Virus record (IMG/VR): IMGVR_UViG_3300042453_005404
Span: 186,001-250,000 of that record
Source of the DNA: a virus
Length of the DNA stretch: 64,000 bases
Reading direction: 5' to 3' (one strand)
The notes under the pieces were generated by a model that did no database searches, had not been told where the DNA came from, and was given only the letters and a program-made list of their open reading frames with translations. Positions 1-64,000 of this stretch are shown piece by piece; the first letter of the stretch is position 1; the number at the start of each line of letters is the position of its first letter. The position numbers and the translations under genes were made by a program.

Positions 1-226
1 CTTCAAGATCCATATCATTTAATATCATTTTCTTGGTACTGCGATGCCGTTTAGACAATCCTACAGACTTACGATGCTGCCCCGGTATTGCTTGCAGTAT
101 TATTCTTTTCAAACGAAACCAATCAGTTTCGTTGCCTTGCACGTAAGATGCTACATACTCTACTCGCTCTTTAATGTAATCTGGCAATGGCATATCGATA
201 AATATAATAGAACGTAACGTTGACAT
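1..226 (-). CDS. Hypothetical protein, N-terminal part (runs off window)
   Basis: An open frame with no stop runs leftward from an ATG at 226 to the window edge, giving about 75 residues. The protein starts MSTLRSIIFIDMPLPDYIKE and becomes rich in Lys and Arg (KRHRSTKK) near the edge. It is divergent from the portal gene, with a 68-base spacer that holds the portal SD. I do not recognise the family. The start is uncertain because only a weak A-rich stretch precedes it. Confidence 0.5.
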   Translation of the reverse strand, partial: MSTLRSIIFIDMPLPDYIKERVEYVASYVQGNETDWFRLKRIILQAIPGQHRKSVGLSKRHRSTKKMILNDMDLE

Positions 227-294
227 TTTTCATTTTGAACTAGAATACTTAATCTTTGTTATCTTTTTCTAGAAAAGACACTCAAGGTTAAGCA

Positions 295-2319
295 ATGGCT
301 AAAAAAGAAAAGAGCTTCTATCAGCGGCTAACACGATTGTTTCGCAGCGGTCCTGCGATTCGTAGAAAAGTTCGTGGTCAAGACTACAAAAACTTCTATG
401 ACAACCAAGTAGTTCAAAACAATCTTGGCTACTACGGTGCTGCTGGATTCAAGCGTGAAGCATCTCCGTTTTCTGTAATGGGAGCCTATGGCATCCTTGA
501 TCGTATGTCCAGATATGCAGAGTTTGCCGAAATGGAAAATACGGCAGATATAGCTACAGCATTAAACGTTTATGCTGATGAATCTTGTGCTTCAGATGAA
601 AACGGTAGAACGTTTCACATCTATAGCGATGTTCCACAAATCCAACGTGCATTAGAAGAACTCTTTTATGACGTAGTGAATATTGAGTTTAATGCTCGTC
701 GTATGGTTCGTAACCTTGTTAAAAACGGTGACTACTTCATGTATGTTGAAGTTGTTCCTGATTATGGTGTTATCAACGTAGAACCTCTTCCAGTAAACGA
801 AGTTGAACGTGAAGAAGGTTTTGATAAGCATGACCCTTACGCTGTTAGATTTAGACTTATAACAAGAGGCGGCAAGTATCTTGAAAACTGGCAGATGCTA
901 CACTTCCGTATTCTTGGTAACGATCTATTCCTTCCATATGGTACAAGCTTCCTAGAGTCAGCCAGAAGACCTTGGAGACAGTTAACCATGATGGAAGACT
1001 CCATGTTGGTATATCGTCTTGTAAGATCTCCAGAACGCAGAGTGTTTTACGTAGACGTAAGTGCCGTTCATCCAAATGATATTCCAAGTTATATGGAAGC
1101 TGTTAAAGAATCCATGCGTGGAGCAAGCGTTATCGAGCAACAAACGGGACGCCAAGACTTCCGTTATAATCCTCTTGCTATCGATGAAGACTACTTCCTG
1201 CCAACCAGACCAAACAATCAAACCAAGATTGAATCATTGGCTGGTGGACAAAACGCAACAGCTATCGAAGATGTTGAATATATTCACAAGAAGCTTATTG
1301 CAGCACTCATGGTACCAAAAGCTTATCTGACTTATGATGAAGCTATTAGTTCCAAAGCAACTCTTGCGCAAGAAGACATTCGTTTTTCCAGAACAGTTGG
1401 TCAGTTGCAAAAGATTTTGATTGCAGAGCTTAACAAGCTTGCAATGATTCATCTTTATGCGCTCGGTTTTTCTGGAGATGATTTGTTGAACTTTGATATC
1501 AAGTTTTCAAATCCATCAACTGTTGCCGTGCAGCAAAAGCTTGCTCTTATTTCAAGCAAACTTGAGATTGCAGCAAAAGCTTTGGAGTTAGGCAAAGAAA
1601 CCGGTTTGTTAAGCTTCAACTACATTCAACGAGAAATTCTTGGCTTGCGCCCAGAACAAATAAACATAATCAAACAAGAAGCTCGTCAAGATCAAGTTAC
1701 AATGGCCGAGCTTAAGAAAATCGCAGAGAATCCTCCGTTTGATAAAAGCATCGATTCAAACGTTGATATATTCGACAAAAGCAACTATGAAGTTCCTACT
1801 TCACCATATGCCCCAGACAAAAAAGAACTTCGCAAAGTTGAGATTCAAAATCAAGAAGAAGAGCAAGAGTATCAAGCCAAGCGAGCAAAAGAGCGTGAAG
1901 AAAAATCTGGAAATAACAGTGGTGCTCCTATTAGATTCAGTCCAACACCAAATCTTGATAAAAGCTTTAGAAAGTCTAGAAGAAGCAAAGCGTTTACAGG
2001 TGATCGAGCTCTTGTGATGCCAGACTTTAAAAAGATGTTGGATATCACCAACAATCGTTATGCAAAAGATCCATACGACATGGCATCAATACGTAAGTTT
2101 ATGTTAGAAGAATCTGAGATGGAGAAAGACTTGTTTGATAGAACTCACGGTTTACCGTTTGGCTTGACAAAAGAAATGCAAGCTTCGCTTAGAAAACTAA
2201 ATGAAACTTTGAATGCACATAAAACTGTACAATCAGTAGAACTAGTTAACGAAAAAACAAATTCGATCAATACCAATGATGAACTATTCCTTATAGAAAA
2301 AGAGTTGAAATCGGAATAA
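295..2319 (+). CDS. Portal vertex protein (T4 gp20-like)
   Basis: Forms the dodecameric portal ring at the unique capsid vertex, through which DNA is packaged and to which the neck attaches. The 674 residues (T4 gp20 has 524) show the gp20 core: a basic N-terminus, ILDRMSRYAEFAEMENT near residue 67, DYFMYVEVVPDYG near 145, and the clip and stem region RSPERRVFYVDV with MVPKAYLTYDEAISSKATLA near 340. The C-terminal 150 residues are charged and probably disordered, which explains the extra length. SD AAGG precedes the ATG. It heads the head-gene operon, upstream of the protease, as in T4. Confidence 0.93.
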   Translation: MAKKEKSFYQRLTRLFRSGPAIRRKVRGQDYKNFYDNQVVQNNLGYYGAAGFKREASPFSVMGAYGILDRMSRYAEFAEMENTADIATALNVYADESCASDENGRTFHIYSDVPQIQRALEELFYDVVNIEFNARRMVRNLVKNGDYFMYVEVVPDYGVINVEPLPVNEVEREEGFDKHDPYAVRFRLITRGGKYLENWQMLHFRILGNDLFLPYGTSFLESARRPWRQLTMMEDSMLVYRLVRSPERRVFYVDVSAVHPNDIPSYMEAVKESMRGASVIEQQTGRQDFRYNPLAIDEDYFLPTRPNNQTKIESLAGGQNATAIEDVEYIHKKLIAALMVPKAYLTYDEAISSKATLAQEDIRFSRTVGQLQKILIAELNKLAMIHLYALGFSGDDLLNFDIKFSNPSTVAVQQKLALISSKLEIAAKALELGKETGLLSFNYIQREILGLRPEQINIIKQEARQDQVTMAELKKIAENPPFDKSIDSNVDIFDKSNYEVPTSPYAPDKKELRKVEIQNQEEEQEYQAKRAKEREEKSGNNSGAPIRFSPTPNLDKSFRKSRRSKAFTGDRALVMPDFKKMLDITNNRYAKDPYDMASIRKFMLEESEMEKDLFDRTHGLPFGLTKEMQASLRKLNETLNAHKTVQSVELVNEKTNSINTNDELFLIEKELKSE

Positions 2320-2324
2320 ACATT

Positions 2325-2332
2325 CTACTTAT
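2325..2332 (+). promoter_or_regulatory. Late-promoter-like octamer CTACTTAT
   Basis: Exact CTACTTAT between the portal gene and the next gene, 53 bases before its ATG. It is one copy of a motif that recurs before many rightward genes in this window. Its role as a promoter is inferred from recurrence and position. Confidence 0.4.
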
Positions 2333-2385
2333 CAAACAGCTAGCCGCAAGCAGCTATCTAATATATCTGTAAGCAAGGTAAAAAA

Positions 2386-3258
2386 ATGCAAAAGCTAAAA
2401 CACAACAAAAAACGAAACACTGGATTGCTGTACGAGTTCTTTACACGTTACATTGGAAAAGCTATTTTAGAAAACAAAGACAACGATATCGGTAAAGCAA
2501 AAACGTTGTTAAAGAAACACTTCAACAAAGGAACAGACACTTACAAAGAACTAAAGCTTTTTAAAGCTTTATCTGAAAGTACCGTTTCTAGTCGTGAACA
2601 AGCATTGCATCTAATCAACAGAATTCGTGAAACAGTTAAACTGCAAAGTCAAGCTCGTTTGGATTTAGAAAAAACAAGCTTGATTCATGAAGTTAATGCA
2701 AACCTAAACGCAGATCTTTTTTTCGAAGAAACAATCCCAGATTATAAAAAACTTGCAACCATTCAAGTGTTGTTAAACACTTGGAGAGATGAAACTCTTA
2801 AAGAATCTGTAAGCGAAACAATTCAACTTGAAGAACGTCTTGTTGAGTTTATGCTGGAGAAACGAAACACAGCCGAACAAGCTACAGAAGCCGCTAGCAT
2901 GACAACCGAAGATGTTGATCGTCTTGTTGTTAATATAATGACAGAAAAAGTTAATAACCGTTATAACAGTCTTAATACAGAACAAAAAGATATCATTCGT
3001 TTGTTTGTGTTTAGCAAAGATAATGAAACATCAAAAAAACAACTTTCTGAGAGTTTAGAAAAACTTAAGCGTCGTTTTCTTGGAACTGTTGCCGCTCACT
3101 CTCATGAGTTTTCGACCGACACAGTTCTAATGAACAAACTCAATGAAATCCGCACTACACTACAAAAAGATTATGACGACACTTCAGTTATTACTGAAGA
3201 ACTTGTAACCTTCTATCTTGGCTTATCAAAACTAGAAGGAGAGGTTAAGGCAAAATGA
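2386..3258 (+). CDS. Head-module protein of unknown function
   Basis: 290 residues, largely helical and charged, starting MQKLKHNKKRNTGLLYEFF. It lies between portal and protease and overlaps the protease start by 4 bases (ATGA), so the two are probably translationally coupled. Proteins of similar size occur at this position in some T4-like phages, which suggests a head-assembly role, but I see no diagnostic motif. SD AAGG precedes the ATG. There are no membrane segments or signal peptide. Confidence 0.85.
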   Translation: MQKLKHNKKRNTGLLYEFFTRYIGKAILENKDNDIGKAKTLLKKHFNKGTDTYKELKLFKALSESTVSSREQALHLINRIRETVKLQSQARLDLEKTSLIHEVNANLNADLFFEETIPDYKKLATIQVLLNTWRDETLKESVSETIQLEERLVEFMLEKRNTAEQATEAASMTTEDVDRLVVNIMTEKVNNRYNSLNTEQKDIIRLFVFSKDNETSKKQLSESLEKLKRRFLGTVAAHSHEFSTDTVLMNKLNEIRTTLQKDYDDTSVITEELVTFYLGLSKLEGEVKAK

Positions 3259-3866
3259 ACGACAAAAAGTTTCTTCTCAAAGAGTTTACCGCCTTTGAGT
3301 ACAACGATTTAGATCTAGATAAAAGAGAAGAAGGAAAGCCACTTGTTCTTAATGGCATTCTTCAAAAAGCTAACACATTAAACCAAAACGGTCGTGTGTA
3401 TCCTCGTCATATCCTTGAACGTGAAATCCGTAACTACGAAAAACTTATTCGTGAAAACCGTGCATTCGGTGAACTAGACCATGCTAATGAACCAATCGTC
3501 AACATGAAAAACATTTCTCACGTTATTCGTGAGATTTGGATGGAAGGTGACGTAGTGTATGGTAAGGTAGAAATACTTGATACACCATGCGGTAAGATTA
3601 TCGAATCAATCATCAAGGCAAAGTGCAAGCCCGGTATCTCCAGCAGAGCTCTTGGTTCTCTTCAAAGAGAAAACAATGTAAACGTTGTTCAAGATGACTT
3701 GCAGATTATTTGCTGGGACTTTGTGAGCGAGCCATCAACTCCCAATGCTTTTATGACATTATCAGAAGCAAAGATCATCGACGGTGAAACTGCTAGAAAA
3801 GCCTTTAAAAAGAGCGATTTTGTTGAAAGAGCAGCCAACGAAATCCTATCCCTCAAAACAAAATAA
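3255..3866 (+). CDS. Prohead core protease (T4 gp21-like, peptidase S77)
   Basis: Serine protease that cleaves scaffold and capsid proteins at (L/I)xE sites during prohead maturation. The 203 residues match the family length (T4 212). Visible motifs are FGELDHANEP with the likely catalytic His76, KPGISSRALGS with the nucleophile Ser129 or Ser130, and WDFVSEPSTPNAFM at 154-167, which is conserved in the family. Its last about 33 residues (EAK to the end) are echoed by a second short copy at 4313-4426 beyond a homing-endonuclease relic. The 3' end has therefore probably been replaced or duplicated. Confidence 0.93.
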   Translation: MNDKKFLLKEFTAFEYNDLDLDKREEGKPLVLNGILQKANTLNQNGRVYPRHILEREIRNYEKLIRENRAFGELDHANEPIVNMKNISHVIREIWMEGDVVYGKVEILDTPCGKIIESIIKAKCKPGISSRALGSLQRENNVNVVQDDLQIICWDFVSEPSTPNAFMTLSEAKIIDGETARKAFKKSDFVERAANEILSLKTK

Positions 3867-3980
3867 CAACCATACCTGATACTTATTTCTAACCATACCA
3901 AGACCATACCGAAATATATTCTTGGTGGGTTAGAAAGAGAACGTTCTATGTTGTTTTTTTATCAAGGTTATTCATCTTAG

Positions 3981-4316
3981 ATGAATAAGCCAGACGTAAA
4001 AGAAAATCTACGGCAACAGCTTACGGGTAAGACGAGCGTTGAAAGGTACGGAGAAGCAAAAGCTGCGGAAGTGAAAAGAAAGCAAAGTTTATCTCGTAAG
4101 GGAAAATATACAGGCCAAGAAAGTTCAAGGTACAAAATTTTGAAAGATATACAGTTATGTTCTCCAGACGGAATGATTTATACTAATATTGAAGGAATCA
4201 AAGAATTTGCCGAGAAGCATGGTTTATCAAAAAATCATCTTTCTGAACTTTTATCTGGAAAAAGAAAAACACACCATGGATGGCACCTAGTTAATACAAA
4301 AGGTGATAATTTATGA
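3981..4316 (+). pseudogene. Homing-endonuclease remnant (DNA-binding part only)
   Basis: 111 residues without a nuclease domain. The segment GKTSVERYGEAKAAEVKRKQ followed by SLSRKGK is the linker/NUMOD-type repeat seen in GIY-YIG and HNH homing enzymes. The C-terminal about 48 residues (SPDGMIYT, FAEKHGLSKNHLSELLSGK, HHGWHL) form the same helix-turn-helix module that ends the GIY-YIG enzyme at 15417-16382. It starts at an ATG with no clear SD, preceded by 115 non-coding bases. I read it as a decayed or truncated element inserted near the end of the protease gene. It could still be expressed as a DNA-binding protein. Confidence 0.7.
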
Positions 4317-4426
4317 TGGCAGAAGCTAAACAATACGTTGCAAACATTGTTAAGACTGTGTTTACCAAAAGCGATCTTGTTGATCGTGCTGCAAACGAAA
4401 TATTAGCTCTTCGCAAAAAATCTTGA
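4313..4426 (+). pseudogene. Displaced second copy of the protease gene 3' end
   Basis: A 37-codon frame starting at an ATG that overlaps the stop of the relic (ATGA). Its product contains EAK, then FTKSDLVDRAANEILALRKK. The protease C-terminus has EAK, then FKKSDFVERAANEILSLKTK. Spacing and stop position match, so the two are homologous 3' ends. The simplest reading is that a mobile element arrived with its own version of the gene end and stranded the resident end downstream. It may be translated by coupling, but it lacks everything needed for protease activity. Confidence 0.8.
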
Positions 4427-4465
4427 AACAATTTATCGCTAGTAAACAATAAGAAGTAACATACC

Positions 4466-4990
4466 ATGAAAATCCAAAAAACAGAGTTTAAAACGATTGT
4501 TAAAGAGTGCCTTAAGGAACTTGTTGCCGAGGGCGCATTAGATCATATGGTTAGTGGAATGCTTGCTGAACGCTCAAACGTTTTACAACAACAAGCTGTT
4601 ATGCAAGATCCAAGAATCAAAATGGCTGCAAATGGCAATCCAGTAATGCAACAAATATTTGCCGATACAGCTGTTACTTCGCTTCCAATGCAACAACAAG
4701 GTATTATGCCAAATGGAATGACTCTTCCCGCTGGAGTTAATCTTGCTATGCTTGGAGAAAATCTATCTTCGCCTTCTTCTTTTGGTTATGTTCCACAAGC
4801 ACGTAATCCATTACCTCCAAGAGATCCAAATGCTGTTGCTGCACTTCAACAAATGGCTCAACCACAGCAAACCCCTGCATCTACATGGGCTCGTTTAGCT
4901 TTTAACTCACCCATTTCAAACCGTCCCGGTGGACCAAGAGGCACCGGAGAAAATCATCTTCCCGGTTCTAAAAAAGGTACTTTCGAATAA
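4466..4990 (+). CDS. Putative prohead core/internal protein
   Basis: 174 residues. The N-terminus MKIQKTEFKTIVKECLKEL is a basic amphipathic helix with several (L/I/V)xE sites, like T4 capsid-targeting sequences cleaved by gp21. The rest is rich in Gln, Met, Pro and Asn (MQQQAVMQ, AQPQQTP) and probably disordered. It lies between protease and scaffold, the usual place of core proteins. The function is inferred from position and N-terminus only. Confidence 0.75.
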   Translation: MKIQKTEFKTIVKECLKELVAEGALDHMVSGMLAERSNVLQQQAVMQDPRIKMAANGNPVMQQIFADTAVTSLPMQQQGIMPNGMTLPAGVNLAMLGENLSSPSSFGYVPQARNPLPPRDPNAVAALQQMAQPQQTPASTWARLAFNSPISNRPGGPRGTGENHLPGSKKGTFE

Positions 4991-5054
4991 CGTTGTTTAT
5001 TTTTGGTTGTGATCTATAGTTATTCTTGTAGAAACAACTACAGGAGAATAGGTC

Positions 5055-5675
5055 ATGGCAACAAGAGTTAACTACGAATCAACAGAAGCACCCCCGGTAA
5101 TGGAAACAATTGCTGCGGGAAGTCTTGGAAAAAGAAATGAAGCTGGCCTCGCAGCGGCTTTTGATGGCCCTAGTGAGGGTACCAGACATGGTGCTCCTAG
5201 AAATACCAATGACAATCGACTTCAACTTATAAGTATTGCAAGAGAAAAAATGGCAGAATATGATGGTGGAAACCAAATGTTCCCACAATATAGGAGAAAC
5301 TTTGTTCCAGCACCTGATGGCCCCGAATACGTAGCAGTAAGAGACAAAAACACTGTTTCTGTTGGTGTTGGTACAGGTCTTGGTTCAGCATACTCCCCAA
5401 CCATTGCTTCTCCCGGCGCACAAAACGGAATCAATCCAACCACCCTAGCAAGTATTTCTAGCTCTATCAATGGTGCAGTTATCGATGTACTCGATAACCC
5501 AAGCATTGCAGTTCACCAAAACGTTGGTGATGCAATTACTGGCAGAACTGGTGAAAGGGTCGGAGAAACTGGTCAAGTTCGCAGATTTAGGCTTGCTGTT
5601 GGATCTGGTGGTGCAGCCCCTACTAATAATTCCATAGCTACCTCGGTTGGGCAGTTTCCTCGTCCATTAACATGA
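5055..5675 (+). CDS. Head-module protein of unknown function
   Basis: 206 residues of low complexity, rich in Gly, Ala, Asn and Thr, with no helix-forming core, starting MATRVNYESTEAPPVMETIA. SD AGGAG lies 9 bases before the ATG. Position inside the head operon suggests a virion or core component. No family was recognised. Confidence 0.75.
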   Translation: MATRVNYESTEAPPVMETIAAGSLGKRNEAGLAAAFDGPSEGTRHGAPRNTNDNRLQLISIAREKMAEYDGGNQMFPQYRRNFVPAPDGPEYVAVRDKNTVSVGVGTGLGSAYSPTIASPGAQNGINPTTLASISSSINGAVIDVLDNPSIAVHQNVGDAITGRTGERVGETGQVRRFRLAVGSGGAAPTNNSIATSVGQFPRPLT

Positions 5676-5731
5676 TATTTAGTAAAACAAGCATATATAA
5701 GATTAAGTGAGTTTTTTAGGAGTTTAAACAC

Positions 5732-7990
5732 ATGTCAACACCCTTGTACCAAGAAGCCTTGATTGAAGCAAAAAAGCTTCGTGATGCAGCAGCAGCCGAA
5801 GCAAAAAATGCAGTTCTAGAAGCTGTGTCTCCATTGATCAAACAAATGATCGATAAAGAAATTTCTGGAATCATCTTGGAAGAAGGGGAACCACCTCCCG
5901 CACCAGAAGCTTCAGCCGATGTACCTCCACCTTCTCCACCAGCGCCTTCACCAGATGCAGGCTCAACAGGTCCAATCGGTGCTGCGCCTGCTGCCGGTGC
6001 GGAGGCCAAACCAACAATGCCGGGAATGACACCAGCAGTTGCTGCTGCTGCTCCTCCAATCAAATCTCCCGGCAGTGAAGTTATTGGCAAAATCGGTGTT
6101 GGACCAAATGGAGAACAACAACTCGTTGTCGATGTTGATTCTCTTTTTGAAAAAGAACCATTGCCAGCAACAACAGCAACAACAGCCATAACCCCCCCAG
6201 CAGAGGCAACACCCTCTACAGAAACAGCAGGATCAGAAGCTATGCCTCCAAATCCATCTTCACCAGAAGGTGAACAAACACCACAATCTCTTGAAGAAAT
6301 TTATCGTGCTGTACGTCGTTTCCTAAGTGAAGCAGATGCTCCTGCTCCTCCTGCTCCTCCTGCTGCTCCAGCAGCTCCTCCTGCTGCTCCTCCTGCTGTT
6401 CCTGATCCTGCTGCTCCTCCTGCTGTTCCTCCTGCTGTTCCTCCTGCTGTTCCTCCTGCTGCTCCTCCTGCTGCTCCTGATCCTGCTGCTCCTCCTGCTG
6501 TTCCTCCTGCTGTTCCTCCTGCTGTTCCTCCTGCTGCTCTTGATCCACTCAATCAAGCTGCGGGAGCAGCTCCAGTTCCACCACCAGTTCCACCACCGGG
6601 AGCAGCTCCAGTTCCAGATGCAAGTGCTCCACCTCCACCTGTAACTCCTGCTCCAGCAGCAGCGGGTGCTCCTGCTCCACCAATGCAAACTGAATACAAA
6701 ATCTTTAAACAAAACCTTGAACGTGCAGAAGGTTTGGTTAAAGCATTGCGTAGCAAGCAAGAAAATGGAAACATGTTGTTTTTGAAAGAAGCTTATGAAA
6801 AGCAACTTTTTTCACTTTATAACAACTTGCTTGGTTTAAAGGCAAAAAATGCAATATCCCCTAGACTATTTTCTTTCAATGAAGACAGATTGGGATTGCT
6901 ATATGAAAATCTGAACGTAATCACTAGTTATAAGCAAAATCCATTAACAAAGGGTAATATCATGGCAAAGAATAATTCATTGAAAGATTTAGTTAAATCA
7001 CTTTTTGAAGGTGCCGAAGGTTTTGAAGTAAAGGCACCAAATAAAATTGATCCCGCTGGAGATTCAACAGGTATCGACGACGAGCACCCTAAAAGTCATT
7101 CTGGTAATCCAAAAGGTATCAGAGTAGAAGCTGAAGATGCTCCATTCAGAACTAAGGAAAAGAAAGATTGGCCCGGTAAGCCATCACCAGAATCTCTTCT
7201 AGAACAACTAGAAGAAGAAATCGGTGAGCTTATGGCCGAAATGGAAAGGGATGGAACGAGCGACGATAGCAATCCATCAGACGAAGTTGTTCTTGAGCTT
7301 TCAGACAATGAAGTAATGTCTGAAGCTCGTAAGGCTCGCTCTCGTCTTAAGGCTCTTCGTGAACAAGCAGAAGACAGCCTTTCACTCACCATCGATCTAA
7401 AGGGTGTATCTGGTAAAGAAGTAGAAAATGTCAACGTATCGATTGATGGTGAAGAACTTGACGTTGATATGGAAGGCGGCGAGGAAGGTGAATTTGAAAT
7501 CGGCATGGAAGACGTTGAAGAGCCAGAAGACGACGTTAAAGAGCCAGAAGAATCAGAGGAAGACGACGTTGAAGAGCCAGAAGAAGAATCAGATTCGGAA
7601 GAAGAATCAGATTCGGAAGAAGAACTTCAAGAATCTCGTAGAATTGTTCGCAGAGCTATTAATGAAACCAAAACTCTTCGTGGACAGCTTCACGAGACAC
7701 AACTATTAACAGCTCGTTCATTGTATGTAAATAAGCTTTTCGTGAGGGACGAATTGACCGGGACACAAAAACGCAAAATCGTTGAGTATCTCGACAGTGC
7801 CAACACATTGGGAGAAGCAAAGGAAATCTACAATCGTATTGTACGTGTACTGGATGCTGGAAAGAAAAATGGGGAACTGATGAACGAATCAGCAGACCGT
7901 CCAGCACGAATGCTAGTAGAATCTGTAGAGCCAAGCTTCGACACTGCCCGCTGGCAAATTCTTGCTGGTGTGCGGAGAAACACAAAGTAG
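5732..7990 (+). CDS. Prohead scaffold (T4 gp22-like) with long proline-rich insert
   Basis: Likely the major scaffold of the prohead core, degraded by the protease after assembly. The 752 residues (T4 gp22 has 269) fall into parts. An N-terminal helix (LYQEALIEAKKLRDAAAAEA) ends in IILEE, a possible cleavage site. A Pro/Ala-rich tract covers about residues 200-310. A helical region follows, then a very acidic stretch (EEPEEESDSEEE). The C-terminal domain holds LYVNKLFVRDELTGTQKRKI, which resembles gp22-type scaffolds. It directly precedes the capsid gene, as in T4. An internal in-frame ATG at 6962 has a good SD and could give a shorter scaffold form. Confidence 0.75.
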   Translation: MSTPLYQEALIEAKKLRDAAAAEAKNAVLEAVSPLIKQMIDKEISGIILEEGEPPPAPEASADVPPPSPPAPSPDAGSTGPIGAAPAAGAEAKPTMPGMTPAVAAAAPPIKSPGSEVIGKIGVGPNGEQQLVVDVDSLFEKEPLPATTATTAITPPAEATPSTETAGSEAMPPNPSSPEGEQTPQSLEEIYRAVRRFLSEADAPAPPAPPAAPAAPPAAPPAVPDPAAPPAVPPAVPPAVPPAAPPAAPDPAAPPAVPPAVPPAVPPAALDPLNQAAGAAPVPPPVPPPGAAPVPDASAPPPPVTPAPAAAGAPAPPMQTEYKIFKQNLERAEGLVKALRSKQENGNMLFLKEAYEKQLFSLYNNLLGLKAKNAISPRLFSFNEDRLGLLYENLNVITSYKQNPLTKGNIMAKNNSLKDLVKSLFEGAEGFEVKAPNKIDPAGDSTGIDDEHPKSHSGNPKGIRVEAEDAPFRTKEKKDWPGKPSPESLLEQLEEEIGELMAEMERDGTSDDSNPSDEVVLELSDNEVMSEARKARSRLKALREQAEDSLSLTIDLKGVSGKEVENVNVSIDGEELDVDMEGGEEGEFEIGMEDVEEPEDDVKEPEESEEDDVEEPEEESDSEEESDSEEELQESRRIVRRAINETKTLRGQLHETQLLTARSLYVNKLFVRDELTGTQKRKIVEYLDSANTLGEAKEIYNRIVRVLDAGKKNGELMNESADRPARMLVESVEPSFDTARWQILAGVRRNTK
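6346..6545 (+). repeat. Tandem 12-base repeats encoding AVPP/AAPP in the scaffold gene
   Basis: In-frame units of GCTGTTCCTCCT and GCTGCTCCTCCT are repeated many times. They group into higher-order blocks, each starting GATCCTGCTGCT, at 6404, 6479 and 6542 (periods of 75 and 63 bases). The product is a rigid Pro/Ala linker. Frames on the other strand here are artefacts of the repeat. Confidence 0.9.
6949..6964 (+). promoter_or_regulatory. Internal SD and start codon within the scaffold gene
   Basis: AAAGGG lies 7 bases before an in-frame ATG at 6962 (codon 411). Translation from here gives a 342-residue protein starting MAKNNSLKDLVKSLFEG, a natural-looking N-terminus. It would contain the acidic and gp22-like parts without the proline-rich half. 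Either it is a real second start, or it marks an old fusion of two genes. Confidence 0.5.
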
Positions 7991-8052
7991 CACATAGTTA
8001 GAGATAAGATACCATATTAGGTACTAGAAAACAACGAATAAGGAGATTTTAA

Positions 8053-10005
8053 ATGTCAAAGTTTACATATGCACAACTAATGGAAGGTGTTCAACGCACC
8101 GTAGCAACAGCCGCTGACGACCGTATGGTTAGTAAGTGGTCCCGCACCGGTCTTCTTGAAGGTCTTTCAACCGCAGGCAAGCAAAAAATGGCTCGCCTTC
8201 TCGAAAACCAAGCAGTAGAAGTTCTCAAGGGTGGTTCGTCAATGCTTAATGAAAACCTTTCACTTTCAACCGGTGGTGCATCACTTGCATCATCTGGTCA
8301 AGTGGCAGGTTTCACAAACGTAGCATTCCCAATCGTTCGCCGTGTATTCGCTGGCCTCGTTGCCAACGAAATCGTATCGGTACAACCAATGTCGCTCCCA
8401 AGCGGCCTCTTGTTCTACCTTGATTACACCTACGGTTCATATGTTGGTGGTGATGCAGGCACATCTGGCAACCAATACGCAGTTGGTTCAGACCCCGGTG
8501 CAGCAACTTACGCCCGTGGCCAATCAATATACACCAACCCATCCGGTTCAGTAATCCGCACAAGCGGTTCACTCGCCGCTGGTGGTCAATATAACCTCAT
8601 TGGCTCAGGCTACTCAAAGGTTCACGTACAAGGCCAACTCCCAACAGGAGTGATTGCTCTCGGTCAATGGAACGATGGATCAACATGGGTAACTCAATCG
8701 GCAGTTACATCCGGCGCAGCTTTCGTTGGTTACAACGCACGCTTTGTGGATTATGATCCAACACTTTCAACAGACGTTGAAGCAGCACAACTTGATTATA
8801 CCTTCATGGTAGTAACAGCTTCTGCTCTTACAACAGCAATCAATGGTGCAGATCTCACCTCGGTCGAACAAATCGCAGTAACCGGTCTTGGTACTGCAAC
8901 CGCAACCTTTACGGCACCTCCACAAAAATACCAACAAGGTGAAGCAGTTCTTAACTTCCGTCGCTTTACCAAGCGTGGAAACTGGACCTCTGCTGGTGCG
9001 AGCTCAACCTTTACACCAGATCCATTCAACGGCTCACACCTTCTCTTTGTGCTGGGCCTTGCGAACGCACAATCTGTTGCCGCAGTATCTCTTGGTAACG
9101 TAGCAACGCAAATAACAGCTTCGTCTCCAATCGCTGATCAACTTTCAGTAAATGCAGACGGTTCAGCTCTCACCATTCCAAGCTTCGAATCTAACTTCGC
9201 TGTAGATGCATCACCACGCATCCCAGACGTAGATATCAAGATCGATTCAGTGGCAGTGACAGCAACAACCCGTAAGCTCCGTGCTCGCTGGTCACCAGAA
9301 ATGGCTCAAGACCTCACAGCATTCTACTCAATCGACGTAGAAGCAGAGCTCACAAACATTCTCTCCGAGATGATCACCCTCGATATCGACCGTGAAATTC
9401 TCAACGACCTACTCACACAAGCTCAAGCAGCTAACTACTTCTGGAGCCGTGCCCCCGGTCGCTTCGTCAACAAGTACACTGGTACCGAAGTTGCTCGTAC
9501 AAACACCGTTTATCCCGGTCCACAGTTCACAGGCACCGTCCGTGAATGGTACGAAACACTTATCGAAACCATCACAGACGCAGCAAACGTCATCCACAAG
9601 AAGACCCTTCGTGGCTCTGGCAACTTCATCGTGTGCTCACCAGAAGTGGGTACAATCCTTGAAGCAACAGTTGCTTACCGTGCCAACTACAAAATCGACG
9701 GTGACGGCCAAGTTCGTGACAACATGAGCATCGGCGCAGAAGCAGTCGGTACCGTAAACGGTCGCTACTCAGTGTTCGTTGACCCATACTTCCCAGTAAA
9801 CAAGATCCTTCTTGGTCTTAAGGGTTCAACCTTCCTTGAAAGCGGTTATATCTACGCTCCATACGTGCCACTAATCCTCACCCCCGTTATCTACGGCCAA
9901 GAGGACTTCACCCCACGTAAGGGCATCATGACCCGTTACGGCAAGAAGATGGTTCGTGCGGACTTCTATGCAACCGTAACCTGTCTCGATATGAGCATCA
10001 TCTGA
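8053..10005 (+). CDS. Major capsid protein (T4 gp23-like)
   Basis: Forms the hexamers of the capsid shell. 650 residues (T4 gp23 has 521). The N-terminal 67 residues are helical and end in SMLNE before NLSLSTGGASLASSG. This matches the layout of gp23, which is cut after an LTE at residue 65, so cleavage after Glu67 is predicted. The HK97-type body follows: FPIVRRVFAGLVANEIVSVQ near 97 and a long insertion at about 140-370. The C-terminal part holds ELTNILSEMITLDIDREIL and GRYSVFVDPYFPVNKILLG. Codon choice is strongly biased to AAC, ATC, AAG and CTT/CTC, as expected for the most abundant virion protein. SD AAGGAG. Confidence 0.95.
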   Translation: MSKFTYAQLMEGVQRTVATAADDRMVSKWSRTGLLEGLSTAGKQKMARLLENQAVEVLKGGSSMLNENLSLSTGGASLASSGQVAGFTNVAFPIVRRVFAGLVANEIVSVQPMSLPSGLLFYLDYTYGSYVGGDAGTSGNQYAVGSDPGAATYARGQSIYTNPSGSVIRTSGSLAAGGQYNLIGSGYSKVHVQGQLPTGVIALGQWNDGSTWVTQSAVTSGAAFVGYNARFVDYDPTLSTDVEAAQLDYTFMVVTASALTTAINGADLTSVEQIAVTGLGTATATFTAPPQKYQQGEAVLNFRRFTKRGNWTSAGASSTFTPDPFNGSHLLFVLGLANAQSVAAVSLGNVATQITASSPIADQLSVNADGSALTIPSFESNFAVDASPRIPDVDIKIDSVAVTATTRKLRARWSPEMAQDLTAFYSIDVEAELTNILSEMITLDIDREILNDLLTQAQAANYFWSRAPGRFVNKYTGTEVARTNTVYPGPQFTGTVREWYETLIETITDAANVIHKKTLRGSGNFIVCSPEVGTILEATVAYRANYKIDGDGQVRDNMSIGAEAVGTVNGRYSVFVDPYFPVNKILLGLKGSTFLESGYIYAPYVPLILTPVIYGQEDFTPRKGIMTRYGKKMVRADFYATVTCLDMSII

Positions 10006-10030
10006 TTTGCCCTAGAAAACTAGGATAATA

Positions 10031-10066
10031 AAGAAGGAGCGGGTTTTTTAACCCGCTCCTTCTGCA
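10031..10066 (+). terminator. Intrinsic terminator after the capsid gene
   Basis: A 12-bp perfect stem (AGAAGGAGCGGG with its complement) encloses a T/A loop at 10043-10050. A T-rich run follows, so it should end the head operon. It lies between convergent genes, and the other strand also has a short T-rich run, so it may act in both directions. Confidence 0.9.
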
Positions 10067-10088
10067 TTTTAGAGATCAGAAAATTTTT

Positions 10089-10409
10089 TTAAGGGCTGAT
10101 TTTTTTCTTTTGAGTTGGAGGCCGTGCTGACTCTGCAACAACTACTGGTGCAGTTTCTGTTTGCGAAACTGCCGGGGCAGCTTGTTCCGTTTTAAAATTT
10201 TCTAAAGCAACCGCAAGTTCCTTTACAGAAGCTTGTAGGTTTTGTGCTTGTAAGACTTGTATTTGTTTTTGCAAATCAAGTACAACTTCTTCTAGGGTCT
10301 TGATTTTGCCTTCTATTGATTCCAAAGACTCTGTTGTGAGATCCCCAATAATTTTGATATGTTGTTTACCACCTGAGCCTGCGTATGTACCTTCTAGTGT
10401 TGCTTTCAT
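10089..10409 (-). CDS. Small coiled-coil protein of unknown function
   Basis: 106 residues read against the surrounding late genes. The N-terminal part MKATLEGTYAGSGGKQHIKI is predicted extended. Residues about 25-70 (IEGKIKTLEEVVLDLQKQIQ) form a heptad-like coiled coil, followed by an Ala/Pro/Thr tail ending in KKKISP. SD AGGA is present on its strand. It sits alone between the capsid terminator and the divergent promoter palindrome at 10435, so it is probably transcribed independently. Confidence 0.75.
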   Translation of the reverse strand: MKATLEGTYAGSGGKQHIKIIGDLTTESLESIEGKIKTLEEVVLDLQKQIQVLQAQNLQASVKELAVALENFKTEQAAPAVSQTETAPVVVAESARPPTQKKKISP

Positions 10410-10434
10410 TTAATAAAATCCTTTCTTCTTGCTA

Positions 10435-10448
10435 TCTTATATATAAGA
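10435..10448. promoter_or_regulatory. Palindromic TATA-rich element between divergent genes
   Basis: TCTTATATATAAGA is a perfect 14-base palindrome, 26 bases from the leftward ATG and 39 bases from the rightward one. Each strand presents a TATA-type -10-like octamer, so it could serve as a divergent promoter. This is inferred from sequence and position. Confidence 0.4.
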
Positions 10449-10487
10449 AAACAAATTGTTCATATTTAACATTTAGAGAGAAATATA

Positions 10488-13112
10488 ATGATAAATTTCT
10501 TAAAAGAAGGCGGAAATGTTTTCAAGGATAAGAAAACAGGTAAAGAACTTACGCAAAGAATTAATCAACAAGATGTGCTACCAACAGTTCAATGGTTAGA
10601 ACAGCAAACAGGTTTAAATCTTGTTGATAACATGCTTGGAACAACGGGCAAGAAAGCCACCAGTGGAGACTTAGATCTTGGTGTTGATGAAAATCAAATC
10701 TCTAAAGATGAACTCGTTACAAAACTTCTTATAATTAAAGGTATTGGTAAAGATGATGTTAAGAAAGGTGGAAATAATGTCCACTTAAAAACACCTATTG
10801 CTGGAGATCCTTCTAATGGATTCGTTCAAACAGACTTTATGTTTGGAGATCCAGAATGGATGAAGTTCTCTATGCAGGGTGGAGGGCACAACTCACCTTA
10901 TCGTGGAACACACAAACATATTCTTCTTGCAAGTATTGCCAAGGCAACAAAATCAAAAGAACATCCAGAAGGTATGAAATGGTCATATCTAAATGGTCTT
11001 ATGGATAGAGCAACAGATAAAACTATTTCAAAAGATCCAGATACTATAGCAGAGATACTTCTTGGTTCCGGTCATTCTGGTCTAGATCTTTCTAACGTTG
11101 AAACAATTGTTAATGCGATTAAGGATCGCCCAGAGTTTGATGAACTTGTTGCGGAAGCAAATGAAACTTTTGCAAAAGATAAGTCACATCCTGTTCCTCC
11201 TGTAACAAGAATGTTGCAAGAAGGTTTGGAAAATCGTATACAGCATCCAGAAGACATGATTTACTGGGAAGGTTCAAGAGGGGCACAGAAGGCTATAAAC
11301 GGCTTATTAGAGCTCGCAGAGAATGCAACCAGTACAACTACTGTTAAATGGGATGGATCGCCTGCAATCGTTTTTGGTATTGATAAAGACGATAAATTTA
11401 TTTTAACTGACAAAGGTGGTTTTACAGTTAAGAGTTACAAGGGCAGAGCAGAATCTCAAGAAGAACTTGAAAGTATGATTAAAGCCCGTGGAGAAAAAGC
11501 GGGTAAAGATTATTCTGAATTTGCTTCTAGTTTGTCTGGTATATTTGAGCCTTTTAAAACAGCTTTAAAACAAATAGACAAAGAATCAGGACAAGGAGTA
11601 TTTTTTAAAGGCGATCTTCTTTACATGAGAAAGCCAACCTTGGTTGATGGTCAATTTGAATTCAAACCAAACGTTGTAACATATAGAGTTCCTGCCGAAT
11701 CAGAATTAGGTAAAAAGATTGCAAATAGTACAATAGGAGTTGTGCTACATGGAATTATAAAGGAAGAAGCAGATGGTAGCACAACAGAAGAATCTTTGGA
11801 AGATATAACAAGTTATTTCCATGGGGATTTATCTTCTGGTGGATTGTCTGCTGGACCTGTATTGATTTTTGCCCCAGTTTTTGTAAACGATGTTCCAAAG
11901 TTCGAATTGGAAATGGTAAAAAAAGCAGAGGATTTGCAAGAAAAGATTGAAAGTTCTTCAGCAAGCATTGATTCTGTTTTGGACGATTCAGAACTAACCG
12001 CAAAAAAAATGAAAGATTTGCCTGATGTCTTATATTCGTATACAAACTCAAAAGCAGATAATTTTTCAACTGTTTCTTCTAACGATTTTAAGTCTTTTAT
12101 AGAAAACAATCAAAAACTTTCCAAGTCAAAAATAACCAGCATTCTTGCTTACATCGAAAGCAAGCAAAATGGTTTCAGAATTCTTTTTCAAATTGTTAAA
12201 GAAATAGAACAACTCAAAAATGAGCTTGTGTCACAGTTTGACAGGCAAAGCACAGCCGTAAAAGCTTTTATCGGATCAACTCCCGGCGGCGAAGGTTATG
12301 TTGTCAAAGGATCATCTGGGCTTATTAAATTGGTTAATCGGGGTGGATTTACTGCCGCTAACCGTGCTTTGATACGTGAAGAAAAAACAGACAGGTTAAA
12401 AGCTATGAAAAAAATTGGATATTATCCCGGTTCATTTAAACCTTTTCATCGTGGACATTATGAAAGTATTTTAGATGCTAAAAACAAGGTTGATGAACTA
12501 AATGTGATTGCATCAGCTAGCGACAGAGTTCGTCCCGGTGAATTTCCTCTAAGTGGTCAAGTTTCAAAAGATTATCTGGAAAAATATATCAAACCAGCAC
12601 TTAAAGAAGAAGGTATAAATCTTATCATTTCTACCGGCTCTCCAGTTACAGATGTTTTTGAATTGATTGAAGAGCAATCTACTCAAGATATTTTTGTTTA
12701 CTTGTTTGCTGGTCCAGATGATTTAGATAGATTTAGGCCAGACTCCATAAAAAGAACTTTCCCAAAACTATCTAAAAAGCAAAGAATAAAGGTTGAACCA
12801 ACCAAAGTTATTATGGGTGGAGATGGAGAAGAGCGTATTTCTGGAACAGCTACAAGACAAGCATTAGAAGACAATGATCTTAGCGGTTTCAAGGCAATGC
12901 TTCCAAACATTCCTTCTGTTCAGAAAGATGCAAAAAAGATTATGAATGCTTTTAAGACAGCAGGCAAAAAAATTGCCGAAGAAGAAGCAGAAAAAGCAGC
13001 AGCAAAAGCAGCAGCAAAAAAAACCAAAAGCAAAACTATAAAAAAAGAATCTGTATTGTTTGAATTTATTGTGTTGCTATTAAAAGAGCAAATAATTTTG
13101 AACAAAAAATGA
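10488..13112 (+). CDS. Fused nucleotidyltransferase / nucleic-acid-ligase-like / NMNAT-like protein
   Basis: 874 residues with three recognisable parts. Residues about 50-118 have a minimal nucleotidyltransferase pattern: GTTGKKATSGDLDLGVD, then VQTDF as a possible third carboxylate. Residues about 280-620 carry covalent nucleotidyltransferase (ligase-type) motifs: KWDG with Lys287, FFKGDLL near 372, EGYVVKG at 602-608 and IKLV at 613-616. Residues 643-800 are a cytidylyltransferase-fold domain with GSFKPFHRGH (648-657) and ISGTATR (784-790), typical of NMN adenylyltransferases. The N-terminus MINFLKEGG carries an LxE site and might be a capsid-targeting signal. Similar large proteins occur in T4-like phages. 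RNA or NAD chemistry is inferred, not shown. Confidence 0.8.
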   Translation: MINFLKEGGNVFKDKKTGKELTQRINQQDVLPTVQWLEQQTGLNLVDNMLGTTGKKATSGDLDLGVDENQISKDELVTKLLIIKGIGKDDVKKGGNNVHLKTPIAGDPSNGFVQTDFMFGDPEWMKFSMQGGGHNSPYRGTHKHILLASIAKATKSKEHPEGMKWSYLNGLMDRATDKTISKDPDTIAEILLGSGHSGLDLSNVETIVNAIKDRPEFDELVAEANETFAKDKSHPVPPVTRMLQEGLENRIQHPEDMIYWEGSRGAQKAINGLLELAENATSTTTVKWDGSPAIVFGIDKDDKFILTDKGGFTVKSYKGRAESQEELESMIKARGEKAGKDYSEFASSLSGIFEPFKTALKQIDKESGQGVFFKGDLLYMRKPTLVDGQFEFKPNVVTYRVPAESELGKKIANSTIGVVLHGIIKEEADGSTTEESLEDITSYFHGDLSSGGLSAGPVLIFAPVFVNDVPKFELEMVKKAEDLQEKIESSSASIDSVLDDSELTAKKMKDLPDVLYSYTNSKADNFSTVSSNDFKSFIENNQKLSKSKITSILAYIESKQNGFRILFQIVKEIEQLKNELVSQFDRQSTAVKAFIGSTPGGEGYVVKGSSGLIKLVNRGGFTAANRALIREEKTDRLKAMKKIGYYPGSFKPFHRGHYESILDAKNKVDELNVIASASDRVRPGEFPLSGQVSKDYLEKYIKPALKEEGINLIISTGSPVTDVFELIEEQSTQDIFVYLFAGPDDLDRFRPDSIKRTFPKLSKKQRIKVEPTKVIMGGDGEERISGTATRQALEDNDLSGFKAMLPNIPSVQKDAKKIMNAFKTAGKKIAEEEAEKAAAKAAAKKTKSKTIKKESVLFEFIVLLLKEQIILNKK

Positions 13113-13170
13113 AAGTTTCTAAATCACGTATTACTTATATGCATGGCTGGATGCCAAAGGAGAATTTAAA

Positions 13171-13374
13171 ATGAAAGTTACTGTAGGACAACTCAAGACA
13201 TTGATTCGGGAAGCAGCAGCAGAAGCTATGGAAGAAATGGGTGATCGCCATGATCCTTCTTTGGAAGAAGACGTTATGGAAGAAGACACACTTCATGAAG
13301 CAGTTACCCGTGCATTCCGTGCTGGTTATCAACGTGGAGTCAAAGCTGCAACAGCCCGTTACCGCCGCCGCTGA
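13171..13374 (+). CDS. Small core/internal-protein-like gene
   Basis: 67 residues. The N-terminus MKVTVGQLKTLIREAAAEA matches the amphipathic (L/I)xE-ending pattern of several proteins here. The middle is acidic and the C-terminus very basic (AGYQRGVKAATARYRRR), which would bind DNA or acidic scaffold. SD AAAGGAG lies 8 bases before the ATG. A terminator follows. Function as a packaged head protein is inferred. Confidence 0.7.
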   Translation: MKVTVGQLKTLIREAAAEAMEEMGDRHDPSLEEDVMEEDTLHEAVTRAFRAGYQRGVKAATARYRRR

Positions 13375-13390
13375 ACAACAATCAATAATA

Positions 13391-13430
13391 AAAGACTTGC
13401 ATGATGTAACAATCTGCAAGTCTTTTTCTT
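13391..13430. terminator. Bidirectional intrinsic terminator
   Basis: Stem AAAGACTTGCA (13391-13401) pairs with TGCAAGTCTTT (13415-13425) around a 13-base loop, with T-rich sequence on the right. It separates the convergent 67-residue gene and the HAD phosphatase gene. Confidence 0.85.
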
Positions 13431-13432
13431 TT

Positions 13433-14080
13433 TCAGTGTGCTTTAATCAAACGTGAACTGATTTTTAGATGTTTCCCAAATTTTCTGTTCAAATCTGGGT
13501 CAAATTTTAAACTTTTTACAGCCTCAACATTTAGACGACTGTCATCAAAAAACTCAATGTGTGGAATGTTTTCAGACAACATGGCTTGTTTGATCCATTC
13601 ACTTTTTAGTTCTGGTTTTGATCCAGACAAAGTTATAACAGGAATATCAATACCAAGCGATTTAAGAAACGCTTTAATGTTTTCGTTTGCGTCATGGCCT
13701 CTTGCTGTAAGAATAACAGCAGGAAAAGATGATTCTTTTCTTAGCTTGCTCACAACTTTACGTAAGATTTCAAAAGTAAAATCAATGATTTTTGGATCTC
13801 TTACTTCGGCAAACTCTCGATAATCATATTTGTATTCTTTTTCTGGATGTTTTTCAAACACAGCATATTCAGCTGGAGTGATTGCATATTCTTCGCCTAG
13901 TTGTTCTCCAGTTTCTTTATCGTATTCACTTACCCAAACTTTTGAGTTCGTTTTGGCTAGAGTATCGTCAAAGTCAAACACACGTAGCGTTTTTAAACCA
14001 GTACGTCCAGACACAACACCTAAATTTTCTAACTCCTCTAAGATCAATATTTTAATAGCGTTATATACTTCACGTTTCAT
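13433..14080 (-). CDS. HAD-superfamily phosphatase
   Basis: 215 residues. HAD motif I is FDFDDTLA with Asp36 (nucleophile) and Asp38. Motif II is AVILTARGHD, a Lys-containing region follows, and motif IV is IEFFDDS. This resembles the phosphatase half of polynucleotide kinases and phage 5'(3')-nucleotidases. The substrate is unknown. The first 20 residues (MKREVYNAIKILILEELENL) are an extra amphipathic helix with an I-L-E site, so it may belong to the capsid-targeted group. It is the only leftward gene between the head and neck genes. Confidence 0.8.
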   Translation of the reverse strand: MKREVYNAIKILILEELENLGVVSGRTGLKTLRVFDFDDTLAKTNSKVWVSEYDKETGEQLGEEYAITPAEYAVFEKHPEKEYKYDYREFAEVRDPKIIDFTFEILRKVVSKLRKESSFPAVILTARGHDANENIKAFLKSLGIDIPVITLSGSKPELKSEWIKQAMLSENIPHIEFFDDSRLNVEAVKSLKFDPDLNRKFGKHLKISSRLIKAH

Positions 14081-14090
14081 ATCAAGCCCT

Positions 14091-14098
14091 GTACTTAT
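14091..14098 (+). promoter_or_regulatory. Late-promoter-like octamer GTACTTAT
   Basis: One mismatch from CTACTTAT, only 10 bases before the neck-gene ATG. A transcript starting about 6 bases after it would be almost leaderless, and no SD is visible there. The promoter role is inferred. Confidence 0.35.
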
Positions 14099-14108
14099 AC
14101 ATAAGTAT

Positions 14109-15365
14109 ATGAGTACATTTAATACAACTCTAAAACCTACGTCATTTGGTTTTTACGACAAGTACCAACTGTTCCAGCAAGATGCTGATAATATGGTTAC
14201 GTTCGTTCTTAGGTTTCTTGGAGAAGACGTTTTATCTGTTGAACTAACCAAGCGTCAAATCTGGGATAACTTCGAACAAGCTACCCGTGAGTTCAATGGT
14301 AAAATGATTGAATACCAAAACGTATCCAATCTTTCAAATCTTCTTGGTTCTCCAACAGGTAGTATCGATGTTAATGGCAACCCTTCCATTAACGTTACCG
14401 ACATGTACGTTCAGCCAAACTTAGAATATTTGTTAACTCTTGCTGCTCCATATGCAGGTGTTGTAGGCTACGCCCAAGATGAGCAAACGTATCTTGGTTA
14501 TATTACCATGGTTAACACCAAACAAGAATACGATTTATATACCGATCTTGTTGATAAAAATGGTACACCGGTATGGAATCTACAACCAAGTGGTTCTGTT
14601 GGAAGTATGCAAGTTGTTGAAGTATTTCATAATGCACCTGTTCAATATGTCTTCAACTCAAACCTTGCAAGTAACTTCGTAGCAACAGGTCTTCCTGTAG
14701 AGTCGTACATCCCAGACACACGCTTTTATGTTCTTCCATTGTTTGAAGACGTGTTGAGAGCAGGAATGTTAGAAGCCGCACAAAGAGTTCGCAGATCACA
14801 TTACAGCTACAAGATTTCTGGACGTAGCATTAGAATATATCCAACACCAAACAGTCTTGTTCCCGGTTACAACAACCGTGTTTGGATTCGTGTTAGATTT
14901 ACCAGACAACCTTTTCCAACACTTGCTAATAGTATTGTTAACAGTGGTTCTGCTTATTCACCAGTTGGCTCTGGTTCTGCTGGATCATATGAGCAAGATA
15001 AGATTTACGGCGTCAACGGTCCATTTACAGCGCCGTTTGGGCCATTGAACTATAACAGTTTAAATATGTGGTGCAGAAACTGGATTGCGCAAATGACTTT
15101 AGCTCTTTGCACCATCCAGCTTGGACGTATTCGTAGTAAGTTCAAGAGTATGCCTATTCCCGGCGCTGATCTTACTCTCAACGGCGATGATCTTATCTCT
15201 CAAGGTAAAGAAGACAAAGAAAAACTTATGACAACGCTCAAAGAAACTTTGGATAACTTGACTTACGACAAAATCGCTGAACGTGAAGCAGCAAAAGCAG
15301 AAAATGCTGTAAAACAACTAGCATTTATACCTATGCCACCAAAATATGCGATTGGTATATTTTAG
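14109..15365 (+). CDS. Neck protein (T4 gp13-like)
   Basis: Likely head-completion/neck protein joining the portal to the tail. 418 residues (T4 gp13 has 309). The N-terminal part DADNMVTFVLRFLGEDVLSV followed by KRQIWDNFEQATREF resembles the helical N-terminus of gp13-type proteins. A beta-rich body and a C-terminal helical tail (KEDKEKLMTTLKETLDN) follow. I chose the ATG at 14109 (MSTFNTTLKP), because the open frame upstream overlaps the leftward phosphatase gene. Position before gp14-like and gp15-like genes supports the assignment; the homology itself is moderate. Confidence 0.7.
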   Translation: MSTFNTTLKPTSFGFYDKYQLFQQDADNMVTFVLRFLGEDVLSVELTKRQIWDNFEQATREFNGKMIEYQNVSNLSNLLGSPTGSIDVNGNPSINVTDMYVQPNLEYLLTLAAPYAGVVGYAQDEQTYLGYITMVNTKQEYDLYTDLVDKNGTPVWNLQPSGSVGSMQVVEVFHNAPVQYVFNSNLASNFVATGLPVESYIPDTRFYVLPLFEDVLRAGMLEAAQRVRRSHYSYKISGRSIRIYPTPNSLVPGYNNRVWIRVRFTRQPFPTLANSIVNSGSAYSPVGSGSAGSYEQDKIYGVNGPFTAPFGPLNYNSLNMWCRNWIAQMTLALCTIQLGRIRSKFKSMPIPGADLTLNGDDLISQGKEDKEKLMTTLKETLDNLTYDKIAEREAAKAENAVKQLAFIPMPPKYAIGIF

Positions 15366-15379
15366 CCTGTAAAACCTGC

Positions 15380-15407
15380 CCTCTCCCCTATATACTAGTA
15401 GGAGAGG
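15380..15407 (+). promoter_or_regulatory. Hairpin covering the SD of the GIY-YIG gene, promoter-like loop
   Basis: CCTCTCC (15380-15386) pairs perfectly with GGAGAGG (15401-15407), which contains the SD of the following gene. The 14-base loop is CCTATATACTAGTA, with CTATATAC resembling the late octamer. Read-through RNA would hide the SD, while RNA started in the loop would not. The same logic controls I-TevI in T4. Confidence 0.6.
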
Positions 15408-15416
15408 TAACGTTTT

Positions 15417-16382
15417 ATGGAATACAAATACGAAGGTCATTCACTTAAATCCGGTATCTACAAAATCACAAACAAACTAAACGGAAGAATCTATATTGGT
15501 TCTGCTAAACGTTTCAAGGAACGGTGGCAATCTCACGTTTACTCTCTGAGAAATCAAAAACACAACAATAGTTTTCTTCAAGCGGATTTTAACAAATGCG
15601 GAGAAGAAGCATTTGTGTTCGAAGTATTGGAAGTTACAGAAGGCAAAACTAAAGAAGAACGTTTGTTGATTGAAGAAGTTTATATCGGGCAATATTACGA
15701 CAAAGGTAACAGCTGCTATAATCTGTGTAGCCGAGCGATATCTAGAGAAAACACAAAAAGCAAAAACCCAGAAGAAACAAAACGCAAGATATCGGCTGCC
15801 ACAAAAAAGATGTGGCAAGACCCAGAAAAAGCGGCTAGTATACGCAGCTCTATGAAAAGTGCGCTATCAGATCCAGAGACAGCCAAGCGTCATCAAGAGG
15901 GTCGCATTCGTTCGTGGGAAAACAATCAAGAACGTCGTGCCGCTGCTTCGCAACGTATGTCAGAACGTATGACAAACAATACGGAAGAAACAGAGAAAGT
16001 TGTAGAGATTCTAAAAGCATCACAACCTAAAGGCAGAGACACTTTTAGGAAACGAATGAAAGAAGATACAGAGCTTCGACAAACTTATGTTGATATTGCA
16101 AAAAAGAAAGCTGAAAATCTAAACGAGAGATACAAGAATGATGCTGAGTATAAAGCGATGATGGATAGAAAATCTATAGAGAACATCAAAGCGTATAACG
16201 AAAAACAAGCACAAAGCATACCAGTCAAAGCTCCTTTGGTATCACCAGATGGAATAGTTTATTCAGATGTTCGCAGTTTGAATGCATTTGCCAAAGAACA
16301 TGGTTTAGATTCAAGTTCTCTTTACAAGCTTTATTCTGGCAAGCTGAACGAAGTAAAAGGTTGGAAGCTATTTATAGAATAG
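15417..16382 (+). CDS. GIY-YIG homing endonuclease (I-TevI-like)
   Basis: Free-standing homing nuclease between the gp13-like and gp14-like genes. 321 residues. The nuclease domain is at 12-105 with GIY at 13-15, YIGSA at 26-30, Arg36, His40, Glu86 and Asn102, closely following I-TevI. NUMOD3-like repeats follow (NPEETKRKISAATKKMW, DPEKAASI, DPETAKRHQEG). The C-terminal helix-turn-helix module holds SPDGIVYSDVRSLNAFAKEH and KGWKLF. Its target is unknown but probably lies in a neighbouring neck gene of phages lacking it. SD AGGAGAGG lies in a hairpin (15380-15407). Confidence 0.93.
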   Translation: MEYKYEGHSLKSGIYKITNKLNGRIYIGSAKRFKERWQSHVYSLRNQKHNNSFLQADFNKCGEEAFVFEVLEVTEGKTKEERLLIEEVYIGQYYDKGNSCYNLCSRAISRENTKSKNPEETKRKISAATKKMWQDPEKAASIRSSMKSALSDPETAKRHQEGRIRSWENNQERRAAASQRMSERMTNNTEETEKVVEILKASQPKGRDTFRKRMKEDTELRQTYVDIAKKKAENLNERYKNDAEYKAMMDRKSIENIKAYNEKQAQSIPVKAPLVSPDGIVYSDVRSLNAFAKEHGLDSSSLYKLYSGKLNEVKGWKLFIE

Positions 16383-16418
16383 TGTAAAATGCCCCCTCTT
16401 CACTACACAGGATAAATC

Positions 16419-17138
16419 ATGGCAAGACTATTCATTGGTTTAAGAGAAGTTCAGTTCATCAACGATTTGACGAAGGAGTTCATAAAAGATGTTGCTGGGC
16501 AAGTGATTCACTATTTTCCTGTGTCGGCCATTAAAAGCTCTGTGCATAAGATTTACAACGAGTCGCTGCAAAAGATTTTTGAGAATCCTATTTCTATTCC
16601 TGCTCTTGTAGGAATGCCAGAGTATTCAAGCAAAACAACAAACTTTGGTCCAGACATTGAAGCCAAGATTGAAGTACTTGTACAGTTCAAAGATTTGCAA
16701 GACAAAAAGATTGTTGTAAGCGAAGGTGATTTCTTTTCGTATGACGATATGTTTTATGAAGTGCTTACCGTTGTCAACGTTGGCAAAAATATTTTTGGTT
16801 TAGCTGAATATAACACAGCATGGAAGATTACAGCACGTTCTGCAAGACTTAATCAAATGGATGTACCCAACCTTCCCGATCCTAGACTTGCTCCAGAAGA
16901 TATTCAAGTTACGTTTCAGCAGCAACGTGGTTTGCCATTAATGAATGATGGAAAAGAAACTGGAGACGTTCGTGAAATGAGAGAACGTCTCGGACAAGAT
17001 ATGGCTCCTATTGCTCTTGGAACAGGCCAACGTTCTGTTGAACCAAACGTAGGCGAAGAAGGTAACTTTATTGAAGGAGAAACTCCAAGCTTTAACAACG
17101 ATCCGCTGCCTCCCAAAAAAGGAATATATGATGAATGA
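16419..17138 (+). CDS. Neck protein (T4 gp14-like)
   Basis: 239 residues (T4 gp14 has 256). FINDLTKEFIKDVAGQVIHY, KIYNESLQKIFENPI and EGDFFSYDDMFYEVL fit the gp14 head-completion fold: a helical start followed by a beta-barrel with a phage-typical 'flat' binding face. The C-terminus is acidic and Pro/Asn-rich. It lies between the GIY-YIG enzyme and the gp15-like gene, which is the expected neck order once the nuclease is ignored. Confidence 0.8.
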   Translation: MARLFIGLREVQFINDLTKEFIKDVAGQVIHYFPVSAIKSSVHKIYNESLQKIFENPISIPALVGMPEYSSKTTNFGPDIEAKIEVLVQFKDLQDKKIVVSEGDFFSYDDMFYEVLTVVNVGKNIFGLAEYNTAWKITARSARLNQMDVPNLPDPRLAPEDIQVTFQQQRGLPLMNDGKETGDVREMRERLGQDMAPIALGTGQRSVEPNVGEEGNFIEGETPSFNNDPLPPKKGIYDE

Positions 17139-17144
17139 TGTTGT

Positions 17145-17152
17145 CTAGTTAT
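17145..17152 (+). promoter_or_regulatory. Late-promoter-like octamer CTAGTTAT
   Basis: Exact match to the CTANTTAT family, ending only 5 bases before the ATG of the gp15-like gene. A transcript from it would be leaderless, so this copy may be fortuitous or may drive leaderless translation. Confidence 0.25.
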
Positions 17153-17157
17153 ATTGC

Positions 17158-18366
17158 ATGACAACACGTTACAACATTCCATATCAAGAAGGTAAAGCTC
17201 AGTTAGATACTGGCTATGATCTTCAAAACAACGATCCTTCAACATTTTACATACCTTCATGTGGCATTGAAGACGTTGATGCAGCTATGCACGCTTTGTT
17301 CGACAAAGATATACCGTTTAAAACGTATCAAGCAAACACAACCTATGAAAAAGAAATCAACTTAAAAAAACCATTTGTTGTGTTGGCAACAGGTGAAAGA
17401 TTTGCTCTTGCAAAGCGTTTAAAGCCTTTTAGAGATCGAGCGGGTGTATTACTACTTCCAGCTATATCAATCCGCAGAACAACTATTGAACAAGCTTCTG
17501 GTGACACATTTGTTGGAGAGCTTACAATCAAACGTAGATTAGATGCATCTGATAAAGATTACCAATCACTTATCAATCGCTTGCTTTTAAAAAACGTTCC
17601 CAATCCTCCTGATACAACAAGAGGCAATAAAGGTGAAAACCAAAATGATCCTTCTATTCGTGAAGGAATGCTTTTAGACAACAAAACAAATCGTTTAAGA
17701 GCCGATCACATCTATGAGATTATCGCAATACCTTTTCCACAGTTTTTTACGGTGACTTATGAGATTGTGTTTTGGACCAACTACACGCAACATATGAACT
17801 ATTTGCTGGAAACAATGCTTGCAAGTCAGATTGTTCCCGGCAAAGGTTTTTATCTTAAAAGCGACAAAGGTTATTGGTTTTCTGCAACAGTTGACAGCGG
17901 TCTTACTGCTCAAGATAACTTTGACGATATTACCGATCAAGAAAGATTAATCAAGTACAGCTTTAACGTAACCGTTAGAGGTTATTTGTTGGCTCCGTCT
18001 GGCCCCGGACAAAAAGTTCCATTTAAACGTTATCTTTCGAACGTCAACATATCTTTTGAAACATATATCGCAGATGGAAATGTGTTAGAACAACCAGCTA
18101 TCAATCAATATAATGAAACCAAAAATGATTTCACAAAAGAAAATCCTTATGTGTTAACTGATATTGAGCAAGACCCAACAACCAAGCAAAAACCAACCGA
18201 ACAAGAAAAGCTGATATTTGAACGAGTATATCGTGATCCAACAAATCAAAACGTTAAGCAAACAAAGTACGTGAAACAAATGTCTAACAATCAAAAACAA
18301 GGCGAAACAGTTTATACAGCTTCTGACCAACAAGCTTTGTTTGATTTCTTTGTTGATAACGAGTGA
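17158..18366 (+). CDS. Tail terminator / sheath stabiliser (T4 gp15-like)
   Basis: 402 residues (T4 gp15 has 272). The region IPFPQFFTVTYEIVFWTNYT with MNYLLETMLASQI (about 208-240) and GYWFSATVDSGLTAQDNFDD is characteristic of gp15/gp3-type proteins that cap the sheath and tube and bind the neck. The C-terminal 80 residues are polar and probably flexible. It lies immediately before the sheath genes. No clear SD is visible. Confidence 0.82.
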   Translation: MTTRYNIPYQEGKAQLDTGYDLQNNDPSTFYIPSCGIEDVDAAMHALFDKDIPFKTYQANTTYEKEINLKKPFVVLATGERFALAKRLKPFRDRAGVLLLPAISIRRTTIEQASGDTFVGELTIKRRLDASDKDYQSLINRLLLKNVPNPPDTTRGNKGENQNDPSIREGMLLDNKTNRLRADHIYEIIAIPFPQFFTVTYEIVFWTNYTQHMNYLLETMLASQIVPGKGFYLKSDKGYWFSATVDSGLTAQDNFDDITDQERLIKYSFNVTVRGYLLAPSGPGQKVPFKRYLSNVNISFETYIADGNVLEQPAINQYNETKNDFTKENPYVLTDIEQDPTTKQKPTEQEKLIFERVYRDPTNQNVKQTKYVKQMSNNQKQGETVYTASDQQALFDFFVDNE

Positions 18367-18371
18367 AACGG

Positions 18372-18440
18372 TGTCCTCGCAGGTAAACAGGTTTTCGGTA
18401 TCTATTTATGCCGTAGAACTTTAACCATAAAGTGAGGACA
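18372..18440 (+). promoter_or_regulatory. Long-range stem over the sheath SD, enclosing CTATTTAT
   Basis: TGTCCTCGC (18372-18380) pairs with GTGAGGACA (18432-18440): 9 bp including one G-U. The 3' arm contains the SD (GAGG) of the first sheath gene. The loop contains an exact late-type octamer CTATTTAT at 18402-18409. RNA from the internal promoter would lack the 5' arm and leave the SD free. Confidence 0.5.
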
Positions 18441-18445
18441 ACATT

Positions 18446-21400
18446 ATGCCAGAAACAGTTTTAAAAGCCCCAAATTACTTTGATCGTGAGTTTGACTTAA
18501 CTGAACGAACGATTCCTGTGGGTGGAACTCCTGCAACCGTTATTGGTGGAGCAGAAAGAGGCCCAGCATTCGTACCAGTAACACTTGGTAGCTACACAGA
18601 TTTTGTTAATAAGTTTGGTGATGTAAATCCAAAATTTGTTGGCTCATATGGAGCCAAAGCATTTTTGGATGCAAAAGGAAGTGAACTTGCATCTGTCAAC
18701 TATATACGTATTCTTGGATGTGGTGCAAACAATACCTCGGTAGATATATCAACAACAGAAGCAGAAGGCACTGTTACAAATGCTGGTATGCAAGTTGTTG
18801 GAAACGGTACCGTGTTCGCTTCTGGGGCTCTTCAAGGACGTGTACAGTTTCTTGTTGGCAAACACGCAGTACAAACAAACGAAGTGTTTGGTATGCCAGA
18901 CTTTACCAACAACTCCAGCTATAACGTAAGTGGTTTCGGTGTAGACAATGACACCGTAAATCTTGTTCGTGCAGTTTTGTTCACAACCCCGGATTCACGC
19001 TTTCTTGTGTTGAGTGGTGCAGTTGATGCTGGTGGTGTATTCAACCCAACAGCTTATTTGTCTGCATTAGGCACCAATGAAGCGGCTCAAGTTGGTACCG
19101 AAGGACCAATGTCAGGTTTGTTTAAACTAGTTTTATCATGCTCTGCTGGTTCAAGCTTTGCTTCTGATGATGGTGTGGCTGGCCTTAAGATCTTTTCAGC
19201 TTCGCTCGATCCAACTTCAACACAATATGTTGGCAAGCTTTTAAACACAAACCCAGAAGATTTTGCATCAAAAAAACACTTGCTGTATTTGGATTACGCA
19301 GTTGATGCCGAGGTAGCCGCATTGTCGGCAAGTAACTCGGTTGCAACAGTTGCAGTGTTGTCGGGTTCCAGTAACACAAACAGTTTCGGCCACACATTTG
19401 GTAGAGCATTTGGTTTTTTCAACACACGTTTTAAAACACCAAAAACTTCATACTTTATCTCGCAACCATTTGGTGGAATTGAATATGATTTGTTTTATGT
19501 TGAAAGTCGTGACGATGGTGCGTTTGCCAACAGCAAATACAAAATCAGCATATCAAATATTCAAGCTTCAACAAATCCATCAACCAAATATGGATCGTTC
19601 ACTTTGTCTGTGAGAGCATTCAATGACACAGACGCAGAACCTCAAATCCTTGAACAGTTCAACAATCTTTCTCTTGATCCAGCCAGTGCCAATTACGTGG
19701 CAAGAGCAATTGGTGACAAGCGTACTCAATTCAACTTCGATGCAGTCGATTCAGATGATCGTGGAGTTGTCGTTCTTGGCAAATATGGCAACCGCAGCAG
19801 ATTTATTCGTGTTGTTCCAAGCTCACAACTTGAGAACGAGGAAGTACCAGAACTAGCTCTTCCATTCGGTTTCCGTGGTCATCAAATGCTTCTTACGAAC
19901 GTAGCACTGACTGACCAAACTGGTTCAGTGCCACTGAACCAAACCCGTATTTCTGGTGTTTCTGGAAGCCTTGCAGGTGGAGGTTGTGATTTGTCTGGGT
20001 CGATTGTTCCACCGGTTCCATATCGCTTTACAATCACCCGCAACCCACTTGCAAACACAGGAACAACATTTGGGGCTCCCGGCACACAAACAGTCCTAGA
20101 TGGTCGTCTTTACTGGGGTGTTAAGTTCGAACGCAATAACAACAATGTGCTAAACACGAACGTAAATGCAGAAATCAATCCAATTGTTGCGAACTTTTCC
20201 AAGTTCGCAGGCATCGAAAAACAAGAAGTATTGACTACTGGGTCTGCAAGCGATCTTTTGAACGATAATAAGTTCTCACTTGCGAGAGTTGCATTGAACG
20301 TAACTACGATGACGGCTGTGGCTTCAACAGACGTGCCAACATTGATGAAGTCTGCTGCATATCTTCGCAATGCAGAAATCGACCCAACCACGTATGCTGC
20401 AACAAACTTTAGCAACCGTTTGACCTTTGCATCGCTACTAAACAGTGGCAGTGCTGTGCAATATAACAACTTCTCAAATTATGCTAAGTTCACAACCTTT
20501 ATGCAAGGTGGATGGGATGGAGTTAACATCTTTGACAAGCAAGCAGCTAGATTCACCGATCAATCAACTTCTACCGAATCAGGAGCGGGTGGTGTATATG
20601 GTCTTGCAAATGCAAGCTATGTTTCTCCCGGTGCCCCAACAGCAACAAACTATACTGGTGTAGACTCTGCAAACCAAAACGTTGTTGCATATCGCACAGC
20701 ACTAGACATTGCAACCAACTCAAGCATTGCCAACAACAATATTCTTGCAACACCGGGACAACGTGATCCGCTTGTAACCAACTATGCTCTAGAGAAAAAC
20801 ACAAGCTACGGTTTGAGCTTTTATCTTCTAGACATTCAACCATATGACAAAGATAGCGTTCGTATCTTTGATGGTGAAGCAGGCCGATATGTGTCTATTG
20901 GCAAAACAACAAATTTGTTTTTAAATCGTGCTTTGGATAACAATGCCGCTGCTGCTTATTTCCCAAACATTGTTGTTGATGACACTGTTAACACTCGCCG
21001 TGTAACTCTCCCAGCTTCTATTGCAGCAATCTCTGCACTAAGCTACAACGACCGTGTTAAGTTCCCATGGTTTGCTCCAGCAGGATTTGATCGTGGTTCT
21101 CTAAACTTTGTTCTTCAAACATCTATCAGAGTTAACCAAACAGATCGTAACACACTTTATGATGCAAACATTAACCCAATTGTGAAGTTTCCCGGTGCAA
21201 ACTATGTGTTCTTCTCACAAAACACTCTACAACAAGCTGAAAGTGCTTTGGAAAGCATTAACGTTAAACGTATGATACTGGAAGTCAAACGTCAGATTGT
21301 TGCTATCGGCAATCGTTTGATCTTTGAACAAAACACTCCAGCACTACGCACACGTTTTGTTAGCGAAGCATCTTTGGTTCTTGCAACAGTCAAACTTCAA

Positions 21401-21562
21401 CAAGGCATCGAACAGTTCGCAGTTATCTGTGATGAACGGAACAACAGCGCAGAAGACGTTAACAGCAACCGTATGAATGCACAAATCAGAGTGCTTCCAA
21501 CAAGAGCAATCGAATACGTTGTAATGGATTTCGTTGTGTTGCCATCGGGAGTTGCATTGTAG
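18446..21562 (+). CDS. Tail sheath protein, paralogue 1 (T4 gp18-like)
   Basis: Contractile sheath subunit. 1038 residues (T4 gp18 has 659). The N-terminus is family-typical: an APNYFDREFDLTERTIPVGG start, then GAERGPAFVPVTLGSYTDFV at about 36-55. The C-terminal core is KFPWFAPAGFDRGSLNF, NPIVKFPGANYVFFSQNTL and VKRMILEVKRQIVAIGNRLI, ending with IEYVVMDFVV. The extra length is in central beta-rich domains that would face outward. It is followed by a terminator and a second, separately promoted paralogue. Confidence 0.95.
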   Translation: MPETVLKAPNYFDREFDLTERTIPVGGTPATVIGGAERGPAFVPVTLGSYTDFVNKFGDVNPKFVGSYGAKAFLDAKGSELASVNYIRILGCGANNTSVDISTTEAEGTVTNAGMQVVGNGTVFASGALQGRVQFLVGKHAVQTNEVFGMPDFTNNSSYNVSGFGVDNDTVNLVRAVLFTTPDSRFLVLSGAVDAGGVFNPTAYLSALGTNEAAQVGTEGPMSGLFKLVLSCSAGSSFASDDGVAGLKIFSASLDPTSTQYVGKLLNTNPEDFASKKHLLYLDYAVDAEVAALSASNSVATVAVLSGSSNTNSFGHTFGRAFGFFNTRFKTPKTSYFISQPFGGIEYDLFYVESRDDGAFANSKYKISISNIQASTNPSTKYGSFTLSVRAFNDTDAEPQILEQFNNLSLDPASANYVARAIGDKRTQFNFDAVDSDDRGVVVLGKYGNRSRFIRVVPSSQLENEEVPELALPFGFRGHQMLLTNVALTDQTGSVPLNQTRISGVSGSLAGGGCDLSGSIVPPVPYRFTITRNPLANTGTTFGAPGTQTVLDGRLYWGVKFERNNNNVLNTNVNAEINPIVANFSKFAGIEKQEVLTTGSASDLLNDNKFSLARVALNVTTMTAVASTDVPTLMKSAAYLRNAEIDPTTYAATNFSNRLTFASLLNSGSAVQYNNFSNYAKFTTFMQGGWDGVNIFDKQAARFTDQSTSTESGAGGVYGLANASYVSPGAPTATNYTGVDSANQNVVAYRTALDIATNSSIANNNILATPGQRDPLVTNYALEKNTSYGLSFYLLDIQPYDKDSVRIFDGEAGRYVSIGKTTNLFLNRALDNNAAAAYFPNIVVDDTVNTRRVTLPASIAAISALSYNDRVKFPWFAPAGFDRGSLNFVLQTSIRVNQTDRNTLYDANINPIVKFPGANYVFFSQNTLQQAESALESINVKRMILEVKRQIVAIGNRLIFEQNTPALRTRFVSEASLVLATVKLQQGIEQFAVICDERNNSAEDVNSNRMNAQIRVLPTRAIEYVVMDFVVLPSGVAL

Positions 21563-21600
21563 TTTGTAAAACCTGTTATATTGCAGTTAATCATGAAAGA

Positions 21601-21632
21601 AAAAACTGCTGCTGAAAGGCAGCAGTTTTTTT
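21601..21632 (+). terminator. Intrinsic terminator between the two sheath genes
   Basis: AACTGCTGC pairs with GCAGCAGTT around a short loop and is followed by nine T residues. It would isolate the first sheath transcript from the second. Confidence 0.9.
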
Positions 21633-21640
21633 TTATTCTT

Positions 21641-21648
21641 CTATTTAT
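21641..21648 (+). promoter_or_regulatory. Late-promoter-like octamer CTATTTAT before sheath 2
   Basis: Exact CTATTTAT directly after the terminator and 29 bases before the ATG. Because a terminator precedes it, the second sheath gene needs its own promoter, which strengthens the reading of this motif as one. Confidence 0.6.
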
Positions 21649-21677
21649 CGTTAACGTTTGATATACGGAGATAAAAC

Positions 21678-24600
21678 ATGGCATTATTAAGCCCCGGCGT
21701 ACTAGCAAGAGAATTTGACATCAGTCAGCCAAGAACAACAACACCTTCTGGTGTTCCTGCTTTGGTTATTTCTACAACAACCAAAGGCCCAGCGTTTGTT
21801 CCAACCATGGTTACAACATTGTCACAATACGTATCAGTGTTTGGAGGAGTGAATGCTAACACACCATTAGGCTATCTTTCTGCAAGAGAATGGTTTGGGA
21901 ACACAGGCGTTCCTCTTATGCAGCTTAGAGTGCTTGGAGCTGGCCAAGGCTTGGCACGTAACGCAAATGGTACTGTGACTGACGCAGGCTTTATTGTTGG
22001 TGCTCAACAGCCAAGCGGATCTGGCGGGGCTCTGGGAGATAACGTGTTTGCAAACGCTACAGGTGTAACCGGGTCTGTATATATGCTTGGTTGCTTTATG
22101 AGCGAATCATTAGATTCAACATATCTTTCTGATGCAGGATTGCAAAACGATACAACGGCGGTACCAATCATTCGTGGTGTGTTGTTTGCTCCATCTGGTG
22201 TTGTTCTTCGTTTGTCTTCCGCAGCGCAGCCATCAAATGCACCCGCTTCAAACTTTGTTGCGACTGAAACTAGCTTTTCTGGTGGATTCACTGGGTCTGT
22301 TTCTTTAAGCGCCGGTCAACAAAACTTTGTAATGATTCTTAACGGCCATAAAGGAACAGATCTACGCTATCCAAATGCAATCACTGCCAGCTTTGACCCA
22401 CAAGCCGTCAACTATTTTCCAAGTGTATTCAATACCGATCCTCTTAAAACTCAAGAAGCTGGCCACTTGTTATATGCAAGCTTTGATGTTTATTCTGCAA
22501 TAGCAGTACCAACTGGTTCTGGTATAATCGAAGCAGCTAGCGGATCAGCTTTTGGAACCTTGCAAAATATTGCATTTATTGTTCCTTCTTCTGGTTCTGC
22601 TGCAACACACACATCGAATGTAGGTTCTAGCATTACACCAAACTTTGAAGGATTTGAAGATCGTTACGGTCACGCTTTTTCTCCTTGGGTGATATCGCAA
22701 GGATTTGGTGGAGTTCCACAAAATCTTTTCCGTTTTCATCATCTTTCGGCTGGTGAATCAGGAAACGGCGATGTAAAGATATCAATCACGAATATTCAAC
22801 CGGGAACGGCAACAAGTCCATATGGTGTGTTTACAGTGCTTGTCAAATCGATGACCGGATTGGATGGAGATGGAGCCTTGGAAACGTTTACCAATTGCTC
22901 GCTTGATCCAAGTTCACCAAACTATATCGCTCGTAAGATTGGTACCATTAACACGTTTTTTAACTTTGATACCGATGTTGCTTCACAAAAAGTAACAACA
23001 GATGGATCATATCCAAACAAATCAAATTATGTTCGTGTTGAAGTTGCTGATGCTGTTGATGCTGGTGAAATCGATCCTTCGGCTATGCCGTTTGGTTTCC
23101 GAGGCCCTCAACACCTTGTCACGCAAGGTTCGAGCTCTCTTTACAACATTAAACAAGGAGACTTGACAAATCCAGCTTTCCCATACTTCTCAAATCTTGC
23201 TGGTGGTTCTGGAGGCGGTGTGCCTCTATACAAAGCATCTCAACCACCAGTTCCAATGCGCCTAAACCTTAAGAAGCTTGCTGCTTCTTCTGGTGTTGAT
23301 ACAGGACTTTATTGGGGCGTGCAGTTCGAAAACGTAACAAGTCTTTCTGATCCAAACGGCAGCAATATATTCAATCCAAGCTTGCTTGGATATAGCAGAT
23401 ACTTTCCAAATCTTGTAGGATCAACAAACGTACAACCAGCGGTATTTGACAACAACGGTTCTGCTACAACTACCGCAAATGGAATCGTTGATTCCGATCT
23501 CTTTAACAATAACCTTTTCTCTCTAGAAAAGGTTAAGATTGTTACAGGTTCGGGTGATCGTCCAAACACCACCACCGCTGCTCTTCTAAGCTGGAGTTAC
23601 GTTCGTGCGGGTGGTATTGCCGCAGATGAAGCTACAAAAACAAGAGCGTTGTCTGTAAATGATCTTGTGGAAAACGCAGCGGTACAAACACTTGCCAAAT
23701 TTAGCTTTTATCTTGAACGTGGTTTTGACGGCGTAAGAATCTTTAACCCAGACACACGTTATCTTAAGAACGCTGCGGTGGCTCAAGAAATCACACAAAC
23801 AACTCGTGGTTTAACAAATGGTCCAACGGTTAGAAGCTATTTGAAGAGCATTGACATTATCTCAGATGTAAACGATGTTAACATTCAACTTCTTACAATA
23901 CCCGGCATACGTGATCGTTATGTCACCGACACAGCAATCGCCGCTGTAGAAAATGATCGATTTGATTGTTTCTATATCATGGACCCAGAACAATACGATG
24001 TAAACGGAACGTCAATCACAGGTTCATATGAAACTGTAAACGTTTCACAAACAGCAGCAGCGTTTGTTGCCCGTGGAGTTAACTCAAGTTTCGTTGCAAC
24101 TTACTTCCCAGATGTAAACATTGTTGGACCAACTGGTACAGTTTATGAAAAGGTACCACCATCTGTTGCAGTTCTTGGTGCGTTTGCTAAGAACGATACA
24201 GTTGGTCAACCATTCAATGCACCAGCAGGCTTTACAAGAGGCACGCTAACTAACGTAACAGATTTTGCTGTATCACTCAACCAAGCCAACTCTGATATCC
24301 TTTACGTGGCAAGATTGAATCTTCTTCTTTCCAAATCAGGCGTTGGTCCAGTTGTTTGGGGTCAAAAAACTCTACTCAACAAAGACAGCTTGCTTAACAG
24401 AGTTAACGTAAGAAGACTTTTGATCGCAATTCGTCGTGATGTGCGTGCGGTTGCAACACGCTTCTTGTTCGAACCAGCACAGTCTTCAACGCTTGCAGCA
24501 TTTAATGCAGCAGTTCAACCAATCATGGCACGTTACCAATCTGCTGGTGGTGTAGAAAAATACAAAGTTGTTATTGACACAACAACTACAACACAAGCCG

Positions 24601-24710
24601 ATTTGGACAACAAAACTCTGCGTGGAAAGATTTTCCTAATCCCAACCACATCTCTAGAGTTCTTCACAATCGACTTCTTTGTTACAAATCGTGACAGCTT
24701 CGTTGGTTAA
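21678..24710 (+). CDS. Tail sheath protein, paralogue 2 (T4 gp18-like)
   Basis: 1010 residues, clearly paralogous to the preceding gene. The N-terminus (SPGVLAREFDISQPRTTTPS, TKGPAFVPTMVTTLSQYVSV) and C-terminus (FNAPAGFTRGTLTN, VVWGQKTLLNKDSLLNRVNV, TSLEFFTIDFFV) match. The central regions also share short blocks such as SLDPSSPNYIARKIGT and MPFGFRGPQHL. Two diverged full-length sheath genes suggest a mixed sheath, a sheath with two zones, or swapping between forms. SD CGGAG. Confidence 0.95.
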   Translation: MALLSPGVLAREFDISQPRTTTPSGVPALVISTTTKGPAFVPTMVTTLSQYVSVFGGVNANTPLGYLSAREWFGNTGVPLMQLRVLGAGQGLARNANGTVTDAGFIVGAQQPSGSGGALGDNVFANATGVTGSVYMLGCFMSESLDSTYLSDAGLQNDTTAVPIIRGVLFAPSGVVLRLSSAAQPSNAPASNFVATETSFSGGFTGSVSLSAGQQNFVMILNGHKGTDLRYPNAITASFDPQAVNYFPSVFNTDPLKTQEAGHLLYASFDVYSAIAVPTGSGIIEAASGSAFGTLQNIAFIVPSSGSAATHTSNVGSSITPNFEGFEDRYGHAFSPWVISQGFGGVPQNLFRFHHLSAGESGNGDVKISITNIQPGTATSPYGVFTVLVKSMTGLDGDGALETFTNCSLDPSSPNYIARKIGTINTFFNFDTDVASQKVTTDGSYPNKSNYVRVEVADAVDAGEIDPSAMPFGFRGPQHLVTQGSSSLYNIKQGDLTNPAFPYFSNLAGGSGGGVPLYKASQPPVPMRLNLKKLAASSGVDTGLYWGVQFENVTSLSDPNGSNIFNPSLLGYSRYFPNLVGSTNVQPAVFDNNGSATTTANGIVDSDLFNNNLFSLEKVKIVTGSGDRPNTTTAALLSWSYVRAGGIAADEATKTRALSVNDLVENAAVQTLAKFSFYLERGFDGVRIFNPDTRYLKNAAVAQEITQTTRGLTNGPTVRSYLKSIDIISDVNDVNIQLLTIPGIRDRYVTDTAIAAVENDRFDCFYIMDPEQYDVNGTSITGSYETVNVSQTAAAFVARGVNSSFVATYFPDVNIVGPTGTVYEKVPPSVAVLGAFAKNDTVGQPFNAPAGFTRGTLTNVTDFAVSLNQANSDILYVARLNLLLSKSGVGPVVWGQKTLLNKDSLLNRVNVRRLLIAIRRDVRAVATRFLFEPAQSSTLAAFNAAVQPIMARYQSAGGVEKYKVVIDTTTTTQADLDNKTLRGKIFLIPTTSLEFFTIDFFVTNRDSFVG

Positions 24711-24726
24711 AACGTAGTAAATAATA

Positions 24727-24759
24727 CTAGTTAATAGATAGAAAAATAGGAGTTAACTA
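24727..24759 (+). promoter_or_regulatory. CTAGTTAA promoter-like motif forming an inverted repeat before the tube gene
   Basis: TAGTTAA (24728-24734) pairs with TTAACTA (24753-24759). The SD TAGGAG lies in the loop, and the 5' arm is itself one mismatch from the late octamer. It may be promoter, hairpin or both. Confidence 0.35.
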
Positions 24760-24761
24760 AA

Positions 24762-25253
24762 ATGGCACAAACACTATCAGTAACAGAAATGCTTCCAGCT
24801 AAGTTTACACCAATGATGAAACGTCAGTTTGTCTTCGCTATTGAAGGCATTGACGCATTCTTGGTGAAAACAGCAGCAAGACCAGAAATCACCACCGAAG
24901 AAGTACCAATCAACTGGATCAACAGCACACGTTATGTTGCCGGTAAAACAACCTTTGGTACGCTTGCTGTAACCCTTCACGATCCAATCGCTCCTTCCGG
25001 TGCTCAACAAGTCATGGAATGGGTACGCCTTTGCTTTGAATCTGTGTCAGGCCGTGCAGGCTACCCAGACTTCTACAAACGTGACATTCAACTCAAGATG
25101 CTGGACCCAGTGGGTACAGTTATCCAACTTTGGGATATCAAAGGAGCCTTCTGCACAACAGCAGGCTTTGGTGATCTTTCATACGACTCCACCTCAGATA
25201 TGGCCGAAATCTCGCTAACAATCCGCTTCGACAACTGCGTAATGCAATACTGA
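24762..25253 (+). CDS. Tail tube protein (T4 gp19-like)
   Basis: 163 residues, the same length as T4 gp19. Visible are KFTPMMKRQFVFAIEGIDAF, TEEVPINWINSTRYVAGKTT, DPIAPSGAQQVMEWVRLCFE and the C-terminal DMAEISLTIRFDNCVMQY, all typical of the gp19/Hcp-like tube fold that forms stacked hexameric rings inside the sheath. It follows the sheath genes as in T4. Codon use is biased like that of the capsid gene. Confidence 0.95.
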   Translation: MAQTLSVTEMLPAKFTPMMKRQFVFAIEGIDAFLVKTAARPEITTEEVPINWINSTRYVAGKTTFGTLAVTLHDPIAPSGAQQVMEWVRLCFESVSGRAGYPDFYKRDIQLKMLDPVGTVIQLWDIKGAFCTTAGFGDLSYDSTSDMAEISLTIRFDNCVMQY

Positions 25254-25297
25254 TATCAATCAGTTTATATTCTAAAAAATATATGTCATAATAAGGT

Positions 25298-25648
25298 ATG
25301 ACAAACACTGATTTGGTTATTTCCAACTATTTTTCTTGGAAGACATTTTCAACTCTAGAAGTTCTTCGCTATAAATTTCAAACATTTTTGCTTGAAATAC
25401 TTTGCAGATATATTGACTGTCATTGTTGGAGTATAGAGTATTCTAATTGGGAACTTTCGGAAATTAAAACAATCGAAAGCTTTAAAAAACACAACGTCAG
25501 AATGTTAAAATGCGATTTTTGTATGATCAAAAAAACATATACCGAAGTTGAAGACTCTTTAACAGCAAGTGAAATCAGTATTTACAATCATCAAGTTAAA
25601 AAAAGTTTTAAAAACCACCAACTTGAATACTTATCGAAAGAGGTTTAG
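25298..25648 (+). CDS. Hypothetical protein
   Basis: 116 residues, helical and aromatic-rich, with several Cys residues (CRYIDCHC, CDFC) that could bind metal. SD TAAGG lies just before the ATG. It ends one base before the next gene's ATG. No family was recognised. In T4-like genomes this place can hold tube-length or baseplate chaperones, but nothing here shows that. Confidence 0.6.
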   Translation: MTNTDLVISNYFSWKTFSTLEVLRYKFQTFLLEILCRYIDCHCWSIEYSNWELSEIKTIESFKKHNVRMLKCDFCMIKKTYTEVEDSLTASEISIYNHQVKKSFKNHQLEYLSKEV

Positions 25649-25649
25649 T

Positions 25650-26747
25650 ATGAATTATTCCAAATACGTTAATCAGCGAAAGCAAAATGAGCTAAATAAG
25701 ATAAAAGTTATTTTGCAAAGAGCAAAAAAAGACTCGTTGTTTATAACTGAAAGCTCAGATTTGAGAAAAATTAAGAAGAAAATTCTACCGAAAGTAAATC
25801 AATCTATCAAAAGATACTATGCTCTCTCTCTCATGGAAAGAGAATTCAAAACTCTTCGTTCTCTGAAAGAAGGTTTAAATTATCTTGGAGACGAAGAAAA
25901 AAAAGCTTTGACAATTGTGGACGCTTTAGAAAAATTGCAAAAAGTAACTAAAGGTACAGAGATTGGCAACTTCATCAAAAATTATTTTGCGGACTTGATT
26001 TCTAGTTTTGATAAGCTGAGAAATGTGGAAGACTTTTCTGCTAAACCAGTCGATAGCAAATTTGCACGCAATCGTGGTGGAACTGCTGGTTATGGAGGTG
26101 GTATGTCCCTTGGTACCGCTGGGATAATGAGAGAAGTTTTCGGCTCGCCTCCTTCCGCTAGCCGCCGCACCGCACGGCTGCCAATACCTCAAGGTGGCAC
26201 TAATCGAGGTGTAGGGCCTACTCCGGCACCTGCACAAAACAAACCCATGTTTAAGGCAACCCCCGAAGACCTTGAGTACGAACGTCAGCAAAATATATCT
26301 CAAGATTTAGACCGTGCAATGCAAACATTTGAAAAAAAGCTTCCAATAGCTGAAAAATTTATATCTAAAATTTATGAATTATTCACAGACGAAGCAAAGG
26401 TTAAAACACTGTCAGCAAAAGCAGGATTTTTTAAGAGTCTCGTTCAAAACAAGAAAAGTATATTAACAAACACATTTGGAGAATTTGCCAAACTTGATCC
26501 AGAAAATCTTAATTTAGGTATTCTTGTTAATGAATTCGAAGAGAATCCAAATCTTGCACTTAATATTCGACGAACAGTAAGTTCGATGGAACAATTGATT
26601 GGAGACATACAATCTATTAAAAATATCACAACGCAAAAGATTGTACCGGGAATTAGAGACTATATAAAAAACTTGTGGTCTGCACCAACAACCCAAGATG
26701 TTAACCTATCTGGTGGTGGCATGATGACTAGACCAGCAAATAGATAA
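25650..26747 (+). CDS. Probable virion protein of unknown function
   Basis: 365 residues from the ATG at 25650, chosen because GAAAGAGG lies 6 bases upstream; the open frame extends 27 codons further into the previous gene. Two helical domains (about 1-130 and 215-340) flank a Gly/Pro/Arg-rich linker (GGTAGYGGGMSLGTAG). The C-terminus is Gly/Met-rich. Following the tube gene it may be a tail-assembly factor, but no motif confirms this. Confidence 0.7.
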   Translation: MNYSKYVNQRKQNELNKIKVILQRAKKDSLFITESSDLRKIKKKILPKVNQSIKRYYALSLMEREFKTLRSLKEGLNYLGDEEKKALTIVDALEKLQKVTKGTEIGNFIKNYFADLISSFDKLRNVEDFSAKPVDSKFARNRGGTAGYGGGMSLGTAGIMREVFGSPPSASRRTARLPIPQGGTNRGVGPTPAPAQNKPMFKATPEDLEYERQQNISQDLDRAMQTFEKKLPIAEKFISKIYELFTDEAKVKTLSAKAGFFKSLVQNKKSILTNTFGEFAKLDPENLNLGILVNEFEENPNLALNIRRTVSSMEQLIGDIQSIKNITTQKIVPGIRDYIKNLWSAPTTQDVNLSGGGMMTRPANR

Positions 26748-26801
26748 ATATTTTTATTTTCTTTCAAAAATAATGTATACTGAGTATGAAAGGAACTCAA
26801 T

Positions 26802-27659
26802 ATGCGTACTTTGAAAGTTTTTTATTCTCCTAGTCAATCGGTAATCAACAACAATTCTTTTTCTCCTTCGGCAGAAAAGCCAGAACACGTTGTAAATCAA
26901 TTCCTAAAGTCTGGCCGTGTGGATGTTATTTCTGAATGGAATCCTCTAAGTCGAACCGACATTTCCATTGCTCATAATCCTCAGTTTGTTGACGACATTC
27001 TAAATCTACGTCGTCCGAATGGATTTGGAAACAAACTGGCTTCTGTGGCAGCTAGCCTGCCTTATACAGCAGGAAGCTTTTTTCATGCGGCAAAGTATGC
27101 AGTAGAAAATAACACAGTCGCAATGAGCCCTACAAGCGGTTTTCATCATAGTTGTTATAATGCTTGTGGTGGATTCTGTACGTTTAATGGTCTTATGATT
27201 GCAGCTTTACTTCTTTGGAGAGATCACGGTGTCAACAAAGTTGGCATCATTGATTTTGATGCTCACTATGGAAATGGAACTGCGGACATTATTGACGAAA
27301 TTGAAGGTGCTAATGATCTTGTTGAGCATCTTACTTTTGGTGCCTTTGCCCACCCCCACAATGATTTCGATATTTGGCTAAACAGGTTGGAAACTGAGTT
27401 GATTGAACAATTCAACGAATGCGAGATTCTTTTCTATCAAGCTGGTGCTGATCCTCACATTGAAGATCCGCTTGGTGGCTATCTTACCACCAAGCAAATG
27501 AAGCGCCGTGACGAAATCGTTTTCAAGGTTGCCAAGAAGCTTAACAAGCCTATTGTGTGGAACCTAGCGGGCGGTTATCAGACTCCTCTTCAAAAGGTTT
27601 TGGATATTCACAACAACACCCTGCAAGCTTGTTTGGAATACTACGTCGATGCAACGTAA
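26802..27659 (+). CDS. HDAC-superfamily deacetylase / acetylpolyamine amidohydrolase
   Basis: Zinc hydrolase that removes acetyl groups from lysine side chains or polyamines. 285 residues with the full active site: GFHHS with His115 and His116, DFDAHYGNGT with zinc ligands Asp153 and His155, QAGADPHIEDPLGG with zinc ligand Asp217, and AGGYQ with the catalytic Tyr259. This is the minimal length for the family. A phage enzyme could reverse host protein acetylation or act on polyamines that neutralise packaged DNA; both are inference. It ends overlapping the HNH gene by 11 bases. SD AAAGGA. Confidence 0.9.
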   Translation: MRTLKVFYSPSQSVINNNSFSPSAEKPEHVVNQFLKSGRVDVISEWNPLSRTDISIAHNPQFVDDILNLRRPNGFGNKLASVAASLPYTAGSFFHAAKYAVENNTVAMSPTSGFHHSCYNACGGFCTFNGLMIAALLLWRDHGVNKVGIIDFDAHYGNGTADIIDEIEGANDLVEHLTFGAFAHPHNDFDIWLNRLETELIEQFNECEILFYQAGADPHIEDPLGGYLTTKQMKRRDEIVFKVAKKLNKPIVWNLAGGYQTPLQKVLDIHNNTLQACLEYYVDAT

Positions 27660-27969
27660 GAAGCGTACTGGGGAAACCTTGAAAAAGGTTTCTTGTGAAA
27701 TTTGCTCGTTCAACAATCCTGCCGCTCTTCATATTCATCACATAATCCCACGCTGCGATGTTAGGTGTACCAACAACCTAACTAACTTGGCAGTATTGTG
27801 CCCGACATGCCATAACCTTGTACATACGGGAGATATCACCATTGTTGGTGTTTATAGCAGCACAAAAGGCCGACAATTAATGTTCTTTCGTAAAGGTCAA
27901 GAGCCTCCAATGGAGCGTAAGTTTTGGAAAATATTGCCCGAGGATAATCCACACGTTTTACGCAAGTAG
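27649..27969 (+). CDS. HNH endonuclease
   Basis: 106 residues. The HNH core is CEICSFNNPAALHIHHI, then NLAVLCPTCHNLVHTG, giving two CxxC pairs and the His-Asn-His catalytic set. It is probably a free-standing homing or nicking enzyme. Its ATG lies inside the last codons of the deacetylase gene, so it is translationally coupled. It may have been inserted at the 3' end of that gene. The C-terminal 40 residues are basic. Confidence 0.85.
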   Translation: MQRKKRTGETLKKVSCEICSFNNPAALHIHHIIPRCDVRCTNNLTNLAVLCPTCHNLVHTGDITIVGVYSSTKGRQLMFFRKGQEPPMERKFWKILPEDNPHVLRK

Positions 27970-27972
27970 CTA

Positions 27973-27998
27973 CTACTTATGAGCAAAGGTGTAAACGC
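27973..27998 (+). promoter_or_regulatory. Promoter-leader cassette (CTACTTAT plus SD)
   Basis: CTACTTAT (27973-27980) is followed by GAGCAAAGGTGTAAACGC and the ATG. The same sequence with one base change stands at 37628-37651 before the SOD-like gene. The motif is 18 bases from the ATG with SD AAAGG. The near identity suggests a duplicated, functional promoter and leader. Confidence 0.6.
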
Positions 27999-28307
27999 AT
28001 GAACAACAAAACACGCAAGCAACTAAAAGCAGCAATCAAAGAAGCTCTAGATGTTGATTCAATTCTTCTCTCTGGTGGAGAAGGTGGTTTGTCAGAGTAC
28101 AACAAAAAGGTAGAAAAGTTTCTTAATGAAACTTTTGCTTCTGCCGATGAACTGGCAGAAGAAGGTGAAACACTTCTTCGTGAAAACTATTTTCACAACA
28201 CAGCGGCAACAGAACGTCGCAGAGTTATTCTAAGTCTTGTGGGTTATTTGAGAGAAACACGCAACGGAATCGGAAACATTCTACGTTTGCGTTACTTGAT
28301 CGGTTAG
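27999..28307 (+). CDS. Small helical protein, possible internal head protein
   Basis: 102 residues. The N-terminus MNNKTRKQLKAAIKEALDV fits the capsid-targeting-like pattern ending in I-K-E. The rest is helical and charged with no known motif (TAATERRRVILSLVGYLRE). It shares its leader with the SOD-like gene. Its stop overlaps the stop of the convergent membrane-protein gene. Confidence 0.7.
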   Translation: MNNKTRKQLKAAIKEALDVDSILLSGGEGGLSEYNKKVEKFLNETFASADELAEEGETLLRENYFHNTAATERRRVILSLVGYLRETRNGIGNILRLRYLIG

Positions 28308-28663
28308 TTCAAATCTGAACGTTCAACTTTTTCGTTTTGCTTCTTCGAGAAAAAAGAAACAAACTTGTCGAGCTTTTTTGCAGTTTCTTGTAGATCTTCA
28401 ACAAGAATACTGATGGTACGCTCCACTTCTGCCATATATCCAGCAGAAACAACTCTGGCAACAATATAAAGCATTGTAAGCCACGTAAAGGCGTGCATGA
28501 AACCTATTTGTGGTATCTTGTTTGGAAACAACGATGCTAAACCTAAGTTCCATGCCATTTTAAACACAAGACTTGCACTTCCAAACACTAGTATACCAAA
28601 CAAAAACCTTGCTGTTGTTTTTGTGTCTTTTTGCTTTTCTTCTTCAGTTTTTTCTTGTGACAT
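28304..28663 (-). CDS. Two-span membrane protein
   Basis: 119 residues. A charged N-terminus is followed by hydrophobic segments at about 18-45 (FLFGILVFGSASLVF) and 53-75 (FMHAFTWLTMLYIVARVV). A helical charged tail (VEDLQETAKKLDKFVSFF) follows. It would sit in the host inner membrane. It overlaps the convergent gene at the stop. SD AGGAG is present on its strand. The role is unknown; lysis or superinfection control are possibilities without specific support. Confidence 0.75.
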   Translation of the reverse strand: MSQEKTEEEKQKDTKTTARFLFGILVFGSASLVFKMAWNLGLASLFPNKIPQIGFMHAFTWLTMLYIVARVVSAGYMAEVERTISILVEDLQETAKKLDKFVSFFSKKQNEKVERSDLN

Positions 28664-28749
28664 GTTAAACTCCTGTTACATCATAACAACACAAGAATCG
28701 AATATATAACCTTGTGTTAACAAAAGAGTTGTGTATGATACCGGTATAC

Positions 28750-28821
28750 ATGAATATTCTCGTTTTGATCATATCCGTTTTGTTGTTTGTGTTAACTTTG
28801 TTTTTAAAGCAAGACAAATAG
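28750..28821 (+). CDS. Very small membrane peptide (candidate)
   Basis: A 23-codon frame encodes MNILVLIISVLLFVLTLFLK followed by QDK and stop: one membrane span with a basic end. An in-frame ATG at 28735 would add MIPVY. It lies just before the DUF5872 gene. No strong SD is visible, so it is a candidate only. Confidence 0.3.
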   Translation: MNILVLIISVLLFVLTLFLKQDK

Positions 28822-28830
28822 TTATTGGTT

Positions 28831-30135
28831 ATGGACAACGATGATTTAGATTTTCTTCTTGAAGGCGAAAACGCCCCAACCAACCCAGAACTTTGGTCAA
28901 GAGCCAAATCTCTTGCTCGCAGCAAGTTTGATAAGTACCCGTGTGTGAGCATGGATTCTTTAGCATTATCTAAAGAAGGCTGGAAATCATACGGCGAATT
29001 AAAGCTGGGAGATATGATCTGTACGTACAACATATCAACTGGTTTTTTGGAATGGAAGCCGATTGTCAATCTTCATTATTTTGAAGATGCTCCAACAGTT
29101 AGAGTTTGTACTCCGCAAACGAATTTTAATTTTGTTTGCACACCAAACCATAAATGGATTTTAAAAAAGAATTGGAAAGAAGGAAAACGGTCAAGAAAAG
29201 CTTATTGGAAGCAAGATTGCTTAATCGAAACAAAAGATATCAATCAACATATGGAGATTGTAACCAGCGCAAGGTTAAATCCATTGTTAAACCAAACCAA
29301 TCTGGAACTTATTTCGTTTTCAAAAAATGAAAACTCTTGGGTTGAAAGAGTAATCAATATGTCTTCTGCACAAAGAGAAGCATTTTTTGCTGCGGCTATT
29401 GTGTATGATGGTTGCGAAAAGAAACTAAAAGGAAAGCACAAAAACCGAGAAATGCGTTTTGGTTTTTCACAAAAAAACAAAGATCATGGCGAAGCTTTGG
29501 AAATATGTGCGGTTTTACTAGGCTACAGAGTTTCATATAGAGTAAAATCACACAATAAAACGATGACAGATTGGACACTATCAAACAGAAACATTCAATC
29601 AACACAAAACCTAGATGTATTCGTTGAATCCAATCAATCTGTATGGTGTCCAGAAACAGAAAATCATACATGGGTTATGAAGCAAAATGGAATGGTTACA
29701 ATAACAGGTAACTCGGCCTACGCTAATGGCTGGGCTGCTAAGTGGTATAAAAAACATGGCGGCGGGTGGAGAAAGAAAAAGAAAAAAACCAACGAAGCAA
29801 CAGAAATCCTTGAAGCTCTTAAAGAAATCATCATGGAAGATTTGAATCAGTGGTTTTCTAAGGAAAGAAAAGGAAACTGGGTACGTCTTGATACTTCTGG
29901 AAACATTGCTGGAGAATGCGGCACAAGTAAAAACAAAAAGAATCCAGATCGTTGCCTTCCAGCCGCAAAAGCTCGTAGTTTAACACGGGCAGAGCGTGCT
30001 GCTACAGCGAGAAAAAAGAAGAGTAAATCTCATGGTGGACGCAAGCAATTTGTACCAAACACCAAAAAAGCCAAGGTTAAGACAGAAGAAGAAAGCTATT
30101 TAGAAGAAGATACTGATGACACCCTTTATGAATGA
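28831..30135 (+). CDS. DUF5872-type protein interrupted by an intein
   Basis: The precursor has 434 residues from the ATG at 28831. Removing the 257-residue intein (28942-29712) gives a 177-residue protein. Its joined sequence reads KFDKYP then SAYANGWAAKWYKKHGGGWR, followed by NWVRLDTSGNIAGECGTSKN and NPDRCLPAAKARSLTRAERA. This is the DUF5872 pattern known from phages and large viruses. The protein is very basic (KKKKKT, RKKKSKSHGGRK), suggesting nucleic-acid binding. The acidic tail ends DDTLYE. Its function is unknown. A TTG at 28825 is an alternative start. Confidence 0.85.
   Translation: MDNDDLDFLLEGENAPTNPELWSRAKSLARSKFDKYPCVSMDSLALSKEGWKSYGELKLGDMICTYNISTGFLEWKPIVNLHYFEDAPTVRVCTPQTNFNFVCTPNHKWILKKNWKEGKRSRKAYWKQDCLIETKDINQHMEIVTSARLNPLLNQTNLELISFSKNENSWVERVINMSSAQREAFFAAAIVYDGCEKKLKGKHKNREMRFGFSQKNKDHGEALEICAVLLGYRVSYRVKSHNKTMTDWTLSNRNIQSTQNLDVFVESNQSVWCPETENHTWVMKQNGMVTITGNSAYANGWAAKWYKKHGGGWRKKKKKTNEATEILEALKEIIMEDLNQWFSKERKGNWVRLDTSGNIAGECGTSKNKKNPDRCLPAAKARSLTRAERAATARKKKSKSHGGRKQFVPNTKKAKVKTEEESYLEEDTDDTLYE
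28942..29712 (+). mobile_element. Intein in the DUF5872 gene (257 aa, class 1)
   Basis: It starts with Cys1 (CVSMDSLALSKEGWKSYGEL, block A) and has block B-like residues FNFVCTPNHKWILKK. It ends with VWCPETENHTWVMKQNGMVT then ITGN, before Ser +1. The penultimate residue is Gly instead of the usual His. The middle (QREAFFAAAIVYDGC) resembles one LAGLIDADG motif, so the endonuclease is short or decayed. Splicing residues Cys1, Asn257 and Ser +1 are present. Confidence 0.88.
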
Positions 30136-30147
30136 GGGGAATCATCA

Positions 30148-30166
30148 ATCGACTAGTTTAGTCGAT
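30148..30166 (+). promoter_or_regulatory. Inverted repeat containing CTAGTTTA
   Basis: ATCGACTA and TAGTCGAT form an 8-bp perfect stem with a 3-base loop, 29 bases before the next ATG. There is no T run, so it is a poor terminator. The arm plus loop contains CTAGTTTA, close to the late octamer. Confidence 0.3.
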
Positions 30167-30195
30167 AAGAATATCTAAACCGGAGAAAAGTTACA

Positions 30196-30495
30196 ATGAG
30201 ATATGCATATCCACTTCAAAGTGAGTTTCACGAACCAACACAAACACAAACTTCTAATGGTTCTTCCAAAGGAAGAAACATGTATATGAAACGTTATCCA
30301 AACTTCTTTAAACGAGAAGATGTACGTCGTGATTTTGTTGCCGTACAACAAGAACTACGTACAGCACTTCCGTTGGCTAAAGTAATCAAAGAAGATATTG
30401 ACACTTCTTTTGCCCATGTACAGTTTGATGTAGCTACAGCAGACGAAGTGCTGCTAGAACGTCTTCTTGGAAAGCGTGGATTTGTAAAAGTCTAA
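30196..30495 (+). CDS. Hypothetical protein
   Basis: 99 residues. The first 35 are polar and flexible. The rest forms a compact helical and beta unit (REDVRRDFVAVQQELRTALP, VATADEVLLERLLGKRGFVK). SD CGGAG precedes the ATG. No family was recognised. It lies in a run of unknown rightward genes after the DUF5872 gene. Confidence 0.7.
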   Translation: MRYAYPLQSEFHEPTQTQTSNGSSKGRNMYMKRYPNFFKREDVRRDFVAVQQELRTALPLAKVIKEDIDTSFAHVQFDVATADEVLLERLLGKRGFVKV

Positions 30496-30505
30496 CCTTT
30501 TTCAA

Positions 30506-30534
30506 TCCTCCATTCATAATATAACCTCGGAGGA
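30506..30534 (+). promoter_or_regulatory. Hairpin covering the SD of the next gene
   Basis: TCCTCC (30506-30511) pairs with GGAGGA (30529-30534), the SD of the gene at 30543. The 17-base loop ATTCATAATATAACCTC is AT-rich and -10-like. It resembles the other SD-covering hairpins of this window, but the stem is short. Confidence 0.35.
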
Positions 30535-30542
30535 GTAGTTCA

Positions 30543-31355
30543 ATGTCCAATAACAGATCTGATGATGGTAGTCAAGCATGGTTCGATGCACAACTTCGTA
30601 TGCGTGCTCAACACCGTCACAACAACAATCGTTCACAAAATCCACTTGATCGTCGTGTAACTGTTCAAGATCCAGCAGCAAAGCAAGCAGAAATTAACGA
30701 TCCATATATTCGTGAGCTTATTGCCAAGCGTGCTCAACAACCTCACTACAGTCCTATACCTTTAGACAAAGAAGTAAAAACCAGCGTTGATTTTGAAGCG
30801 ATTGCTCGTCAACAACAAGCATTGCAACAAACAAGTGGCATCAATCCTCTTGGTGATGCAGACCTAGATATGATATTCAATAAAGGTAGACAAGCTGTAA
30901 CACATCCTCTTCCCGGTCAACATAACCAACAACAATATCAACAACCACAACAAGTTGTTCTTCGGGAAGGTTACCCAGTATACCGTGCAATCCAACAAAC
31001 TTTTGGTAACACGTTTATTCTTGCAAGAGAAGTTGGAGTGGTAAATCAACAACTAGCCAATCAATCTTTTCTTTTAAAAGGTTTGATTCAAGTTTATGTT
31101 ATTCCTCAACATCAACAACAAGTAAACATACAAGAAATTCAACGCAACCCACATCTACTCTCACCATTAGTAGAAGTTCATGCCCCACCAATGGCATCGC
31201 TTGGTCCTTTGCTTGTGCCGAGAGAAGCCGTTGTTGCTCCCGGCCAATATAGCGGTGGCCGACAAATGATCACAGACGCCCGCCAACACCATGCTTCTCA
31301 ACAACCACAGCACTATTATCCAAATCATAATGGTCGAGGAATTTTGAAGGGCTAA
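30543..31355 (+). CDS. Gln-rich hypothetical protein
   Basis: 270 residues. Glutamine, histidine and asparagine tracts (HNQQQYQQPQQ, RQHHASQQPQHYYPNHN) surround a central folded stretch at about 140-190 (GYPVYRAIQQTFGNTFILAR). SD GGAGG. Probably a virion or tail-assembly component, by context only. Confidence 0.65.
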   Translation: MSNNRSDDGSQAWFDAQLRMRAQHRHNNNRSQNPLDRRVTVQDPAAKQAEINDPYIRELIAKRAQQPHYSPIPLDKEVKTSVDFEAIARQQQALQQTSGINPLGDADLDMIFNKGRQAVTHPLPGQHNQQQYQQPQQVVLREGYPVYRAIQQTFGNTFILAREVGVVNQQLANQSFLLKGLIQVYVIPQHQQQVNIQEIQRNPHLLSPLVEVHAPPMASLGPLLVPREAVVAPGQYSGGRQMITDARQHHASQQPQHYYPNHNGRGILKG

Positions 31356-31356
31356 A

Positions 31357-32007
31357 ATGGAGCCAGAAGTTCTAACAATCAAACCTAACGAAACAACAAG
31401 CTTGCCTTTGTCTGAAGCTTACCAAAACAGTTTGGCTAATCTTATGGATGTAGAAGACAAAGATAGTCTGGTGTTTCATTGTCGTGTTATTATTCAAGAT
31501 GAAAATGAGTTTGGTATCGTGCTTCCAGCAGAGTTAGAAGAAACAAAAGCAATCAACTTTTCTTTACCAGAACAACTCTGTATTTTCAATCCAAACAAAT
31601 CGTATATCATTAAAGCCGAAATGGTTTTCGAAGATCAACTGCTGACACCATTCTTAAGTCAATGCCAAATCGATTTAAATGACTTAACAGAGCCCGAAGA
31701 TGATGTGGATGAAGAAGAGGACGAAAAACAATCACAAGCCTCAGAAGAGCCGTTAGAAGACGATCTGGACGATGTATTAAACGTTATTGCTCCAATGCCC
31801 ATCACCGAACAAAAAAAGACGAAGTTGGAAGACATTGCAAAAACTTTAGACGGTGAGTTTGTCAAACAAGTATTGTTTAAACCACCACAAAAGCAAGAAG
31901 CTCCAGCACCCGTTAAGGTACCAGAGCTTCCTGTTGTTGAGCTTACGCCCGAAAAGCTAGCCTTGAAGCAACGAGTAAAATCGTTGCTCAAGGATATGTT
32001 GGATTAA
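31357..32007 (+). CDS. Hypothetical protein with acidic linker
   Basis: 216 residues. The N-terminal domain (about 1-110) looks beta-rich (DSLVFHCRVIIQDENEFGIV). A very acidic linker (EPEDDVDEEEDEKQ) follows, and the C-terminus is helical (EKLALKQRVKSLLKDML). Its ATG follows the previous stop by one base. Its stop abuts the stop of the convergent gene at 32008. No family was recognised. Confidence 0.7.
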   Translation: MEPEVLTIKPNETTSLPLSEAYQNSLANLMDVEDKDSLVFHCRVIIQDENEFGIVLPAELEETKAINFSLPEQLCIFNPNKSYIIKAEMVFEDQLLTPFLSQCQIDLNDLTEPEDDVDEEEDEKQSQASEEPLEDDLDDVLNVIAPMPITEQKKTKLEDIAKTLDGEFVKQVLFKPPQKQEAPAPVKVPELPVVELTPEKLALKQRVKSLLKDMLD

Positions 32008-32685
32008 TCATCCATTTGCAACCTCGATAACCTGCGCATCACGAACCTCGCCGCCGTGAACGATTGAGTCAAACTCGAAAACTCGATCAGGATTGTCGAT
32101 ATCAACAAGGTGCATCTGAAGGTTGTTATCGGCATACGTAAACGACGCAACCTTCCACTCACCATTAAGTGTACTGGTACGATTGCTGGAAACAAGCTTG
32201 AAGTTGGTTGCAGGGTTTTCAGTGAGAATATCACCGAGAGCCTTGGCAACACGCTGCCCCTGCGCAGCATCGCTGCTAACACGGGCACGCTTGTTGCTTG
32301 CACGCTGCCGAGCCGTTACAGGAGCAGCAGTCTGACCATCAGTCCCAGTGTTACGAGGCCGACGAACACCAGACTTGCGGGAAGTCTCAATCGGATCTTC
32401 CATGCCAAAGGTCTTGCCGTCCACAACAATCGTGTTGATGTACTCCGATGTACCAGTGCCAAGAGCCTTTTCCTTGCCGTCAATCTCCAGCGCACCGAAC
32501 GCATCATCAGGGTTGCCCACAGGAGCAATCTCAATCACACGGGAGCCGCCTCGTCCACGACCAACCTTGCTTGCGAGTACAGTGTAATCGCCGGAAAGAT
32601 CCGTGAAAGGCTCGTTGAAGTTAATGGTAACAGTGCTGTTGATGGTGAGAGTCTCAAGAACCGAGTGAAGAATGTGCTTATCCAT
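32008..32685 (-). CDS. Hypothetical protein, highly expressed codon style
   Basis: 225 residues. Two beta-rich ends (INSTVTINFNEPFTDLSGDY; TSTLNGEWKVASFTYADNNL) flank a basic, Ala/Arg-rich middle (APVTARQRASNKRARVSSDA). The gene is visibly more GC-rich than its neighbours and prefers AAG, AAC and ATC codons, as the capsid gene does. That suggests high expression or a different origin. SD AAAGG lies on its strand. No family was recognised. Confidence 0.75.
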   Translation of the reverse strand: MDKHILHSVLETLTINSTVTINFNEPFTDLSGDYTVLASKVGRGRGGSRVIEIAPVGNPDDAFGALEIDGKEKALGTGTSEYINTIVVDGKTFGMEDPIETSRKSGVRRPRNTGTDGQTAAPVTARQRASNKRARVSSDAAQGQRVAKALGDILTENPATNFKLVSSNRTSTLNGEWKVASFTYADNNLQMHLVDIDNPDRVFEFDSIVHGGEVRDAQVIEVANG

Positions 32686-32754
32686 GTTGTACCTACCTTT
32701 TACCTTTTGAACCGTTGTTGTTGAAAAACGTTGTTGTTTGTTAGAGGTTGACTG

Positions 32755-33018
32755 TTAAAGAACCGAACGGTAAGTTCGCTTCTGGCCCATCTTGACGTTG
32801 ATATCTGTGACTTCCTTAGCCGTTACCCACACCTTTGTTCCATGCACCTTGTAAAATGCCTCACCAAACGGAGAGAGCATTGCCTTGCCTACCTTGATTG
32901 GTACACCCGCAAGAAACTTATCACCAAACACACTGCACTGATAATCGTGCTTGAAGGTTACAGTGCCTAGATCCTTGTCAGGATCATGCGCAATCTTGTA
33001 TCGAATCACCCTTGCCAT
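32755..33018 (-). CDS. Small beta-rich hypothetical protein
   Basis: 87 residues: MARVIRYKIAHDPDKDLGTV, then KVHGTKVWVTAKEV. The composition is like the 225-residue gene downstream, so the two may form one unit. No recognised domain. Confidence 0.65.
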   Translation of the reverse strand: MARVIRYKIAHDPDKDLGTVTFKHDYQCSVFGDKFLAGVPIKVGKAMLSPFGEAFYKVHGTKVWVTAKEVTDINVKMGQKRTYRSVL

Positions 33019-33066
33019 ATTATTAGAGTACCATCCTTGTTCTTTTTTCTAAAGATTATTTTCAGA

Positions 33067-33141
33067 TTAACTGCTACGTACCTCAAGAACCAAGAGAAGC
33101 ACACACCATCCAAGAACCATTACCGTGATTGCGTCCAGCAC
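33067..33141 (-). CDS. Very small membrane peptide (candidate)
   Basis: A GTG-started frame of 24 codons gives LDAITVMVLGWCVLLLVLEV then RSS, one membrane span. An SD (AAGGA) stands 6 bases upstream on the same strand. It occupies most of the 210-base gap between two leftward genes. Confidence 0.35.
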   Translation of the reverse strand: MLDAITVMVLGWCVLLLVLEVRSS

Positions 33142-33227
33142 TGTTTTTCCTTACCTTCTGATATCAGTATACCAGTTTAAGGAGATATTCTAAAGGTTAT
33201 TCTTTTTTTATTCAAAACGCTGGAAAT

Positions 33228-33449
33228 TTAGGGGTTTTCGAGATGGAAGCTTTCAACTTTTTCTTCTGTGAAGATTTCACTGACAACATCGAGAAGCTGA
33301 TATGAGCTCATGCCTTGATTGGTATGATCGACGTAATGTAGCAAATCAGCGATTAAGTCTCGGATGTGGGAGATATCACTGCCAGTACCGCCGTTTAGTT
33401 CACGGTATACGGCAAGAACCGGTTCAACTCGATTAACGAGATTATTCAC
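33228..33449 (-). CDS. Hypothetical protein
   Basis: 73 residues, helical (DISHIRDLIADLLHYVDHTN, LLDVVSEIFTEEKVESF). Its ATG overlaps the stop of the upstream gene (ATGA), so the two are co-translated. No family was recognised. Confidence 0.65.
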   Translation of the reverse strand: MNNLVNRVEPVLAVYRELNGGTGSDISHIRDLIADLLHYVDHTNQGMSSYQLLDVVSEIFTEEKVESFHLENP

Positions 33450-33856
33450 AGGTAAATAGATTCCTCCAGATAACGTGACACCACGCCAGCCGAATGACTG
33501 TAATAACCGTTATGTTGATTGTAAGCAACAAACTGCAACGTTCCACGATTGGTATTGATATTCACAAACATGATATCACCACCGTCCAGATCGAGCTTAC
33601 CTTCTTTCGTTACACACCAGAATTGTTCAACCTGAGAAACCTTGAGAGCGGTATTCACACGCTCTACGGACAATACTTCTGCACCAATGAAATCGTTGAA
33701 ATCATCCTCAGACATGAAGTAACCGGGATGCTCACAACAATCCTGTTCCATGCCAATCCAAAGCTTGATTACCTCACCGTCGTTTAGACGGACAAGAAAA
33801 CCACCTTCGCTGTTTTCTTCATCATTGAGTTCTTCAATGCAAACAATCGTAGCCAT
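33446..33856 (-). CDS. DUF7448-like small protein
   Basis: 136 residues from the ATG at 33856 (MATIVCIEELNDEENSEGGF), chosen for the AAAGGA SD just upstream; the open frame extends 17 codons further. The block LWIGMEQDCCEHPGYFMSED with DFNDFIGAEVLSVE is a pattern I associate with small DUF7448-type phage proteins. The function is unknown. Confidence 0.65.
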   Translation of the reverse strand: MATIVCIEELNDEENSEGGFLVRLNDGEVIKLWIGMEQDCCEHPGYFMSEDDFNDFIGAEVLSVERVNTALKVSQVEQFWCVTKEGKLDLDGGDIMFVNINTNRGTLQFVAYNQHNGYYSHSAGVVSRYLEESIYL

Positions 33857-33879
33857 TGTGTTTTCCTTTGCTTTTTGAT

Positions 33880-34095
33880 TTACGTGATATTTGCGTATTT
33901 GGTACAAAGCACAAGCACATCATTATATGACTTTGCGCTAAACGCTTTGTAGCTAAACTCTTTGGCTTCTGCAACAAAACCTTGTCGATTCATTTCAGCT
34001 ACCATTCTAGCAATAATAGCAAATACGTTGCCGTCATGTCCAGTAAGTTGAACTGTTGGCTTTTTCATGTTTAGATCCAGCCATTTATCCATCAT
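33880..34095 (-). CDS. Small conserved phage-type protein
   Basis: 71 residues from MMDKWLDLNMKKPTVQLTGH. The pattern VQLTGHDGNVFAIIARMVAE, with a C-terminal helix ending in LVLCTKYANIT, recurs in small proteins of unrelated phages. Its role is not known to me. The start at 34095 is chosen because AGGGAC lies 7 bases upstream. Confidence 0.65.
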   Translation of the reverse strand: MMDKWLDLNMKKPTVQLTGHDGNVFAIIARMVAEMNRQGFVAEAKEFSYKAFSAKSYNDVLVLCTKYANIT

Positions 34096-34159
34096 GATTT
34101 GTCCCTGTCTTTCTAGGAACAGAATACCAAACAATACGGAATATCTAAAGGTATTTTTG

Positions 34160-35131
34160 CTAGATATCTAGGTTTTTTAGATCAGCTTCGTACATCATCA
34201 CGGCCAAGTCTTTGAAATTGACTTTTGGTTGCCATCCAAAAGCTTTTCTGGCTTTGTATGCGTTACCGAGAAGCAAAGGAACTTCATGCGGCCTAAACAG
34301 TCTTGAATCGATTTCTAGATGCTTGGAAACGTTTAAACCAGCGTGTTCGAACACAACTTCCAAAAACTCTTTAACGGTATGTGTTTCACCTGTGGCAACA
34401 ACAAAATCATCTGGTGTTTTATGTTGCAGCATCATCCACATAGCTGCAACATAATCTCCAGCAAAACCCCAATCACGTTTAGCATCAAGGTTTCCTAGTT
34501 TGATTTTATCTTGTTTACCTAGTTTAATGTTTGCCGCAGCAAGAGTTATTTTACGAGTGACAAACGTTTCACCACGAAGAGGTGATTCATGGTTGAACAA
34601 AATACCGCAAGAGATTGGTAGTTGATAAGCTTCACGATAGTTTCTGCAAAGAGTATGAGCATACAGTTTTGCGCAAGCATATGGTGAAGCTGGCGTCATG
34701 CGGGTGTGTTCGTTTTGTGGAACTTCTACGTTGTCTCCGTACATTTCTGATGATGAAGCTTGATAGAATCTAGCTGTTGGACAAATATGCCTATAAGCTT
34801 CAAGCAGCTTAAGAGTGCCACTGCCAACAACATCTAATGTTTCTTCTGGGACTTCAAAAGAAACACGAACATGACTTTGTGCTGCAAGATTATAGATTTC
34901 GTTGGGCTGATGTGTTGCAAGCAGTCTATACAAAGAACTGCTATCCATCATGTTTCCATAAACAAGCTTAAAGTTGGGATGTTTGAAAATATCTTCACCG
35001 TCAATACGCAAAGTATTGATTAGTGATGTGCGACGTTTCATTCCGATAACAGAGTAACCTTTAGCTAAAAGGAGCCTTGCTAGATATGCACCGTCTTGAC
35101 CGGTGATTCCTGTAATGAATGCTTTTTTCAT
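34160..35131 (-). CDS. gmd: GDP-mannose 4,6-dehydratase
   Basis: Converts GDP-mannose to GDP-4-keto-6-deoxymannose, the first step to GDP-fucose, GDP-rhamnose or perosamine. 323 residues, close to family length. Rossmann motif TGITGQDGAYL at 7-17, RRTS near 33-36 (NADP contact), SSSEMYG at 126-132, catalytic YACAK at 151-155, NHESPLRGETFVTRKIT and RDWGFAGDYV. In a phage it probably feeds glycan modification of DNA, virion or the host surface. It is the last gene of a leftward purA-orf-gmd unit with overlapping stops and starts. Confidence 0.95.
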   Translation of the reverse strand: MKKAFITGITGQDGAYLARLLLAKGYSVIGMKRRTSLINTLRIDGEDIFKHPNFKLVYGNMMDSSSLYRLLATHQPNEIYNLAAQSHVRVSFEVPEETLDVVGSGTLKLLEAYRHICPTARFYQASSSEMYGDNVEVPQNEHTRMTPASPYACAKLYAHTLCRNYREAYQLPISCGILFNHESPLRGETFVTRKITLAAANIKLGKQDKIKLGNLDAKRDWGFAGDYVAAMWMMLQHKTPDDFVVATGETHTVKEFLEVVFEHAGLNVSKHLEIDSRLFRPHEVPLLLGNAYKARKAFGWQPKVNFKDLAVMMYEADLKNLDI

Positions 35132-35391
35132 GTAAACTCGATTGTGTTGGGATCAGTAGCTTCGATGATAACTTGATGCTTAACAATATCAAATCTTAGA
35201 GTTAAAGGAACGTGCCAAGCAGGATGCGTTTCCCTTCGTTTGGCTTCATTAACAGCATTATCAAATGCGATCTTAATGAAGTGTTGAGTAAATGGTGTTA
35301 ATGGTTGATGCAAAAACTTTTCATTTAGAATATTGTGATAGTGATCGATGATTTTATACCAATAGTTTCGTTGCACTTCAACCTTGCTCAT
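35128..35391 (-). CDS. Hypothetical protein between purA and gmd
   Basis: 87 residues: NYWYKIIDHYHNILNEKFLH, then HPAWHVPLTLRFDIVKHQVI. It overlaps both neighbours by 4 bases (ATGA), so it is coupled with them. No family was recognised. Confidence 0.7.
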   Translation of the reverse strand: MSKVEVQRNYWYKIIDHYHNILNEKFLHQPLTPFTQHFIKIAFDNAVNEAKRRETHPAWHVPLTLRFDIVKHQVIIEATDPNTIEFT

Positions 35392-36494
35392 AGAATAATC
35401 ATATCCTCTCTTTCTGGAGAAGTAGAAATATGAGAAACTTTCACCTTGAGATTTTTTGCAATCATGTCAATATAGTTCAAAGCATTTTCTGGCAGTTTGC
35501 TTTTATCACGCATATGTTTTGTTGCAGCTTTCCATCCAGCGGCTTTATAAAGTACGGAAGGCGCAACGTAAGCTGGGATTACGTCAAAGCTATCCAGTAC
35601 ATCTAGCTTGGTGACAACCACTTCATCAACACCGTTAATGTTACATGCATAGCGTAGATCAACAAGATCAATCCAACCACAACGACGTTTCCTTCCTGTG
35701 GTTGTTCCATATTCTTCACCAATCTCCCTAAGTCTATCTCCAAGCTCGTTAGTTTGTTCAGTTGGAAATGGTCCCGCACCAACTCTTGTTGTGTACGCTT
35801 TTGCTACGCCAATAACCTTACGAATAGCTTTGTGTGTTAATCCTGTTCCTGTAAGAGCTCCACCAATAGTACAGTTGGAGCTTGTTACGTAAGGATATGT
35901 TCCGTGGTCAATATCCAACATTGTGCCTTGTGCGCCCTCCAGAAGAATATTAGCACCGCTTGCATGAGCATTACGCAGCAATGCGTGTGTGTCACAAACA
36001 AATGGCCTAATAAGGCTTGTAATGTCTTTGCTAAATACATCATCAAGACTACCTTTTTCTAGATCTTCCATACGCATACCTGTACGGTGCATTTTAGATG
36101 CGTAGGTTGGACCGATACCCCTTCCAGTAGTTCCCACAATGTATCCTGTTGCACGATCTTCTGCAACAGTTGTAGGAGTGATAACATGAGCAGCATGAGA
36201 AATAAACAAACGACCTTTTAGTGATGTTGGTCCACCATGTTCTTCGATTTCTTTTGCAATTTGCAATGGATCAATAACACAACCATTTGCAATAACGTTG
36301 TTAACGTGTGGATGAAGAACACCAGAAGGAAGAGCATGAACAGCAGTACGATGACCATTCACAACAAGTGTATGTCCAGCATTGTTTCCTCCATGAAAAC
36401 GTACAACATAATCATAGTGATTGGCAAGATAATCAACAACTTTACCTTTACCTTCATCCCCGTAGGATAGCCCAAGGACCACATCAGCAGGCAT
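35388..36494 (-). CDS. purA: Adenylosuccinate synthetase, short phage form
   Basis: Joins IMP and aspartate with GTP to give adenylosuccinate, the precursor of AMP. 368 residues against about 430 in bacteria; the gap lies mainly around residues 140-175. Motifs are YGDEGKGK with the catalytic Asp13, GGNNAGHTL with His41, GTTGRGIGP, GAQGTMLDIDHGTYPYVTSS and TTTGRKRRCGWID. Asp13 is present, which argues for ordinary PurA and not the diaminopurine enzyme PurZ. It probably boosts dATP supply during phage replication. It heads the leftward purA-orf-gmd unit. Confidence 0.93.
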   Translation of the reverse strand: MPADVVLGLSYGDEGKGKVVDYLANHYDYVVRFHGGNNAGHTLVVNGHRTAVHALPSGVLHPHVNNVIANGCVIDPLQIAKEIEEHGGPTSLKGRLFISHAAHVITPTTVAEDRATGYIVGTTGRGIGPTYASKMHRTGMRMEDLEKGSLDDVFSKDITSLIRPFVCDTHALLRNAHASGANILLEGAQGTMLDIDHGTYPYVTSSNCTIGGALTGTGLTHKAIRKVIGVAKAYTTRVGAGPFPTEQTNELGDRLREIGEEYGTTTGRKRRCGWIDLVDLRYACNINGVDEVVVTKLDVLDSFDVIPAYVAPSVLYKAAGWKAATKHMRDKSKLPENALNYIDMIAKNLKVKVSHISTSPEREDMIIL

Positions 36495-36599
36495 ATAACG
36501 TTCCTTTTTTAACCTTTCTATATTATCTTAACAATCGATAACCAAAACATAAAAGGATTATAGGTTAGTGGAACACAACCAAGAGAAGGGAGGGGAGGG

Positions 36600-37391
36600 A
36601 TGTATTTACTGATTATGATCAAATTGTTAAATATATTGTTTGAGGTTGACAGTTGGGATGATTATGATATCGATATCAGAACGGGTAAGCTTATTCCAAA
36701 AGCTTCTGCTCCAGTAAAACCGAAACAAGAACCAGACGAACCCGAAGGTGGTGTGCTTGGCAAATATGTTTTTGGAGATATTAGAAAAAATCTTGGGCAA
36801 AACATTGAGCAAGAAGCCGACACTCAGTTAGAAAAAGATATCTATAACGCACTTGTTTTCTATACATCGTTCAACACCAAAACGAACTTAAATCGAGTTG
36901 CCTTGAAAATGAAAGAGATAAGCGATTCTGGAAAGTATCGTGAGTATTTTTCTGTTCCTTCTGCAACGGCGTGGCGGGTTTTGATTGACATATCGAAGTC
37001 AAATCTTGAGAATATTCTTGGTAAGGAAACTAACAAAGATCTTGGTGTAGAAAGCAGTGGGATTATAGCTCCAAGAAGCGATTCAAGTTTCACTGGTTGG
37101 ACACTTGATCCTAAAGCTACGATTAAAATTTATAGTCAAGCAAGATTCGAATCTGTTTCCAAAGAAAGTTCTGATGGTTATATAGTTCTCGCAAAGTGCG
37201 AGACAACCTCGAACGATTTCTTTTTCAACGTTGACGCTGCGATGAAATATATTTCTGTAGGTGGTTCACCTTATGATTATCAAAAAGAAGTGTTAGCTTA
37301 TGGGACTGTTAATGCATCCGGCGTTGCTTACATGAAAAAGAAAGATATAAAACACAATCCAGTTCAAGAGCTACTAAAGCTACTTATGTGA
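36600..37391 (+). CDS. Putative ADP-ribosyltransferase with capsid-targeting-like N-terminus
   Basis: 263 residues. The N-terminus MIKLLNILFE (from an in-frame Met at 36615) matches the T4 Alt-type capsid-targeting pattern with an LxE cut site. The body shows an R-S-E-like layout: TAWRVLIDI (Arg), SSFTGWTL (Ser-Phe-Thr) and YDYQKEVLAYG (Gln-x-Glu). This suggests ADP-ribosyl transfer, as in T4 Alt, which is packaged and injected. The fold call is inference from sparse motifs. SD GGGAGG is strong; 36600 and 36615 are both possible starts. Confidence 0.6.
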   Translation: MYLLIMIKLLNILFEVDSWDDYDIDIRTGKLIPKASAPVKPKQEPDEPEGGVLGKYVFGDIRKNLGQNIEQEADTQLEKDIYNALVFYTSFNTKTNLNRVALKMKEISDSGKYREYFSVPSATAWRVLIDISKSNLENILGKETNKDLGVESSGIIAPRSDSSFTGWTLDPKATIKIYSQARFESVSKESSDGYIVLAKCETTSNDFFFNVDAAMKYISVGGSPYDYQKEVLAYGTVNASGVAYMKKKDIKHNPVQELLKLLM

Positions 37392-37392
37392 C

Positions 37393-37569
37393 ATGACCAA
37401 ACTATATAATATACTTTTCGAAACAGGTCCATCTGCTCAAAGTGCTATTCCAACTCTGGGAGATGATCCAAGAAGAGTTTCTAGAACAGGCGTTGCTGCA
37501 CAAGATGCTGGGTTTTTAGACATAGTTGACACAATGGGCTTGGACATGGACAGTCCAGAAGATGATTAG
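37393..37569 (+). CDS. Small protein sharing the capsid-targeting-like N-terminus
   Basis: 58 residues: MTKLYNILFETGPSAQSAIP, ending MDSPEDD. The first ten residues match those of the preceding protein (MIKLLNILFE), with the same L-F-E site. Its ATG follows the previous stop by one base, so the two genes are coupled. It may be a packaged peptide or a degenerate paralogue. It is too short to place in a family. Confidence 0.6.
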   Translation: MTKLYNILFETGPSAQSAIPTLGDDPRRVSRTGVAAQDAGFLDIVDTMGLDMDSPEDD

Positions 37570-37625
37570 GATTTTACGTTTCCAGAAGAAGATCAAATGA
37601 GAACCAAGATAACCCGGTAAGTTCT

Positions 37626-37651
37626 ATACTTATGAGCAAAGGTGTAAGCGC
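37626..37651 (+). promoter_or_regulatory. Promoter-leader cassette, second copy
   Basis: ATACTTAT followed by GAGCAAAGGTGTAAGCGC and the ATG. It differs by one base in the leader from the copy at 27977-27998. It carries SD AAAGG. It probably drives the SOD-like gene. Confidence 0.55.
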
Positions 37652-38497
37652 ATGACCACAAAAATGTTAGACAAAGAACGTTTGCAAAAAGTTATTCAAG
37701 AAGCTGTTGGTAATGTACTCAGCAATAGCGGAGTCTTGGAAAAACCTGTTATAAAGCAGGTTGTTGATGCTGGTAAAAAGCTTTTGAAAGAAGCTGTGAT
37801 TATCATGCCACGATCTTTTGTGATGAAAGGTGAAGTTCAATCACCAACCACAAAAGAAAATCATGAAAAGCTTTACAAGAGTTATGTTGACAGTTTCAAC
37901 AAGATATCCAGCAAGCTTGACACTGTACCAAAAACAGACGCTGACAACAATAACGACTCAGAGTTTCGCAGATTAAAGCAAGATGAAGTTCACAACATGA
38001 ATGGTGTAAAGCTTCATGAGTTATACTTCACAAACTCTGGAGACGTGAATAGCGAGATACGTGCTGACTCTGTACCCTTTATGCGTCTTGGCCGTGATTG
38101 GGGTACATTCGATCAATGGCAGCTAGATTTCAGAGCTTGCGGTATGTCTGCAAGAGAAGGTTGGGTTATTTGTTACTTTGATCCATTCAAGCAACAATAT
38201 TTTAACTGCTTTATTGAAGGTCACACAATCAATCTTCCTTTGATGTGTATTCCAGTGCTTGTGATAGACACATGGCATCATGCATGGTTTTATGATTATC
38301 CCGGCGAAAAGATGGATTATCTCAACAAGTCAATGCGTGAGATTAATTGGAACGTTGTGGAGATGAGAATGCTTGCAGCAGAAATGGCAAAATTGAATCA
38401 GTTGTATGCAATTCAACCGGTTATTTCTAATGAGAAAGAACGTGGAGTAACTCTTCCAGAAGTAATGCCACCTGTAGAAGTTCTAGGGAGCCGCTAA
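37652..38497 (+). CDS. Fe/Mn superoxide-dismutase-like protein
   Basis: 281 residues. Residues about 66-240 follow the Fe/Mn-SOD pattern: ENHEKLYKSYVDSFNKI (69-85), KLHELYFTNSG with His122, GTFDQWQLDF (151-160), GWVICYFDP and DTWHHAWFYDYPGEKMDYLN with Asp206 and His210. Three of four metal ligands are present; the first His appears replaced by Asn70, with a His at 71. The N-terminus MTTKMLDKERLQKVIQEAV is an added helix with an I-Q-E site, suggesting capsid targeting. It may be a true dismutase or a structural derivative. It overlaps the next gene by one base. Confidence 0.75.
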   Translation: MTTKMLDKERLQKVIQEAVGNVLSNSGVLEKPVIKQVVDAGKKLLKEAVIIMPRSFVMKGEVQSPTTKENHEKLYKSYVDSFNKISSKLDTVPKTDADNNNDSEFRRLKQDEVHNMNGVKLHELYFTNSGDVNSEIRADSVPFMRLGRDWGTFDQWQLDFRACGMSAREGWVICYFDPFKQQYFNCFIEGHTINLPLMCIPVLVIDTWHHAWFYDYPGEKMDYLNKSMREINWNVVEMRMLAAEMAKLNQLYAIQPVISNEKERGVTLPEVMPPVEVLGSR

Positions 38498-39216
38498 TGC
38501 TATATCATAAACGTCAAAGGCTTAATGAGTTTCGTATTCTTCGTGAGCAAGAGGAAGAAAGCAAGGGACCACCATACATTCCCCCAGAGGAACGTATGCT
38601 GGGATTAACAGATGCTTCAGATTCCATGATAGAAAAAAATGCATCAGTCGATCAAAAGATTGATAGCTATCTCATGCAATATGAAAAAGAAGCTGTGCCT
38701 TTAGACCAAGACGACAAAGACAAAATCAGCCCAGAAGTAAGACAGCGAGCAGCAGAACAACCTGTTCCTTTGTCTGAACGCAAAGATCGTTGGTTTTATA
38801 AATATTTGTTTGAACAAGAGGCTCCCCCGGCTGCTCCATCAGACACAGGTGGAGCCGATGAGGATACGACGGGTGCAAGTGAGGGAGGGGATACACCAGA
38901 ACCGGGAGCAGAAGCACCTGTGGCACCCGTACCGAATATTCGACTTAACAAGTTTGCTCAAGGCGTTGCACGCTTGGCAAACAACTATCAAACATTGATT
39001 GATCCAAAATCAATCATTTTAAACCGTGCAATGTATTATATAGCTAAGAACTATTCCCCACGGCTAGCAAAAGAGTTTATGAGTATTCTTGAACGTGAAT
39101 TTAATCTCACACCAAAAACACAGTCTCAAAGAGACATGCAATATCCTCCAGCTCCAAGACAAGCAAATGCAGGTCCAGATAGTGGTGGCGGAGTGCCATC
39201 TGGGGGAGGTGATTGA
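38497..39216 (+). CDS. Hypothetical protein, possible virion component
   Basis: 239 residues. A charged N-terminus (MLYHKRQRLNEFRILREQEE) precedes an Ala/Pro/Gly-rich linker (about 110-150). A helical domain (NKFAQGVARLANNYQTLIDP, YSPRLAKEFMSILEREFNL) and a Gly-rich end follow. It starts on the stop codon of the SOD-like gene (TAATG). No family was recognised. Confidence 0.7.
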   Translation: MLYHKRQRLNEFRILREQEEESKGPPYIPPEERMLGLTDASDSMIEKNASVDQKIDSYLMQYEKEAVPLDQDDKDKISPEVRQRAAEQPVPLSERKDRWFYKYLFEQEAPPAAPSDTGGADEDTTGASEGGDTPEPGAEAPVAPVPNIRLNKFAQGVARLANNYQTLIDPKSIILNRAMYYIAKNYSPRLAKEFMSILEREFNLTPKTQSQRDMQYPPAPRQANAGPDSGGGVPSGGGD

Positions 39217-39219
39217 CGT

Positions 39220-39510
39220 TTGCTATCAGAATTTGAAGAACGCACAAGAATCGGTCTTTGGCTGGCTTTGCCGAAAGCATCTTTGATTGCCTGCCGTAAA
39301 ATGTTATTTGAAAACGGAGTTTCTCTACAAGAACTGTTTTCACAAATTATTGTAATGATGGAAAATAAAGATCCAAGAATTAAAAGTATTCTTGAGTCGG
39401 CCAAGGTAGATAAGTTTGCGAACAAAAAAAAGCAGTTGGTTTTTACAAATTCAAAAGCTGTATACGCTGCATTGGGACAGGTAGATCCACTCAAAAACAA
39501 AAAGGAATAG
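39220..39510 (+). CDS. Hypothetical protein, possibly ribbon-helix-helix-like
   Basis: 96 residues from a TTG start with a strong SD (GGGAGGTGA) just upstream. RIGLWLALPKASLIACRKML with a following GVSLQELFSQIIVMM gives a strand-helix-helix pattern. It suggests a small DNA-binding protein but is weak evidence. It overlaps nothing and is followed by a 4-base gap. Confidence 0.55.
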   Translation: MLSEFEERTRIGLWLALPKASLIACRKMLFENGVSLQELFSQIIVMMENKDPRIKSILESAKVDKFANKKKQLVFTNSKAVYAALGQVDPLKNKKE

Positions 39511-39514
39511 CAAA

Positions 39515-39850
39515 ATGCCAAAAAGAAAAAAAGCAATTGAGACTAATTCTGAAGAGTCGAATATTATAGCCAGTTCTGAGGTTAACGTAAACGAGTTGTT
39601 TGTAAAATTGAAAGAATTCGAAAACAAAGCTTTGATAGATAAGTTAAAGATTTTAGAGCGCAAACTAGATTTGCTACAAAAAGCTTACGTGCTAGATCGA
39701 ACAATGCTAAAAGAAATCAAACAACACGTAAGCTACCTAAGCCTTGCACATGAAGAACTTTTAAATAATCTTTACAGTGAAGCTCCTTATCATAACGAGG
39801 ATACCCAAGTATCCAACACAACAGAAAAAAGTGAAAAAAAATGGAACTAG
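39515..39850 (+). CDS. Coiled-coil hypothetical protein
   Basis: 111 residues. Residues about 25-95 form a long helix (NELFVKLKEFENKALIDKLK, ILERKLDLLQKAYVLDRTML) with hydrophobic heptads. The ends are polar. It overlaps the next gene by 10 bases. No known family. Confidence 0.65.
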   Translation: MPKRKKAIETNSEESNIIASSEVNVNELFVKLKEFENKALIDKLKILERKLDLLQKAYVLDRTMLKEIKQHVSYLSLAHEELLNNLYSEAPYHNEDTQVSNTTEKSEKKWN

Positions 39851-40290
39851 CAATAAAACTTAAAACGTATTTTGCAAAATTGTGGTATTACGTAAAGCTT
39901 TATTGGAAAGAAATTGGCTTTGCTGTTGCATTTATATACTTGTTGTTTTTTGTCAAGCAAAAAACAAACTTGATTGAAGAGTTGCTTCAAGAAAGAGAAA
40001 AAGCACACAAAGAGCATAAAGAAAATATTGACAAGCTTAACCAACAAATACAAAACGAAATAGCAACACGAAGAAAAATTGAATCAGACTTTCGAATATT
40101 GATTGATCGTATAAACAAACAACACGCTGATGAAATCAAAAGAATTGCTTTGGTGCGAGAAGAAGAAATAAAAGAACTCATTCGGCGGCATCATAACAAT
40201 CCAACAATAATGGCACAAACAATAAACGATTTGTTTGGTATACCAGTTATGACTGTTGCACCTGATAGACAAACATGGGAACCTCAATAA
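39841..40290 (+). CDS. Membrane-anchored coiled coil, possible inner-membrane spanin
   Basis: 149 residues. One membrane span near residues 24-40 (EIGFAVAFIYLLFFVK), then a long periplasmic-type coiled coil (LLQEREKAHKEHKENIDKLN). The layout is that of Rz-like spanins, which fuse inner and outer membranes at lysis. The next gene encodes a lipoprotein and starts on this gene's stop codon (TAATG), as spanin pairs often do. No sequence homology is claimed. Confidence 0.55.
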   Translation: MELAIKLKTYFAKLWYYVKLYWKEIGFAVAFIYLLFFVKQKTNLIEELLQEREKAHKEHKENIDKLNQQIQNEIATRRKIESDFRILIDRINKQHADEIKRIALVREEEIKELIRRHHNNPTIMAQTINDLFGIPVMTVAPDRQTWEPQ

Positions 40291-40883
40291 TGAAAACCAA
40301 GTTAATATCTGGCTTACTTGTTGCTTTAATAGCTTGCAAAAAACCTGCAATCAACATACGCTCACAGCCAACTGTTTCAGAGCTAACAAACATTAACATG
40401 TCTGTGTATAACGTTCAACGCTCGCCCGAACCAACTGCGTTGTCTGTTAGATCTATTCTTGGTAATGAAACAGCAAGAAACATGGGAGCACAATCAATCT
40501 ACATCTATAATGCAAACACACCCAACCCAGTTAGACCTTATGTTCTAGGGCCATGGAACGGATTGTGTATCAACGAATCGTCTGTTAATCACATTGCTGC
40601 TTCATTTACTCAAGTTGTTCGAAGCGTACAAAATGATGAATTCTTGAGACTGCAAACTCTTAGCGGTCATGCTCAACGAGATATTGCATTGCTGCAATCT
40701 GATTTTCGTTCAGTTAGAAATGGTTATATCGCACAAATAAACGAGCGTGATATATCGCTGAGAGAATCTCAGCGAACTATCGATACCTTAAGACGTAACA
40801 ACGTATGGACAAGTGTTGGAGTAGGAGTTGGTGGGATTCTTTTAGGACTTGGTATTTCTGGTATCTTCCTACTTACAAGATAG
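40290..40883 (+). CDS. Lipoprotein, possible outer-membrane partner of the preceding protein
   Basis: 197 residues from the ATG overlapping the upstream stop. The signal sequence MKTKLISGLLVALIACKK has a lipobox LIAC with Cys16. A helical segment (about 120-165) and a C-terminal hydrophobic segment (SVGVGVGGILLGLGISGIFL) follow. Two membrane anchors are unusual for a classical o-spanin. Its place between a single-span coiled-coil protein and a small two-span protein supports a lysis role, by inference. Confidence 0.6.
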   Translation: MKTKLISGLLVALIACKKPAINIRSQPTVSELTNINMSVYNVQRSPEPTALSVRSILGNETARNMGAQSIYIYNANTPNPVRPYVLGPWNGLCINESSVNHIAASFTQVVRSVQNDEFLRLQTLSGHAQRDIALLQSDFRSVRNGYIAQINERDISLRESQRTIDTLRRNNVWTSVGVGVGGILLGLGISGIFLLTR

Positions 40884-40895
40884 GAGAATACATAT

Positions 40896-41126
40896 ATGTC
40901 TTTGTTATTAAAAAACAGCGATGGCAAACCTAGTTTAAGCTACACCATGGTATATACTTCTTTTGTTGTGTCTTTGATTTGGTTTGCATTGTCGGTATTC
41001 AAGATTCCTCATGTTAAAGATTTCGACGTTACCACGGTAACTGGGTTCTTAACTCCACTCATGGCTCTGTACTTTGGTCGTCGTTGGAATGAAAAAACCA
41101 ACTCAAGCGAAGAGCCAACATCGTAA
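40896..41126 (+). CDS. Small two-span membrane protein (holin-like candidate)
   Basis: 76 residues with spans at about 16-36 (MVYTSFVVSLIWFALSVF) and 48-62 (FLTPLMALYFG), a GKPSLSYTM turn before the first and a charged tail. Many phages encode such proteins near lysis genes. The endolysin is 1.2 kb downstream. SD AGGAG. A holin role is plausible, not shown. Confidence 0.6.
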   Translation: MSLLLKNSDGKPSLSYTMVYTSFVVSLIWFALSVFKIPHVKDFDVTTVTGFLTPLMALYFGRRWNEKTNSSEEPTS

Positions 41127-41163
41127 ACTATCTAAAAACAAAGGGGTTTTGAAAAATCGAAAC

Positions 41164-41200
41164 CTATTTATATTCAGATGCGTTAATATTTGCATCTGAA
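41164..41200 (+). promoter_or_regulatory. CTATTTAT followed by a leader hairpin
   Basis: Exact CTATTTAT (41164-41171), then a 9-bp stem TTCAGATGC/GCATCTGAA (41173-41181, 41192-41200), then SD AAAGGA and the ATG at 41212. The hairpin lies in the predicted 5' leader and leaves the SD free. It may stabilise the mRNA. Confidence 0.5.
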
Positions 41201-41211
41201 AGGAATTGATC

Positions 41212-41505
41212 ATGCTAACAGGTAAAGAGTATCTGGATAGTATTCAAAGTGCTATTCAAGAAGAAATCGATACCGAGTTACAACGTTTGCAATATTTTCT
41301 CAAAGCTAATGCTCGTATTCACAACACACGATTTCCATTTTTGTTTCCTGTGAGAAGCTGTCGTTTGGAAGTAATCGAAGCGTTGGCCAATCATCTTACG
41401 GAATCTGGCTGGAATGTAGAAAAAGGTAAAGAATACTTGCAGATTATGCCTGTTTCAACAAAAACGCCTACCGCTCCTGCGCCTCCAATGTTTCCTCGCA
41501 AGTAA
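41212..41505 (+). CDS. Hypothetical protein
   Basis: 97 residues starting MLTGKEYLDSIQSAIQEEID. A helix is followed by a compact unit (SCRLEVIEALANHLTESGWN) and a Pro-rich tail. The ATG at 41212 is preferred to the upstream TTG because SD AAAGGA is correctly spaced. No family was recognised. Confidence 0.65.
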   Translation: MLTGKEYLDSIQSAIQEEIDTELQRLQYFLKANARIHNTRFPFLFPVRSCRLEVIEALANHLTESGWNVEKGKEYLQIMPVSTKTPTAPAPPMFPRK

Positions 41506-41519
41506 ATCAAATCAGCTTC

Positions 41520-41527
41520 TTACTTAT
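41520..41527 (+). promoter_or_regulatory. Late-promoter-like octamer TTACTTAT before the pilin gene
   Basis: One mismatch from CTACTTAT, 14 bases before the ATG, with SD TCGGAGG in between. The promoter role is inferred from the window-wide motif. Confidence 0.4.
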
Positions 41528-41541
41528 AAGTCGGAGGTTTT

Positions 41542-41709
41542 ATGAACAAGTTTTTAAAAGATACTGAAGGTCTTTCAACAGTTGAATATGTGATCATTCT
41601 TATGTTGATTGCCGTTGTTGGCATTGTGGCTTGGAGAACGTTTGGTAACACTGTTGTAAGCAAAGTAAATGCTGGCAACAGTCAAATAAGCGGTCTTGGT
41701 GGAACCTAA
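41542..41709 (+). CDS. Flp-type (type IVb) prepilin-like small protein
   Basis: 55 residues: MNKFLKDTEG, then LSTVEYVIILMLIAVVGIVA, then a polar tail with NTVVSKVNAGNSQI. The Gly10-Leu11 junction with Glu15 and Tyr16 is the prepilin-peptidase site and +5 Glu of Flp pilins, followed by the hydrophobic assembly helix. Length and tail match bacterial Flp pilins. It has a strong SD (GGAGG) and its own promoter-like motif between structural genes. No pilus-assembly genes are nearby, so it may use or interfere with the host Flp/Tad machine. Confidence 0.85.
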   Translation: MNKFLKDTEGLSTVEYVIILMLIAVVGIVAWRTFGNTVVSKVNAGNSQISGLGGT

Positions 41710-41731
41710 TCATTTTTTTCTCAGGCAATGT

Positions 41732-41739
41732 ATATTTAT
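41732..41739 (+). promoter_or_regulatory. Late-promoter-like octamer ATATTTAT
   Basis: One mismatch from CTATTTAT, 35 bases before the ATG at 41775, which has SD AGGAGG. Confidence 0.35.
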
Positions 41740-41774
41740 TCACAAACCTAAAGAAAAGGTAGGAGGATTTAAAT

Positions 41775-42242
41775 ATGTCAGTTTCAACAACAATCGACTC
41801 AACACTAGGCGTAGTTTCAACAGTAGATCCAGCTGGCGCTTCGAGCCCCGGTGCAGTAAATATTAACACCGGAGGAACAGTAACTGTTGCTGGTTTGCAA
41901 GCCCCAGTTATTTCTCTTACAACAGCAGCAACACTTTCAGCAGCACAAGCTGGTGTATTCACCTTTGGTACAGGTGGTGCTCCCGTAACATATGTGATGC
42001 CACTTGCTTCAAGCTGCCCCGGCGCAGTATTTACATTCCGTTCAGTAACAGCACAAGCCAATGCCCTTACTTGCTCACAAGAAGCGGCTGGTACAAAAGC
42101 TTTCACTGACGGAACATCAGCAGGTCAAGGCTCAAAAGTTGCTGTTGCTAACGTTATTGGAAGCTCTGTGTCACTTCTTTCCGATGGTAAGAACTTCCTA
42201 GTAATCGGCAACAGCGGTTCCCTAACTTTCTCCGGTACCTGA
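41775..42242 (+). CDS. Probable virion decoration or fibre protein
   Basis: 155 residues, beta-rich, Gly/Ser/Thr/Ala-dominated and Cys-poor (NINTGGTVTVAGLQAPVISL, VIGNSGSLTFSGT). Codon bias is like that of the capsid gene, suggesting a high-copy virion protein. A strong SD (AGGAGG) precedes it and a hairpin terminator follows. No named family. Confidence 0.7.
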   Translation: MSVSTTIDSTLGVVSTVDPAGASSPGAVNINTGGTVTVAGLQAPVISLTTAATLSAAQAGVFTFGTGGAPVTYVMPLASSCPGAVFTFRSVTAQANALTCSQEAAGTKAFTDGTSAGQGSKVAVANVIGSSVSLLSDGKNFLVIGNSGSLTFSGT

Positions 42243-42272
42243 TTCTTAGCGTTTAGCTAAATCAAAACAAAG

Positions 42273-42305
42273 CCTCCTGCTAGTTATCTAGCAGGAGGTT
42301 TTCTT
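42273..42305 (+). promoter_or_regulatory. Hairpin/terminator covering the endolysin SD, containing CTAGTTAT
   Basis: CCTCCTGCTAG (42273-42283) and CTAGCAGGAGG (42288-42298) form an 11-bp perfect stem with loop TTAT, followed by TTTTCTT and the endolysin ATG at 42306. The 3' arm contains the SD AGGAGG. The 5' arm plus loop contains CTAGTTAT (42280-42287). It can terminate read-through RNA or hide the SD, while RNA started inside it would be free to translate. Confidence 0.75.
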
Positions 42306-43121
42306 ATGTCTATAATCCTAAATGAAGTTAAACTTGAAATACCAAATGTTAAAACAACAAGTTGGTTAGATGAAGAAGCAGCAGCTAAAAAGATCAAGCA
42401 AGTAACTGATAAAACAGTAAGATCGACGTGGATACGCTCGATTGTGTGTCACACTGTACATGGCAAGCTTGGCAGTCTTTTGCCGGGAGTAGGTCCAGAA
42501 GGTGATGCGGCAGAAAGATATGCACAATATCAAACCAACACAAAACGTAGCGTTAGCTGGGATTTTACTTGTGATTTGGATGGAAGTTGGATAATCCAAA
42601 ACGATCCATTGAAATTTTATACATGGCAAGCATCAAGTGTTAACGGTTACACATGCGGTTTTGAATTAGTTCAGTTAAACAATGGAGATTTATACGAGGG
42701 ACAGATAGCCAAGGCTGTCGAGTTTATTGATTTTCTAACAGCCAAACTTGGCATACAACGTCAAATCCCATGGGATATGAAAAACAACTGTCCTCCAAAG
42801 GGTATCGTTAGTCGTATTGCTGGATCTAATAATGGCAGAGACGTTATTGGTGTTTATTGTCACTATCATCAAACTACAAATCGTGGGCAAGGTGATCCCG
42901 GTCCATATCTTCAACAAGCTTTAAAGGCCGCTGGATATGAGACTTATGCATTTGATGGAGATGACGATAAAGCGGTCTGGAAGGTCCGTCAGAAGGCTTT
43001 AGGTTTTGCTGATAAAGATTGTGATGGAGTTCCCGGTCCTGCCACTGTAAGGGCTTTAAAAGCGTCTGGCAAGGCACATGGTATTTGGGTTAAACGTCCT
43101 ATCGATGATTTAATCAAGTGA
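42306..43121 (+). CDS. Endolysin: N-acetylmuramoyl-L-alanine amidase with peptidoglycan-binding domain
   Basis: 271 residues. Residues about 40-205 form an amidase-2-type domain: SIVCHTVHG with a zinc-type His, SVSWDFTCDLDGSWIIQNDP, and VIGVYCHYHQTTNRGQGDPG with the later His and a CHYH/DPG motif. Residues about 215-260 resemble a peptidoglycan-binding repeat (DDDKAVWKVRQKALGFADKD, then GVPGPATVRALKASG). It cleaves the cell wall at lysis. Translation is probably controlled by the hairpin over its SD. It overlaps the convergent gene by 8 bases. Confidence 0.88.
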   Translation: MSIILNEVKLEIPNVKTTSWLDEEAAAKKIKQVTDKTVRSTWIRSIVCHTVHGKLGSLLPGVGPEGDAAERYAQYQTNTKRSVSWDFTCDLDGSWIIQNDPLKFYTWQASSVNGYTCGFELVQLNNGDLYEGQIAKAVEFIDFLTAKLGIQRQIPWDMKNNCPPKGIVSRIAGSNNGRDVIGVYCHYHQTTNRGQGDPGPYLQQALKAAGYETYAFDGDDDKAVWKVRQKALGFADKDCDGVPGPATVRALKASGKAHGIWVKRPIDDLIK

Positions 43122-44178
43122 TTGGTTCGTAGCCACCTTGAGCGAGCCAACCAAGATCAAGGTTATCTGGAGTATATACTTCGGTACCATCTTCCAAAGG
43201 TTCATCTGATGGTACCATGCTAACGATTGTTACGTCGTTTGAGTTTGTAGGTTCAGCGTTTTCTTTTTGAAGATACGCTCGTCTTGCTGGGGAAGCTTCC
43301 ATATATGCATCACTTAGTCTTCTAGCTCCAGCCGGAGTATCCAAAGTGTACGGCGAATAATCTTTTGGTATTGGAGTGGTTACGATTAATCTTCCTTGAC
43401 AGCGTATACGAAGATAAAGATAAGTTCCGCTTCCTCCGGGTGTTGATCTCATCTCAATGATGAACTTGTTTTTCGAAGCAAGGCTAGACAACCTTGGAAC
43501 TCCTATTGCAGCTAAGTTAGCTGGGTCATGGCCAAGAATATACAACCCACGGTGATCGTTTTCTTTACCACCTATTTGTGCATAATACGTAGCTTTTTGA
43601 CTATAAAGAGTTGTCATGAACTTTGAGTGAGCTTGCACGTTATAGTTAAACAACAAACCATTTGCTTGTGCAGCAGCCCATGCAAGACGAGTGCATTGTA
43701 ATCCTTCACCAGCAAGGTTGTAAGCTTCACCTTCTTTGGTTTCTAAAAACGTTTTTCCGTTAATTTCATGTCGCCCAGCTTTAAAGTTTTTTAAAAACCT
43801 ACGCAATCTTTTAAGGGCACCACCAGTGCCCAAAGCTTGTTCAAGTACTTCTTTCATTTCATCATGCACTTTAATCATGGCTTGACTTGTTCCCAAATCA
43901 GAAAGAAAACGTATATCTCTTGGATTGCTTATATCCCAACTGCTGCCACCAAGTTGAGCTTTAAAATCTTTTTTGATTTCGAGTTTAAATGGGCCGACTG
44001 TATTGCCTTTGTTATCTTGTAGTGTAAAGGTTGCGTCCTCACTATAACGGTTTGAGCCAGCTCCTGTAGCCGTTCGCAATGTCATACCGGCTGCAAAAAG
44101 AGAATTGTTAACCAGTGCTTCATATCCAAAACCTTCTGTTTCAAATTCTTCAAAAAGTAGCTCTTCTAGAAATATCAT
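43114..44178 (-). CDS. Possible PD-(D/E)XK-type nuclease with capsid-targeting-like N-terminus
   Basis: 354 residues. The N-terminus MIFLEELLFEEFE has L-F-E/L-L-F-E sites like those of the ADP-ribosyltransferase-like protein. Residues 17-75 show FGYEALVNNSL, EDATFTLQD and FKLEIKKDFKAQLG, an E-D-ExK order found in restriction-endonuclease-fold enzymes. The rest is unassigned (LQCTRLAWAAAQANGLLFNY). If packaged, it could act on host DNA after injection; this is inference. Convergent with the endolysin. A TATAAT box lies upstream on its strand near 44207-44212. Confidence 0.55.
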   Translation of the reverse strand: MIFLEELLFEEFETEGFGYEALVNNSLFAAGMTLRTATGAGSNRYSEDATFTLQDNKGNTVGPFKLEIKKDFKAQLGGSSWDISNPRDIRFLSDLGTSQAMIKVHDEMKEVLEQALGTGGALKRLRRFLKNFKAGRHEINGKTFLETKEGEAYNLAGEGLQCTRLAWAAAQANGLLFNYNVQAHSKFMTTLYSQKATYYAQIGGKENDHRGLYILGHDPANLAAIGVPRLSSLASKNKFIIEMRSTPGGSGTYLYLRIRCQGRLIVTTPIPKDYSPYTLDTPAGARRLSDAYMEASPARRAYLQKENAEPTNSNDVTIVSMVPSDEPLEDGTEVYTPDNLDLGWLAQGGYEPIT

Positions 44179-44250
44179 GAGTGATTAAGCTCCATTGACA
44201 AAATACTATACATTATACATAGTAACTTGTAATCAACAGGAGTTGCGTAT

Positions 44251-44487
44251 ATGAAAATATGGCCAAGCATTGAAAAAAGTTATCACAAAAGAAAAGATGG
44301 ATACTACCAAGAAGTTGTAAGTCATTTTGTACACTTTAAAGATCAGAACGGCAACACACAAACAAAGCTAGACAAGCAAACGCTTGGAGGTGTGTACACC
44401 GAAAACTATACACACAATTCATTTAGTGGTGTAGTTATGATTAATGAAAACGGACAAGAAAAACGTCTTGTTGCGGTAGAAAAATAA
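44251..44487 (+). CDS. Hypothetical protein
   Basis: 78 residues, beta-rich: KRKDGYYQEVVSHFVHFKDQ, then GGVYTENYTHNSFSGVVMI. SD AGGAG lies 8 bases before the ATG. It lies between two leftward groups. No family was recognised. Confidence 0.65.
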   Translation: MKIWPSIEKSYHKRKDGYYQEVVSHFVHFKDQNGNTQTKLDKQTLGGVYTENYTHNSFSGVVMINENGQEKRLVAVEK

Positions 44488-44489
44488 GC

Positions 44490-44819
44490 TTAACCTAAAA
44501 GCAGTTTTTTCGAAGAACTTTGTTCGGTACCAACAACGATTTTGCTATCTTCAATTGTGTCTTTGCATTCACCAACAACTTTGGTGATTTTTAGCATCGA
44601 ATCACGATTTTCAAGTTCTAAAGCTAGCAGATAAATCAAATACAGTTTCATACGCTGTGATATGCCGTACTCGTTGATTGTTTTGACGATGCCACGACAT
44701 TCCATGCGTTTTTCTTTCGAAAGCTTGGTTTCGATATAGTTTGGAACTACGTAAACCTCACCTTCTTTTGTTGCATTCTCGTCTGTAAGCATACCGTCAA
44801 AGTTGCCTTTGATGCTCAT
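44490..44819 (-). CDS. Hypothetical protein
   Basis: 109 residues, helical in the middle (EYGISQRMKLYLIYLLALEL), with an early VYVVPNYIETKLSKEKRME. It overlaps the upstream gene by 4 bases, so the two are coupled. No recognised family. Confidence 0.65.
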   Translation of the reverse strand: MSIKGNFDGMLTDENATKEGEVYVVPNYIETKLSKEKRMECRGIVKTINEYGISQRMKLYLIYLLALELENRDSMLKITKVVGECKDTIEDSKIVVGTEQSSSKKLLLG

Positions 44820-45274
44820 ATATCCTCCGTTGAAAAGCTTTCAATTCTCCAAAGTGTTTTGCCAGCCATGAGCAAATATTTACCTTGAAGATCTTCGCCA
44901 TAGCTTTCTTTGTGTAAAACAACCGGTCGATCCCATTTTTCATTTTCGTAGTTGAATTTAATTTGTTGCCATGTAGCTGTATCCAAATCATATCTTGACA
45001 ATAATCCAACTAGTTTTTCTGGCAAGCTAGCTTTGATTTCTTCTATATCAGGAACTAACGGACTATCTTCTTTTTTGATTCGTTGTGACGTGTTAACTTC
45101 TATTACTTTGTGAATTGCTCCACAATTATTACACTTGGCATATGAAGGTTTGATACTACCATCTGGATTGATAACAGAAAATGTTACAAACTTATGAAAA
45201 ACTGGTGGTTCTATATCTTCATATTGACGAAGAATGCAATTGCAAGTTACGAGGTGTTTAATCGACTCAAACAT
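44816..45274 (-). CDS. Zinc-ribbon-like hypothetical protein
   Basis: 152 residues. HLVTCNCILRQYE and AKCNNCGAIHKVIEV give CxC and CxxC pairs that could hold one metal ion. The C-terminal half (YDLDTATWQQIKFNYENEKW, YLLMAGKTLWRIESF) is a separate fold. Coupled to the downstream gene by an ATGA overlap. The function is unknown. Confidence 0.7.
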   Translation of the reverse strand: MFESIKHLVTCNCILRQYEDIEPPVFHKFVTFSVINPDGSIKPSYAKCNNCGAIHKVIEVNTSQRIKKEDSPLVPDIEEIKASLPEKLVGLLSRYDLDTATWQQIKFNYENEKWDRPVVLHKESYGEDLQGKYLLMAGKTLWRIESFSTEDI

Positions 45275-45291
45275 ACCGATAGCAAATTGTT

Positions 45292-45344
45292 AAAAGCAGC
45301 AGCATTACGGTTGCAATTATACCGACGTTACGGCTGCTGCTTTT
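45292..45344. terminator. Hairpin, probable terminator at a gene end
   Basis: AAAAGCAGCAGC-type arm (45292-45303) pairs with GCTGCTGCTTTT-type arm (45333-45344), 12 bp, around a 29-base loop with an inner CGGT/ACCG stem. T runs flank both sides. It overlaps the last codons of the leftward gene ending at 45317. Confidence 0.55.
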
Positions 45345-45631
45345 TTCTTTTTTGGGTCAATAACTGAGCTTGTTGTTAGTTCGTCACCAACATAATCATC
45401 TAGATTACGTTTGATGTTGCTATGAAATTTGTCAATGTTTTTTAGCTCATGCTCGCTAATAACGATTTGAACTGTTTTAAGAATGTGAGTAAGTACTTCT
45501 GGGTCAACAGGTAGATTATTTCTGCGTGCATAAAGTTGCACCCCATCATATACACCTTCAGAAATCGATTTGATCAAACGATGAACTTCACGTTCGATTG
45601 CGGTATCAAGTTGTTGTCGTTGTGTACTCAT
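45317..45631 (-). CDS. Hypothetical protein
   Basis: 104 residues, helical: TAIEREVHRLIKSISEGVYD, then PEVLTHILKTVQIVISEHEL, with a basic Ala-rich end KKKKAAAVTSV. SD GGAG on its strand. No family was recognised. Confidence 0.65.
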   Translation of the reverse strand: MSTQRQQLDTAIEREVHRLIKSISEGVYDGVQLYARRNNLPVDPEVLTHILKTVQIVISEHELKNIDKFHSNIKRNLDDYVGDELTTSSVIDPKKKKAAAVTSV

Positions 45632-45679
45632 ATTGTCTCCGTTGGTATATTGTTTTTCATTATCTTCAACAATGTATTA

Positions 45680-46165
45680 TCATTTGCTATGTTTATTTGC
45701 GATGCCGGAAGCTACAAAGCTCCATGGCTTCAATTCAGCTTCGAAGCCGGATGCGGCAACATAACCTTTTAACTGATCAGAAAACATTGAAGTTAACTCT
45801 CCAGCATTAGCTGGAGATGCATCTAAATGCACAACCGGGGATATACCTGTTTTTTCTTGTATCTCGGTTGCCATTTCAATGGCCAAGCTTGTTTCATGAA
45901 ACATGCGAGCTTTAACTCTTACAGGATACGTTCCCTTAAACTCTTTACGATGTTGTTCAGAGTTGTGGTAGTAGTAAAATCCTCCTCTACCTTTTCGATA
46001 CAAACAAACAACAGTAATAAATCGGTACGCAACACCATGCAAGTGTGAATCAACACCTACGATTAGTTCGCATTCTCCTTCCAGTTTGTTTTTTGAAGAT
46101 TTAACCCAGTTGTAAAACTCATCATCATTTGCAACGTTTCCGTCAGCATCTTTCCATGTTCTCAT
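45680..46165 (-). CDS. RNase H-like (YkuK/DUF458-type) protein
   Basis: 161 residues. CELIVGVDSHLHGVAYRFIT followed by VVCLYRKGRGGFYYYHNS is the N-terminal signature of the YkuK family, which has an RNase H-like fold; the VDSH Asp would be the first acidic site. A middle helix (HETSLAIEMATEIQEKTG) precedes VVHLDASP. The catalytic role of the family is unproven. Its start overlaps the stop of the upstream gene by 4 bases. Confidence 0.78.
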   Translation of the reverse strand: MRTWKDADGNVANDDEFYNWVKSSKNKLEGECELIVGVDSHLHGVAYRFITVVCLYRKGRGGFYYYHNSEQHRKEFKGTYPVRVKARMFHETSLAIEMATEIQEKTGISPVVHLDASPANAGELTSMFSDQLKGYVAASGFEAELKPWSFVASGIANKHSK

Positions 46166-46887
46166 CTCAGTTTTCTCCAGCGATTTGGGTGTTCTTTGGT
46201 TTTAACAAGAAAGTTTGATACAATATATTGGCACAGATATGTGCGACACATATCGGGTCTTACTTCATAAATCTGACACTTGTACGTTGTTGGATTCATA
46301 AACTTGCAAATATACCTTGGACCAATAACTTGAAACCTTAAAAACGGATATGCTTTTCGATCTTTGAATACTTGGTTGTTTGGTGCATCTTTGAATAGCG
46401 TATCACCGATCACAACACCTTCTTCATAATCAACAACAATATCTTGTCTAGAAAAGTTTAATCCCTTTTTTCGAAACCATTTAATGATATCTTTGATCCA
46501 ATCTTCATCAACAGGCCCAAGAACATGTTCCAAGTCATACGGATCTAAATGACAACATCCACCTTTTAAGCCCGGTACACCGCAACAGTTACCAAGGCAC
46601 GTAGCCATAGCAACTTCATCAGTAAAATGCTTGCGTTGATCTACTGGTTTAGTTTGCCATTCTTGTGCTTGGTTAATGTTTAACACAGGCAAATAATACT
46701 TGTCACGATAATCTTTTTCGTTGTTTGGATCTTGTTCTTTTTCTTTGAGAGTTTTTTCTCTGTTAGGGGTTTTGGCTAGTTCAGCTTTTTCTTCTATTTG
46801 ACGTTGTTTGTCAAACTCAACAAGCTCTTCAAATGATATAGACTTTTTCTGCTTTATTTGCACGGCTGTTATCAGTATACTACACAT
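46162..46887 (-). CDS. YkgJ-type cysteine-cluster protein
   Basis: 241 residues. CLGNCCGVPGLKGGCCHLDP (96-115), then RYICKFMNPTTYKCQIYEVR and PDMCRTYLC, is the Cys pattern of YkgJ-type putative Fe- or Zn-chelating proteins. The first 80 residues are charged and helical. The first ATG is uncertain; an in-frame GTG 10 codons later fits the helical start better. It is coupled with the RNase H-like gene. Confidence 0.78.
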   Translation of the reverse strand: MCSILITAVQIKQKKSISFEELVEFDKQRQIEEKAELAKTPNREKTLKEKEQDPNNEKDYRDKYYLPVLNINQAQEWQTKPVDQRKHFTDEVAMATCLGNCCGVPGLKGGCCHLDPYDLEHVLGPVDEDWIKDIIKWFRKKGLNFSRQDIVVDYEEGVVIGDTLFKDAPNNQVFKDRKAYPFLRFQVIGPRYICKFMNPTTYKCQIYEVRPDMCRTYLCQYIVSNFLVKTKEHPNRWRKLR

Positions 46888-46920
46888 TTAATATTTTCAA
46901 ATGGTTTTGTTTAAAAGTTG

Positions 46921-46928
46921 CTACTTAT
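46921..46928 (+). promoter_or_regulatory. Late-promoter-like octamer CTACTTAT
   Basis: Exact match, 20 bases before the ATG at 46949, with SD TGGAG between. A second -10-like TATACT lies at 46876-46881. Confidence 0.5.
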
Positions 46929-46948
46929 ACCTAAACTCTGGAGTTAAC

Positions 46949-47545
46949 ATGTCTACATTCAAACAAGCTTTTATCGAACATGAATCTGACCGTCTTATGG
47001 AGGCAAGGGTAAGTCTTTTGCAAAAAGGCGTATATCCTTTTGATATTTTTCTCAAGGAAAGTTCTGAAGCAGTCCATGCAGCAGAAAAAATTGAACAATT
47101 GGAAGAAGTTGCCTGTGCTTTCAAAACACAAGTTCCAACCTTGTATATGCTTGTGCAGCAAAACTCAACAATTCTTTTGGAAGGTCGATCAAAACCAGCA
47201 GCAATCAAAGCAGCAATGATTAACTATACTTTTGTTTGTGAGTCGTTAAACAAGTGTGTTAACGAAGCTACAAAGCTTTTGATAAACAAAATACCAGAAA
47301 ACAAGTCTTTATATTCAAAATACAACAAAGATGCAATTCAACTTTTAGAATTTTGCATTAAGAAATCACAAGCTTATAAACTTGTAGAAGGCAATGTTGA
47401 TCCCGTAGTTAAAACTCTTTCAACAGAACTAGCAAAACTGTCGCTTAAAGACTTGCAAACTCTTTGTGAAAGCGTTCCTGCAATGCGTTTATATGTTTCA
47501 AATGAAACGTATAACCAACTAACGCAAACTGTTTTAGGCAGTTGA
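46949..47545 (+). CDS. Helical hypothetical protein
   Basis: 198 residues, almost all helix: MSTFKQAFIEHESDRLMEAR, LYMLVQQNSTILLEGRSKPA, ELAKLSLKDLQTLCESVPAM. The ATG at 46949 is chosen for its SD and promoter; the open frame extends 16 codons upstream. It is convergent with the chaperonin-like gene and overlaps its end by 12 bases. No family was recognised. Confidence 0.7.
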   Translation: MSTFKQAFIEHESDRLMEARVSLLQKGVYPFDIFLKESSEAVHAAEKIEQLEEVACAFKTQVPTLYMLVQQNSTILLEGRSKPAAIKAAMINYTFVCESLNKCVNEATKLLINKIPENKSLYSKYNKDAIQLLEFCIKKSQAYKLVEGNVDPVVKTLSTELAKLSLKDLQTLCESVPAMRLYVSNETYNQLTQTVLGS

Positions 47546-48904
47546 AATTATCGCACCAGATGCAGTAAAATAGCTTCCTGCCAAATTAGCTCCATACACC
47601 GCCGCTAAATATAAACCAATACTTGATACAGGTTTGTTGCTTTTAACCATATGGTTGTGAGCATTTTGCCAGCCCTTCGCTATGCCGCTTAAATCGATTT
47701 CTAATGGCTTGCAAAAGCCGTAGGTGTAGGCAGTCCTACAAGCTCTGATTGCGTTGTCTACAGAGGCTTTAAATCGATTTGCAAAGCTCTTGGGAATATT
47801 GATCTTAACAATGTGAGCAAGCAAGTTTTGAATACGTTTGGTTGTTAAATCGGCCAAGTCTGTAATGTTTGCGTCTTCTGTTTGCTCTTTTCGCCGTGTG
47901 TTAAGATAGTTTAAGTGTGCAACAACATTTCCTCTTGTTTTGTTGTTGTGAATTGTAAGTACTTTGTCGGTAAGAGATACTTTGTCCACAACTGGAAGAT
48001 TGTCGTAATTGACGTAAGTTAAAATCTCACCTTTGAGCGTAGACACAACATCACATCCAGATACCACGGCAATGTCGTTCAACATGTTCAATGCGTCCAG
48101 CGATTGCTCTAAACGTATAGGCATGATATCAAATCCGCCTCTGCTGTTGTTTGCATAAATGGTTGCAATAACTTCTTCAGAAAATCCTTGCGCAATAAAC
48201 ACTAACGGAATCTTTGTTTCGAAACTCTTCGACAACAACTTGTCAAGCTCTGAAACTTTTTCAACCATGCCATCAACAAGCAACATCTTTACATCATTTC
48301 TCAACCATGTACCAAACTGAGGAATAAAGACTTTGAATGGAAACACCTTGAAGTTATAACCGAACTGTAGCTCTACAAGAGTATTAGGTTGATCGTGCTC
48401 ATCTAATACGATATTACCTTCGATGCCAGCCAACTTAACTGCTTCTTTAACAGCTGTGGCCATATACGTATCGTCAGTAACTTGATCAATGATATCGGAA
48501 ACTTGCTTTGAATTAGCTGGATAACAACAACGTAATATTCTTTGAAGATACTTGGCTGCTTCTTCTTGGTTGTGTTCCACAACTTCTTTATGAGTTACGT
48601 TTTCACTTTTGATGTGTTGATATGCATGAGAGATAAACGAACGTAGAAATAAATTGCTGGTGTTATGGCATTTAAGTTCCAGCTGAAAACATGTTTGGAT
48701 TAACTCTTGGTACAGCATACGTTCCCAAGAGTTTTCTGGAGTTAGTAGTTTCGCAATAAGTTGATAAGAATCTTTTTGAAGATACGTTTGGTTTTGCGTA
48801 GAAATTGCCAAGTCAATTTTATCCAAGTTGGATTGCAGTTTTTCTAGGCACGAAACAAGGTTTTTTTGCGTAGTATTTTTGTCAACAAAAGTATTGCAGT
48901 TCAT
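47534..48904 (-). CDS. Divergent GroEL-like chaperonin
   Basis: 456 residues from the ATG at 48904 (SD AAAGGA), shorter than GroEL (about 545). The middle matches an apical domain: GNIVLDEHDQPNTLVELQFG, MLLVDGMVEKVSELDKLLSK, PLVFIAQGFSEEVIATIYAN, RGGFDIMPIRL, then LNDIAVVSGCDVVSTLKGE. The C-terminal part NAIRACRTAYTYGF resembles the equatorial NAV/ATRAAVEEG region. Classical ATP-site motifs such as GDGTTT are not evident; DDTYMATAVKEAVKLAG may replace it. It probably assists folding of phage proteins; whether it hydrolyses ATP is open. Confidence 0.8.
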   Translation of the reverse strand: MNCNTFVDKNTTQKNLVSCLEKLQSNLDKIDLAISTQNQTYLQKDSYQLIAKLLTPENSWERMLYQELIQTCFQLELKCHNTSNLFLRSFISHAYQHIKSENVTHKEVVEHNQEEAAKYLQRILRCCYPANSKQVSDIIDQVTDDTYMATAVKEAVKLAGIEGNIVLDEHDQPNTLVELQFGYNFKVFPFKVFIPQFGTWLRNDVKMLLVDGMVEKVSELDKLLSKSFETKIPLVFIAQGFSEEVIATIYANNSRGGFDIMPIRLEQSLDALNMLNDIAVVSGCDVVSTLKGEILTYVNYDNLPVVDKVSLTDKVLTIHNNKTRGNVVAHLNYLNTRRKEQTEDANITDLADLTTKRIQNLLAHIVKINIPKSFANRFKASVDNAIRACRTAYTYGFCKPLEIDLSGIAKGWQNAHNHMVKSNKPVSSIGLYLAAVYGANLAGSYFTASGAIISTA

Positions 48905-48926
48905 CAATTTTCCTTTTTTTATAAGA

Positions 48927-48934
48927 CTATTTAT
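48927..48934 (+). promoter_or_regulatory. Late-promoter-like octamer CTATTTAT
   Basis: Exact match, 17 bases before the ATG at 48952, with SD GAGGTGA between. It lies in the short divergent gap next to the chaperonin start. Confidence 0.5.
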
Positions 48935-48951
48935 ATCGAAGAGGTGACACA

Positions 48952-49407
48952 ATGGCTACAAACTCTGACAGAGAACTTTTAGAAATACTAGTCAAAAAAA
49001 TAAATGACAGCTCTGCTCTCAACGGAGGGTTTGACAAGCTATGTGTCATGATCGAGCACATCCAAGATGAGCAAGCAAAAAGTGGTAAAAAGCTTGATCG
49101 AGTATCAGATGCTTTATACGATCCAAATGTAGGTTTGTTTTCTCGGGTTCAAGCGATTGAAAGCAAGCTTGATAATAACATAAAAGACTTGGGTAAAAAG
49201 TGCGACGAACTTCCAACTGTAAAGGAAGAGGTTCAAGACCTAAAAAAATTCCAAGCGGCGATAGAAAGTATCGCCGGAAAACAACTTGAAGAACTAACAG
49301 CCCTTGTTAATCTACGCAAACGTCTTGCTAATATCTACTGGGCACTTGCATTATCGATTCTTGGCTTTGTTGGCAATCTGTTGTTTCAGCTAGCTAAACG
49401 TAACTGA
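48952..49407 (+). CDS. Coiled-coil protein with C-terminal membrane anchor
   Basis: 151 residues. Helical, charged body (IEHIQDEQAKSGKKLDRVSD, VKEEVQDLKKFQAAIESIAG) and a C-terminal membrane span (IYWALALSILGFVGNLLFQL), topped by a basic KRN end. It would sit on the inner membrane facing the cytoplasm. The function is unknown. Confidence 0.7.
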   Translation: MATNSDRELLEILVKKINDSSALNGGFDKLCVMIEHIQDEQAKSGKKLDRVSDALYDPNVGLFSRVQAIESKLDNNIKDLGKKCDELPTVKEEVQDLKKFQAAIESIAGKQLEELTALVNLRKRLANIYWALALSILGFVGNLLFQLAKRN

Positions 49408-49479
49408 TTCGGGCTGGCAGCTATACAACCGTCATTTCTGCATTCACTCTATGTATAAACCCTTTCAAGGAGAAATACT

Positions 49480-49704
49480 ATGAGTGAATCACGTTTGGTA
49501 CTAGATGTATGGTCAGAGTTTAAAGTGCTTGTTGAACAAGTTGAAGAAGACGTTCACAAGAACGCAACAAAGGGCAATCTCTCTGCTGGTGTTCGTGTTC
49601 GTAAGGGAGTGCGCAAGCTTCGCACTCTTGGTGCAGAACTAATCAAGGCAACTCTTGCTGGAGACGAAGCACGCAAGGCAGAAAAGCCCGCAAAAACAGA
49701 ATGA
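49480..49704 (+). CDS. Histone H1/Hc1-like nucleoid protein
   Basis: 74 residues. VLVEQVEEDVHKNATKGNLS with AGVRVRKGVRKLRTLGAELI matches the Hc1/H1-like pattern of a helix followed by KGNxxAGxRxRKxxxKL. The C-terminus is Ala/Lys-rich. It probably binds DNA. Codon use resembles that of high-expression genes here. SD AAGGAG. Followed by a terminator. Confidence 0.72.
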   Translation: MSESRLVLDVWSEFKVLVEQVEEDVHKNATKGNLSAGVRVRKGVRKLRTLGAELIKATLAGDEARKAEKPAKTE

Positions 49705-49736
49705 TTATTCTTTCTCGTTCAAAACAGCGATAATAA

Positions 49737-49765
49737 AAAGGGCAGCAATAAGCTGCCCTTTTTTG
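49737..49765 (+). terminator. Intrinsic terminator
   Basis: AAAGGGCAGC pairs with GCTGCCCTTT around AATAA, followed by a T run. It separates the Hc1-like gene from phoH. Confidence 0.92.
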
Positions 49766-49773
49766 TTTATAAA

Positions 49774-49781
49774 CTACTTAG
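49774..49781 (+). promoter_or_regulatory. Late-promoter-like octamer CTACTTAG before phoH
   Basis: One mismatch from CTACTTAT, 8 bases before the ATG at 49790 and just after a terminator. A transcript from it would be nearly leaderless, so this is a weak call. Confidence 0.3.
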
Positions 49782-49789
49782 GACTAAGC

Positions 49790-52420
49790 ATGAAAAAAAC
49801 ATACATTCTCGACACAAACGTACTGCTCTCTGATTCGAATAGTTTGTTTGGATTCGAAGAACATGACCTTGTTCTTCCTCTGATCGTTCTTGAAGAACTT
49901 GATCGTCACAAAGATCGTCAAGATGAAGTAGGACGTAATGCCCGTGAGGTGGTGCGCAAACTCGCAGATCTTACCAAAGTAAACAAAGACTTTAAAACAG
50001 GCATCCCACTTGGAAAGAATCTAGGAACTCTAAAGATACTCTCCATCGAAGATATCTTCCCAGATCACGTTCCGCATAAACTTCCAATGGAAATGGAAAC
50101 CAAAAAGAGCGGCGATAATACCATCGCTCAGTTTTGTGTAAACTACATCGAAAAACACACAGAAGCACAAGTTGTTCTTGTTACCCGTGACACAATCCTT
50201 CGCCTAAAAGCTCAAGCTCTTGGTATCGCTTGCGAAGATTACCGCAAGTTCAATGTTGCCACATCAGTTAACTCTCTTTACTCTGGTGTAAGAACCATTG
50301 AACGTGAAGATGTAGTAGTTGCTGACTTCTACAAAAATGACGAACAGTTTTTCCTACCAGCAGACATTCAAGAAGAACTTTACCCAAACCAGTTTGTTGT
50401 ACTGAAAAATGGTCAACAATCTGCAATGGCAAGATTCTATGCCAAAGATGAACCGGTTATTCCTATCGGAGAAATCAAAAGCAAACTTCAACCAAGAAAC
50501 AAAGAACAAGAGTTTGCCCGTGAGCTACTTTTCGACGAAAATGTTAAACTTGTAACTCTTGCTGGTAAATCGGGGTGTGGGAAAGCTCAACCTTTAAATG
50601 CAAAAATATTGACTCCACACGGATGGACAACAATGGGAAAAATCCAAAAAGGAGACTATGTTGTTGGTAAAAACGGTAAACCCACAAAAGTAACTGGCGT
50701 GTTTCCTCAAGGTGTAAAACCAATATACGAGGTGGTTTTTTCTGATGGTTCAAGCACACAATGCTGCGACGATCACTTGTGGTTTACACAAACTGTTTCA
50801 AACCGCACAGCAAAAAATGTTGGAACAGTTAAATCCCTAAAAGAGATACGAAATGATCTCAAACTAAAAGATGGTCGCAATAAGCATTACATTCCAATGG
50901 TTGAATCTGTAGAATTTGAATCAAAAGAAGTTCCACTCGATCCTTATTTGCTCGGATTGTTGATCGGAGATGGAGGGTTTAGTAATCATACAGTTACCTT
51001 TACAAGTTCCGATGAACAACTTGTCAACGAAATGACTGCCAGACTACCAGAAACCTGCACTGTTTCCAAAAAAACACATAGAACATATGACTATTTGATT
51101 CACGACAAACGAAACTTGCTCGAAAAATACAATGATTCCAAACGATACGTTTTACGTTCTCCGTCAGGAGAAAAAGTTATGCTGGGATCTACGGTGTTGT
51201 TTTGTCAAAAACACAACATATCCCCTAGCGGATTAGCAAAGCTTTTAAATGGCACATTCAAACAAATAAAAGGCTGGACCGTTATAACTGGTTTAAAAAC
51301 CAAAACCGAACTAAAAAACAAAGTAGTTCTTGGTTTGGAAAGCTTGGGATTGCAAGGACATAAATCCTACGATAAATTTATCCCAGATGTTTACAAGTAT
51401 AACAACTCCAAAATACGTTTGGAAGTTTTGCAAGGGTTAATGGACACAGATGGCACTGTTTCAAAAAATGGATATGGAGTCAGCTTTTCCAGCAGCTCAG
51501 AAACTCTAGCCAAAGACGTACAAGAACTTGTTTGGTCTTTTGGTGGCAAAGCAGTCATCTCAGAAAAACAAACATCGTACACTTATAAAGGTGTTAAAAA
51601 GCAAGGCCGCCCATCATTCGTAGTGCAAATCTCAGTGCCACCAAACGTTCAACTGTTTAAACTAAACAGAAAAATTGAACGGCAAAAAGTACGTTCAAAA
51701 TATATTCCAACAAGATCTATCGAATCTATAAACCCAATAAACTTGCAAGAAGCTCAGTGTATATCTGTGGAAGACCAAGAGCATCTGTATGTCACAGATG
51801 ATTATATCGTAACACACAACACTCTTCTTGCTATCGATGCTGGGTTGGAACAAGTGCTTAATGCTCGCCGTTATCGCTCACTTGTTATTTGTCGTCCAGT
51901 AATGCCAGTAGGAAAAGATATTGGATTCCTTCCCGGCGATTTAAACGAAAAACTAGAGCCTTGGTTGGCACCTATCAAAGATAACCTACGCTTTCTTTTA
52001 GGAGCCTCAGAACCACCCAAAGAATCGTCGGGAGGCTCACGTAAAAAGAAGATCGCAGAACCAACAGCAAAGTTCGATGAACAAGTTCTGCAAAGCTATT
52101 TCGATGAAGGTATCATTGAAGTTCAAGCAATGACCTTTATTCGTGGTCGTTCTATTGCCAATGCTTACATCATTGTTGATGAAGCACAAAACACTAACCT
52201 TCATGAAATTAAGACCATTCTTACCCGTGTTGGTGAAAACACCAAGATCGTTCTTACTGGAGATCTTGAGCAAATTGATAGCACATACGTTGACTCAGTG
52301 AGCAACGGTCTTTCTATTGCCATTGAAAGATTTAAGAGCCAAAAGATCTCTGGACACGTAACCTTCCTTAAAGGGGAAAGATCGTTACTCGCTACCATCG
52401 CTTCTGAGATTTTGATCTAG
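49790..52420 (+). CDS. phoH: PIN-PhoH ATPase carrying an intein
   Basis: The precursor has 876 residues from the ATG at 49790 (MKKTYILDTNVLLSDSNSLF). Removal of the intein (residues 266-677) gives a 464-residue PIN-PhoH protein, the usual length. The N-terminal PIN nuclease domain has LDTNVLL (Asp8), VLEELDRH and VTRDTILRLKA. The PhoH ATPase has its P-loop AGKSGCGK at 258-265, then T-LLAIDAG after splicing, and FIRGRSIANAYIIVDEAQNT as Walker B. PhoH proteins are linked to RNA metabolism and are common in phages. The start is set by domain logic, since the open frame runs 45 codons further up. Confidence 0.92.
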   Translation: MKKTYILDTNVLLSDSNSLFGFEEHDLVLPLIVLEELDRHKDRQDEVGRNAREVVRKLADLTKVNKDFKTGIPLGKNLGTLKILSIEDIFPDHVPHKLPMEMETKKSGDNTIAQFCVNYIEKHTEAQVVLVTRDTILRLKAQALGIACEDYRKFNVATSVNSLYSGVRTIEREDVVVADFYKNDEQFFLPADIQEELYPNQFVVLKNGQQSAMARFYAKDEPVIPIGEIKSKLQPRNKEQEFARELLFDENVKLVTLAGKSGCGKAQPLNAKILTPHGWTTMGKIQKGDYVVGKNGKPTKVTGVFPQGVKPIYEVVFSDGSSTQCCDDHLWFTQTVSNRTAKNVGTVKSLKEIRNDLKLKDGRNKHYIPMVESVEFESKEVPLDPYLLGLLIGDGGFSNHTVTFTSSDEQLVNEMTARLPETCTVSKKTHRTYDYLIHDKRNLLEKYNDSKRYVLRSPSGEKVMLGSTVLFCQKHNISPSGLAKLLNGTFKQIKGWTVITGLKTKTELKNKVVLGLESLGLQGHKSYDKFIPDVYKYNNSKIRLEVLQGLMDTDGTVSKNGYGVSFSSSSETLAKDVQELVWSFGGKAVISEKQTSYTYKGVKKQGRPSFVVQISVPPNVQLFKLNRKIERQKVRSKYIPTRSIESINPINLQEAQCISVEDQEHLYVTDDYIVTHNTLLAIDAGLEQVLNARRYRSLVICRPVMPVGKDIGFLPGDLNEKLEPWLAPIKDNLRFLLGASEPPKESSGGSRKKKIAEPTAKFDEQVLQSYFDEGIIEVQAMTFIRGRSIANAYIIVDEAQNTNLHEIKTILTRVGENTKIVLTGDLEQIDSTYVDSVSNGLSIAIERFKSQKISGHVTFLKGERSLLATIASEILI
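50585..51820 (+). mobile_element. Intein in the PhoH P-loop (412 aa, class 3 signature, LAGLIDADG endonuclease)
   Basis: It interrupts the P-loop directly after GK and before the Thr. It starts with Ala1 (AQPLNAKILTPHGWTTMGKI), not Cys or Ser. It has Trp66 in block B (DHLW), Cys392 in block F (CISVEDQEHLYV) and Thr410 before HN: the WCT set of class 3 inteins. The endonuclease has two LAGLIDADG motifs, YLLGLLIGDGG (121-131) and VLQGLMDTDGT (281-291). Between them, at about 188-235, lies an extra helix-turn-helix module (SPSGEKVM, NISPSGLAKLLNG, KGW) like the one ending the GIY-YIG enzyme. Confidence 0.92.
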
Positions 52421-52437
52421 AAAATAGCGTTTTTCGA

Positions 52438-52553
52438 ACTATATATTTCTTAGAGAGGTACTGTTTATGGAATATAGGTTTGAAGGAAACGCTAATAAAA
52501 GTGGTGGTCCCCCTCTTCTACAAACAACACGCTCTTCACTAAACCCAGCTTGA
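52438..52553 (+). pseudogene. GIY-YIG homing-endonuclease relic (5' end only)
   Basis: The frame 52467-52553 starts MEYRFEGNANKSG, matching MEYKYEGHSLKSG of the GIY-YIG enzyme at 15417. The upstream GAGAGGTA leader is also shared. After 13 codons it jumps to CCCCCTCTT, which resembles CCCCCTCTT just after the intact endonuclease gene (16390-16398). It looks like an element reduced by internal deletion to its two ends, directly behind phoH. Confidence 0.75.
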
Positions 52554-52575
52554 TCTATACTTAACTGTATAGATC
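52552..52575 (+). promoter_or_regulatory. Perfect inverted repeat touching the ATG, with TATACTTAA
   Basis: GATCTATAC and GTATAGATC form a 9-bp stem around TTAACT; the ATG follows directly. No SD is visible. The 5' arm and loop contain TATACTTAA, as in the hairpin at 56563. Confidence 0.45.
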
Positions 52576-53286
52576 ATGGCTGGTTTTAACCCTAACAGAA
52601 AAAAGAAAACTTATTCACTTAATCGTTCGCAGCCATCAAAGGTTATTGCAACGATTGTTGATGGAAAAGTTGAATACTTTGACGAAACGCTGGTCACGGT
52701 TGATAACCCATACTATCAACTTCAAACAGCAACAAGTCAGGGTTTACCTCCACCTCCTCCACCTCCCCCCCCAGCCGAATACGATGAAGATGTTATAGAG
52801 TTCGATTGGACAGATACCGAGGTAGCAACCTTTAACATAACGTTTTCACAAAATCCTTATCTTACACTGGAAATACTTCCAGCAGAAGGATTTGAGAACA
52901 TAGCATTTTTTGCTAACAACTTATCAACAACAGGATTTATTGCACACGTTTCTGCTCCGTTTAGTGGACAGATTGTTTATCGTGCTATTGTGTCTCCAGT
53001 ATTCCCTGTTGTTATTGAACGTGTTGTTGTTAGTAGTTCATTTTACTACACAGCTTCTGCTGGAAAGATACCAGAAAGTTCGAACTCAGAGTTTGTTGCA
53101 ACATACAATCAACTGTTTCCAGCAACATATCCAACAAACTTATTCTTTACACCAATAGATGATAACAACAATGGAGATGCTGGTGTTGCGATTGTTGCAA
53201 CTGGTTCGTTTGGTTTAACAAGTACAGAAGTAACCTATTCTGCACCAGTATATAACTCTATACACTATCTTGCAGTGAAACCTTGA
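52576..53286 (+). CDS. Probable tail-fibre region protein
   Basis: 236 residues. A basic start (MAGFNPNRKKKTYSLNRSQP) and a short domain precede a nine-proline run (about 57-65), followed by a beta-rich body (FDWTDTEVATFNITFSQNPY, VVVSSSFYYTASAGKIPESS). It opens the fibre array and may be an attachment or hinge protein. No named family. Confidence 0.65.
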   Translation: MAGFNPNRKKKTYSLNRSQPSKVIATIVDGKVEYFDETLVTVDNPYYQLQTATSQGLPPPPPPPPPAEYDEDVIEFDWTDTEVATFNITFSQNPYLTLEILPAEGFENIAFFANNLSTTGFIAHVSAPFSGQIVYRAIVSPVFPVVIERVVVSSSFYYTASAGKIPESSNSEFVATYNQLFPATYPTNLFFTPIDDNNNGDAGVAIVATGSFGLTSTEVTYSAPVYNSIHYLAVKP

Positions 53287-53305
53287 GAGTTGGAGAGATG
53301 TAATA

Positions 53306-54994
53306 ATGGCATACGATTTTAGAGCAAATCAAGTACGATTAAACCGAATCATCTCTTCTGGTTCTATCCCAATCTTAATTTATCCATCTAGTAGCGCAGC
53401 AGATTTTGCTGGCAACCTTGATCCCAGCTTTTCTACAACTTCTATTGGATCAGACGTATTTTTTTATGTTTCTGGAAGTTCAACCGCAAAAACAGTTTTT
53501 GGTGGAGACGTATTATCCTCTGGTTCACTAAGCTCTCTTAAAGGAATAACTGGTTCTATACAGTTCACAAACGCTGCTAGCACACCTTTCATTCTCGGCG
53601 GCTCAGATATAACTGTTAATTACAACTCTTTTGGACAGTGGGAAATATCTGGATCAGAATCCAACTTCTTTACATCTCCAAACAACAACGTTGTACAAAC
53701 AACCGGTTCGCTGCTTGCTGTTGGGTTGTCTTCTTCGAATGGAGCACAAATAACAGGCAGTTTGCAAGTTCTTGGTGGAATAACAGGTTCTCTTAGCGGT
53801 ACTATTGCTGGCAATCCTTTTATTGTTGGTGGCGCAAACATCATAGCCAACTACAACTCTCTTGGTCAATGGGAGATTACAGGATCTGGTGGTGGCTCAA
53901 ACGTTTGGACCGAGCTTAATGCTACCACAATATACACAACCAGTTCTATTCGTGTTGCACAAGTATCAGCTTCGCTTGGAGCTATTATTACTGGTAGCGT
54001 TGTTCAAGGAGTAGGTTGCACGGCAGTCAATAACTCACACGCCGAAGGTTATCAGTCAGATGTTTCGGCAGGAAACTACGGTCACGCAGAGGGCTATCAG
54101 ACAGATGTAGGGGGCGAAGCTGCACACGCTGAAGGTAACAGTACAACTGCTGCTGGTGATTATTCACACGCAGAAGGTATTAATACCGATGCCAATGGCA
54201 ACTATGCTCACAGTGAAGGCAACGGAACAACGGCTGCGGGTGAAGGCTCACATGCTGAAGGCAGAGACACTCAAGCAAACGGAGATTATTCTCATGCTGC
54301 TGGATATCAAACCATTGCAGCTGGTGATTATTCTTTTGCTGGTGGTAACAACACAGAAGCTTTTGCGAACTATCAAACAGCTATTGGTAAGTTCAACATA
54401 ACAAGCAACTCAGATTCTTTATTCGTTGTTGGTGACGGCTTAAACACTGGCAATCGTCATGACGTTTTAAGAGTTAACAGTGGTTCAGTTCAAGTGACAG
54501 GTTCATTGTTTGTTACACAAACAATGTCCGCAAGTATTGTAAGTGCTTCATATGTTCGTGCTAATGGAATAAATATCACTCCAGTTGTTGCTCAACTCAC
54601 AATAGGTGGTGATAACACAAACCGTGCCAGTGGATCTATTTCTGGATTGTTCGAATCTGGTTCTCTTATGGTTCCGGGTACCATTGGCAAGTTCGACGTA
54701 GAAGTTCTTGCAATGGATTATAACTTTGAAACAGGAGCAAGTTGGAAATATACCGTTACCGCTCTTTGGCCTTATTCTGGAAACTTTTCTTTTCTTGCTT
54801 CTACGGAAATAGCAGTCGAATATGGGCCAACAGCAGGTTCGTATAACCCAACAAACGATTGGGATGTAAACTTCAACAGTCTTGGACAAATAGAGCTTAC
54901 AGGATCTGCTCCAGCATTTCCTAGTGGTGGAACAAGTTTTTATGTACAAGTAACCAAGAAAATGATTGGTGGCTACGGAACGATTATTGCGTAA
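53306..54994 (+). CDS. Tail fibre/adhesin with YadA-like head repeats (paralogue A)
   Basis: 562 residues. The N-terminus AYDFRANQVRLNRIISSGSI is shared in part with the gene at 58697. Residues 243-358 hold eight 14- to 15-residue repeats around (S/A)HAEG with T-x-A-x-G between them, the left-handed beta-roll of trimeric autotransporter heads. Then follow SLFVVGDGLN, RHDVLRVNSGSVQVTGSL and a C-terminal beta domain ending YVQVTKKMIGGYGTII, shared with the next gene. It is probably a trimeric host-binding fibre. Confidence 0.85.
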   Translation: MAYDFRANQVRLNRIISSGSIPILIYPSSSAADFAGNLDPSFSTTSIGSDVFFYVSGSSTAKTVFGGDVLSSGSLSSLKGITGSIQFTNAASTPFILGGSDITVNYNSFGQWEISGSESNFFTSPNNNVVQTTGSLLAVGLSSSNGAQITGSLQVLGGITGSLSGTIAGNPFIVGGANIIANYNSLGQWEITGSGGGSNVWTELNATTIYTTSSIRVAQVSASLGAIITGSVVQGVGCTAVNNSHAEGYQSDVSAGNYGHAEGYQTDVGGEAAHAEGNSTTAAGDYSHAEGINTDANGNYAHSEGNGTTAAGEGSHAEGRDTQANGDYSHAAGYQTIAAGDYSFAGGNNTEAFANYQTAIGKFNITSNSDSLFVVGDGLNTGNRHDVLRVNSGSVQVTGSLFVTQTMSASIVSASYVRANGINITPVVAQLTIGGDNTNRASGSISGLFESGSLMVPGTIGKFDVEVLAMDYNFETGASWKYTVTALWPYSGNFSFLASTEIAVEYGPTAGSYNPTNDWDVNFNSLGQIELTGSAPAFPSGGTSFYVQVTKKMIGGYGTIIA

Positions 54995-55014
54995 ATAAAG
55001 ATAAGTTTATTCTT

Positions 55015-55022
55015 CTATTTAT
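55015..55022 (+). promoter_or_regulatory. Late-promoter-like octamer CTATTTAT
   Basis: Exact match, 50 bases before the ATG at 55073. Confidence 0.45.
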
Positions 55023-55072
55023 AGTGTGTCCATGAATTTGTTAAGTGGACCACAAAGAGGAGTAAGAACATC

Positions 55073-56551
55073 ATGGCTATTAAACGTAAAACTCATTTGA
55101 ATCTAAGTGGTTCCCACCATACCTTAGATTCAGACAATGCTTTTGTTGGTGGAACGTTATACATCACAGGAACTCTTTCTGCTTCTGCTGGTATCACCGG
55201 TTCTATTCATTACGTTGATGCAGTTGGATCAGTTCCATTTCTTGTTAATGGAACAAACATTACCACAAACTACAACTCATTAGGTCAATGGGAAATCACC
55301 GGGTCGGGTGGTGGTGGATCTGTTACAGGATCAAACACACAAGTTCAATTTAACGATGATGGTGCATTTGGTGCAAGCTCGCTTCTAACTTTTAACACAG
55401 CAAGCGTTGGAAATGTTGGAGTTGGAACTCTAACTTATCTCACTGGTGCTGTAGGTTATCTTTCTGGTTCAAACATCGACAACCAAGCCTACACACTTGT
55501 AATGTCTGGTGTGGCCGACGTAGAGCTCGCCACTCCGGGTTTCTTTGATCCCGCTCTCGTTGTTAAAACTCCTGTTTTGATGACTCAAAGCTTGATGCTT
55601 TTTGATGGAATACACGATCCGTTTAATTTAGGAGTAGATACGAGCCTTCCCGGTGGTGGAATCGCACTTGCGAATGGCTCTAGATTTACACTTCATTCTG
55701 GCTCATGGACACCTTTGCCATCTGACTCTGGAGGTAAAGATCCAGTTGTAACTGTTGAAGTTGACACAAACGGTTCTGGTTCAGTACAAGTCGTGGGGTC
55801 ACTACTAGTACAAAGCGCAAGCTTAGACCAATATAATGTTTTCAGCGTAGTACCCTCGACCACTGCTAACCAACTACGCATGACACATGTCGGAGAAGCA
55901 AGCTTTATTTCCGGCGCAGTCAACTTGTCGCACAATGCTTCGATCCTATTTAGATCAGGCAGCAGCAATGACCACGGATTCGAAGTTAGCCCTTCTAATG
56001 CATCTGGTGGTGCTAGATTAAGAGTTAACAGCGGTAGTATTGAGTTTAACTCAAGTAGCCAAGATGCACAAGTTGGAAATACTTCGTTCCTTATTCGAGC
56101 TTCTACAGATGCACATAAAGCAGATGTTATCTTCGATAAAGGTTTAGACGATGTTTCATTTGTAGGTATCAACGTTCGTCCGCTATATGTCACAATGTCT
56201 ACAACAACTGCAACAGGAACTGAACTAAGCGGCAGTTTGTTGGCAAGTTTACTTAAAGAAGGATCTGTTGGTAAACTTGATTTCAACGTTGTTGCAGCAG
56301 CATCAGCAACAGACGATTATGCAAGCTGGACATTCTCAACCACCGTAAGAAGAAATCAAGCTGGCACAACTTTGGTTCTTGCCGCAACAGAACTAGATTC
56401 GATTACTGAAGGTACAAATGCTTCAGCTTGGGACGTTAACGTTAACAGCGATGGCACTATTCAATGCACTGGTTCTGCCGGAACAGTTAACTGGTATGCT
56501 CAAGTAACCAAGAAAATGATTCTTTCTGGATCTGGCATGATTGTTTACTAG
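55073..56551 (+). CDS. Tail fibre/adhesin paralogue
   Basis: 492 residues, beta-rich and Ser/Thr/Gly-dominated, with many GSG turns. It lacks the HAEG repeats but shares TGSIHYVDAVGSVPFLVNGT-type segments and the NYNSLGQWEITGSG motif with paralogue A. It also shares the C-terminal module ending YAQVTKKMILSGSG. It is likely another fibre component using the same trimerisation tip. SD GAGGAG. Confidence 0.8.
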   Translation: MAIKRKTHLNLSGSHHTLDSDNAFVGGTLYITGTLSASAGITGSIHYVDAVGSVPFLVNGTNITTNYNSLGQWEITGSGGGGSVTGSNTQVQFNDDGAFGASSLLTFNTASVGNVGVGTLTYLTGAVGYLSGSNIDNQAYTLVMSGVADVELATPGFFDPALVVKTPVLMTQSLMLFDGIHDPFNLGVDTSLPGGGIALANGSRFTLHSGSWTPLPSDSGGKDPVVTVEVDTNGSGSVQVVGSLLVQSASLDQYNVFSVVPSTTANQLRMTHVGEASFISGAVNLSHNASILFRSGSSNDHGFEVSPSNASGGARLRVNSGSIEFNSSSQDAQVGNTSFLIRASTDAHKADVIFDKGLDDVSFVGINVRPLYVTMSTTTATGTELSGSLLASLLKEGSVGKLDFNVVAAASATDDYASWTFSTTVRRNQAGTTLVLAATELDSITEGTNASAWDVNVNSDGTIQCTGSAGTVNWYAQVTKKMILSGSGMIVY

Positions 56552-56562
56552 AACCATTTTAT

Positions 56563-56602
56563 TAGCCCCTCTGTTATACTTAAGGTAGAAACAGAGGGGC
56601 TA
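56563..56602 (+). promoter_or_regulatory. 13-bp hairpin covering the SD, promoter-like loop
   Basis: 56563-56575 (TAGCCCCTCTGTT) pairs perfectly with 56590-56602. The 3' arm includes GAGGGG, the only SD candidate, and ends at the ATG. The 14-base loop is ATACTTAAGGTAGA. There is no T run, so it is not a normal terminator; an SD-masking role fits better. Confidence 0.65.
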
Positions 56603-58672
56603 ATGGCAACAGAACGTAAACCTTTATATATCACCATTCCAAGCGTACATCAGTTTGAGCTTCCAACAACAGCAAGTGCTGGTGGTGTAGATCTTAATAC
56701 AGGCAGAAACCTTTACTACAACACCAGTTCACTTGCATGGGTTCCTCAAGAAACTTTTTCTGGTAGTAGCGCAACTCTTGGAGATATTACAGGCTCTAAT
56801 CTTCGTCTAACTGGTAATCCCGGCACTATAGTAAACGAAGTTGGACCACTCACAATTAGTAGCTCTGTGGGCATCACAACAACTGGTTCTATCATCTTTT
56901 CTGGTTCACGTTCAGACAGTGGAACAGAACAAAGCTCTGTTCTTGTTGATGGTGATATATTTGTTTCTGGTGGCATCGGAACAAACGATTATATCCAGCT
57001 AAAGCCCGTTAGCCTTCTTCGTATTCCTACAAATACAACATCTTCTTACATTTATACGTCTGGAAGTACGAACGACCTTTATTTTACTCAATACAGTGGT
57101 TCGTTTACCAACACAACACGTTTGCGTTGGTTGGAAGGAGCTTTGACAACAGGTCTTTTAAATGGTGGACTTCTTACAACAACAAATGGAACAACAACAT
57201 TCAATATAAGTGCTGGAGATGGTATCGTAGTACAGTTTAATGCTTCTACTACGTCTGATCCATATCCAACCGTAAGAAAAGTTGCATGGCCGTTATCTAG
57301 CAGCATACCATTGTATTACAGCGGTTCAGCACAAATCACATATGTTGGAATTGATATCAATGGTCAAGTAGTTCAGCGCACATCACCTTTTGCTGGAACA
57401 GATTATCAAGATTATATTTCTATTGGCAGGGTTTTGCATCAAGCAAATGCAGTTACTAATGGTACGATTACTTCTCCAGTTGTAGCTTATGGTCAAAATA
57501 CGTGGACAGGAGATTTCCAACGTGCATTTGGTCCTTTAAAGATTTCGGGTCATACACTTGCTGCTTCTGGTTCTGGAACAACGCTAGCCATAACAAAGAG
57601 TGCAGGTGACTCTTTTGTAGAGGGGAAAAACTATGATAGCGATCCAGACAGCCCAAACCTTGTTCTTGGTTCTATTGAAGGTGCTCAGTTAACTTCTAAG
57701 ATATTTCGTATATACAGCAATACTTCTGGCACTCCAACAATCTTAACCAACGGTGGTTCTGGTTTTACAGATATTGATCCCGGTAATTATAATCCCGGTA
57801 ACTTAGGGGTAACAAGTTCTGTTGGTTCTGGTAAATTTACGATTCAAAGAGTTTATTGGTTTCCAAATTCTGTAACCAAAGCTTTTTTTGTTTATTATGG
57901 AACAACAGAATATGCAACTATAGACGTAGCGCAGTCTAGCATTCCAACAGATTTCTTTGTTGAAGGCCAAAATACTGCTGGTGCAGCTATTCTTGTTGCA
58001 TATTTGATTGTTGCTTATAACGCAACAAACTTAAACAACACTGCACAAGCTCGTATTGTTCAAGCTGGATTATTTCGAAACAATGGTATCGGCGGCGGGG
58101 GTGGAGGAGCAACAACTCCCGGTGGTAATGACACATATGTTCAGTTCAACAATAGCGGAACATTTGGTGGTGATGCAGACTTTACTTTTAGCACGGCCAC
58201 AAATACTCTTGCTGTAAGCAACATACAAGTTTCTGGGATTGTTGGGGCGAGCGGAAGTATGACGTTAGGGGATGCGCCATCTGATTTGATTGCTGTTTCT
58301 GGTAACTTAGTATTTGGTGAATATGGAGAACGTATAACCTTGGCTACTGGGATTGTTGGGGGAACAACCAACTTTGATTTTTCTGGGGCAACAATATTCT
58401 ATGTTTCGGGAGCAACAAGTGATGGAACTTGGAACATCACGAACGTTCCAACTACAGATAAGATTGCTAGCAAAATCAAATTTGTGATCGATCAAGCCAG
58501 CACACCTTATAGTGCTTCTGCATATCAAATCAACAGTTCTCCTGTTGCGGTAAAATGGCTAAATACAACAATTCCAACAGGCACAGCAAACCATACTGAT
58601 GTTATTCAGCTAGATGCATATCGTAGTGGTTCCGGTTGGAATATATTAGGTTCTTTAACAACTTTTAGTTAA
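56603..58672 (+). CDS. Large tail-fibre-like protein
   Basis: 689 residues, beta-rich. The N-terminus TERKPLYITIPSVHQFELPT is followed by repeated GS-turn strands, a middle with YVGIDINGQVVQRTSPFAG and DFQRAFGPLKISG-like stretches, and a Gly-rich hinge (GIGGGGGGATTPGGNDTYVQ). A C-terminal domain follows (FGEYGERITLATGIVGGTTN). The middle resembles phage tail proteins annotated as tip or fibre subunits. The receptor is unknown. Confidence 0.75.
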   Translation: MATERKPLYITIPSVHQFELPTTASAGGVDLNTGRNLYYNTSSLAWVPQETFSGSSATLGDITGSNLRLTGNPGTIVNEVGPLTISSSVGITTTGSIIFSGSRSDSGTEQSSVLVDGDIFVSGGIGTNDYIQLKPVSLLRIPTNTTSSYIYTSGSTNDLYFTQYSGSFTNTTRLRWLEGALTTGLLNGGLLTTTNGTTTFNISAGDGIVVQFNASTTSDPYPTVRKVAWPLSSSIPLYYSGSAQITYVGIDINGQVVQRTSPFAGTDYQDYISIGRVLHQANAVTNGTITSPVVAYGQNTWTGDFQRAFGPLKISGHTLAASGSGTTLAITKSAGDSFVEGKNYDSDPDSPNLVLGSIEGAQLTSKIFRIYSNTSGTPTILTNGGSGFTDIDPGNYNPGNLGVTSSVGSGKFTIQRVYWFPNSVTKAFFVYYGTTEYATIDVAQSSIPTDFFVEGQNTAGAAILVAYLIVAYNATNLNNTAQARIVQAGLFRNNGIGGGGGGATTPGGNDTYVQFNNSGTFGGDADFTFSTATNTLAVSNIQVSGIVGASGSMTLGDAPSDLIAVSGNLVFGEYGERITLATGIVGGTTNFDFSGATIFYVSGATSDGTWNITNVPTTDKIASKIKFVIDQASTPYSASAYQINSSPVAVKWLNTTIPTGTANHTDVIQLDAYRSGSGWNILGSLTTFS

Positions 58673-58696
58673 CTATATATCTTGTAAAGGTAACAC

Positions 58697-60142
58697 ATGG
58701 CAAACTCTATTGATTTTCGTGCAGATCAAGTTCAAACAAGCAAAATCATTGTCACTGGTAGCACACCACAAAAAACGCTTTTGATTTACGGTATCGATGC
58801 TCAATATACACCATTAAATCAAGGCAACATCGATCCAGCTAAGTTTGACACAACAGTTGTTGGCACAGATGTATTTTTGTTTGTTTCTGGTGGTATTGGT
58901 GCCCGAGGAGGAACAGATCCTTGGATAACTGCTATTGGTGGTGACCTTCATATATCTGGCAACTTGACAGTTGACGGAACTAGTCCCGGTGGATCAGGTG
59001 GCAACAACTTCTTTTTTTCAAACACTTTGGATGTTATAGAAACTTCTGGGTCAATTAAGCTTTCTGGTTCTTTGCCTTTGCAAACGACATATTTGTCGGC
59101 TTCTGTTGGAGTTGAAATAACAGGATCATTTGTGCAAGGTACAGCTACAACAGCTTCTGGTGATTATTCTCACGCACAAGGAAACGGCACTACTGCTTCT
59201 GGCACTAACGCTCATGCAGAAGGAGATGGTTCTACTGCATCTGGCCCTAATTCTCACGCCGAAGGCTATCAAACAACTGCTTCTGCTGATCAAACTCACG
59301 CCGAGGGTTATCAAACAACTGCTTCTTCTCCAAATTCTCATGCAGAAGGAGCTGGCACTACTGCTTCTGGTAAAAAAGCACACGCAGAAGGCGAAGGATC
59401 AGTAGCTTCTGGTGATGTAAGCCATGCAGAAGGATATTACTCAACTGCGTCTGGTTATTCTTCTCATGCTGAAGGTTCTGGATCTATAGCTGCTGGGGAT
59501 TATTCTCATGCAAAAGGATATGGTTCTGAAGCATTTGGAACCGGTTCGCTTGCTGTTGGTTTATATACTGTAGCTTCTGGTGCTGTTGATGGGGCATCTC
59601 CACCAACAACAACGCAAGCTGCTTTTGGGAAATATAACTTAAGAGATAATGTTGATTCTTTGTTTGTTGTTGGTGACGGTTTAGATGATTTAAATCGTCA
59701 CGATGTATTGCGAGTTAACTCTGGATCAGTTCAAATAACTGGTAGCTTGTTTGTTAACGGAACACAAATAACCAGTTCGATCCAAAAAATCAATATCGCT
59801 GGATATAACAGAACAAACTATACATCTCCAACCGTAATCGGTCTGGCTTACTTTGATCCAAGCGAATACACAACGTTTCCCAACATAGCTTTCACAGCAG
59901 TTGGTATGAACATGGCTGGTGTTTCTGGTGGGTTAGATCTATACAATCAAAACACTTCAACCCTTGTTGCACAACTAACATGGAGCGGAAATGGCAGTAT
60001 AACCACAGGAAGCTTTCAAACAATAACGTTTTCAAAACCAGCTTCTGCAACAAGCTATGAGCTTCATTTCAGTCAAAGTGGTGGAGCAAATGGTGGTACT
60101 GATTATTCCACAGTTGGTTTCGTTAATTTTGTTTTGTCTTGA
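58697..60142 (+). CDS. Tail fibre/adhesin with YadA-like head repeats (paralogue B)
   Basis: 481 residues. The N-terminus NSIDFRADQVQTSKIIVTGS parallels paralogue A. Residues about 147-280 carry nine repeats with an exact 14-residue period (HAQG at 158, HAEG at 172, 186, 200, 214, 228, 242, 256, then HAKG at 270). The repeats are followed by FGKYNLRDNVDSLFVVGDGL and RHDVLRVNSGSVQITGSL, as in A. The C-terminal domain differs from A, so receptor-binding ends have been exchanged. SD AAAGG. Confidence 0.85.
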   Translation: MANSIDFRADQVQTSKIIVTGSTPQKTLLIYGIDAQYTPLNQGNIDPAKFDTTVVGTDVFLFVSGGIGARGGTDPWITAIGGDLHISGNLTVDGTSPGGSGGNNFFFSNTLDVIETSGSIKLSGSLPLQTTYLSASVGVEITGSFVQGTATTASGDYSHAQGNGTTASGTNAHAEGDGSTASGPNSHAEGYQTTASADQTHAEGYQTTASSPNSHAEGAGTTASGKKAHAEGEGSVASGDVSHAEGYYSTASGYSSHAEGSGSIAAGDYSHAKGYGSEAFGTGSLAVGLYTVASGAVDGASPPTTTQAAFGKYNLRDNVDSLFVVGDGLDDLNRHDVLRVNSGSVQITGSLFVNGTQITSSIQKINIAGYNRTNYTSPTVIGLAYFDPSEYTTFPNIAFTAVGMNMAGVSGGLDLYNQNTSTLVAQLTWSGNGSITTGSFQTITFSKPASATSYELHFSQSGGANGGTDYSTVGFVNFVLS

Positions 60143-60179
60143 TCGAACTAGTTAAATACAACCGGTAAAAGGTAACAAA

Positions 60180-61166
60180 ATGGCATACACAGTAGACGCA
60201 TATGCATATCAAATAGTTAGCGGCAGCGAAGCAATGTTTAATCTTAAACAAGCTTTGTCTACTAGCGGTTGGAAAATCTCTGGTTCATCAGATGCAACAA
60301 GTTATGATGCTGATGGAGACATACTAACAAATGGAGCAATGCTTGAAGCAACAGATGCTTGGTTCACAGTAGTTGCGCCCGACGATACCCGACAATGGTC
60401 ATTCCAAAGAGGTTCAGCAAACACAACTTGGACAATCAAACGTAGCAAAGCAGGAATGTCTGGAGCGGTAAATGCTACAACACCTCCTGCTGATGGTAAT
60501 GCTGCAACCTTGGTTAACAACGAAGTTTTTTTCACAACTAACATTGGCAACTGGCTTGTGTCAGTTGTTTCAAGTTCTGTTAACGTTAGTTCTTCATTCT
60601 ATGCTTTCAATGTTCCTCTTGGTGGAGGAAACGTTTACTCGATAATCTATGATGAACCAATGCTTTCTGGTAGCTATAACCCACTAGATCAAGATCCACA
60701 TATTTCATATGCAAACTATTATAGCACAGGATATGCAATTGGTGGAGGAAAGAACTTCGATAGCCAATCAAGCTTGGCATCTTTAGGTGAAGATGGTCGC
60801 CACGTTAAGCGTGTTAGACACAATATGTCTTCTCCAGTAAATCAACCTAGTTTTGCAAACTTTCACAGCGAGCCAATATCAGCCTTCAGTAGTGTGACAT
60901 GGGCTCCCCCCTCAGACAACGGAAACAATACTTTAAATTTAAGTCCATATGATAGCAAGGAAGCAACAATATTGGTACCTTATGGCCGAAGCGCCTATGG
61001 TCCACCTACATATTCCGGCTTTTGGGGATATGGAACACACGTTCGTTACGGTACAACGTTGAAATCTACCCGATCAAATGGTCAAACCATGGATGCAACT
61101 TCTAGATATTACATTTTTGCTGCTGGTTGGTGGTTTCCTTGGGATTCATCAACTCCAGCCATATGA
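60180..61166 (+). CDS. Virion protein in the fibre cluster
   Basis: 328 residues: MAYTVDAYAYQIVSGSEAMF, WFTVVAPDDTRQWSFQRGSA, and an aromatic C-terminus (YGTHVRYGTTLKSTRSNGQT, YIFAAGWWFPWDS). A globular beta-rich protein, possibly a fibre tip or a minor tail protein. No family was recognised. It is coupled with a small gene 8 bases downstream. Confidence 0.7.
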   Translation: MAYTVDAYAYQIVSGSEAMFNLKQALSTSGWKISGSSDATSYDADGDILTNGAMLEATDAWFTVVAPDDTRQWSFQRGSANTTWTIKRSKAGMSGAVNATTPPADGNAATLVNNEVFFTTNIGNWLVSVVSSSVNVSSSFYAFNVPLGGGNVYSIIYDEPMLSGSYNPLDQDPHISYANYYSTGYAIGGGKNFDSQSSLASLGEDGRHVKRVRHNMSSPVNQPSFANFHSEPISAFSSVTWAPPSDNGNNTLNLSPYDSKEATILVPYGRSAYGPPTYSGFWGYGTHVRYGTTLKSTRSNGQTMDATSRYYIFAAGWWFPWDSSTPAI

Positions 61167-61174
61167 GATGAAAC

Positions 61175-61399
61175 ATGGCTATAGCTTCTGGATCAGTAAT
61201 AATACCTGTATTTGATTTAGCTGTAGGATCTTCTAAAAGAAACTCCTCTGGCAGAACATTTACATTCGAACAAGCAGCGGGTGGAGCTGCTGTTACAACT
61301 TATTTCTATAGAGTTCTTGCAACAGGCGTAAGAGGTACCACAACTAGCTTAGGTAGTGTTCCTGCCGGTGCTGTAATCGAAGGTACGTCCACAACTTAA
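61175..61399 (+). CDS. Small virion-like protein
   Basis: 74 residues, Gly/Ser/Thr-rich, beta (IIPVFDLAVGSSKRNSSGRT). It sits at the end of the fibre cluster. Function unknown. Confidence 0.6.
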   Translation: MAIASGSVIIPVFDLAVGSSKRNSSGRTFTFEQAAGGAAVTTYFYRVLATGVRGTTTSLGSVPAGAVIEGTSTT

Positions 61400-61416
61400 T
61401 CCAAAGTATTTTGTTG

Positions 61417-62631
61417 ATGAATATCGTGGACTATACTAACTCCATGCATCAGCAAAACTTGCAAACCATCTCAGATATCATTCTAAAAAATGAGTTGTAT
61501 ATTCTTCCTCTTTATTCAATCAGAGAAGGAATGTGTTCTTGTGGCAAAGCAGATTGTTCTGCTCCCGGCAAGCATCCTTTGTTCCGTTACAACTGGAAAG
61601 TTATTGCTTCAAACAAAGCAGAAAAAGTATTGGATTGGTTTGAGTCATACAACAAAATGAACTTTGGCCTTGCTACAGGAAGACTGTCAAAAGCAACCAA
61701 CAAATATCTTGTTGTTATTGATGTTGATGCAGCAGAACATCCTTTTATCAAAACACTTCCAAATACCTTTTCTTATCGTACAGGAAGTGGTGGTTGGCAT
61801 TTCTGGTTTTGGAGTAAATACCCTATCAAAAACTCTGTATCTCTTCTTGCAGATAAAGTAGATGTAAGAGGAACAGATGGCTATGTGGTTATCCCTCCCA
61901 GCAAACACAAAAAGGGAACTTATAACACCATTAACAACGTAAATATCGCAGATCTACCGCAACCTATTGTTTCTCTCCTACTTGCTAAACCTCAACCAAA
62001 GGTTGCAACAAAGAAGACGAAAACAAAATCAGCCACGCTAACTATCCAGTATAATCTTTGGGTTACACAGTCTGTTCCAACCATTAGAAACATGATGCAA
62101 ACAACTCTTGTTCCAGAAGGTGTAAGAAACGTTGTAATGCATCGCTTGCTATCTTCTGATCGTGCCAAAGGTTGTCTTAAACCTGATTTAGAAATCAACG
62201 CTAGAACCTATCTTAAACGATTTGAAAAACCACAAACGTTTAGAAACGAACTAACTGCTATCATTAACTCGGTAATGACTTATCCAGCTTACAACAACAA
62301 TCATGACAAAATCAATGAGCAATATGTTGCTTGGCTAAAGAAAAACTGTAAAGGTAAAATCCCACCAAAGGATTTGCTCAACACACTAACCAACCTCGAC
62401 AACGAGTTCTTTGGCTTATTAACGGCTTTACCAAGATCAACCAAGGGTTGCTCGCTGGAACAAATCCTTGACGCTAGAAAGGCGTATATGAGCTCTAAAG
62501 GGCATACAGATTTTGTGTCGAACTACAAACCTCAGTTGCTTGCCAAGAAACTTATAAGTCTTGGCTTCACTCGCACACGAACAGCAAAACGTAACATTTG
62601 GAACGTGTTTTTACCGCAGAAAACAAGCTAA
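61417..62631 (+). CDS. Prim-pol-like (AEP) DNA primase/polymerase protein
   Basis: 404 residues from the ATG at 61417; an ATG at 61444 (MHQQNLQTISDI) is also possible, and neither has a clear SD. Residues about 20-190 match the bifunctional primase-polymerase domain: CGKADCSAPGKHPL, YLVVIDVDA (DxD metal motif), GSGGWHFWFWS and VDVRGTDGYVVIPPSKHKKG. The C-terminal 200 residues are helical and lack helicase motifs. It may prime replication or synthesise short DNA. Confidence 0.8.
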   Translation: MNIVDYTNSMHQQNLQTISDIILKNELYILPLYSIREGMCSCGKADCSAPGKHPLFRYNWKVIASNKAEKVLDWFESYNKMNFGLATGRLSKATNKYLVVIDVDAAEHPFIKTLPNTFSYRTGSGGWHFWFWSKYPIKNSVSLLADKVDVRGTDGYVVIPPSKHKKGTYNTINNVNIADLPQPIVSLLLAKPQPKVATKKTKTKSATLTIQYNLWVTQSVPTIRNMMQTTLVPEGVRNVVMHRLLSSDRAKGCLKPDLEINARTYLKRFEKPQTFRNELTAIINSVMTYPAYNNNHDKINEQYVAWLKKNCKGKIPPKDLLNTLTNLDNEFFGLLTALPRSTKGCSLEQILDARKAYMSSKGHTDFVSNYKPQLLAKKLISLGFTRTRTAKRNIWNVFLPQKTS

Positions 62632-62685
62632 AAATAAAAAAGAAAATACCTTTAGATATTAGTGGGCGTATGCTATTCTAATAGC

Positions 62686-63798
62686 ATGAAGACGAAGAAC
62701 ACCAAGTCCACTCCGGTCAACTCCAACAAGCTCACGAAGCTTATCGCTTCTCTGGGCGGGATTACCCGTTCGTGCAACGATGTGCGTCATTGCAGCCGTT
62801 GCAATCTTCCTCTCACCGATCCTGCTTCGTGGGAGCGGGGTATTGGCCCGGTTTGCGCAAAGAAGGATACTCATCTTTTCGCAAAGACCATTCCTGCGAA
62901 CTTCTCGCTTGCAACCATTCACGCTATGGGCGTCAAGCGTGATATGCTTCCTGCCAGCCTTCAACCTGTTTGGACGGCTCTTTATGATTTCCTCTTTGAG
63001 AAGAGTGAAGCGGCTATGAATGCCAATGCCAACGCTGGTACGTTCACCTTTCATTTCTCTGGAGAGGATTGCAGGCAGATTGCCAAGGTGATCGACTTCA
63101 TGTTGTCGTTTTCGATGGATCGTGACAACAAGAATCATCTGATTCAGATTGTTAAGAACCTTGGTTTCATCGGTCTGGCCGGTGTGCTTGCTGGTCAGAG
63201 CTCTACTGGTGAAGCCGAGCTCAAGTTTGTTGATGGCAAGCTGTTTCTCACGGGTTCTAGCAATCGTGCGGGTTTCGATGTGATGCGCAAGATTCCCGGT
63301 ATCGTGATTCCTCGCAAGCGTGGTGGTGGAGCATATGAGGCTCCTGCTGCGCAGTATGAGAAGTTTATCGCTGCCACGATGGAGTTTTGGCCTTGCTTTG
63401 ATGGCAAGGTTGACGAGATTGTTGAGCAGTGCAAGACTTGGATTGCTGCCAATCCTGTTGCGGTCGCTGCCCAGAAGAAGCTTACGGGTAAGCCTGTTGC
63501 CAACATCGTGAATCGTACTACTGATTTTACGATTGGTTTTGCTTGGGATAAGACGGTTACTCGTCGGCTTGTTGACGAGATTAAGAGCATTCCTGCCAAG
63601 GAGCGTTCTTACGATGCCGTTAGCAAGCTGTGGGCAATCAGCAACATTCACAAGGATAAGATTGTGAAGCTTTTTGGCGAACATTACGATATCGTTGAGG
63701 CTGTTGGTGGGCAGACTCCTGCTCCTGCCAAGAGCAGCACGTATAAGCCCCGCTATGGTGGACGGGGTTATGGTTTCAACTACTACTACAATCGGTGA
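62686..63798 (+). CDS. DUF6011-type zinc-finger protein with HARP-like C-terminal domain
   Basis: 370 residues from the ATG at 62686. CSRCNLPLTDPASWERGIGP then VCAKK (about 36-60) is a DUF6011-type zinc knuckle. The C-terminal block FTIGFAWDKTVTRRLVDEIK with IPAKERSYDAVSKLWAISNI resembles HARP domains of SMARCAL1-type proteins. The gene is clearly more GC-rich than its neighbours and prefers AAG and GAG. A 7-bp inverted repeat ATGCTAT/ATAGCAT (62670-62687) touches the ATG. Probably DNA-binding. Confidence 0.75.
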   Translation: MKTKNTKSTPVNSNKLTKLIASLGGITRSCNDVRHCSRCNLPLTDPASWERGIGPVCAKKDTHLFAKTIPANFSLATIHAMGVKRDMLPASLQPVWTALYDFLFEKSEAAMNANANAGTFTFHFSGEDCRQIAKVIDFMLSFSMDRDNKNHLIQIVKNLGFIGLAGVLAGQSSTGEAELKFVDGKLFLTGSSNRAGFDVMRKIPGIVIPRKRGGGAYEAPAAQYEKFIAATMEFWPCFDGKVDEIVEQCKTWIAANPVAVAAQKKLTGKPVANIVNRTTDFTIGFAWDKTVTRRLVDEIKSIPAKERSYDAVSKLWAISNIHKDKIVKLFGEHYDIVEAVGGQTPAPAKSSTYKPRYGGRGYGFNYYYNR

Positions 63799-63810
63799 AA
63801 GGTAATATAT

Positions 63811-63903
63811 ATGTTGCAAGATATAGCAATCGTTGGAATGATTCCGTTTGGGATTGTGTTGGGTGTTCTAATGCATTTTTTTGATAAGGGGATTCAAGAA
63901 TGA
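63811..63903 (+). CDS. Very small membrane protein
   Basis: 30 residues: MLQDIAIVGMIPFGIVLGVL then MHFFDKGIQE; one membrane span. SD GAAAGG lies before the ATG. Its stop overlaps the next ATG (ATGA), which supports real translation. Confidence 0.6.
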   Translation: MLQDIAIVGMIPFGIVLGVLMHFFDKGIQE

Positions 63904-64000
63904 ATGAACTACAAACCGTATTGAACAACTTAGAAAATCGGGCTCGTTATGCAGTGTTGACTAGCAGTATATTTGGTGCTGTTGTTTTTTTTCTTAGCTC
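63900..64000 (+). CDS. Membrane protein, N-terminal part (runs off window)
   Basis: Starts MNELQTVLNNLENRARYAVL and continues into a hydrophobic stretch SIFGAVVFFLS at the window edge. Coupled by ATGA to the preceding small membrane gene. No family can be given from 33 residues. Confidence 0.55.
   Translation, partial: MNELQTVLNNLENRARYAVLTSSIFGAVVFFLS

Follow-up and report, generated by a model that had tools for sequence, protein, structure and literature searches.

A Shine-Dalgarno hairpin overlapping a putative late promoter precedes the endolysin gene of an uncultured jumbo phage and resembles the lock of T4 gene e

Introduction

The lock on gene e of phage T4 lowers lysozyme synthesis about 100-fold, as measured (PMC3014915). 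Hairpins that sequester the ribosome-binding site are likewise described for T4 I-TevI, soc and 49 and for mobE of phage Aeh1, where the position of the late promoter keeps the inhibitory helix from forming in late RNA (PMC2988022, PMC3014915).

Here we describe an endolysin leader from an uncultured jumbo phage that shares the main traits of T4 gene e (PMC3014915): it serves a lysis gene, AGGAGG is located in the 3' arm of a leader hairpin, a putative late promoter octamer occupies 5' arm and loop immediately 5' of the Shine-Dalgarno sequence (SD), and the late RNA is predicted to lose the 5' arm. As in T4 I-TevI, soc and 49 and Aeh1 mobE, promoter placement would preclude the inhibitory helix in late RNA, here judged from sequence alone and in different genes and phages. 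Unlike in gene e, the promoter follows [CA]TANTTAT rather than T4 TATAAATA, the enzyme is an amidase and not T4 lysozyme, the stem is GC-rich with a U-rich tail behind it and twice as stable (-24.6 versus -12.6 kcal/mol in T4), and the gene just upstream appears to be late, not early. By sequence, the phage is not closely related to T4. Our search, which left most subscription papers out of reach, found no literature on this jumbo-phage clade.

The endolysin Shine-Dalgarno sequence is predicted to pair in a stable hairpin

The phage is represented by an IMG/VR record of 260,466 bases (G000), and its bases 186001-250000 were analysed as one stretch of 64,000 nucleotides (the window), with genes called by a home-made ORF scorer. 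The features of the locus are, in window coordinates:

42269-42302, + strand: whole hairpin, 15 pairs and a 4-nt loop, terminator-like with a T-rich tail, -24.6 kcal/mol locally
42273-42283, + strand: 5' arm (anti-SD), perfect 11-bp core CCTCCTGCTAG, with covariation
42293-42298, + strand: Shine-Dalgarno sequence AGGAGG, wholly within the 3' arm
42299-42305, + strand: TTTTCTT, spacer between SD and ATG, possible terminator U-tract
42280-42287, + strand: late-type promoter octamer CTAGTTAT ([CA]TANTTAT family), in 5' arm and loop
42293, + strand: predicted start of transcription, 6 nt downstream of the octamer
42306-43121, + strand: endolysin, N-acetylmuramoyl-L-alanine amidase type, 271 aa, with family matches
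41775-42242, + strand: gene directly upstream of the endolysin, 155 aa, no family match
41732-41739, + strand: late octamer of the 41775-42242 gene, ATATTTAT, with a predicted start A at 41745

A sequence-only reading of this DNA had described a perfect 11-bp stem ending 7 bases before the endolysin ATG, with AGGAGG in its 3' arm and a promoter-like octamer in its 5' arm and loop, and this geometry is confirmed. The 3' arm CTAGCAGGAGG (42288-42298) is perfectly complementary to CCTCCTGCTAG across the loop TTAT (42284-42287), AGGAGG is separated by 7 nt from the ATG at 42306, and CTAGTTAT lies at 42280-42287. The full stem of 15 pairs includes one G.U, its outer part being made of the A/T flanks. 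The folding energy of a 121-nt region is -32 kcal/mol; dinucleotide shuffles reach -15.7 +/- 2.9 (z -5.5), and none of 200 folds as well. The computed mean SD unpaired probability is ~0.0001 in the read-through RNA and about 0.36-0.375 in the predicted late RNA starting at 42293. The same computation applied to T4 gene e (sequence from AF158101) yields a near-identical change, from 0.0006 in read-through to 0.39 in late RNA.

The endolysin identity of the 42306 ORF, likewise proposed beforehand, is backed by modest matches to the PHROG endolysin family (E 3e-6) and to Pfam Amidase_2 (E 2e-5; 25.2 bits, just below the 26-bit cut-off). In relatives, the endolysin is preceded by a gene whose start or end is similar to that of 41775-42242, and this gene is the likely source of read-through RNA into the endolysin. 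Its octamer ATATTTAT is matched in most relatives, and the nearest promoter candidate upstream of the endolysin is late-type. In the leader of this gene (41740-41774), the late octamer is followed by a small hairpin of ACCT...AGGT type just 5' of AGGAGG, whose arms appear to covary in G006-G008.

Translations of the genes 1-2.5 kb upstream of the endolysin indicate a coiled-coil protein with an N-terminal membrane helix (39841-40290), a lipobox protein encoded by an overlapping gene (40275-40883) and a small, holin-like two-helix membrane protein (40896-41126); judged by these predictions, they would fit a lysis module consisting of a spanin-like pair and a holin-like protein. Further upstream, 37652-38497 encodes an iron/manganese superoxide dismutase domain protein in this phage (Pfam Sod_Fe_C, E 3e-15).

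Pairing of the Shine-Dalgarno sequence is conserved with covariation

Eight endolysin relatives with DNA, all metagenomic fragments, were compared (G001-G008; 64-79% protein identity). The SD-pairing hairpin is kept in seven of them and weakened in G005. Pairs were counted on hand-anchored arms and not on the MAFFT alignment (A3), because the latter misplaced G008; double compensatory changes were thereby detected in 9 of the 15 pair columns. Covariation reaches the SD itself in two columns (C-G to U-A in G007, U-A to G-C in G008), and G001 displays a stem extension, GAGAA/UUCUC. In computed read-through RNA, the SD is locked in eight of the nine homologues, with unpaired probabilities of 0.000 in seven and 0.16 in G006, compared with a median of 0.39 for 440 genes; in the predicted late RNAs of the homologues the value rises to 0.30-0.68. 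Computation and covariation hence agree that the SD is sequestered by the upstream arm in longer transcripts.

Only about 6 pairs of the hairpin remain in G005 and the SD is half open, with SD and octamer still present; the lock therefore appears not to be indispensable in this relative. Endolysin homologues further away, at no more than 54% identity, are without the structure, which makes the lock a trait of this clade.

The octamer is one of a family of putative late-type promoter elements

As an exact word, CTAGTTAT is not over-represented, with 3 occurrences in the window against 1.6 expected and 9 in the whole of G000 against 25 for the reversed pattern. An enriched genome-wide word was rejected on these terms: only a degenerate family upstream of genes is enriched, and the significance of CTAGTTAT is its position and its degenerate family, not its word count. 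Word counts upstream of called G000 genes gave prominence to CTATTTAT, CTACTTA, TACTTAT, CTAGTTA and CTATATAT; an unguided EM motif search returned SD and A-rich tracts only. The motif [CA]TA[CTG]TTA[TA], defined after the endolysin octamer had been seen yet tested on other genes, recurs upstream of 17 further genes at positions matched between orthologs; two tail sheath genes and the tail tube gene are among them. This amounts to 44 ortholog pairs with the endolysin excluded, whereas 300 column-permuted motifs average 1.6 and reach 16 at most. Where a gene has the strict form CTANTTAT, 21 of 44 ortholog pairs retain it, compared with 3 of 204 for genes without it (endolysin counted).

Late transcription of T4 starts 6 nt downstream of the octamer. 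At exactly this offset, A is enriched in the phage studied here, being present at 12 of the 16 CTANTTAT sites of G000 (75%, binomial p 1e-3) and at 20 of 24 in the relatives (83%, p 6e-7, an optimistic value because the sites are partly orthologous), against a background of 33-34%. Together with the conserved octamer, the A at +6 places the predicted endolysin start on 42293, the first A of AGGAGG, and initiation there would remove the 5' arm. With this predicted start, the late promoter is positioned to yield RNA without the arm. All nine endolysin homologues have the octamer 18-23 nt from the ATG, and its TAnnTA core is invariant in all nine leaders, including that of G005, where pairing makes no demand; off-consensus octamers are present in G007 and G008 (CTATCTAT, CTATTTAC). 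No sigma70 -10/-35 site was detected at the octamer in a pattern scan. The T4 late octamer TATAAATA shows no enrichment upstream of genes (1 forward versus 1.2 expected), the octamer of this phage being [CA]TANTTA[TA]. Microcystis phage Mel-JY01, a distant named relative, has no octamer before its sheath gene.

Outside the window, G000 encodes a gp55-like sigma: the protein G000:67924-68661 matches PHROG phrog_234, the T4 gp55 late sigma family, with a modest E-value of 3e-4. Within its own family, phrog_234 is matched by 14 of 15 scanned members and Sigma70_r2 by 6 of 15, weakly for single members, and a profile-profile comparison with T4 gp55 gave a probability of only 14%. The one clamp family searched, phrog_223 (T4-type sliding clamp gp45), yielded no match. 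A multisubunit phage RNA polymerase was considered and rejected, as PF00562 (beta domain) has no match; the simplest reading would be a host RNA polymerase redirected by the gp55-like sigma. With a conserved family at 17 other genes, an A at +6 and this sigma homologue, the octamer goes beyond the description "promoter-like" given to it beforehand, and sequence comparison supports it as a conserved, late-type promoter element.

Some octamers lie close to their genes. Putative late octamers end 5-6 nt before the ATG at 17145-17158, 37380-37393 and G000:158616-159845 (- strand), and the placement at 17158 is also found in G001 and G002. As transcription is predicted to start 6 nt downstream of the octamer, the corresponding late mRNAs would have little or no leader. 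The two tail sheath genes (18446-21562 and 21678-24710) are neighbours that each code for about 1000 aa and have their own CTATTTAT, and a strong terminator is located right before the octamer of the second, likewise in several relatives.

A proposed read-through lock with an internal late promoter

We propose that the palindrome combines a read-through lock with an internal late promoter, tying endolysin output to its own promoter as in T4 gene e, and assign this reading a probability of about 0.77. In RNA derived from upstream, the 5' arm CCUCCUGCUAG would pair with the SD and leave the endolysin untranslated, and some of this RNA would probably end at the U-rich tail. In DNA, 5' arm and loop would act as the late-type octamer, which host RNA polymerase would probably recognise together with the phage gp55-like sigma. 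The resulting transcript would begin at about 42293 as AGGAGGUUUUCUUAUG and, lacking the 5' arm, expose the SD for endolysin translation. Endolysin output would thus follow its own promoter, uncoupled from neighbouring transcription units, and the benefit may lie in lysis timing or dose.

The sequence-only reading had invoked the full design of T4 gene e, with silencing on early transcripts. An SD lock with covariation, a late-type octamer and a T4-like computed change in SD exposure agree with that design; early silencing of the endolysin is possible but unproven. Because the upstream gene 41775-42242 has its own late octamer, the read-through that reaches the endolysin may come late and in abundance instead of early, and the lock may serve to shield endolysin dose from the neighbour as much as to set timing.

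Termination at TTTTCTT, suggested as a second lock, is plausible, and we give about even odds to termination as an added function of the hairpin. A GC stem followed by a U-run is present in the window and in G007 (TTTTTT) and degraded in G001 (TTCTCTT), G003 (TTTCCTT) and G006 (TATTTC), so that the tail varies more than the stem and several relatives with intact SD pairing have an interrupted or short T-run. In G001, the tail change is compensated by GAGAA in the 5' arm and therefore serves pairing, not termination.

The structure shares a GC-rich stem, 4-nt loop and T-rich tail with ordinary intrinsic terminators but differs from them in that its 3' arm is the SD of the next gene, its tail the spacer, and its 5' arm and loop a promoter octamer. 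If the hairpin were mainly the intrinsic terminator of the 41775-42242 transcript, with SD and octamer overlapping it through compact packing only, the GC stem before TTTTCTT, the TTTTTT of G007, the similarity to other intergenic terminators of the genome and the terminator immediately ahead of the second tail sheath gene's late octamer, in this phage and in relatives, would be accounted for. We nevertheless hold this to be unlikely, as the stem covaries while the T-run is not maintained in G001, G003 and G006, SD pairing is kept in eight of nine, and the TAnnTA core is invariant even though the loop part needs no pairing. The lock alone would also permit control without any internal promoter, through temperature, an RNase or an RNA-binding protein. 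This would leave unexplained why the octamer keeps its distance from the ATG in all nine homologues, even in G005 with its weak hairpin, and why it also precedes structural genes devoid of an SD lock; with a stem of -24.6 kcal/mol being too stable for a simple thermoswitch, such control is highly improbable. An accidental palindrome with an incidental octamer, the endolysin being translated from the upstream message as usual, would be compatible with the unremarkable frequency of CTAGTTAT, but is contradicted by conservation, covariation and the position-specific promoter family, and we give it hardly any credence.

A read-through lock with its own late promoter would bring the way T4 controls production of its lysis enzyme, a textbook case, to an uncultured lineage of jumbo phages that uses a different promoter sequence, and a T4-like lock in another lineage would imply convergent or very old regulation. 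The lineage also gains a late-promoter consensus, a start site and a sigma factor that can be put to the test, and by which late genes may become callable from sequence alone.

Similar locks elsewhere in the genome

Genome-wide, 29 genes carry a lock, compared with a mean of 3 under an unconditional null. When octamer and 3' part were held fixed (conditional null), the non-endolysin locks numbered 16 against a mean of 8.8 and a maximum of 14; because this excess is small, recurrence beyond the endolysin is only suggestive. The GIY-YIG endonuclease gene 15417-16382 has its SD locked in a hairpin with CTATATAC in the loop. SDs of GIY-YIG endonuclease genes in G002, G005 and G006 are similarly locked, the loops of the group holding CTATATAC or GTATATAC, and these locks recall T4 I-TevI and segB (PMC2988022). 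Our broader proposal is tentative, and we rate it somewhat below an even chance: the 34-nt palindrome would have a triple role, ending the transcript of a late structural gene, locking the SD on read-through RNA and, when used as a late promoter, deleting both. The clade would have reused it as a cassette for the endolysin, GIY-YIG endonucleases and some other genes, independently of the T4 lineage.

A 13-bp hairpin at 56560-56602, TAGCCCCTCTGTT...AACAGAGGGGCTA, has ATACTTAA in the loop and runs up to the ATG of a gene encoding 689 aa (56603); it was rejected as a conserved second case, its orthologues being without the lock. Outside the window, at G000:105030-105095, two divergent genes have a single palindrome in common, TCCTTTTTGTAG...CTACAAAAAGGA, which locks the SD of each and displays octamer-like words on both strands.
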